Shown here piece by piece: positions 1-34,478 of a stretch of DNA of 34,478 nt (the stretch's first letter is position 1; the number at the start of each line of letters is the position of its first letter). The notes beneath the pieces are model-generated. The model had not been told where the DNA came from. It saw only the letters and a list, made by a program, of their open reading frames with translations, and did not search any database. Source of the DNA: an alpha proteobacterium SCGC AAA280-B11 (GTDB lineage Bacteria; Pseudomonadota; Alphaproteobacteria; Pelagibacterales; Pelagibacteraceae); contig AQUH01000009.1 of assembly GCA_000371745.1 (NCBI GenBank), positions 1 to 34,478 of the forward strand, read 5' to 3'. The position numbers were made by a program, and so were the translations under genes.

Positions 1-95
1 CTTCTACTTCCTAGAACAATCACAACTTTTTGTCCAATATTCGTATCTAACATTAAAGCAATGCAGCCTCCCGCAGCCCTAATGTAACCTGTTTT
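1..95. repeat. Left arm of perfect 95-bp inverted repeat
   Basis: Reverse complement is identical to 4497-4591; mismatch at base 96; left limit is the window edge. Confidence 0.97.
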
Positions 96-683
96 ACTAA
101 CAATAAACTTATGCTGTTGACCAATTAAAGGATTGGTATTTCTAAATGAGAACCAACTATTTTTTAATTTAATTTTAACCAAAGAGGTTTGAGATGCTTT
201 TACAATGAGTGGATAGTTTTTTGCAGCAAGCACCATCTTAATTAGATTCTTTGCCGTACTAACATTTTCTTCATTTAGCCCACTTGCATCAACAAATTGA
301 GTATCCATCATCCTTAATTTTTTTGCTTTAAGATTCATTGCTGCAATACAAGCATCGGTTCCGCCAGGATAGTTTTCACACAAAATATCAGCAGAGCGGT
401 TATTGGATTTAATTAAAGCAAGTTGCAAATGTTGGCGTCTTGTAAATTTTCCAATTTTTTCATCTAAGTTTTGATTTGCATCAAGTACCACCATTGCCGT
501 CATTAATTTTGTAATACTTGCAATACTGTGTAATTCATCGTGATTAACGGATTTTATAATTTTGCCGTTGCCATCTGCAACCAACCAAGATGTTGCTGTA
601 ATTTGTTTTGCTTTTTTAACAGCAAAACTTTCCCCGCAAAAAACAAAACTAAAGGCTAGAATAAGAAAAAGTACTTTTTTCAT
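1..683 (-). CDS. D-alanyl-D-alanine carboxypeptidase (peptidase S11 family), 3' end runs off/rearranged at window start
   Basis: Manual translation from ATG at 683: MKKVLFLILAFSFVFCGESFA (signal peptide) ... SITKLM (SxxK), KSNNRS (SxN), SKTGYIRAAGGC (KTG). No stop before base 1. Confidence 0.9.
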   Translation of the reverse strand, partial: MKKVLFLILAFSFVFCGESFAVKKAKQITATSWLVADGNGKIIKSVNHDELHSIASITKLMTAMVVLDANQNLDEKIGKFTRRQHLQLALIKSNNRSADILCENYPGGTDACIAAMNLKAKKLRMMDTQFVDASGLNEENVSTAKNLIKMVLAAKNYPLIVKASQTSLVKIKLKNSWFSFRNTNPLIGQQHKFIVSKTGYIRAAGGCIALMLDTNIGQKVVIVLGSR

Positions 684-723
684 TTTATGCTCAATTATAT
701 TGATTTGTATTAATAAGAAGGGG

Positions 724-1368
724 TTATTTTATTCTTATCAGCAGAATAAAAACAAGGGCTGCTAAAAATTGTGCGATAATAAAAGGCATAACATCCGCGC
801 TTTGAATTCCTACAAACGTATCAGTAAAACTTCTTGCAATGGTTACCGCTGGATTTGCAAAGAAAGTTGAAGAGGTAAACCAGTAACCGCAGGTTACTGT
901 GAGTGCAACTAGCATTGGAATTTGTTTTTTGTCACTTTTGCCTCCAAAATAAATCACACTTAATAAAACTAAAGTAGAGATAAATTCACTAACGTAATAA
1001 TTAATTCCAGATCTTTCATGGGTTGAGACTTCAATAATAGGTAGCGCAAAAATAAAATGTATAACAAGCACTCCAGAAATTGCTCCAACTAGTTGGCAGA
1101 TAAAATATTTAATTAACTCATTAGTTTTTAATTTTTTATTAGACCATTCTAAAAAACTAACTAGAGGATTAAAGTGTGCTCCTGAAATAGGCATCAATAC
1201 TGAAATCAGAACAAACAAACCCGCACCCGTTGCAATACTGTTTCCAAGTAAAGCAATAGCATTATTATTTCTTGAAAGATTCTCACCCATAATTCCAGAG
1301 CCAGTAATGACCGCAAGTAACAAGGCAGTACCAATAAATTCACTAACTAATTTTTTATTCATTTTCAT
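724..1368 (-). CDS. MIP family channel (aquaporin/aquaglyceroporin-like)
   Basis: Multi-TM; SGAHFNPLVSF (first NPA-like box is NPL) and FFANPAVTIAR (second NPA box). Overlaps the arsC-like ORF by 14 bp. Confidence 0.85.
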   Translation of the reverse strand: MKMNKKLVSEFIGTALLLAVITGSGIMGENLSRNNNAIALLGNSIATGAGLFVLISVLMPISGAHFNPLVSFLEWSNKKLKTNELIKYFICQLVGAISGVLVIHFIFALPIIEVSTHERSGINYYVSEFISTLVLLSVIYFGGKSDKKQIPMLVALTVTCGYWFTSSTFFANPAVTIARSFTDTFVGIQSADVMPFIIAQFLAALVFILLIRIK

Positions 1369-2044
1369 AAATCTCTTTTAATTTAGTCTTTAATGTTGTT
1401 GCATCCAATGTATCTAAAGGAAGTTTTATCATTTTTTCAATTTTATTTTGAAGCTTTTCTTTCACTTCATCAAAGGAGGCGCGCATTTGATCCGGAGTTC
1501 CAGTCACTGCTGATGGGTCTCTAAATCCCCAATGCACTTGCACTGGATGACCTGGCCAAATAGGGCACATCTCTTTAGCAGCGCTATCACAGACCGTAAT
1601 GACAACATCCATCTTTGGCGAATTTGGTTTTGCATATTCATCCCAACTTTTTGAATAAAGTTTTTTAGTATCGTACCCTAATTCCTCTGCAATTTGTTTT
1701 GCAATGGGGTTTACCGAAGTTTTTGGAGTTGAGCCTGCGCTATAGCCTACAACTTTTCCTTTACCTAAAGTGGTTGTAAGGACTTCGCCTAGTACTGATC
1801 TTGCAGAATTATGAGTGCAGAGAAATAAAATATTAACGGGCTTCAATCTTTTTTTATAAAAGTGTCGGTATAAAAATCCAATTAAAATAGCGCCTGTGGC
1901 ACCACCCATAAAGAAGACATCGAACATATCTTCTAAATTCCATTTAGCGTGAACAACATATTTATAGATAGTTGTTGCAACCATTCCAATTCCAAAGCCT
2001 ATTAGATCTTCAGTCTGGTATTTAGAGAAAAATTTTTTAAACAT
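1355..2044 (-). CDS. arsC: Arsenate reductase (LMW-PTP-like ArsC) with N-terminal membrane-spanning extension
   Basis: VNILFLCTHNSARSVLGE (CX5R P-loop), DVVITVCDSAAKEMCPIWPG, HWGFRDPSAVTG; about 70 aa hydrophobic N-terminal extension (FGIGMVATTIYKYVV, FFMGGATGAILIGFLYRHFY). Confidence 0.85.
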   Translation of the reverse strand: MFKKFFSKYQTEDLIGFGIGMVATTIYKYVVHAKWNLEDMFDVFFMGGATGAILIGFLYRHFYKKRLKPVNILFLCTHNSARSVLGEVLTTTLGKGKVVGYSAGSTPKTSVNPIAKQIAEELGYDTKKLYSKSWDEYAKPNSPKMDVVITVCDSAAKEMCPIWPGHPVQVHWGFRDPSAVTGTPDQMRASFDEVKEKLQNKIEKMIKLPLDTLDATTLKTKLKEIYENE

Positions 2045-2051
2045 ACTTAAA

Positions 2052-2084
2052 TTAAAGTAGGCGAAATAAATTCGCCTACTTTAA
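2052..2084 (-). terminator. Perfect 14-bp stem / 5-nt loop hairpin downstream of the COG4315-like gene and just upstream of arsC
   Basis: TTAAAGTAGGCGAA-ATAAA-TTCGCCTACTTTAA, read directly; 12 bp past the 2097 stop, followed on the minus strand by TTTAA-rich sequence. Confidence 0.7.
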
Positions 2085-2096
2085 ATATAATATAAA

Positions 2097-2474
2097 TTAT
2101 TTTTTGATGATGTGCCAAACGTTGTTCACGTTGTCACCAGTCTTCTCACCTTTTTTGGTATCTTTCACCCAGTAGTAAAGTGGTTTACCATCAAAAGCCC
2201 ACTGTTTTTTACCATCATCACGAGTGATAATTGTAAATTTATCAGCAGCTTTATCTTTATCCGTTGCAAAGTACGGAGGCCATTTATCAGCACACTCGCC
2301 GTTACAAACTGATTTACCACTTCCTTTTACATCTTTATCAAAAGTATAAAGCGTCATTTCTTTTGCACCTACTAAAATTCCATCATCGAATTTTGGTTTT
2401 GCAAAAAGATTAGACGTTAAGCTTAGAGAAAGGATGAAAAGAGAAATAACTAAGTTCTTAATTATTGTTTTCAT
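2097..2474 (-). CDS. Secreted COG4315-type repeat protein (lipoprotein_15-like)
   Basis: Signal peptide; KEMTLYTFDKDVKGSGKSVCNGECADKWPPY ... GKKQWAFDGKPLYYWVKDTKKGEKTGD, typical of the family. Confidence 0.8.
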   Translation of the reverse strand: MKTIIKNLVISLFILSLSLTSNLFAKPKFDDGILVGAKEMTLYTFDKDVKGSGKSVCNGECADKWPPYFATDKDKAADKFTIITRDDGKKQWAFDGKPLYYWVKDTKKGEKTGDNVNNVWHIIKK

Positions 2475-2758
2475 GTTTTCTTTAGTTGTTAATTGTTTAA
2501 ATTTTATACTTATTTACTGAAAAATAAATATTTGATTAATGCTGCAATCACTAACAAATATGCACAAATTAAAAATGAAATATAAGTTACATATCAAATC
2601 TAATTCAGAACTTTTCAGATACTGCCGTTCGCTTGTAATTAGCTAGGCTTAGTAATTATTTTTTTTAGTATAAATTTTATATCCAAATATTCAATACAAT
2701 CATTGGACTAAAAAAGTCCTACAGTTTCTATTATTTATATTCTTGGGGAGGAACAGAG

Positions 2759-3133
2759 TTGCCGTTAGATAAAGATTCAATTTCAGACATCAGTTCTTAT
2801 TTATTCGATGAGTTCTTAAAAAATTCAGAAAAGTATAAGATTGTTTCATATTTTAGAAGATCACCAGGCGGTAGCTTGCTGATGTTCAAGATTATGCATA
2901 ATTATTTTTTAAATGAAGATTTACATGTGGAAGAATTAATTAGAAAAGTTCCAATAAGTATTGCAAGTAGACTTTCTTTATTTACTTTAATTGATACTGC
3001 AGTTAAAAAAAATTTTTTAATTAAAGAAGGATCGACTGGAGACAAAAGAATGAAAAGCATTATTCCATCTGAATCCTTTATAAAGGAATACAAAGATTGG
3101 TTGCATAATTATATAAGTGGTATTACGCGCTAA
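2759..3133 (+). CDS. Small winged-helix (MarR-like) putative regulator, paralog A
   Basis: ELIRKVPISIASRLSLFTLIDTAVKKNFLIKEGSTGDKRMKSIIPSESFI; similar to the 3221 and 30783 ORFs. Start codon is TTG. Confidence 0.55.
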   Translation: MPLDKDSISDISSYLFDEFLKNSEKYKIVSYFRRSPGGSLLMFKIMHNYFLNEDLHVEELIRKVPISIASRLSLFTLIDTAVKKNFLIKEGSTGDKRMKSIIPSESFIKEYKDWLHNYISGITR

Positions 3134-3220
3134 TAAAATTCTAATAAATTCAACAATAATAGACCTGTAAAAAAAAAAAAACAGATTGCCATTCAATGTA
3201 TTTCTATTTAATATTTTTAT

Positions 3221-3637
3221 ATGGCTAACAAGATTGTAAAAATTAAAACTAAACTTGATCCATCAATACCGCTTGCAGAATTATACGTTAAGAACATATT
3301 TTTTACTTACATTGATGATAATTTTAAAGAAATTAATTATTGCAGAGCCGATCTGACAAGACATTTAATGTTACTTAAGGCCATGGAGTACGATCTTGGA
3401 AAAAGATTACTTCGATTTGAAGATTTAATAGATGCAATTCCACATAATGTTTGTTCTCGTTCTCATAAAGTGCATTGCATCAATGACTTATGCGAGAGAG
3501 AAATTTTTGAGAGAAGAGAAAATCCAAATGACAAACGTTCAACGATTATTGCACCATCAAAGAAAACAAGTGATCAGTATTTAAGACTGTATAATCTTTA
3601 TAAGACTACGATCCTACTATACGAATTTAAAAAGTAA
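3221..3637 (+). CDS. Small winged-helix (MarR-like) putative regulator, paralog B
   Basis: DLIDAIPHNVCSRSHKVHCINDLCEREIFERRENPNDKRSTIIAPSKKT; shared SR...I..R..D.R...I.PS pattern. Confidence 0.6.
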   Translation: MANKIVKIKTKLDPSIPLAELYVKNIFFTYIDDNFKEINYCRADLTRHLMLLKAMEYDLGKRLLRFEDLIDAIPHNVCSRSHKVHCINDLCEREIFERRENPNDKRSTIIAPSKKTSDQYLRLYNLYKTTILLYEFKK

Positions 3638-3679
3638 TTTTTTTATCTATAATTTATACACAAAAACTATTTATTTTTT

Positions 3680-3877
3680 TTATTTAAAAAACTTAAAAAG
3701 TAGCGAGACAATAATTGAGATCACAATGCAGGTTACAATTGGAAAATAAAAAGAATATTTTTCACCCTTCACACTAATATCCCCTGGTAATCGCCCTAAT
3801 GGAAGTTCTCTAACTACTGGCCAAAATAATCCAGCAAGTAAAACAACAATACCAAGAATGATTAAAATTTTTTGCAT
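3680..3877 (-). CDS. DUF2905 family small membrane protein
   Basis: 65 aa, two TM segments, LAGLFWPVVRELPLGRLPGDISVKGEKYSFYFPI. Confidence 0.8.
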   Translation of the reverse strand: MQKILIILGIVVLLAGLFWPVVRELPLGRLPGDISVKGEKYSFYFPIVTCIVISIIVSLLFKFFK

Positions 3878-3878
3878 A

Positions 3879-4493
3879 TTATTTAATTAAGGATATTAGC
3901 TCAGAAAGTTTATTTATTTTATATTTAGCTTTGAAACTAAGTCGATCAAATGTTGTGTTATTCCTATTAACCCAAATTGCATTAAAACCATAAACTCCCC
4001 CACCAACTACATCCCAAGGATTTGAGCTTACAAAACAAACTTGTTTGGGTTTGCATTTATATTGTTTGGTGACTAATTCGTAAACTTTAGGGTGAGGTTT
4101 ATAAATTTTAACTTTTTCAACGGAAATAAGTTTATCAAATAAATTTTCACATTTTGCATTTTTAATTAGCGTTTTTAATAGCGATGGGCTGCCATTTGAG
4201 AGAATGCACGTCTTAATATTTTGTAATTTAAGCATTCTGATTGTTGCTTTTAAGTCAGAGTAGGGAGATAATACTTTATATAATGTTAGTAATTTAGATC
4301 TTACTTTTCTACTCACTTTAAAAGCCTCTAAAGTGTAATCTAAAGAATCTTCTGTGACCTTCCAAAAATCTTTATGTTTACCCATTAAACTTCTAAGCCA
4401 AGTGTATTCAAGTTGTTTTGTGCGCCACAGTGTTGAAAATTCAAACCATTTTTTACCCAATTGTTTTTTTAAAATTTTTGATGCGGAGTTCAC
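3879..4493 (-). pseudogene. HAD superfamily, haloacid dehalogenase type II-like, truncated at its N-terminus at a junction
   Basis: ILSNGSPSLLKTLIKN, KIYKPHPKVYELV, SSNPWDVVGGGVYGFNAIWVNR are typical; the motif I region (FDxxGTL with nucleophile Asp) is absent and sequence homology stops at FDVNSAS next to the 4497 repeat boundary. Confidence 0.75.
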
Positions 4494-4496
4494 GTC

Positions 4497-4591
4497 AAAA
4501 CAGGTTACATTAGGGCTGCGGGAGGCTGCATTGCTTTAATGTTAGATACGAATATTGGACAAAAAGTTGTGATTGTTCTAGGAAGTAGAAG
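4497..4591. repeat. Right arm of perfect 95-bp inverted repeat
   Basis: Identical to the reverse complement of 1-95. Confidence 0.97.
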
Positions 4592-4643
4592 TACTCACAC
4601 TAGAATTCCAGAAGCTGTATTTATCGCAAGAGCTTACAAATAA
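4497..4643 (+). pseudogene. C-terminal fragment of the D-Ala-D-Ala carboxypeptidase
   Basis: In-frame KTGYIRAAGGCIALMLDTNIGQKVVIVLGSRSTHTRIPEAVFIARAYK*; its first part duplicates the end of the 1-683 gene. Confidence 0.9.
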
Positions 4644-4646
4644 TTT

Positions 4647-4997
4647 TTATAAAAGCTCTATGCCAAAGGGTTTAATGGCTTTTGCAAAAATATAAAACAC
4701 CACCAAAGTAATAATCATGCTTAAAGAAAGCGTGACCCAAAAACCAAATCGTTTTAGCAAATAAGGAAATATTAAAAACATGGGTAGCGTGGGTAGTACA
4801 TACCAAAATGTATAATAAGCATGGTTTGCAATTTTTTCGCTTGATTGATTTTCAATGTAAAGCCAAGTTAAAGTAAGAACGGTTACCAAAGGTAGAGCTG
4901 CTATAAGTCCTCCCAAACGATCGCTTCTTTTTGCAATCTCAGAGATTAAAACAACCATCCCTGCGGTAATTAAATACTTAAAAATGATCCAATTCAT
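4647..4997 (-). CDS. DUF3147 family membrane protein
   Basis: MNWIIFKYLITAGMVVLISEIAKRSDRLGGLIAALPLVTVLTLTWLYIE. Confidence 0.75.
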   Translation of the reverse strand: MNWIIFKYLITAGMVVLISEIAKRSDRLGGLIAALPLVTVLTLTWLYIENQSSEKIANHAYYTFWYVLPTLPMFLIFPYLLKRFGFWVTLSLSMIITLVVFYIFAKAIKPFGIELL

Positions 4998-5054
4998 TAT
5001 AAAAACAGATTACAAAATTTATATAACTAATATATAAAATTTTTTAAAATACAG

Positions 5055-6062
5055 ATGTCAAAAAATACTTATTTAGTCGTTGGTGGTGGTGGATTTATTG
5101 CAGGCCATCTTATTAAAAGATTATTAAATGAAGGCAATACTGTTATCGCAACAGATATTAAGCCTAAACAATTTTGGTTCCAAACTTTTGATGATGTGAA
5201 GTCCTATGCAGATATGGATATGAAAGATTATGACAACTGCCTAAAAGTGACTAAGGGTGTTGATTATATATTTAATATGGCGTGCAACATGGGCGGCATG
5301 GGCTTTATCGAAAATAATAAAGCTGAATGTATGTTATCGGTTTTAATTAATACTAATCTTTTAAGAGCTAGTTTAGAAAACAAAGTTAAAAAATATTTCT
5401 TCTCATCAAGCGCTTGTGTTTACAACGCTTCAAAACAGAAAAATGCTTTTATTGAAGGTTTAAAAGAAGAAGATGCTTATCCTGCAATGCCAGAAGATGG
5501 TTATGGTTGGGAAAAACTATTTAGTGAAAGAATGTGCAGACACTTCATGGAAGACTTTGGTCTTCAGGTAAGAGTGGCAAGGTACCATAATGTTTACGGA
5601 CCTATGGGAACTTATGATGGTGGAAGAGAAAAAGCGCCGGCTGCTATTTGTAGAAAAATTGCAAATGCAGTAATTAGTAAAAAAGACGAAATTGAAATTT
5701 GGGGCGATGGTGAACAAACAAGAACATTTTTATTTGTAGATGATTGTGTTGAGGGAACTTTAAGATTATTTAATTCAAATCATTCTGAACCAACTAATAT
5801 CGGTAGTGATGAACAAGTATCTATCAATCAAATGGCAGATATCATTGAAAAAATTTCAGGAGTTAAAAATTTAAAAAGAAAATATTTATTAGACAAACCA
5901 AAGGGTGTTCGAGGTAGATCAAGTGACAATACGAATGCAATTAAAGCTTTAAATTGGAAATATACTATATCTTTGAATGAGGGATTAACGAAGACTTATA
6001 GTTGGATTTTATCTGAATTAAAAAACGATAGATCAAATACAAATAAATTTTGTCGTTCTTAA
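5055..6062 (+). CDS. NAD-dependent epimerase, GDP-mannose 3,5-epimerase-like
   Basis: GGGGFIAGHL Rossmann motif, FNMACNMGGMGFIENN, YGWEK (YxxxK), RYHNVYGPMGTYDGGREKAPAAICRK. Confidence 0.85.
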   Translation: MSKNTYLVVGGGGFIAGHLIKRLLNEGNTVIATDIKPKQFWFQTFDDVKSYADMDMKDYDNCLKVTKGVDYIFNMACNMGGMGFIENNKAECMLSVLINTNLLRASLENKVKKYFFSSSACVYNASKQKNAFIEGLKEEDAYPAMPEDGYGWEKLFSERMCRHFMEDFGLQVRVARYHNVYGPMGTYDGGREKAPAAICRKIANAVISKKDEIEIWGDGEQTRTFLFVDDCVEGTLRLFNSNHSEPTNIGSDEQVSINQMADIIEKISGVKNLKRKYLLDKPKGVRGRSSDNTNAIKALNWKYTISLNEGLTKTYSWILSELKNDRSNTNKFCRS

Positions 6063-6269
6063 TTATTTTTCAATTCCCCACTTAATATTTTGCCAGATTC
6101 TATCGTAAGTGTAGTAGCCTATGGAATAAAGAAAGTTTAAAGCAAGGGTTGGTCCAATAGCGTCAGACCAAGATTTTCCAACGAATACAAAAAAAAGATA
6201 AGAAGTAAATAATATCCAAACACGATAGATTGCAGTTTTAACGAAGGTTCTTTTTTTTGTAACTCGCAT
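6063..6269 (-). CDS. DUF2061 family membrane protein
   Basis: RTFVKTAIYRVWILFTSYLFFVFVGKSWSDAIGPTLALNFLYSIGYYTYDRIW. Confidence 0.75.
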   Translation of the reverse strand: MRVTKKRTFVKTAIYRVWILFTSYLFFVFVGKSWSDAIGPTLALNFLYSIGYYTYDRIWQNIKWGIEK

Positions 6270-6351
6270 AATATGCTTATTACAATAATTTTAGGCTATG
6301 CAGCAAATGCATTTATCGCAAATCAGCTTAAATATTTATGCTTTAGATATG

Positions 6352-6405
6352 CCTATAGCGTCATCTGAAAAGTGATCAATGTTTTTAAGATTTGTGCGCT
6401 ATAGG
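6352..6405. repeat. 9-bp inverted repeat CCTATAGCG ... CGCTATAGG, 36-nt spacer
   Basis: Direct reading of 6352-6360 and 6397-6405. Confidence 0.8.
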
Positions 6406-6411
6406 ATTTTC

Positions 6412-6432
6412 ATTTGTCATTATCTGACAAAT
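6412..6432 (-). terminator. Hairpin ATTTGTCA-TTATC-TGACAAAT just 3' of the 64-aa ORF
   Basis: Perfect 8-bp stem, 5-nt loop, 6 bp beyond the 6439 stop. Confidence 0.5.
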
Positions 6433-6438
6433 AAAACT

Positions 6439-6633
6439 CTAAATTTCTGACTTTGCTCTTATAATATGTCCTACTACTTTGCCGGCATTCTTGCCGTTTT
6501 TAATCATGTAACCTGTTGTACCGTTTCCATAAGTATCAACTGACTTCATATTACGATTTAAATTCTCGATATTTCTCTCTCTATTCTTACCTTCAAAATT
6601 CTTAGCGATTAAACCTTTTAATCCGTCTATCAT
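6439..6633 (-). CDS. Hypothetical 64-aa basic protein
   Basis: ORF flanked by a hairpin at its 3' end and palindromes at its 5' side; no family recognised. Confidence 0.45.
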   Translation of the reverse strand: MIDGLKGLIAKNFEGKNRERNIENLNRNMKSVDTYGNGTTGYMIKNGKNAGKVVGHIIRAKSEI

Positions 6634-6665
6634 TTTAGCTCCTATTTACTGTGTTAATTAATAGC

Positions 6666-6695
6666 TATGCATAAATTGCAAAGCAGTTATGCATA
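6666..6695. promoter_or_regulatory. Two TATGCATA palindromes spaced 22 bp in the divergent 64-aa ORF / chrA intergenic region
   Basis: TATGCATA at 6666-6673 and 6688-6695. Confidence 0.45.
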
Positions 6696-6765
6696 TAATA
6701 GAGATATATGCGTTTAAGTCAATGCTTAATTATTTGCCTAAAGAAACAACATTAACTAAGGGTAA

Positions 6766-7905
6766 ATGATGAAAAAGTATTTCAAGATATTCATCACCTT
6801 CTTAAAATTTGGCTTCCTTGCTTTTGGTGGACCGGTGTCTCAGATCAATATGATCAGAGAAAAATTAGTAAGAGTTGAAAAATGGGTGGATCAAAAAAGA
6901 TTTAATCGTGCATTATCTTTATATCAAGTGCTGCCTGGACCTGAAGCACATGAGATGTGTGTTTATCTTGGCATGGTGAAGGCTGGAAGACTTGGAGGAT
7001 TTTTAGCGGGACTTGGTTTTATGTTGCCGGGTTTTACTTTCATCATGATCCTTGCTTATCTTTATAGTTTACTTGGCCCTGTGGTGTTGCTGCCATTGTT
7101 TGTTGGAGCAAAGCCTGCTGTTGCCGCTTTAATTGTTAGAGCATCACATAAAATATCTGAACATATTTTAATTAATAAAAAATTAATTTTAATTGGCGTA
7201 CTGTCTTCTGCTTTAACTTGGCTTGGTTTAAATTTTTTACTAAATATTTTATTGTGTGGGTTTTGTTATTATTTGTGCGTTAAACAAAATAACATTCTTG
7301 CAATTGCACTTGGTGTTATCAGTTTACCCATCGCTCTTACCGGTTATTTAAATATTGAACTGTTCCAATATTTTTCAACTCCTGAATCAGAAAGTGGTTT
7401 ATTTTTACAAGGATTAAAAGCGGGTCTTCTTTCCTTTGGTGGCGCCTACACTGCATTGCCATTTTTAAAATCTGGAATTGCTGGACATTATTTGGGTGTA
7501 ACTGAAGATGTTTTTTCTGACGGTATTGCTCTGACTGGAGTTGTCCCAACTCCTCTCTTAATGTTTGGAACTTTTTTAGGTTATATGGCAACAGGCATCA
7601 GTGGGGCATTACTTATAACCGTTGCAATCTTTTTACCTGCTTTTTTATTTACCCTTTTAGGGCATAAATATTTTGAACAAATATTAAAGCATAAACCTCT
7701 ACATGCATTCTTAGATGGTGTGTCTGCTGGAGTTGCGGGAATATTAGTAATCACTGCAATTGAGTTTCTAATTCCAATTCTTAATTCAAATCTTTTAGTA
7801 ATGCTTTTGTTTGTATTTAGTCTTGCAGTTCTTTACCTGCTTAAAACGCGATTTGTTGTGCCAACGGTCATTTTGGTATCTGCAGTAATTGGTTATTTCT
7901 TTTAA
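6766..7905 (+). CDS. chrA: Chromate transporter ChrA family, two-domain
   Basis: FLKFGFLAFGGPVSQINMIREKLV ... LYQVLPGPEAHEMCVYLG ... GLLSFGGAYTALPFL ... GIALTGVVPTPLLMFGTFLGY. Confidence 0.9.
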   Translation: MMKKYFKIFITFLKFGFLAFGGPVSQINMIREKLVRVEKWVDQKRFNRALSLYQVLPGPEAHEMCVYLGMVKAGRLGGFLAGLGFMLPGFTFIMILAYLYSLLGPVVLLPLFVGAKPAVAALIVRASHKISEHILINKKLILIGVLSSALTWLGLNFLLNILLCGFCYYLCVKQNNILAIALGVISLPIALTGYLNIELFQYFSTPESESGLFLQGLKAGLLSFGGAYTALPFLKSGIAGHYLGVTEDVFSDGIALTGVVPTPLLMFGTFLGYMATGISGALLITVAIFLPAFLFTLLGHKYFEQILKHKPLHAFLDGVSAGVAGILVITAIEFLIPILNSNLLVMLLFVFSLAVLYLLKTRFVVPTVILVSAVIGYFF

Positions 7906-8951
7906 GATAAAGACTTCATATCGATAACAAATCGATACTTCACATCACTTTTTAACATACGCTCGTAAGCCGTATTAATGTAATCCATTTTTATTGTTTC
8001 GATATCTGAAACAAGTTTATGTTTTGCACAAAAATCTAACATCTCTTGCGTCTCTTTAACGCCACCAATTAATGAACCCGCAAGATGTCTTCTTTTGAAA
8101 ATTAAACTAAACACTTCAATGGATGGATGGGGTTCTGCAGGAGCTCCAACTAATGTCATTGTTGAATCTTTTTTTAACAAATTAAGATACACATCTAATT
8201 TGTGCGGAGCTGCAACGGTGTTCACGATAAAATCTAATTGATTTGCATACTTTGCCATTTGTGTTTCATCCGTTGAAATACAAACTTCTTTTGCACCTAA
8301 TTTTAAACCATCCTGAACTTTATTTTTAGAGGTTGTAAAAAGCACTACATGTGCGCCCATTGCATTTGCGATTTTCACTCCCATGTGACCAAGACCACCA
8401 AGTCCAACAATTCCAACTTTTTGACCTTTACCTACTTTCCATTTTTTAAGTGGTGAATAAAGTGTAATTCCAGCACACAGTAATGGTGCAACACTTGGAA
8501 GTTCTTTTTCAGAATGAGAAATTTTTAAAACAAAAGATTCTTTAACAACAATGGATTTAGAATAACCACCAAATGTATTCTCACCTCCAAAAGCTGGACC
8601 ATTATAAGTTCCTGTCCAACCATTTTCGCAGTATTGTTCTTCATGCTCTTTACAAGATCCACAATGACCGCAGCTATCCACTAAACAACCAACACCTGCA
8701 AGATCGCCTACTTTAAATTTTGTAACTTTATTTCCAACTGCTGTAACTCTGCCTACAATTTCATGACCTGGAACAGATGGATACTGAGTATTTTTCCATT
8801 CATTTCTTGCAGTGTGCAGATCAGAATGACAAACACCACAGTAAAGAATTTCTATTTGTACATCTTCTGCACCTGGTGTGCGTCTGTCGATTTCTAATGC
8901 TGAAAGTTTTGATGTTGAATTTTTTGCTCCAAATGCTTTTACTTTGACCAT
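7902..8951 (-). CDS. Zinc-dependent alcohol/aldehyde dehydrogenase (CAD/YahK-like)
   Basis: YCGVCHSDLHTARNEW, PGHEIVGRV, CGHCGSCKEHEEQYC, GLGGLGHMGVKIANAMGA. Confidence 0.9.
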   Translation of the reverse strand: MVKVKAFGAKNSTSKLSALEIDRRTPGAEDVQIEILYCGVCHSDLHTARNEWKNTQYPSVPGHEIVGRVTAVGNKVTKFKVGDLAGVGCLVDSCGHCGSCKEHEEQYCENGWTGTYNGPAFGGENTFGGYSKSIVVKESFVLKISHSEKELPSVAPLLCAGITLYSPLKKWKVGKGQKVGIVGLGGLGHMGVKIANAMGAHVVLFTTSKNKVQDGLKLGAKEVCISTDETQMAKYANQLDFIVNTVAAPHKLDVYLNLLKKDSTMTLVGAPAEPHPSIEVFSLIFKRRHLAGSLIGGVKETQEMLDFCAKHKLVSDIETIKMDYINTAYERMLKSDVKYRFVIDMKSLS

Positions 8952-8960
8952 AATAAAATT

Positions 8961-9551
8961 TTAATTTGTTAATTTAAATAATACTTCATTTCTTTTTAAA
9001 AACCAAAGTGTCCAAGGCGCATTGTATCCTGCGTAAATTGCAGGTTCTTCAATTTTAAGATTCTTTTCTTTAATATAATTTCTAATTTTTGCTTCATTCT
9101 CTTTAATATTATCGTTACTAAATAAACCTGAAAAAGTTATCGCCACAACTTTAAAATCTGGGTTATTTTTAATTTTAACATTTTGATTATCAGGTTGTGG
9201 AACATTTTTAGAGTCGAATTTCTTTGGTACCACAAAAGAAATATTCCATTTTTTATCTCCTGAACTTTTTTGCATTACAGGAACAGTCATTGAGATACTT
9301 TCTTTATTTTTATTTTCGCCACTTATATATTTAAATAAAATTCTAAAGCCTTTGCTGATCGCCTCATCCCGCTCACCTTCTGTTTCAACCGTTGCAGTTA
9401 AAAAATTATTGTATTGTCTGATCTCAAATTCGTTATCTTTTTTGATAACTTTATAATCGGGTTGTTCGTTTGCCATAACGTTAAAGCTAAATGTAAGGAG
9501 TACAAATAGTACTGCTTTTATAAAAAAATTATATAAGTAACTGTACATCAT
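8961..9551 (-). CDS. SOUL heme-binding family protein, signal peptide
   Basis: YKVIKKDNEFEIRQYNNFLTATVETEGERDEAISKGFRILFKYISGENKNKESISMTVPVM. Confidence 0.9.
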   Translation of the reverse strand: MMYSYLYNFFIKAVLFVLLTFSFNVMANEQPDYKVIKKDNEFEIRQYNNFLTATVETEGERDEAISKGFRILFKYISGENKNKESISMTVPVMQKSSGDKKWNISFVVPKKFDSKNVPQPDNQNVKIKNNPDFKVVAITFSGLFSNDNIKENEAKIRNYIKEKNLKIEEPAIYAGYNAPWTLWFLKRNEVLFKLTN

Positions 9552-10128
9552 GCCAGATTAGATCACCCGCAACCCAAAGCACAGATAATAATCCAAGCCA
9601 GCCAATCCATTTATGATTTTTTAAATAAACAGAGATCGCATTTGCAAGGGTCACCATTAAAATAATTGCAAGGGCAAGGCCAAATATAAGTAAAGTATAG
9701 TTACTTTTTGCAGCACCAGCGACCGCAATCACATTGTCTAAACTTAATGTGATATCTGCAATCATTACAGTTAATAATGCTTTTTTAAAATTACCTCGTT
9801 CTGCTTGTTGAACTTGGTATTTATTTAAATCTTGTGTTTCATCTTTATTTTTTAAAATGTCGATATACAGTTTATATACAACCCAAAATAATAAAATTCC
9901 GCCAACGGTTCTAATGCCTTGAAATTGCATCAGATAAGCAGTCATAGCCGAAAATAATATTCTAAATACAACCGCAAGACCTGTGCCAATAATTAAAACT
10001 TTACGTCTGATATCAGGATCAAATTGGGACGCAGCCATACCAATAATCACAGCATTGTCCGCAGATAGTACTAGATCAATTAAAATAATCTGAATAGTAA
10101 TTCGTATTTCTTCTGAAAAAAATTCCAT
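9529..10128 (-). CDS. TerC family integral membrane protein (YjbE-like)
   Basis: IILIDLVLSADNAVIIGMAA ... VMIADITLSLDNVIAVAGAAK. Confidence 0.9.
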   Translation of the reverse strand: MEFFSEEIRITIQIILIDLVLSADNAVIIGMAASQFDPDIRRKVLIIGTGLAVVFRILFSAMTAYLMQFQGIRTVGGILLFWVVYKLYIDILKNKDETQDLNKYQVQQAERGNFKKALLTVMIADITLSLDNVIAVAGAAKSNYTLLIFGLALAIILMVTLANAISVYLKNHKWIGWLGLLSVLWVAGDLIWHDVQLLI

Positions 10129-10223
10129 AAAATATAATTATCAGTTTTATTATTTTTTGAAAAATGCGAAATAATTATTAGAAATATTAAAAGCATCAAT
10201 TTTATATGCTAAAAATAAAGTCA

Positions 10224-10946
10224 TTACGTCTCTAAATTAATTTTACCACCATCGACATGTATTACTTGTCCTGTAATCCAACTGCTATTTGGTAAAAGTA
10301 AAAATTTTGCAGTCTCAGCTAGATCTTCAGGTTTTCCAACTCTTTTCATCGCATGTTTGAGAGGAATTTGTTCTGCAATTCTGGCATTATCTAGAATAGG
10401 TTTTGCCATTTTGGATTGGGTGATACTTGGTGCTATACAATTCACTCTGATCTTAGGTGCAAACTCTGCTGCTAGCGAGGTGGTTAGGCCTTGAATTGCT
10501 CCTTTTGCAGTTGAGATAACAGAGTGCATATTAAAACCACGATTCACTGCAACTGTTGAAAACAAAACAATTGCACCATTATTTTCTGCAAGCTGCTTTT
10601 GTAATCTTTTTATAAAATGAATAGCTCCAGTTACATTTAAGTTAAAGGTATTAATGAAATCTTCCTGTTTTGTAGTTTGAAATGATTTAAGAACAATTGA
10701 ACCTACGCAATAAATAAATCCAGAAATTTTTTCATTTTGAATATCTTTTAGACTTTCCTCAACACTTTGCTCGTTTGTCACATCGGAGCATACTGAATAA
10801 TCATGCTTAGTTTCTGATGTTAACTTTTTTAACTCCTCTTCATTTCTTGCAATCAAATGACATTGAATATTATCTTTAGCAAAAGATCTTGCTAAAGCTG
10901 AACCTGTGTATCCTGTGGCTCCTACGATTATCGTTTTTCCACTCAT
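10224..10946 (-). CDS. SDR family oxidoreductase
   Basis: GATGYTGSALARSF, NGAIVLFSTVAVNRGF, SWITGQVIHVDGG. Confidence 0.85.
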   Translation of the reverse strand: MSGKTIIVGATGYTGSALARSFAKDNIQCHLIARNEEELKKLTSETKHDYSVCSDVTNEQSVEESLKDIQNEKISGFIYCVGSIVLKSFQTTKQEDFINTFNLNVTGAIHFIKRLQKQLAENNGAIVLFSTVAVNRGFNMHSVISTAKGAIQGLTTSLAAEFAPKIRVNCIAPSITQSKMAKPILDNARIAEQIPLKHAMKRVGKPEDLAETAKFLLLPNSSWITGQVIHVDGGKINLET

Positions 10947-10972
10947 AAAATCAGTGTATAGATAAATACATT

Positions 10973-11344
10973 ATGTTTAAAGATTTTACTAACTGGATGC
11001 ATAACACTGCTACAGTTTTATTTGATGACACTAAAAACGATTTAAGATCGTTACCTAAAACAGTTCGCCTTCAAATTTTAATAGTTTTAAGTGCACTTTG
11101 GTCTACTGCTTTTAGTGTTTGGGTCTTTACTGTTCCTATGTTCATCTATGGTTGGCTTGGAATGTTTTTAGGTCATTTACTTGTGATATTTGTTGCTTAT
11201 TACACATTTAAGCAATTTCAAGATATTAGAAAATTTAGAACTGACCCTAATTACCACACACAAACTCGCTCAAGACAAAATCTTTGGATTAACGGCAAGC
11301 AAACAAAATTGCCTGCGGATGATCCGGGTGGTGAACACGAATAA
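10973..11344 (+). CDS. Hypothetical 2-TM membrane protein
   Basis: 123 aa with two central hydrophobic segments; family not recognised. Confidence 0.6.
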   Translation: MFKDFTNWMHNTATVLFDDTKNDLRSLPKTVRLQILIVLSALWSTAFSVWVFTVPMFIYGWLGMFLGHLLVIFVAYYTFKQFQDIRKFRTDPNYHTQTRSRQNLWINGKQTKLPADDPGGEHE

Positions 11345-11347
11345 TTT

Positions 11348-12856
11348 TTAATTCGTATTTCTTTTAATAAATTCTTCGGCAGCAGAATAAATTCTCACCC
11401 TTTTATTTTTTTCCATTTTTTCTAAAATCTTAACCATCATAGAAAGTCTGTAATTTTTGGAAAAGAAAATCTTATTTTTATCAATAAACTTCCAATACAG
11501 ACCATCAACAATATCGCACCAATCACCCCTTTTAAAATCGCTCATTTTAAGTAGATAGCTTGAGGCACAGATATAAGGCTTAGTTGCAAAAATTCCACCA
11601 TCACTAAATAACCCCATTGCATAAACATTCGGTGCCATCACCCAATCTGATGAGTCGACATACATTTCCATAAACCAACGATATACAGATTTTGGTTCAA
11701 TGCCTGAAAGATTCATAATATTTGCAACCACCATCAAACGTTCAATGTGATGAGACCAACCATATTTTATACAGTTTTTTATGGTATGGTCTAAAGGATC
11801 AATTCCTGTTGTACCCTCATACCAGCTCTTAGTTAATTTATTATTATGTTTAAAAAAATTCGTATTTTCTAATTTGCTTTCATAATTTTGATAAATTCCA
11901 CGCATAAACTCACGCCAGCCAATAATCTGTCTCAAGTAACCTTCAAGACAATTCAGTTTAACTTTATTTGTTTTTGCAAAAGCTAAAGTTTCATTAACAA
12001 TTTGTTCAGGCGTTAACAGTCCTAAATTAATTAACGGACTTAACATGCTATGAAATAAAATATGAGATTTTTGCGAAATAGCGTCTTCAAAATCTCCAAA
12101 AAATTCTAATTTATTTTTTAAAAAATCAAAGTAATAATCAAGAGCATCTTTTCTTGTGGTTGGAAAATTAAAACTTTCAATCTCACCAGGGTGATCTAAA
12201 AAATTTTTCTCTAAAAACTTCTTTATATTTTCAGTATGAGTTGTTTGTTTAAAGATAGTGTGTTTTGGAATTGAAACTTTAGGATCTAATTTATTTCTAT
12301 TATCCTCATCAAAACTCCATTTTCCACCAAGGGGTTCATTTTTATTTTTCATTAAAATATTAAACTTAATTCTCTGAATTTTATAAAAATTAGCCATGAA
12401 TGGCTTTTTATTCGTTTGTAAATATTCTTTAAAATCACCTCTGCTTGATAAAAACATGGGTGACTTTATAAAATTAAACTCAATTTTATTTTTATTAAAA
12501 AAATTAATTAATTGATTCTCAAAAAATTTATCTTCAATCTCAAATAAATTGACATGTTTGGTTTTAATCTTGTTTAAGAAAAATAAGATTTTATCCTCAT
12601 AACTCTTTTTAAATAACTCATGCTTGCAGTCATAATATGTGAGAGAAAAATCTGTCTTTTTTAATTCATCTGCGTAGGAACGCATTGCGGATAAGAATAG
12701 TAATATCTTTTGGCGATGATGTTTGACGTAAGTGCATAACTGGTAATCTTCAGCCATCATAAAATGATGATCTTTAAAATTCTTCAAATGAGTGAGTGGA
12801 AAAAGTTGATTACCAAGGATGATAAAGGCTTTTGCTTTATTGGTCATGCCAATCAA
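11348..12856 (-). CDS. Cryptochrome/photolyase-related FAD protein (PhrB/FeS-BCP-like clade); likely ATG start at 12847
   Basis: FIILGNQLFPL, GYLRQIIGWREFMRGIY, YGWSHHIERLMVVANIMNLSG, DWVMAPNVYAMGLFSDGGIFATKPY, LLKMSDF. Confidence 0.9.
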   Translation of the reverse strand: MIGMTNKAKAFIILGNQLFPLTHLKNFKDHHFMMAEDYQLCTYVKHHRQKILLFLSAMRSYADELKKTDFSLTYYDCKHELFKKSYEDKILFFLNKIKTKHVNLFEIEDKFFENQLINFFNKNKIEFNFIKSPMFLSSRGDFKEYLQTNKKPFMANFYKIQRIKFNILMKNKNEPLGGKWSFDEDNRNKLDPKVSIPKHTIFKQTTHTENIKKFLEKNFLDHPGEIESFNFPTTRKDALDYYFDFLKNKLEFFGDFEDAISQKSHILFHSMLSPLINLGLLTPEQIVNETLAFAKTNKVKLNCLEGYLRQIIGWREFMRGIYQNYESKLENTNFFKHNNKLTKSWYEGTTGIDPLDHTIKNCIKYGWSHHIERLMVVANIMNLSGIEPKSVYRWFMEMYVDSSDWVMAPNVYAMGLFSDGGIFATKPYICASSYLLKMSDFKRGDWCDIVDGLYWKFIDKNKIFFSKNYRLSMMVKILEKMEKNKRVRIYSAAEEFIKRNTN

Positions 12857-12859
12857 TAA

Positions 12860-14167
12860 TTAATGTGCTCTAACCGTTGGGGCAAGTTTTATAAAAGAAG
12901 TGTCAATTTTAGAGGAATAACGGCGTTTCATTTTAGAGTTATTATTTAATCTAGCGGCCGCAACAGTCACGGCACCTCTACCAAATTTACTATTGGTTTG
13001 ATCAATCACTTTCATTAAATGATCTAAATTTAAATTTTGGTCTGAAAATAAATTTTTCTCGTAATGATCTTTAGGTTTAAGGTCCGAGAATATAACGCCC
13101 GCTTTGCTATAAAAATAACCTTTAATATAAATATGTTCTAAAGCCTTTGCGCATAAGTTTACAAGTTCTAAAGTGTTATTGGTTGCAATAGGTATGTCTA
13201 TCTTTTGAACACGAGACACATAATCTTTTTTAAATCTGCTAGTTTTAATAAATACATAAACTGATTTTACAATTAAGCCCTCCGACCTAATTCGCTCTGC
13301 TGCAGTCATGCAATGCTGAACGACTGCTTCTTTTAAATCATTAAGGTCAGTTATAGTTTTGCCGAAAGATCTTGAGACACAACAATTTTTTCTCGCTACA
13401 TACTGAAAGTTTAATGGAAAACAACAAGTGCCATTTAGTTCATGAATAGTTTTTAAAACAACTACACTACTATTTTTTCTAACCCAATAATTATCAACAT
13501 ATTTTAGCTGATGTGCATTATAAAAATTATTGTTATTAAAGAATTTTGAAAGTTGCCTGCCAATACCCCAAACTTCTTGGACTGGAAATGTTTTTAAAAC
13601 ATCATCAACGTAATTTTTATCTTTAGAGATAAATTCCTCAACGCCTAAGTTATTTTTCTTTGCAACATGATTTGCAATCTTTGCAAGTGTTTTAGTATTT
13701 GCAGCGCCGATAGACACAGGAATACCAGTCCATTTTAAAATTATTTTTCTAATGTTTAAAATATACTCTTCCACACTATCCATCTTAATATTAGTTAAAT
13801 CCAAAAAAGCTTCATCGATTGAATAAAATTCAATATCGGGTGAAAAGTTTTTTAAAATTTTCATCACTCGTCGCGACATATCTCCGTATAATTCATAATT
13901 AGATGAAAACACGGATACTTTGTATTTGTCGATTAAGGGTTTTGCTTTGAAATAAGGTTCACCCATTTTAATGCCAACTTGCTTAGCTTCTGTTGATCTT
14001 GAAATAATACAGCCATCGTTGTTAGATAAAACCACAACAGGTTTACGTTTTAAATCTGGTCTAAATAACCTCTCGCAGGAAACATAGAAAGAGTTACAAT
14101 CCACCAGAGCAATAATTCGATTATTAATGGGCTGCATGAATAATATAAGTGACGACCCCCCAAACAT
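12860..14167 (-). CDS. umuC: DNA polymerase V catalytic subunit UmuC
   Basis: IALVDCNSFYVSCERLFRPDLKRKPVVVLSNNDGCIISRSTEAKQ, EFYSIDEAFLDL, VWGIGRQLSKFF. Confidence 0.95.
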   Translation of the reverse strand: MFGGSSLILFMQPINNRIIALVDCNSFYVSCERLFRPDLKRKPVVVLSNNDGCIISRSTEAKQVGIKMGEPYFKAKPLIDKYKVSVFSSNYELYGDMSRRVMKILKNFSPDIEFYSIDEAFLDLTNIKMDSVEEYILNIRKIILKWTGIPVSIGAANTKTLAKIANHVAKKNNLGVEEFISKDKNYVDDVLKTFPVQEVWGIGRQLSKFFNNNNFYNAHQLKYVDNYWVRKNSSVVVLKTIHELNGTCCFPLNFQYVARKNCCVSRSFGKTITDLNDLKEAVVQHCMTAAERIRSEGLIVKSVYVFIKTSRFKKDYVSRVQKIDIPIATNNTLELVNLCAKALEHIYIKGYFYSKAGVIFSDLKPKDHYEKNLFSDQNLNLDHLMKVIDQTNSKFGRGAVTVAAARLNNNSKMKRRYSSKIDTSFIKLAPTVRAH

Positions 14168-14501
14168 TAATGTCTGAATTTTCGTTAATTAAAGTCTTCT
14201 CTTCTTTATTTTTGATATAAAAATTATTATTCTCTTTAATAATATTTTTAACGACTAATTCATTATTAAAATTAATAATTGCAATACAATCATTTTTTAA
14301 ATTTAAACTTCGATCCACCACTAATAAATCTCCATTTATAATTTTGTGATCAGTCATGGAATTGCCTTGCACACGAATGAGAAAAGTTGCTGGAGGATTT
14401 TTGATGAGCTCACTATTTAAATCGATTTCATCTTGAACATAATCCGTTGCTGGAGATGGAAATCCTGCTGAAACTTTTTGCAATATCACTGGTATTTTCA
14501 T
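14124..14501 (-). CDS. umuD: UmuD-like S24 peptidase
   Basis: AGFPSPATDYVQDEIDLN (cleavage region), GNSMTDHKIINGDLLVVDRS; overlaps umuC by 44 bp. Confidence 0.95.
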   Translation of the reverse strand: MKIPVILQKVSAGFPSPATDYVQDEIDLNSELIKNPPATFLIRVQGNSMTDHKIINGDLLVVDRSLNLKNDCIAIINFNNELVVKNIIKENNNFYIKNKEEKTLINENSDINVWGVVTYIIHAAH

Positions 14502-14510
14502 AATAAATAT

Positions 14511-14525
14511 GTTCTTGTTTTGTTC
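14511..14525. promoter_or_regulatory. Alphaproteobacterial-type SOS/LexA box GTTC-N7-GTTC upstream of umuD
   Basis: GTTC TTGTTTT GTTC read directly, ending 10 bp upstream of the umuD start codon. Confidence 0.85.
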
Positions 14526-14584
14526 TAGCGAATAGGTATAGTGAAGTCAACGCGGGATTAAAATTAATTTAAATTAAGATAAAA

Positions 14585-14770
14585 ATGAAAATTAATGTGG
14601 GCGGCATCGATCGAATTGCAAGAATTATTCTTGGCGTAATAATTATAGACCTTACAGCATTTAATATTATTGGTCCTTGGGGATGGCTTGCAATTGGCTT
14701 TGTTGTGAGTGGAGTATTTAAATTCTGCCCTGCCTATTCTCTATTTGGCATTCGTACTTGCAAAAGATAA
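14585..14770 (+). CDS. DUF2892 (YgaP-like TM) family protein
   Basis: NVGGIDRIARIILGVIIIDLTAFNIIGPWGWLAIGFVVSGVFKFCPAYSLFGIRTC. Confidence 0.85.
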   Translation: MKINVGGIDRIARIILGVIIIDLTAFNIIGPWGWLAIGFVVSGVFKFCPAYSLFGIRTCKR

Positions 14771-14792
14771 TTTCTTAAAAAAATATTCTCTA

Positions 14793-15761
14793 TTATAATC
14801 TACTAGCCAAAAGTTTTGCATTTAAAAAAGCATTTTGTGCACTAGATCCTGAAAACCAATCTCCACAAATACCAAGTCTTAAATCGTTATCCCAATAACA
14901 ATTAGGAACGTCCGAATTTAAATTATAAGCATAAAGCCAACCATGCATATCAGAATAATTTATATTTTCTTTTTTAATTTCTATTTTTAATTTTGTTAAA
15001 AAATTTTTTAACATTTCATCAATTAAATTTTTTTTATTAATTCTGTATTCCTGGATATTCTTAAGAGCATATTTCAGTGACGATTGAATAGTCCAAAGTT
15101 CTAAATTCTTATTAATTAAAACTTTCTTTTTAGTATTCTCATTTGCAGCAAAACCTAGAACGTCATCATTCTCAAAGCTAATAGCACTTAAATTAAGATT
15201 CAAACTTTTATTAAATGCAACCATCAGTGTTAAATTCGGTTGCATTGAATAATTAAATTTAGAAAAATAATGCTCCGTATATTCTTTAGTTAAATTATAC
15301 GCTTGTTGGAATGGCACTGTAACAATCACAGTTTTATAATCTTCCTCCGTATTATCATTAAAAATTAAATGTAAATAGTCAGATTTTTTTTCAATATTTT
15401 TTAATTCTTTATTTGCAAAAATATTTGCGTCTTTAAATAAATTTTTTACTAAAAGATTATTTCCACCCACATGAATAATTCTCTCTTTTTTACTTATATC
15501 ATTCTGGATTCTATCATCTTGAAAAATTTTAAAATCTCCCTGCCATATTGAATGATCATGTAAGATATTTTTAAATTCATGATCTGGATTTTGGATATAT
15601 TGAAGACCATGATCAAACAAACCAACATCATCGACTTTTCTTGTTGAGCATCGGCCCCCGATGCCTCTAGATTTTTCGTAAAAATCTACTTCTTCTTTTA
15701 GAAAGTAATTGAGAATGCCCGCTGAAAAGCCTGCGCCAATAATTGCTATTTTTTTTATCAA
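14793..15761 (-). CDS. FAD-dependent amine-oxidoreductase/renalase-like protein
   Basis: IAIIGAGFSAGILNYFL, YEKSRGIGGRCSTR, GLFDHGLQYIQ, LGICGDWFSGSSAQNAFLNAKLLA. Confidence 0.8.
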   Translation of the reverse strand: MIKKIAIIGAGFSAGILNYFLKEEVDFYEKSRGIGGRCSTRKVDDVGLFDHGLQYIQNPDHEFKNILHDHSIWQGDFKIFQDDRIQNDISKKERIIHVGGNNLLVKNLFKDANIFANKELKNIEKKSDYLHLIFNDNTEEDYKTVIVTVPFQQAYNLTKEYTEHYFSKFNYSMQPNLTLMVAFNKSLNLNLSAISFENDDVLGFAANENTKKKVLINKNLELWTIQSSLKYALKNIQEYRINKKNLIDEMLKNFLTKLKIEIKKENINYSDMHGWLYAYNLNSDVPNCYWDNDLRLGICGDWFSGSSAQNAFLNAKLLASRL

Positions 15762-15776
15762 TTGAAGGCTAATTAA

Positions 15777-16160
15777 TTAAATATCGTCTTTATCCAAATC
15801 AACTTGAATTAATTTACTTCTGCGCATACGCAAAACAAAAATAGCAAGAGCCACTAACAACATGGCTCCTCCCTCGTATAATAAAGATGAAGTATCGATA
15901 TCTTTTTTTTGTAAAATCATTAATCGAGCGATTGCAGTGATTGCAATAAATAATGGGTAAGTAAGGCGAATACGATGACTTCCATAAAAACTTAGCACCA
16001 TCCCTATAACTTCTAAATAAATGAATAATAATAAAAGATCTGCAAGCTGAACATCTAAATTAACGATCATTTTTTTAATTTCGGTTCCAAATGCAAAAGT
16101 TGTTGCAGCAAATATTAATAAAGCGCCAACAGTTTGTATAATATTGATAAATTTATTCAT
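15777..16160 (-). CDS. PsiE-like membrane protein
   Basis: DLLLLFIYLEVIGMVLSFYGSHRIRLTYPLFIAITAIARLMILQ. Confidence 0.75.
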   Translation of the reverse strand: MNKFINIIQTVGALLIFAATTFAFGTEIKKMIVNLDVQLADLLLLFIYLEVIGMVLSFYGSHRIRLTYPLFIAITAIARLMILQKKDIDTSSLLYEGGAMLLVALAIFVLRMRRSKLIQVDLDKDDI

Positions 16161-16253
16161 GTAAAAAATTTATAACTTGATTCAATTATCTATGCAACAA
16201 TAGCATTGAAACGCACATTCCCGCTTTCAATAAAAAAATTTATAAACAAAGTA

Positions 16254-17003
16254 TTATTTCCACTCTGGTTTTTTCTTATTTAAGAAACTATCAATGCCTA
16301 TTTTCTTATTGTCACTATCAAGAAGTTTATAAAATGTTTGTCTTTCGTCTTTTAGTGATGCTTCTTTGTTAATTAAGCGTTTAATCTCAATTAAACTTGA
16401 AAGTGGTTTTTCAGAAAGTGATTTTAATATTTTAATAGCGCCCTCCTTAAATTCATCAGCTTTTAGAACGACACTTACAATTCCCATATTTTGAGCTTGT
16501 TGCGCTGTAATCATTTCTGCAGTCATACATAAAAAATTAGCATTATATTTTCCTACATATTGTTTAAGTCTTTGTGTGCCACCAATTCCTGGAATAACGC
16601 CAAGATTAATTTCAGGTTGGGCAAACTTTGCATTCTCAGATGCAATAATAAAATCGCAAATGAGTGCAAGTTCCATACCGCCTCCTAAAGCGTAACCTTC
16701 AACTAATGCTATCACTGGTTTTTGAATGTTATGAATTTCATCAAAAGCATCAAACAGTTTTTTCTCCATTGCTGATTTTTTATTTAAAGTACTTAATTCT
16801 TTAATGTCAGCACCGGGTGAAAAAAGTTTTGTATTTCCTTCAATTGCAATACAAACAATTGCTTTATCTTGATCAAAGTTTTGTAGCGCTGTTAAAATTT
16901 CTTTTGAAGTTTCAATATCAAGTGAGTTTTTTTCATTCACTCTATCAATTTGAACAAAGCCAATAGCCTGTTCGGCTCTTACTTTGATATTTTTAAATTC
17001 CAT
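16254..17003 (-). CDS. Enoyl-CoA hydratase/crotonase family
   Basis: FSPGADIKELS, VEGYALGGGMELALICDFIIASENAKFAQPEINLGVIPGIGGTQRL. Confidence 0.9.
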   Translation of the reverse strand: MEFKNIKVRAEQAIGFVQIDRVNEKNSLDIETSKEILTALQNFDQDKAIVCIAIEGNTKLFSPGADIKELSTLNKKSAMEKKLFDAFDEIHNIQKPVIALVEGYALGGGMELALICDFIIASENAKFAQPEINLGVIPGIGGTQRLKQYVGKYNANFLCMTAEMITAQQAQNMGIVSVVLKADEFKEGAIKILKSLSEKPLSSLIEIKRLINKEASLKDERQTFYKLLDSDNKKIGIDSFLNKKKPEWK

Positions 17004-17011
17004 TAAGGAAA

Positions 17012-18208
17012 TTATTTATGATCGATAAAATTACGTTCGATACACATTGCAATTCCCATTCCGCCACCAATACAAAGTGTAGCAAGCCCTCTTTTAGAAT
17101 GAGTCTTAATCATTTCATGAATTAAGGTTGTTAAAATTCTAGCCCCCGATGCGCCGATCGGATGACCAATTGCAATAGCGCCACCGTTCACATTTACTTT
17201 ATCAACGGTCCAGCCCATTTCTTTATTCACCGCAATTGCTTGTGCAGCGAACGCTTCATTTGCTTCAATCAAATCTAATTCATCTTCTCCCCAACCGGCT
17301 TTTTTAAGTGCAAGACGAGAGGCTGGGATTGGTCCTGTTCCCATGATAGATGGATCTACACCACACACAGCCCATGAAACTATTTTTGCAAGGGGTTCGA
17401 TACTAAGTTGTTTTGCAGTTTTTCCTGACATTAAAGTGACTGCTGCCGCACCATCATTTAATCCTGAGGCGTTACCTGCTGTTACAGTCCCATCTTTTTT
17501 AAATGCCGGTTTAAGAACTTCAAGTTTTTCAATACTTGTCCCATCTTTAGGATATTCATCTTTGTCAAAAACTACGTCTTGTTTTTTAACTTTGACAGTT
17601 ATTGGCACGATTTCATCTTTAAACTTTTTAGCTTTAATTGCATCAATAGCTTTTCTTTGTGATGCCGCTGCAAATGCATCTTGATCTTTTCTTGTAATTT
17701 GAAACTTTTGTGCAACATTTTCTGCTGTCACTCCCATATGATATTGATTGTAAACATCCATTAATCCATCAATAATCATTGAGTCTTGCAATTTAGCATC
17801 ACCTAATTTCACACCATTTCTTAAATTAATAAAATGCGGTGCATTACTCATACTTTCTTGTCCACCAGCAACAACTATATTAGCGTCACCACATTTGATT
17901 GAGTTATAACCAAAAGCAACCGCGGCTAGTCCTGATCCACAAAGTTGATTAATCGTAGTTGCGGTTTTTTCAACTGGTATACCGGCATGAATTGCGGCTT
18001 GTCTTGCAGGATTTTGTCCAACTCCTGCAGCTAAAATTTGACCCATGTAAACAGTATCTACTTGTTCCGGTTTAATTTCTGATTTTTCCAAAACTTTTTT
18101 AATTACTTCTGCTCCTAATTGTGGAGCTGTTAAAGATGAAAGAGAACCACCAAAAGATCCAACGGCTGTTCGAGCTGCACTTGTTATAACGATATCATTA
18201 TCATTCAT
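17012..18208 (-). CDS. phaA: Acetyl-CoA acetyltransferase
   Basis: INQLCGSGLAAV, VAGGQESMSNAPH, NEAFAAQAIAVN, NVNGGAIAIGHPIGASGARI, CIGGGMGIA. Confidence 0.93.
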   Translation of the reverse strand: MNDNDIVITSAARTAVGSFGGSLSSLTAPQLGAEVIKKVLEKSEIKPEQVDTVYMGQILAAGVGQNPARQAAIHAGIPVEKTATTINQLCGSGLAAVAFGYNSIKCGDANIVVAGGQESMSNAPHFINLRNGVKLGDAKLQDSMIIDGLMDVYNQYHMGVTAENVAQKFQITRKDQDAFAAASQRKAIDAIKAKKFKDEIVPITVKVKKQDVVFDKDEYPKDGTSIEKLEVLKPAFKKDGTVTAGNASGLNDGAAAVTLMSGKTAKQLSIEPLAKIVSWAVCGVDPSIMGTGPIPASRLALKKAGWGEDELDLIEANEAFAAQAIAVNKEMGWTVDKVNVNGGAIAIGHPIGASGARILTTLIHEMIKTHSKRGLATLCIGGGMGIAMCIERNFIDHK

Positions 18209-18243
18209 CTTAATTATTTATTCCTTTCATTTTAAATTTATTT

Positions 18244-18966
18244 TTACTGCATGTATTGGCCACCATTAATTGAAAAGGTAGCGCCTGTAATGAAGCCTGC
18301 TTTATCACTTACAAGATAACTTGCCAAGGCGGCAATTTCTGCTGGTTCTGCCAATCTACCCACGGGTATTTGAGAAACAATTCCCTTTAAAATTGTAGGA
18401 TCGATTTTTTTTACCATGTCAGTTCCCACATAACCTGGCGCAATAACATTTACGGTAATCCCCTTATTTGCATTCTCCAATGCTAATGCTTTTGAAAAAC
18501 CAATAATTCCTGCTTTTGCAGCAGAGTAGTTGGTTTGTCCTACTTGTCCTTTTAAACCATTAATTGAGCTTAATGATACAATTCGTCCAAAATTTTTAGC
18601 ACGCATTTTTTCAATAACATTTCTGCAAACATTAAAAAGAGAATTTAAGTTAGTATTTAAAACTGCATTCCATTCTTCTGGTGCCATTTTATGTAAAAAA
18701 CGATCCTTTGTAATTCCTGCATTGTTAATGACGATTTCAATATCGCCATATTTTTTTTCAATTTCAGCAACTGCTGCTTTACAACTTTCAAAATATGCAA
18801 CGTCAAATTTATAAACTTCTATTCCTGTTTCTTTTGAAAATGCCAGTGCAGATTCTTCCTTGCCAACAAAAGTACAGACAACTTTAAGTCCGTCTTCTTT
18901 TAATTTTTTTGCTATTGCCGCACCAATACCTCTTGTGCCTCCTGTAACTAAAGCGACTTTTGACAT
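18244..18966 (-). CDS. phaB: Acetoacetyl-CoA reductase (SDR)
   Basis: ALVTGGTRGIGAAIAKKL, NNAGITKDRFLHKM, VGQTNYSAAKAGIIGFSKALA; adjacent to phaA. Confidence 0.9.
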   Translation of the reverse strand: MSKVALVTGGTRGIGAAIAKKLKEDGLKVVCTFVGKEESALAFSKETGIEVYKFDVAYFESCKAAVAEIEKKYGDIEIVINNAGITKDRFLHKMAPEEWNAVLNTNLNSLFNVCRNVIEKMRAKNFGRIVSLSSINGLKGQVGQTNYSAAKAGIIGFSKALALENANKGITVNVIAPGYVGTDMVKKIDPTILKGIVSQIPVGRLAEPAEIAALASYLVSDKAGFITGATFSINGGQYMQ

Positions 18967-19048
18967 TTTCTAGGTCCCCCTCAACCAATTAATATGGGGA
19001 AAATTATACTAAAGTGATTTTTAAAATACTAGGGATATTCTGCTGGAT

Positions 19049-19100
19049 TTTAGAGTGGTTTGGCTTAAATAAGGGGATATTTGAAACCAAACCCTCTAAA
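19049..19100. repeat. Imperfect inverted repeat TTTAGAGTGGTTTGG ... CCAAACCCTCTAAA (one bulged base), 23-nt spacer
   Basis: Direct reading in the phaB-phasin intergenic region. Confidence 0.75.
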
Positions 19101-19105
19101 TTTTC

Positions 19106-19131
19106 GTTAAAAACTAGTGTTAGTTTTTAAC
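19106..19131 (-). terminator. Perfect 11-bp stem hairpin overlapping the phasin stop codon
   Basis: GTTAAAAACTA-GTGT-TAGTTTTTAAC; phasin stop TAA at 19120-19122 lies inside. Confidence 0.65.
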
Positions 19132-19575
19132 AGAAGCTTTTTTACCTTCTTCTTCAACTACTTTTTTAAGTTCAGTTAAACCTTCTAAAAGTCTTTTGTT
19201 TAAGATTTCAAAAGATTCTTTAGCAGTTTTTTCTGTAATTTTAGAAAAGTCGTTAGCAATATTTTGAGCTTCAACGATTGATTCTTGGATCAATTCGATT
19301 GATTTGCTAGCTGATTGCTGAGGATTTCCCTTAGCTAATTCAGAAGTAGCATCTTTAACGCTAGAAATAGCTTTGTTAAGTACTTCTATTTGCTTTTTAG
19401 CAAGCGTATTGTAGCCTTCAAATAATACTTTAGATGCATTAGCGAATGTTTCTAAAGTTTTTTTCTGAGCATTGATTAAATTCTCAGAATTACCATCTAC
19501 TGTTGGTACTTTTAAAGCTGCCAACATCTTTTGAAAATCAAAGAATTCAAAAGGATTGTTTATATTTGCCATCAT
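19120..19575 (-). CDS. phaP: Phasin family protein
   Basis: NPFEFFDFQKM, helical Lys/Ala-rich body with QKKTLETFANASKVLFEGYNTLAKKQIEVL; divergent from phaC. Confidence 0.85.
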   Translation of the reverse strand: MMANINNPFEFFDFQKMLAALKVPTVDGNSENLINAQKKTLETFANASKVLFEGYNTLAKKQIEVLNKAISSVKDATSELAKGNPQQSASKSIELIQESIVEAQNIANDFSKITEKTAKESFEILNKRLLEGLTELKKVVEEEGKKASVKN

Positions 19576-19613
19576 TATTTACTCCTTATTTATTTATTTA
19601 ATGAAGTATATTT

Positions 19614-19630
19614 ATGTTGCGATGCAACAT
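19614..19630. promoter_or_regulatory. Palindrome ATGTTGC-GAT-GCAACAT in the phasin/phaC divergent region
   Basis: Direct reading. Confidence 0.5.
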
Positions 19631-19696
19631 AATTCAAGTGATAAAATGAATTATTATGTTAAATTACTGATTTATATACATTATTTCTTACGCGGT

Positions 19697-19716
19697 TGCA
19701 ATATATTAATATTGCA
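19697..19716. promoter_or_regulatory. Palindrome TGCAATAT-ATTA-ATATTGCA in the phasin/phaC divergent region
   Basis: Direct reading. Confidence 0.5.
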
Positions 19717-19772
19717 TAAGCACATATAGGTCATTGCTCTAATCATAATTATTGAGCTATTATCAGTAAAAA

Positions 19773-21632
19773 ATGACAGAAAAAAATAACGATAAAAAGT
19801 CGGAAAAGATTAACTTTGAAGATCTCTCTTCAGTATTTGAAAACAATCTAAAAATTTATAATCAATACGTAGAGTCATTTAAGAATTTAGGTCAGGGACA
19901 AAATAACTTTCCTAAATTTAATTTTAACAATCAGAGCAGCAATTTTACTGCAAATGATTTGTCAAATTTAATCGCACCAACGGTTACTAAAATTTTAAAT
20001 TCATTTCAGCATTTCCAAGCTGAAATCCAACAAAACCCTAATATTTATTTCGACAACCTTAATAAGTGGGTTTCGCAAATTGCTAATTTAAATTTTTACT
20101 TCATGACTAAGGCATCAGGTGGGGTTGCAAATCCACCTGTGAAAGAAGAAAATTCAGACAAACGATTTGCTGGTGAGGAATGGAAAGACAATTTATTCTT
20201 TGATTTTATAAAACAATTTTATCTAATCAGTACCAGCTTCTTAAATAATTTAATTGAGAACGTTGAGTTTAAAGATCCAAAAGATAAAAAATTAATGCAG
20301 TTCTATTTAAAACAAATAAATAGCGCGATGTCGCCGTCTAACTTTGCTTTCACTAATCCACAAGTTTTGAAAAGAACTATGGAACAAAAAGGAGAGAATT
20401 TAAAAAAAGGTTATGACAATTATAAAAAAGATTTCGACAAACATCCTAATAAACTTTTCATTCAACAATCGAAAGAAGGTGAGTTTGAAGTTGGCAGAAA
20501 CTTAGCAACAACTAAAGGTAAAGTTATATTTAAAAATCATTTATTCGAACTAATTCATTACGATGCAACAACGGATCAGCAATATTCAAAACCTATGTTA
20601 GTAATCCCACCTTTTATTAATAAATTTTATATTATGGATCTGAATGACAAAAAATCTATGATGAAATACTTGGTTGATAAAAAATTTAATACTTTTTTAA
20701 TTTCTTGGAAAAATCCTGATGCAAGTTCAAGAAACTTATCTTTTAAAGAATATATTGAAGATGGAGTATTGGAGGCATTAAAAGTGGTGTGTGAGAAAAC
20801 TGGATCTACGGGCGCAAACATTGCATCTTATTGTGTCGGTGGAACGTTAGCATCACTAACCCTTGCTTACTTAAAAGATGTGCCAAATAAATATAAAATC
20901 TTTACCGCTACTTATTTTGCAAGTTTAATTGATTTTGAAGATCCTGGTGAACTCTCAATATTTATCACCGAAGAACAAATTAAAAGTATTGAAAACCAAA
21001 TGAAAAAAACTGGTTACTTCGATGGTAAAGATATGGCGGCCGCTTTTAATTTCCTACGTCCTTCCGATCTGTACTGGAATTATGTAGTGAATAACTATCT
21101 TCTAGGTAATGAACCAACGGCATTTGATATGCTGCACTGGAACTCGGATTCCACAAGATTACCTGAGAAAATGCATTCAGAATATTTACGCTGTATGTAC
21201 TTAAACAACTTAGTTGTTAAAAAAATGTACAAAATTGGTGATGTTCAAATTGATTTAACAAAAATTGATACTCCTATGTTCTCAGTCGCAACTACAGAAG
21301 ATCACATTGCACCTTGGAGATCCGTGTACCAGGGCTTAAGCGCTTATAATTCTCATGTTAATTTTGTATTAGCAAACTCAGGTCATATCGCAGGAATTAT
21401 TCAAGGTAGCGAAGTAAAACCTGGAAAACTTTATTATTACACAGCTAAATTTGAAAAAGGTAAGAATGCAGATGAATGGTATAACGTTGCAAAAAAAGTA
21501 GACGGTTCTTGGTGGCAAACGTGGATAACTTGGCTTTCAGTTAACTCTGGTGAATTTAAAAAACCATCTGAACTTAATGCAAAAAATTTTGAAGTACTGT
21601 ATGAAGCTCCAGGACAATACGTAAAACAATAA
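19773..21632 (+). CDS. phaC: Class I poly(3-hydroxyalkanoate) synthase
   Basis: NIASYCVGGTLASLTLAYL (lipase-like box with Cys), PPFINKFYIMDLN, TEDHIAPWRSVYQG, NSGHIAGII. Confidence 0.95.
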   Translation: MTEKNNDKKSEKINFEDLSSVFENNLKIYNQYVESFKNLGQGQNNFPKFNFNNQSSNFTANDLSNLIAPTVTKILNSFQHFQAEIQQNPNIYFDNLNKWVSQIANLNFYFMTKASGGVANPPVKEENSDKRFAGEEWKDNLFFDFIKQFYLISTSFLNNLIENVEFKDPKDKKLMQFYLKQINSAMSPSNFAFTNPQVLKRTMEQKGENLKKGYDNYKKDFDKHPNKLFIQQSKEGEFEVGRNLATTKGKVIFKNHLFELIHYDATTDQQYSKPMLVIPPFINKFYIMDLNDKKSMMKYLVDKKFNTFLISWKNPDASSRNLSFKEYIEDGVLEALKVVCEKTGSTGANIASYCVGGTLASLTLAYLKDVPNKYKIFTATYFASLIDFEDPGELSIFITEEQIKSIENQMKKTGYFDGKDMAAAFNFLRPSDLYWNYVVNNYLLGNEPTAFDMLHWNSDSTRLPEKMHSEYLRCMYLNNLVVKKMYKIGDVQIDLTKIDTPMFSVATTEDHIAPWRSVYQGLSAYNSHVNFVLANSGHIAGIIQGSEVKPGKLYYYTAKFEKGKNADEWYNVAKKVDGSWWQTWITWLSVNSGEFKKPSELNAKNFEVLYEAPGQYVKQ

Positions 21633-22106
21633 ATGATAGAAATAAAAAAATATTCAAATCGAAGATTATATAACACTGAAACTAGTGCTTATATTACTCT
21701 TGATGACATTGTTGCATTAATTAAAAAGGAAGTAGATTTTAAAGTAATTGATGTAGATACACAAAGCGACATCACTTCAAGCATTCTAACGCAAATTATT
21801 TTAGAAAAAGAAAACGCAGGTATTAATTTAATTCCAGCTCATATCTTAAAACAAATTATTTTATTCAATGAAAATAAAAAAAATAACATGATGTTTGATT
21901 TTTTAACAAACACTATGAATTCGGCTAACACGAATAATATTTTTACTAAAGGCTTCCCAAATTTTATGGATTTTAATTTTTTTAATCCCACACAAGGCAC
22001 TTCAACAAAAGCACCACAGCCTAAGGAAGATAAAAATATCGATGAATTAATGACACAAATTGATAAACTTAAAAAAGAAGTTCAAGAAATTAAAAATCAA
22101 AAATAA
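21633..22106 (+). CDS. phaR: PHB synthesis repressor PhaR
   Basis: IEIKKYSNRRLYNTETSAYITLDDIVALIKKEVDFKVIDVDTQSDITSSILTQII. Confidence 0.95.
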   Translation: MIEIKKYSNRRLYNTETSAYITLDDIVALIKKEVDFKVIDVDTQSDITSSILTQIILEKENAGINLIPAHILKQIILFNENKKNNMMFDFLTNTMNSANTNNIFTKGFPNFMDFNFFNPTQGTSTKAPQPKEDKNIDELMTQIDKLKKEVQEIKNQK

Positions 22107-22108
22107 TT

Positions 22109-23563
22109 CTAAGTTCCACAAAAAGTTTTGTACTGCATGTCGGTAGATATTGTTTGGTACATTTTAATATCTTCTCTTTGTAAGTAAGGCTGCTCTAAAG
22201 CCGATAATAATTTTTCAATTACAGTTAAGTCTCCTACATTTGCGGCTCTTAGAGCCTCTTCGACTTTATGATTTCTTGGAATAATCACTGGATTATTTTG
22301 TTTCATGATCTCACGAGATGAATTTAATGGTTTATTGGTAGTAATTAAACGAGCACTCCAACGTTTATGCCATTCTTTAAATTGTTCATTATTAAATATT
22401 TCTGGATTATTTTCATGCATCAAACTTATAAAAGTATTGGTGTAATCAAATTTATTCTCAAACATAAGATTTAATAAATCTTGAATTAACTGTTCATCTT
22501 CTTTTCTACTCTCAAATATTCCAAGTTTATTTTTCATCATCTGCATGTAACTTTTTTTGTATTTATCGTTAAAACTTCCAATAATTTCTTCGCCAATATC
22601 GACTGCTTTATTTTGATCTTTATCTAAAAGCGGCACTAATGCTTCCGCAAGTCGTGCCAAGTTCCATTGTGCAATGCCTGGTTGGTTCTGAAAGGCATAT
22701 CTACCGTGCTCATCAATTGAACTAAAAACAGTTTCTGGATTGTAGGTGTCCATAAAAGCGCAAGGACCGTAATCAATAGTCTCCCCTGAAATTGCCATGT
22801 TGTCCGTATTCATCACGCCATGAATAAATCCAACTCGCATCCAGTCAGTTATTAATTGAATTTGCCTATCTAATACTGCGGTTAAAAAAGCAGATGCTTT
22901 ATTTTCTGCAATCTTTAATTCTGGATAATGACGATTAATGCAATAATTGAGTAAATTTTTTAAAGACTCCAAATCCTTTTTAATTGCAATATATTCAAAG
23001 GTCCCAACACGAATGTGACTTCTTGCAACTCTAGTAAGGACAGCCCCTTTTAAGGGTTTTTCTCTAATTACAATTTCACCAGTTGTTGCAACTGCAAGGC
23101 TACGTGTTGTTTTAATATTCAAGTAATACATGGCCTCACTAATAATATATTCGCGCAACATCGGACCTAATGCTGCTCTACCATCGCCTCCTCTTGAATA
23201 AGCGGTTCTTCCTGATCCTTTAAACTGAATGTCAAAGCGTTCATCGGTTGGAGTAATATGTTCGCCTAAAACTATGGCTCTACCATCACCTAAAATACTT
23301 AAATGTCCAAACTGATGTCCGGCATAAGCTTGTGCTAGTGGTTCTGAGCCTTCGGGTAATTGATTTCCTGTAAAAAAATCGGCGAGTTCTTTTTCTGTAA
23401 GATTTGAAAAATCTAAACCTAACTCTTTTGCAAGTCCATAATTTAAAACAACTAATTTAGGATTTTTAACAGAGACAGGATAAGTCTTTGTCATCATCAA
23501 CTCGTTAAGGCGGGCGTAGCTATTATCAAATTTCCAACCAATCATGACATTGAATAATATCAT
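22109..23563 (-). CDS. selO: SelO/YdiU family protein adenylyltransferase (likely start at an internal Met)
   Basis: QAYAGHQFGHLSILGDGRAIVLGE, FDIQFKGSGRTAYSRGGDGRAALGPMLREYIISEAMYYL, GVMNTDNMAISGETIDYGPCAFMD, C-terminal FCGT. Confidence 0.95.
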   Translation of the reverse strand: MILFNVMIGWKFDNSYARLNELMMTKTYPVSVKNPKLVVLNYGLAKELGLDFSNLTEKELADFFTGNQLPEGSEPLAQAYAGHQFGHLSILGDGRAIVLGEHITPTDERFDIQFKGSGRTAYSRGGDGRAALGPMLREYIISEAMYYLNIKTTRSLAVATTGEIVIREKPLKGAVLTRVARSHIRVGTFEYIAIKKDLESLKNLLNYCINRHYPELKIAENKASAFLTAVLDRQIQLITDWMRVGFIHGVMNTDNMAISGETIDYGPCAFMDTYNPETVFSSIDEHGRYAFQNQPGIAQWNLARLAEALVPLLDKDQNKAVDIGEEIIGSFNDKYKKSYMQMMKNKLGIFESRKEDEQLIQDLLNLMFENKFDYTNTFISLMHENNPEIFNNEQFKEWHKRWSARLITTNKPLNSSREIMKQNNPVIIPRNHKVEEALRAANVGDLTVIEKLLSALEQPYLQREDIKMYQTISTDMQYKTFCGT

Positions 23564-23662
23564 AAAAGGGCAATAAATGCTTTAGGGAGACTTTAGATTT
23601 TTTAAGATTTATTACTTACTTATTTAAAAATTCTAACTCTGAATCTGAGTACGGTATCATAA

Positions 23663-23824
23663 TTATAGTATTCCTTTTGTCGCAACGTTTAGTAACACTG
23701 GCGCACCTAAAATAAACGCTAGCGCCACGACTAAACCAACAAGCTTTGCAGCACCTATTAAAGTAATTGCAAGCTCATCCGTGTTAGGACCTACTACTCT
23801 TAATGTTTCAACTTTTGTGTTCAT
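23663..23824 (-). CDS. Hypothetical 53-aa single-TM protein
   Basis: Manual translation MNTKVETLRVVGPNTDELAITLIGAAKLVGLVVALAFILGAPVLLNVATKGIL*; below the ORF track length cut-off. Confidence 0.5.
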   Translation of the reverse strand: MNTKVETLRVVGPNTDELAITLIGAAKLVGLVVALAFILGAPVLLNVATKGIL

Positions 23825-23879
23825 GCAGGCTATATAGATTGTAAATGTAATAAATTCATGAACAATTTGTGTCTTAATT

Positions 23880-25037
23880 GTGAAAGTTGTATTAATTTTT
23901 TTTAAAATGCGCAGTTTAGTAATTCTTATTGTTATTTTTTTGTTTCAAAGCACATTTGCGTTTGCAGATTGTGTGGTTGATGATCATCTTAAATTTAAAA
24001 GTTATAATTTTAGAATAGAAAACGACTACTTTAACAAGCAAGACGCCAATTACACCAGTGGCGTCATTTTTTCTGGTGTGACCCACGATTTTAAGTCAAT
24101 GACTGGAAATGAGTGTTTACCTACTGTTATGCAACTGCACGGAAAAATTTTATCATTCCTTGATGGTAATATTCTTAAAAAAGAAGAGGGAATTTCAAAA
24201 AATATTTACTTTAACGCTTATCAAAGAATGTACACGCCAACCGATGACAAAACATCAATTCTTGTTAGGGATGATAGACCTTATTCTGGGATTGTCGCTT
24301 TAGATGTTGGGGTGAATGAAAGGCATAGAGATCATTCTAATGACACGCAGGTGTTAGATTCCAAACAATTTACACTTGGGGTAATAGGTCCTCTTTCCTT
24401 TGTAAGACAATCTCAAAATATTGTTCATGATGCTTTGAATGTTTATAGAGCTTCGGGTTGGGATAATCAGTTAGGAACTGAACCAGCACTTATGTATATG
24501 TTTGAAAGAAAAATTAAAACGGATATGCAGCAAAGTAATTACACACCTGGCATTTCAAAAGATCTAATAAGATTTTATGGTTTTAAAGTTGGAAATATTT
24601 CAACATCAGCAAACGTTGGTTTTGAAGGTAGATATGGACTAAACATTCCAAATGATTTTGGCAGCGCTGCTGATTATTCAGGTTGTGATAATACTGCGCC
24701 TGCATCAGGAACAATTCAATCTGGAAAGGCTAATTCTTGTGTTGATAAAGGAGATCTGCTTTTACCTATTCCATTAGGGGCTCACTTGTTTGCACTAACT
24801 GAATTAACAGCTGTTGCTTATGATTTTTCTTTAGATGGTAATCTTTTAGAAAACAATCATCACGTGAATAAAAAACCTATGGTTGGAAAATTATCATATG
24901 GAATAAGCTCACTTATCCCAATTCACAATGATAAAAATTTAAAACTCGTTGCAATGCAAGTCATTCGATCAAAAGAGTTTGAAGAACAAAAAAGAGTTCA
25001 CCGATACGTGTCAATTACAGTCGGCTTAGACTTTTAG
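23880..25037 (+). CDS. LpxR/DUF2219 family outer-membrane lipid A deacylase-like protein
   Basis: FRIENDYFNKQDANYTSGV, DRPYSGIVALDVG, QFTLGVIGPLSFVRQSQNIVHDAL, GWDNQLGTEPALMYMFERK. Confidence 0.85.
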   Translation: MKVVLIFFKMRSLVILIVIFLFQSTFAFADCVVDDHLKFKSYNFRIENDYFNKQDANYTSGVIFSGVTHDFKSMTGNECLPTVMQLHGKILSFLDGNILKKEEGISKNIYFNAYQRMYTPTDDKTSILVRDDRPYSGIVALDVGVNERHRDHSNDTQVLDSKQFTLGVIGPLSFVRQSQNIVHDALNVYRASGWDNQLGTEPALMYMFERKIKTDMQQSNYTPGISKDLIRFYGFKVGNISTSANVGFEGRYGLNIPNDFGSAADYSGCDNTAPASGTIQSGKANSCVDKGDLLLPIPLGAHLFALTELTAVAYDFSLDGNLLENNHHVNKKPMVGKLSYGISSLIPIHNDKNLKLVAMQVIRSKEFEEQKRVHRYVSITVGLDF

Positions 25038-25110
25038 TTGATTGCGAATATTTTATTATGATTACAGTACCTCTTGATTTAAATATATATTATTAAAACT
25101 ATAATTAAGA

Positions 25111-25332
25111 ATGCTTAATAAAATTAAAAAACATCTTGAGCTTGCAAACAAAGGTTACTTTGAACACATGATATTTGCGATGAAAATTGGCCTGAAGTGT
25201 CTTTGGTCTTTTATTACTGCCTTTGTTCACGCTATCAACCCAGCGTGGTTCGAATACACTACCAGCAGAAGAATTAAGCGAATGAATGACAAATTTGAAA
25301 AAAATAGAATTAACCAACAAATGAAAGAATAA
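25111..25332 (+). CDS. DUF6356-like small protein
   Basis: GYFEHMIFAMKIGLKCLWSFITAFVHAINPAWFEYTTSR. Confidence 0.65.
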   Translation: MLNKIKKHLELANKGYFEHMIFAMKIGLKCLWSFITAFVHAINPAWFEYTTSRRIKRMNDKFEKNRINQQMKE

Positions 25333-25336
25333 ACTT

Positions 25337-25831
25337 ATGTCTATGTATCAAAACTCAATAGCCCAGTTTAAAAAAATGCTTACTAATACATCTGCTATTT
25401 TAAAAAAAGCAGAAGCTTATGCAAAATCTAAAGAAATTGAGCCTAAGGCTTTATTGGAAGCTAGATTGTTTCCAAATATGTTTAATCTAATAAAACAAAT
25501 TCAAATTGCTACAGATCAAGTCAGACATGGCTTTGGAAGAATTGCTGGCATTGAATTATTAAATCTTAATGATTCAGAAAATTCTTTTGCGGATTTACAA
25601 AATCGTATTAAGCAAACCATAGAATATTTAAATAAGATTAAACCTGAACAATTAAAAGGGACCGAACAAAAAGAGATTAAATTTTCAATCAGAGAGCATA
25701 ACTTTGAGTTTAAAGCTGAGGATTATATTGCAACTTGGATCATTCCAAATTTCTATTTTCATATTATGACTGCCTACAATCTACTTAGACACAATGGTGT
25801 TGAAATTGGGAAAAAAGATTATTTAGGCTAA
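25337..25831 (+). CDS. DUF1993 family protein
   Basis: MYQNSIAQFKKMLTNTSAILKKAEAYA...LFPNMFNLIKQIQIATDQVRHGFGRIAG, HIMTAYNLLRHNGVEIGKKDYLG. Confidence 0.85.
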   Translation: MSMYQNSIAQFKKMLTNTSAILKKAEAYAKSKEIEPKALLEARLFPNMFNLIKQIQIATDQVRHGFGRIAGIELLNLNDSENSFADLQNRIKQTIEYLNKIKPEQLKGTEQKEIKFSIREHNFEFKAEDYIATWIIPNFYFHIMTAYNLLRHNGVEIGKKDYLG

Positions 25832-25832
25832 A

Positions 25833-26297
25833 TTATTTTAGATTGGTTGGCAAAACTCGAACGGCGTCTTTACCAAATACGATCGTCACTTTTTGACCCA
25901 CTTTAAAACCAGTATCATCTTTACCAGCTGAACCTTGGATCACTGTTAATGGCTTTGTCTCTTTCTCAAGATTTAAAGTGTACTGAAATCCATTGTGTTC
26001 ACCTAATTTAACTGGAGCATAATAACCAATCACCGCTCCAAAGATTGCGCCTGCTACAGTAACTAATTCTCTATATTTTCCCTCAGTTGTTCTTCCAGCA
26101 ACGCCACCGAGAACAGCTCCAGCGCCTGCTGCAACTTCTGAGTTTTTCCCTTGGATAGTTACTGGAACAACATCAACGACCGTTGCAATTTGTGTTGTTA
26201 ATAATTTTTGAGCGTCATCACCTGAAACAACAGTTGGGTTTGTTCCACAGGCATTTAATAAAAGAATAATTAATAAAGAAGATAATATTTTTTTCAT
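25833..26297 (-). CDS. Glycine-zipper outer membrane lipoprotein (SlyB-like)
   Basis: Lipobox LLNAC, GAGAVLGGVAGRTTEGKYRELVTVAGAIFGAVIG. Confidence 0.75.
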   Translation of the reverse strand: MKKILSSLLIILLLNACGTNPTVVSGDDAQKLLTTQIATVVDVVPVTIQGKNSEVAAGAGAVLGGVAGRTTEGKYRELVTVAGAIFGAVIGYYAPVKLGEHNGFQYTLNLEKETKPLTVIQGSAGKDDTGFKVGQKVTIVFGKDAVRVLPTNLK

Positions 26298-26310
26298 ATT
26301 TTTTTCTTGT

Positions 26311-26691
26311 TTAACGAAAGTATAAGTAAAGTAAATAAGCGCTATTCAGTATGTAAATAAATAGAGTAGTCATCATGCCTATTGCCCTAAATTTTAATTT
26401 TTCTTTAAACATGCTGTAAGCGTGTGAAACACGTCCAAGTACAAATAAAATATTTACAACTAGAAGATAAATAGCATCCGCATCTAATGCCTCTAATAAA
26501 AAAGAAGAAATAATAAAAAAAACAGTAAATTCAAAAAAATTGCCGTGAGCTCGAATAGCTCTAATTAATCTTTTATTATTACCATCGCCATAGGCAATCC
26601 TTGTTGATTTTCTTATTTTGATAGTAAAAATTGTAAGAACTAAATAAAAAATTATAAAAATGATTGTAAATAAAACTGAAATACTGAACAT
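26311..26691 (-). CDS. MAPEG family protein
   Basis: RAIRAHGNFFEFTVFFIISSFLLEAL, NILFVLGRVSHAYSM. Confidence 0.8.
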   Translation of the reverse strand: MFSISVLFTIIFIIFYLVLTIFTIKIRKSTRIAYGDGNNKRLIRAIRAHGNFFEFTVFFIISSFLLEALDADAIYLLVVNILFVLGRVSHAYSMFKEKLKFRAIGMMTTLFIYILNSAYLLYLYFR

Positions 26692-26696
26692 ATTTA

Positions 26697-27401
26697 CTAT
26701 TTATAAAGCAATTTAAGTCTTAAAACATTAAAAAAAGTTCTAAAAATTTCTATTTTTGAAATTTTTGATCTACCGCTGTATCTAGAGCTAAAATGAATAG
26801 GTATCTGATATATTGGAACATTCAATTTATGAATCTTAAAAATTGTTTCCATAAAAAAGCTATAACCTTTAGATTTAATTTCATTTATATTCAATCTTGA
26901 TAATTTTTTAAGATTAAAACCTCTATAAGAAGTAGTAAATTCATTTGAATTAATATTTAAAAAAAATTTAATAAAAAAATTGCCAAAATAGCTAATATAA
27001 AATCTGAATCCTTCTAAATCACATTTGCCTCCATGTATGTAACGCGAACCAATAACAAAAGGTTTGTGCTGCAATAATTTAATAAATTTTCTAATAACAG
27101 CTGGATCGTGGGATAAATCCGCATCCATTGTGATTAATTTTTTATATTTATTTTTTTTCGCATAATTAAAAGCTAATTTATGAGCAGAATCTAAGCCTAA
27201 TTTTTCATTTCTAACTATTAGTTTAAAAAATTTTTTTTTTTTGGCATATTGATTCAAAAACTCCCTGGTTCCATCTTTAGAATTATCATCTACAACTAGA
27301 ATATCTAAGGGAATTTTTAATTTATTTATTTTATTAAGTAAAATTTTAATATTTGGAAATTCATTATAAGTAGCTGTAAATACTAAATTTTTTTTCAACA
27401 T
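26697..27401 (-). CDS. Family 2 glycosyltransferase (polyprenol-phosphate mannosyltransferase-like)
   Basis: ATYNEFPNIKILL, ILVVDDNSKDGT, ITMDADLSHDP, VIGSRYIHGG. Confidence 0.9.
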   Translation of the reverse strand: MLKKNLVFTATYNEFPNIKILLNKINKLKIPLDILVVDDNSKDGTREFLNQYAKKKKFFKLIVRNEKLGLDSAHKLAFNYAKKNKYKKLITMDADLSHDPAVIRKFIKLLQHKPFVIGSRYIHGGKCDLEGFRFYISYFGNFFIKFFLNINSNEFTTSYRGFNLKKLSRLNINEIKSKGYSFFMETIFKIHKLNVPIYQIPIHFSSRYSGRSKISKIEIFRTFFNVLRLKLLYK

Positions 27402-27450
27402 TAAGTAATTTAAAATTTATTATAAATAAAATTTTTATCTTTTTTAAAGC

Positions 27451-27777
27451 TTATCTAGATAATAAACCTAGCAACTTTAAAAAACCTAAAGCAAAAGTGC
27501 TGAATACCAAAACATAAAGGCCTATAATAACATAACTAATAATCAAACTTGCTATAATGAAGCCTTTTCCAGAATAGCGACCTGGCTGATTATTAAAATC
27601 TTTAAGAGCCATGTGCCCTAAAATTAGTGCAATAATCTGAAGTAAAAACGGAATAACATAAGACAAGAATAAACCTAAAATTGAAATCGCAAAAGAAATC
27701 ATTCCCATTACATGTAATGGTGGTAACTCAGTTGTAACTCGATGTTCAACAATTTTATGTGGATCTTTTTTAGCCAT
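27451..27777 (-). CDS. DUF4190-like membrane protein
   Basis: MISFAISILGLFLSYVIPFLLQIIALILGHMALKDFNNQPGRYSGKGFIIASLIISY. Confidence 0.65.
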   Translation of the reverse strand: MAKKDPHKIVEHRVTTELPPLHVMGMISFAISILGLFLSYVIPFLLQIIALILGHMALKDFNNQPGRYSGKGFIIASLIISYVIIGLYVLVFSTFALGFLKLLGLLSR

Positions 27778-27779
27778 TA

Positions 27780-28196
27780 TTATTTGCTTTTTTGATAATC
27801 TAAATAAGAACCATACGTTAATGCTAAAGAAGCAATTAAGAATATATAACTTCCTGTTCCTGCTAAATTAACACTGTGACCAAAAATAAAAGTAGTACGA
27901 GTTAAAATAAAAATAAGTGTTAAAAATGCAGCTAAGACTCCAGATCCAACTTCCACAATAAAATTATGACTTGGATCTAAAAAAAATCTTCTTCTTTTAA
28001 ATACTTGATACACTGGCAGAATATAAAGGAGCATAATTAAAAAGGTTTGAATTTGAAAAGCATTAACCCAAATAAATCCAGCATTAACCCAGGGGAAGAA
28101 TAAAGAAATAAATGCAACGCCTGTTGAGATAAGAACTATTAATTGCCCCTTATCAAATTTTAAATCTTTAGAGTCGATTTTAATATCGATTTTCAT
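27780..28196 (-). CDS. Hypothetical 4-TM membrane protein
   Basis: Hydrophobicity pattern; 2 bp from the 27451 gene. Confidence 0.6.
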   Translation of the reverse strand: MKIDIKIDSKDLKFDKGQLIVLISTGVAFISLFFPWVNAGFIWVNAFQIQTFLIMLLYILPVYQVFKRRRFFLDPSHNFIVEVGSGVLAAFLTLIFILTRTTFIFGHSVNLAGTGSYIFLIASLALTYGSYLDYQKSK

Positions 28197-28272
28197 AAAT
28201 TTTATTAACCTTTGATATTAAATTTTTACAAAAATATCTATTAATTATTATATTTAAATTACAACTTAAGAT

Positions 28273-29124
28273 TTAAATTGAATTCTTAATTGCTTGCTTG
28301 ATGTATTCAGCGCGCAGTGCCGTAACAAATTTTCCTGGTTTACCTTCTCCAATTTGAGAAGTATTTATTTTAATGACAGGCGTTACAAATGAAGTTGCTG
28401 AAGTAATAAATGCTTCATCTGCTGATTGCGCTTCTTGTAAAGAAAAATTTTTGTATACAACTTCATAACCCAGTTCTTTTGCACAATTCATAACAGCGTC
28501 TCTTGTGATGCCGGCTAAAATAAGCTGGTCTGATTGTCTAGTCTTAATAATTTTTCCTTTAACAATCCACGCATTATTAGAAGATCCTTCCATAATATAA
28601 CCCTGTCTAATAAACCAAGCATCATCAAAGCCTTTCTCTGTTGCTTCAGTTTTCGCGAGACTTGGGTAGAGCAGTTGAGTTGTTTTAATATCGCAACGTT
28701 TCCATCTTAAATCATCTAACGTCATAATTTTAATTCCATTTTTAGCATTTGGAGAGTCCATGAGCTTCTTCTCTTGTGTAAATGCAAAAACAGTTGGTTG
28801 AATTTGTTCTTTTGGCATATCAAAACTTCGATCGGCAACTCCTCTTGTCACTTGTAAATAAACCAGTCCTTCTTTAATGTTATTTAATTCAAGAAGTTTT
28901 CGATGAAATGTTAAAATTTCTTCATGATTTAATAATTTTTTAAATTTTAACTCCGTCATAGATCGATCTAGTCTCTTCATATGATTGTTAAAATCTATTA
29001 ATTTTCCTTCAATAACTGAAGTTACTTCGTATACAGAATCTGCAAAAAGTAATGATCGATCAAAGATTGAAACTTTTGCTTCATCTTCTCTCTTAAATTC
29101 TCCATTAATATAAACTTGTCTCAT
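28273..29124 (-). CDS. D-amino acid aminotransferase-like (class IV aminotransferase)
   Basis: VYINGEFKREDEAKVSIFDRSLLFADSVYEV, EGSSNNAWIV, AGITRDAVMNCAKELG. Confidence 0.9.
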   Translation of the reverse strand: MRQVYINGEFKREDEAKVSIFDRSLLFADSVYEVTSVIEGKLIDFNNHMKRLDRSMTELKFKKLLNHEEILTFHRKLLELNNIKEGLVYLQVTRGVADRSFDMPKEQIQPTVFAFTQEKKLMDSPNAKNGIKIMTLDDLRWKRCDIKTTQLLYPSLAKTEATEKGFDDAWFIRQGYIMEGSSNNAWIVKGKIIKTRQSDQLILAGITRDAVMNCAKELGYEVVYKNFSLQEAQSADEAFITSATSFVTPVIKINTSQIGEGKPGKFVTALRAEYIKQAIKNSI

Positions 29125-29220
29125 ATAAATATTTTATAAAAAAACTCTTAAATCAAATGATTAAATTTAAATACACAATAATTGTTGATAGTTCAAAAAA
29201 ATTTGAAAAGTAAATAAGTT

Positions 29221-29415
29221 TTAAGTGATTGAACAGGTCATGTCGCTACCGCAACACAGTGGACTTTTAATCTTTCCATGACCGTTTGGACATTCGCAAA
29301 TTTGTACTTTTTGTCCATTATCTAATTTAAGTGAAGCGTCATTAAGTGGCGCATCACATTTTCCGCAGGTTATATTCGCGGACATTTTACATTTTGGACA
29401 TTCATATGTGGCCAT
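29221..29415 (-). CDS. Small zinc-ribbon-like protein
   Basis: YECPKCKMSANITCGKCDAPL ... CECPNGHGKIKSPLCCGSDMTC: multiple Cys pairs. Confidence 0.6.
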   Translation of the reverse strand: MATYECPKCKMSANITCGKCDAPLNDASLKLDNGQKVQICECPNGHGKIKSPLCCGSDMTCSIT

Positions 29416-29459
29416 AGAATCTTATAATATCACAAATTGGCCTTAACTAGTAAGTTAAA

Positions 29460-30017
29460 TTACTTAACTTTATCAAGGCTTAAACTAACATTCACCGTCA
29501 CTTCATCTTTTAAAATCAAGGTAGGTGACCAGGCACCAGTTCCAATTTCAAAATCAGACCTGTTAAAATTAAAGGTTCCTTTGGCAGTTGCTTTATTATT
29601 TCCTTCTAAATTGTAACTCAGGGGTATTTTAAAATCTTTTTCTTTTCCTTTTATGTTTAAAGTTGCAAAAGCAAAAGCGGTATTATCTTTATTAATTACA
29701 AAATCTTTAGTTTTTATGAAAGCTTTTGGAAATTTCGCAACATCAAAGAATATATCTCCTTTTATAAGATCAGCATAATCTAAATCATAATTTGTTGTCA
29801 TGCTTTCAATATCAACTTCAATATTTACAACTCCTTTTAAATTCGTACGATCTGCATTTACAAATCCTTTAAACTTTTTAAAATTTCCCTTAATATCTTC
29901 TGTAAATAAAACTGGGATTGAAAAATTAATTGAACTCTTTGAATCGTTAATAATCCACTTCTCTAAGGCAAATGTTTGGTTGCAGAAAAAAAGAAATAAA
30001 AAAAAATATTTAATCAA
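29460..30017 (-). CDS. YceI family periplasmic protein
   Basis: Signal peptide; WIINDSKSSINFSIP..., GTFNFNRSDFEIGTGAWSPTLILKDEVTVNVSLSL. Confidence 0.9.
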   Translation of the reverse strand: MIKYFFLFLFFCNQTFALEKWIINDSKSSINFSIPVLFTEDIKGNFKKFKGFVNADRTNLKGVVNIEVDIESMTTNYDLDYADLIKGDIFFDVAKFPKAFIKTKDFVINKDNTAFAFATLNIKGKEKDFKIPLSYNLEGNNKATAKGTFNFNRSDFEIGTGAWSPTLILKDEVTVNVSLSLDKVK

Positions 30018-30562
30018 TCAGATTTTCCATACCACATACGGCTTAGTGTCTTATCTTTTAAAATATAATGATGAAAAAGACTTATTAAAACATGTAATGA
30101 TAAAACAGTAATAAAAACATAAACAGAAATGACATGAATATTGATTGCAATTTTTGCAACCTCGTTATTTTTTTCAACTAACGCAGGAACAGAAAAAAGA
30201 CCAAACACGCTAACAGGTCCTCCTTTGGCACTCGAATAAGTCCATCCACTTAAAGTAACAACTAATAAAATAAAATAAAAAAAATAATGTCCTAGCTTTG
30301 ATAAAGTATTTAAAAATTTAACTCTTCCTAAAGGAGCTGGAGTGATATTAATAATTCTCCAAAAAAATCTAAAAATCAACAACATCAACACTACAATTCC
30401 TGTAGATTTATGAATACTAAATAATAAAAATCTAACTGGACCTTTTTCTAAATCATCTAAAAAAATTCCAAGAATAAAATTACAAACAATCAATACCGTC
30501 ATAATCCAATGAAAGTTTTTGCTAACAAATCCGTAAATATTTGAAGTATTTTTGTAGCTCAT
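30014..30562 (-). CDS. Cytochrome b561 family
   Basis: KNFHWIMTVLIVCNFILG, LLFSIHKSTGIVVLMLLIFRFFWRI, IHVISVYVFITVLSLHVLISLFHHYILKDKTLSRM. Confidence 0.9.
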   Translation of the reverse strand: MSYKNTSNIYGFVSKNFHWIMTVLIVCNFILGIFLDDLEKGPVRFLLFSIHKSTGIVVLMLLIFRFFWRIINITPAPLGRVKFLNTLSKLGHYFFYFILLVVTLSGWTYSSAKGGPVSVFGLFSVPALVEKNNEVAKIAINIHVISVYVFITVLSLHVLISLFHHYILKDKTLSRMWYGKSD

Positions 30563-30657
30563 AATTTTATTATTTTTCTTAAAATATAATTACTCTCAAA
30601 TAAGCAAGAACTCTAGTAACTAAGATCTATTTATTTGATTCTAAACCTTGTAAAAAG

Positions 30658-30678
30658 ACTATGTATACACCACATAGT
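30658..30678. promoter_or_regulatory. Hairpin/palindrome ACTATGT-ATACACC-ACATAGT upstream of winged-helix paralog C
   Basis: Direct reading; 7-bp arms. Confidence 0.45.
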
Positions 30679-30842
30679 TCTTAATCCCCTTGGAGTTATT
30701 GCTACACTGCAAAATAGCGTATCTATCCATTAAAAAATAAAAGAGCCTAAATCGCTGGCGCCTAATCAGTAATATAATAACTATGCACAAAAAATGTGCA
30801 GAATTACTGTGTTTTCAATTTATCCGAATAAAGACAAAAATT

Positions 30843-31244
30843 ATGCTGAACAAAAATTCTATGATCAAACCTTTAACGCAAAAAAAAATTGCGACTTATA
30901 CTGCCCGTTTACTTAAAGGTTATAATTCTATTATGGCACATGATGACAATATCATGTCATTCAGATTTTCCGCTTACGGTACATTAGTTCTGTTTAATAT
31001 TATGGAAAGTTATTATGATAACAAACATATTACTTCAGAAGAAATTGCAAATAGTATTGATTACAAATTTGGCAGCAGAAATTCTATTATAAATCTAATT
31101 AAAACTGCTGAAAAAAATAAGTTAATTACTAGAATTACATCTAAAAAAGATCACAGACAAAAATATATTGTCCCAGCTAAAGCTTTGATTGATAGTCATG
31201 AAAAAATGATCGGCTTTATATTGAATTTAGAAAATAAAAACTAA
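30843..31244 (+). CDS. Small winged-helix (MarR-like) putative regulator, paralog C (ORF extends to 30783)
   Basis: EEIANSIDYKFGSRNSIINLIKTAEKNKLITRITSKKDHRQKYIVPAKALI; resembles 2759 and 3221 ORFs. Confidence 0.65.
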   Translation: MLNKNSMIKPLTQKKIATYTARLLKGYNSIMAHDDNIMSFRFSAYGTLVLFNIMESYYDNKHITSEEIANSIDYKFGSRNSIINLIKTAEKNKLITRITSKKDHRQKYIVPAKALIDSHEKMIGFILNLENKN

Positions 31245-31957
31245 ACTATTTTTATAGACAGATCTGGTAGAGGATCTAATTTGCAAACAATCACATCACC
31301 TTTAACAACCGGACCTACATTTTCTGGTGTCCCTGAAAATATAATATCACCCGCAAACAATTCATTGCCTTCAGATAGTTTTGCAATTTGCTCAGCAACA
31401 GACCATATCATTTGATTAAGATTGGCATTCTGCCTTACTTCTCCATTTATAGACAATGAAATACTACCTTCTTTAAAATGACCAATTTTTGAAGCTAAAT
31501 GAATGGCTCCAACTGGAGCTGAATGATCAAATGCTTTGCCAACTTCCCAAGGTTTCTTTTGTTCTGCAGATGCTTTTTGTAAATCACGTCTTGTCATGTC
31601 TAAACCTAAAGCATAACCAAACACATGATCTAACGCTTTGTTAACTGGAATATTTTTTCCACCTGATTTTAAAGCTACAACAAGTTCAACTTCGTAATGA
31701 TAATTCTTTGTTAATGCCGGATAAGGATGATCAGTTACTGATCCAGATTTTATATTTTGAATAGCGTCCGTTGGTTTTTGAAAGAAAAAAGGAGGTTCTC
31801 TTGATGGATCAGCACCCATTTCTCTTGCATGCGCAGCATAATTTCGACCAATACAATAAATACGTCTTACTGGAAATAATTCAGAACTATCAGCGATGTT
31901 AATGAAGGTTTGCTTTACTGCAAATGGACTTTTTATATTTGCAGTAGAAGCAGTCAT
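31241..31957 (-). CDS. Fumarylacetoacetate hydrolase family protein (cytosolic)
   Basis: RIYCIGRNYAAHAREMGADPSREPPFFFQKPTDAI, YHYEVELVVAL, GYALGLDMTRRDLQ, FSGTPENVGPV. Confidence 0.92.
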   Translation of the reverse strand: MTASTANIKSPFAVKQTFINIADSSELFPVRRIYCIGRNYAAHAREMGADPSREPPFFFQKPTDAIQNIKSGSVTDHPYPALTKNYHYEVELVVALKSGGKNIPVNKALDHVFGYALGLDMTRRDLQKASAEQKKPWEVGKAFDHSAPVGAIHLASKIGHFKEGSISLSINGEVRQNANLNQMIWSVAEQIAKLSEGNELFAGDIIFSGTPENVGPVVKGDVIVCKLDPLPDLSIKIV

Positions 31958-31969
31958 TAAAAAAATAAA

Positions 31970-33052
31970 TTAAGCGATTTTATTTCGAATAATTCCAACG
32001 CCTGTTATTTCTGTTTCCATCACATCTCCTGGTTTTAAAAATTCAGGAGGAGTTCTGCTGTAACCAACTCCTGGAGGTGTTCCAGTTGCGATAATATCAC
32101 CTGGCAACAAAGTTAGACCACGAGATAATTCAGAAATAATTACTGGAATTTTAAAATACATTTGCTTGTAGCTACCATTTTGTTTTTCAGCCCCATTTAC
32201 TCTGCAAATAATTCTAGTATCATCTAAGTTAACTCCGCCAGCAGTTACAATCCACGGGCCTATTGGACCATGACCATCAATACTTTTTCCTTTAAACCAC
32301 TGACCAGAATGTCTCTTTTGCTGAACATCTCGAACTGTTGTGTCGTTGTACGCTGCATAACCAAAAACATAATCCATAGCTTGTGATTCTGGAATATTTT
32401 TTCCTTTTTTCCCAATCACAACAGCAAGCTCAGCTTCCCAGTCCACCGCTGTTGAATAACTAGCGTCGTAAGGAATGCTATCGAAAGGACCATTCATAGT
32501 TTGTGTTCCCTTAGTAAAGAACACTGGAAACTTTGGATATTCCTGAATAGCTTTATCTGAACGGACTTGTCTGCCTTCTTCAAAATGTTCAAGATAATTC
32601 CAACCGACGCAATAAATATTGCTCTGTGGTTTTGGAATTGGTGACAATAATTTAACCTGACTAACAGTTAAATCTGATTTGCCACGTCCTTTAAAAATTT
32701 TATCAATTTGAGAAAGGCCAGCATTGCCTGAATTAGCTAAAGAAATAATTGAAGTAGGATCAAAATCTAATTTAATTTTTTGTGTCTTTGCTTCAGCACT
32801 AATATCAAATACTTTTCCATCATCACCAACGATACCAAGTCGTGAGCTTCCTCCTGAATTTGGAGTATAATTTGCTATTCGATATCCCATTTTTGCAGAT
32901 AAACTTGGAACGCTAACTGTTGATTGCGCTTGCGCTGCAGATATTTTACTATTAAGTAAACCGCCGATAGCAACTGCTGCTACCGCTCCCATTTTTAAAG
33001 CATCTCGTCTTGTTTTTTTATTTTTGTCAGTCATTGAATCTCCCTGGCTCAA
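31970..33052 (-). CDS. Fumarylacetoacetate hydrolase family protein with Tat-type signal
   Basis: KTRRDALKMGAVAAVAIGGLLNSKISAAQA; NIYCVGWNYLEHFEEG, VDWEAELAVVIG, GYAAYNDTTVRDVQQKR, ATGTPPGVGYSR. Confidence 0.92.
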   Translation of the reverse strand: MSQGDSMTDKNKKTRRDALKMGAVAAVAIGGLLNSKISAAQAQSTVSVPSLSAKMGYRIANYTPNSGGSSRLGIVGDDGKVFDISAEAKTQKIKLDFDPTSIISLANSGNAGLSQIDKIFKGRGKSDLTVSQVKLLSPIPKPQSNIYCVGWNYLEHFEEGRQVRSDKAIQEYPKFPVFFTKGTQTMNGPFDSIPYDASYSTAVDWEAELAVVIGKKGKNIPESQAMDYVFGYAAYNDTTVRDVQQKRHSGQWFKGKSIDGHGPIGPWIVTAGGVNLDDTRIICRVNGAEKQNGSYKQMYFKIPVIISELSRGLTLLPGDIIATGTPPGVGYSRTPPEFLKPGDVMETEITGVGIIRNKIA

Positions 33053-33102
33053 AACATACTACTTATAATAAGCCTATCAATACACTTTTAAAGGGAGTGA
33101 CC

Positions 33103-33834
33103 TCAGAAAAGATTTAATAATTTAAGAAGCAATGGAACTAAGATTGCAGTTGCGATTCCATTAAGCCCAAGTGCAAGAGCTGCAAAAACTCCTGCAGTTT
33201 CATTTCTACTCATAGCTCTTGCAGTACCAATTCCATGGGAAGCAAGACCCATGCCAAAACCTCTCGCTGCCATATCTTTTAATTTTAAAAGATCTAAAGC
33301 AAAAGTACCAAAAGATGCACCTACAATTCCGGTTAAAAGAGTGATGATGGCTGTAACAGAAGGAATTCCTCCGATCAATTCTGAAACCCCCATTGCAATC
33401 GGAGCTGTTGCGCTTCTTGGCAACATACTAAATAAAAGCTGATCACTAATTCCAAAAATTTTACATAAAGCAAAAGTGGATATGATTGCAAATAAACTTC
33501 CAACAACTAGTGAAACAAAAATACTTAAAGCCTCTTTTTGAATAAATTTAAATTTCCTATAAATTGGAATTGCAAGAGCAACGGTTGCAGGTCCCAACAT
33601 AAAATGAATAAATTTTGCTCCATCAAAGTATCTTTCATAAGAGACATTTAAATTAATCAAAACTAAAGAGACAATTGTAATTGAAATAACAACTGGATTT
33701 ACCAGCGGAAATAATTTCGATCTTCTATAAAGATAATCTCCAATTAAATAAGAGCCAATCGTAAGCGTTAACCAAAATAATGGCTCCGCCTGAAGGTATA
33801 CCCAAATACTATACAGCTTATCTTTTTCGATCAT
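33103..33834 (-). CDS. lrgB: LrgB family protein
   Basis: ATVALAIPIYRKF, LPRSATAPIAMGVSELIGGIPSVTAIITLLTGIVGA, ASHGIGTARAMSRNETAGVFAALALGLNG. Confidence 0.93.
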   Translation of the reverse strand: MIEKDKLYSIWVYLQAEPLFWLTLTIGSYLIGDYLYRRSKLFPLVNPVVISITIVSLVLINLNVSYERYFDGAKFIHFMLGPATVALAIPIYRKFKFIQKEALSIFVSLVVGSLFAIISTFALCKIFGISDQLLFSMLPRSATAPIAMGVSELIGGIPSVTAIITLLTGIVGASFGTFALDLLKLKDMAARGFGMGLASHGIGTARAMSRNETAGVFAALALGLNGIATAILVPLLLKLLNLF

Positions 33835-34201
33835 TTTTATTAATTATTTTATTCATTCTATCCATCAAGAATGCGGTAATACCAATTGTTAAAATAGTTG
33901 AGATAAAAACAATAAATAAAACTTTAGATAAATTATTTTCCAAATAAGAAAAATGCATCACTACCCCAACTCCAATAGGTACAAATAAAAATGATAAATA
34001 TCTTAAAATATAAGTTGAGGTATCTGCGACTTCTTTTTTGAGATTGCTTACAGACTTTGTTTTAATTCTTTTTAATAAAATTAACGTAATCAGAAGTAAA
34101 ATAAGACCTATTACAGGGCCTGGTATTCTAATTTCAAATATTTTTTTTATAGCCTCGCCCATTAACTGAAAGAAGAAAATAATAAATATAGAACGAAGCA
34201 T
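33818..34201 (-). CDS. lrgA: LrgA/CidA family protein
   Basis: GEAIKKIFEIRIPGPVIGLILLL, LRYLSFLFVPIGVGVV; overlaps lrgB by 17 bp. Confidence 0.9.
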   Translation of the reverse strand: MLRSIFIIFFFQLMGEAIKKIFEIRIPGPVIGLILLLITLILLKRIKTKSVSNLKKEVADTSTYILRYLSFLFVPIGVGVVMHFSYLENNLSKVLFIVFISTILTIGITAFLMDRMNKIINKNDRKR

Positions 34202-34252
34202 CAGTTAAATCTTTAAGCTATCTTAAAATACTAATCAATATTTTGAACAATC

Positions 34253-34478
34253 TTAAGAATTTTTTCTTTTACAAGTCATCAAAACAAGAATTGCGATAAA
34301 TGATGAAATTGCTGAAAATAAAAACGCAAGTTCAGCATTGTAACCCTCATAAATAAACCCAAAAATAAATGAGGCTGGAAATAACATAAAACCAGTTACT
34401 AAATTAAACCAACCAAATGCTGTTCCGCGTTGATTTGTTTTTGTCAGATCTGCAACAAACGCCCTTTCAACGCCCTCC
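34253..34478 (-). CDS. MFS transporter, C-terminal part (5' end outside window)
   Basis: Manual translation EGVERAFVADLTKTNQRGTAFGWFNLVTGFMLFPASFIFGFIYEGYNAELAFLFSAISSFIAILVLMTCKRKNS*. Confidence 0.8.
   Translation of the reverse strand, partial: EGVERAFVADLTKTNQRGTAFGWFNLVTGFMLFPASFIFGFIYEGYNAELAFLFSAISSFIAILVLMTCKRKNS

Follow-up and report, generated by a model that had tools for sequence, protein, structure and literature searches.

A perfect 95-bp inverted repeat bounds a segment of 4401 bp at the start of the contig analysed here. We consider it very probably (roughly 97%) the product of an amplification chimera together with a k-mer overlap artefact of assembly, and not an invertible element. 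The repeat has no biological meaning in this reading, and is ordinary except as a warning about the draft. The window, by which we mean the whole stretch of DNA analysed (34,478 bp), is the complete contig C9, one of the 47 contigs of a draft that totals 672,291 bp and is estimated to be 55% complete. Its start at base 1 is therefore the start at a contig end.

Geometry of the inverted repeat

Sequence comparison shows that bases 1–95 are the exact reverse complement of bases 4497–4591, with no mismatches. The match ends at exactly 95 bp, base 96 being A where the reverse complement of base 4496 is G. A preceding sequence-only reading had reported the perfect repeat, the mismatch at 96/4496 and a left arm beginning at base 1; recomparison gave the same result, and base 1 proves to be the edge of the entire contig. 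No other inverted repeat in the window approaches it in length, the runner-up spanning only 51 nt at 71%, and it cannot be attributed to chance. The 95-mer occurs in two copies in the searchable part of the draft, both in C9; contigs shorter than 3 kb (C26–C47) were masked as N.

The left arm (1–95, plus strand) is a contig-terminal 95-mer inside a carboxypeptidase gene, and the right arm (4497–4591, plus strand) is the same 95-mer in reverse complement. Between them, positions 96–4496 carry genes for an aquaporin, an arsenate-reductase-like protein, a lipoprotein-15 protein, a DUF2905-like protein and a HAD protein, as well as two small ORFs. In the arsenate-reductase-like low-molecular-weight phosphatase (1355–2044, minus strand) the domain begins only at residue 72. 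The N-terminal extension of about 70 residues in this protein has no alignment to relatives, whose matches begin at residue 70.

Two genes broken at one junction

The N-terminal 227 amino acids of a D-Ala-D-Ala carboxypeptidase/endopeptidase (Peptidase_S11; PF00768, E = 8.9e-35) are encoded at 3–683 on the minus strand, in a frame that runs from 683 to 3 and off the contig edge. The best NCBIfam match of this protein is D-alanyl-D-alanine endopeptidase, under the family cut-off. Its C-terminal end is located at 4592–4643 on the plus strand, with a TAA stop codon at 4641–4643, on the other side of the putatively artefactual loop from the N-terminal part. When 96–4496 is flipped, or the parts are joined through one repeat copy, a single in-frame carboxypeptidase of 244 amino acids results. 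Its alignment with nine relatives continues through the repeat as far as their C-terminus, at 53–69% identity; the TRIPE motif is present in the carboxypeptidases of all nine, and the tails match. That the gene halves lie on opposite strands and are joined in frame by a flip had been noticed before, and the alignment with the nine relatives bears it out.

The second gene affected encodes a type II haloacid dehalogenase (3879–4496, minus strand) without the N-terminal part that carries the DxYGT nucleophile motif; the match to TIGR01428 starts from profile position 14 of 197. In relatives with the gene start in view, the missing N-terminus reads ...VCAFDAYGTCF or ...ACVFDAYGTLF, and the catalytic DAYGT motif sits directly before the break point. 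The same reading had described this gene as cut at the other edge of the segment, and both the profile match and the relatives agree. A search of the draft's unmasked contig ends did not recover the missing N-terminus; flanks such as this one could be in the masked contigs of less than 3 kb. The order as given thus interrupts both the carboxypeptidase and the HAD gene, each otherwise intact, at a single point. We place the likely chimeric junction between 4496 and 4497, at the mismatch 96/4496, where the truncated HAD gene on the left meets the 3' part of the carboxypeptidase gene on the right.

Gene order in related genomes is informative about the orientation of the segment. In two relatives (L120 and L121) the MIP (aquaporin), phosphatase, carboxypeptidase and DUF2905-like genes are opposite in strand to the homologues of the window genes g8961 and g9529. 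As judged from gene orientation, L120 and L121 fit a contig in which 96–4496 is flipped, not the contig order as given, and 96–4496 would accordingly be reversed relative to 4592–34478. A synteny check of this kind had been proposed from the sequence, and its outcome favours the flipped order. A search for inverted repeats of at least 30 nt in the stretches of four relatives that cover this locus found none.

Fixed-length matches at contig ends

The terminal bases of all 50 unmasked contig ends were compared with approximately 349 kb of sequence from the same genome. Five of the 50 ends carry an exact 95-bp inverted repeat of sequence 1.4–6.4 kb inside their own contig, a count from stretches of up to about 10 kb (except in C9), so that longer self fold-backs would be missed. 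Besides the C9 start (1–95 and 4497–4591, loop 4401 bp), these are the start of C2 (L160; 1–95 and 4730–4824, loop 4634 bp) and the ends of C5 (L167; 35625–35719 and 40208–40302, loop 4488 bp), C8 (L173; 28908–29002 and 35450–35544, loop 6447 bp) and C16 (L189; 13572–13666 and 15025–15119, loop 1358 bp). All five self fold-backs are inverted and none is direct, the copies are always less than 10 kb apart, and one copy invariably lies at the extreme contig end. In addition, the start of C22 and the end of C24 dovetail by exactly 95 bp. A stop-to-stop ORF test of the other four fold-backs, which we do not use as evidence, gave a longer frame after flipping in C5 and C8, an equal one in C16 and a shorter one in C2.

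Terminal matches among the 50 ends come in two lengths and no others: seven measure precisely 95 bp and the other six precisely 86 bp. The 86-bp matches link the start of C3 with the end of C17 (L162/L176), C5 137–222 and 654–739 with both ends of C23 (L166/L177), C22 1439–1524 with the start of C24 (L195/L196), and the end of C21 with C25 3043–3128 (L194/L197). This second fixed overlap length counts against our account, which leaves it unexplained.

Because the length is fixed across unrelated sequences and one copy is always contig-terminal, the repeated 95-mer is best understood as a de Bruijn vertex. Having just one or two set lengths and always a contig-terminal copy is a property of assembler vertices, not of real repeats; we therefore conclude that k = 95, and the length pattern points to this value in the final assembly graph. 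Checking whether terminal repeats keep a constant length over every contig end of an assembly offers a way to recognise artefactual 'inversion-broken' genes. Since about one in ten of the unmasked ends (5/50) folds back, any gene that seems lost or broken, and any gene order, close to the contig ends of this draft should be treated with distrust.

A proposed origin of the repeat

The sequence-only reading had favoured a fold-back or chimera, or else a de Bruijn overlap artefact, and the 95-bp fold-backs at five ends and the C22/C24 overlap support it. Both halves of that proposal appear to belong together, with the chimera supplying the wrong join and the k-mer overlap the length of the repeat. 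In phi29 multiple displacement amplification (MDA), or by some comparable template switch, one strand may have copied the carboxypeptidase gene and the aquaporin and arsenate-reductase genes, continued into the HAD gene and then been displaced. Its displaced 3' end could have re-primed on the nearby opposite strand in the carboxypeptidase gene by homology of a few bases (AAA or longer), which would join it in inverted orientation to a site some 4.4 kb distant. From the conserved Phe codon TTT, the two sides of the junction should share AAA or more, and relatives with a TGT TTT codon pair, such as L130, would give a shared AAAACA; both are expectations, since the genuine sequence beyond 4496 is missing from the assembly.

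In a de Bruijn graph built at k = 95, the normal and chimeric continuations would branch at one 95-base vertex, as the length pattern supports. Both ends of the loop 96–4496 would attach to this same vertex, which would hence be printed twice, at 1–95 and at 4497–4591, the latter being the first k-mer past the chimeric junction. If U is the large right part, R the 95-mer and V the segment 96–4496, the true join would be U-R-V, and the other join, which leads out of V at 4496 to the reverse complement of R, would be the inverted chimera. The true order would then run from 34478 to 4497 (in reverse complement), continue from 96 to 4496, and proceed into the unassembled rest of the HAD gene.

Partial drafts are usual for single-cell genomes, and a draft that is 55% complete is compatible with a phi29-amplified single-cell genome. 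The pattern of the fold-backs suggests such a single-cell MDA origin. In MDA of one E. coli cell, 406 of 475 chimeras were inverted (85%), and among those joining segments less than 10 kb apart 337 of 348 were inverted and 11 direct (PMC1855051). Inverted joins across less than 10 kb are the main class of MDA chimera, and more than 70% of the junctions have 2–21 nt of complementarity (PMC1855051). A freshwater SAR11 single-cell study was assembled with Velvet and Allpaths (PMC4053759), and a literature search for a single-cell pipeline with k = 95 returned nothing usable.

Alternative explanations

The other option raised from the sequence was a real invertible segment, in which recombination between the 95-bp repeats flips 96–4496 and turns the carboxypeptidase gene off and on. 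The flip does restore that gene, and one gene of the tyrosine recombinase family (PF00589) is present elsewhere in the genome; however, it is unlinked, being located on C4. No match to a serine recombinase (resolvase/invertase family, PF00239) was found in the 55%-complete draft, and the loop proteins that were scanned gave no recombinase match either. The repeat, moreover, is ordinary carboxypeptidase coding sequence, has one of its copies flush with the contig end, is absent from the stretches of four relatives searched, and has the identical length at four unrelated contig ends. Its left arm has no outer flank, and no third sequence flanks the repeat in the searchable contigs (at least 3 kb). 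We consequently regard this option, which lacks each hallmark that could be checked, as extremely improbable. A still-active inversion by which a streamlined alphaproteobacterial genome would switch a cell-wall endopeptidase, with a repeat length equal to the assembler overlap by coincidence, is scarcely credible. Alternatively, the strain could carry a real, fixed chromosomal inversion or inverted duplication, base 1 being simply where the assembly ends. Relatives do vary in local gene order; in L122, for example, an Epimerase gene adjoins the carboxypeptidase gene. Yet such an event would split the carboxypeptidase and HAD genes at the same point and would leave the terminal repeats of exactly 95 bp at five contig ends unexplained, and we give it almost no weight.

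An unlikely variant, although one with a better claim than either of these, keeps the same artefact and is compatible with the k-mer step, but attributes the fold-back to library preparation or to the assembler alone (a false hairpin edge) and not to MDA. An overlap of length k is by itself silent on which step made the chimeric molecule. Short-insert library fold-backs, however, would usually be much closer together than the 1.4–6.4 kb seen here. The five inverted joins, at these distances, fit the spectrum of MDA chimeras (PMC1855051), and we continue to prefer an MDA chimera combined with the k-mer overlap.

Comparison with known systems

The arrangement in C9 shares with the phase variation systems Hin, Gin and fim the presence of inverted repeats flanking a segment whose inversion would mend a gene. 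Unlike those systems, it has no linked recombinase, one of its arms is contig-terminal, the repeat is absent from the stretches of four relatives, and its length recurs at unrelated loci. It also resembles the k-mer overlaps of adjacent contigs from a de Bruijn graph, which are exact terminal overlaps of constant length, here 95, within one assembly. In the usual case these overlaps join one contig to another, whereas both C9 copies are found in a single contig, where the edge would turn back, reverse-complemented, on the vertex it had left. The join itself is similar to the inverted MDA chimeras described by Lasken and Stockwell (2007; PMC1855051), in that segments less than 10 kb apart are joined in inverted orientation and short homology at the junction is plausible. 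That study differs in that the C9 case is known from the assembled contig alone and not from reads.
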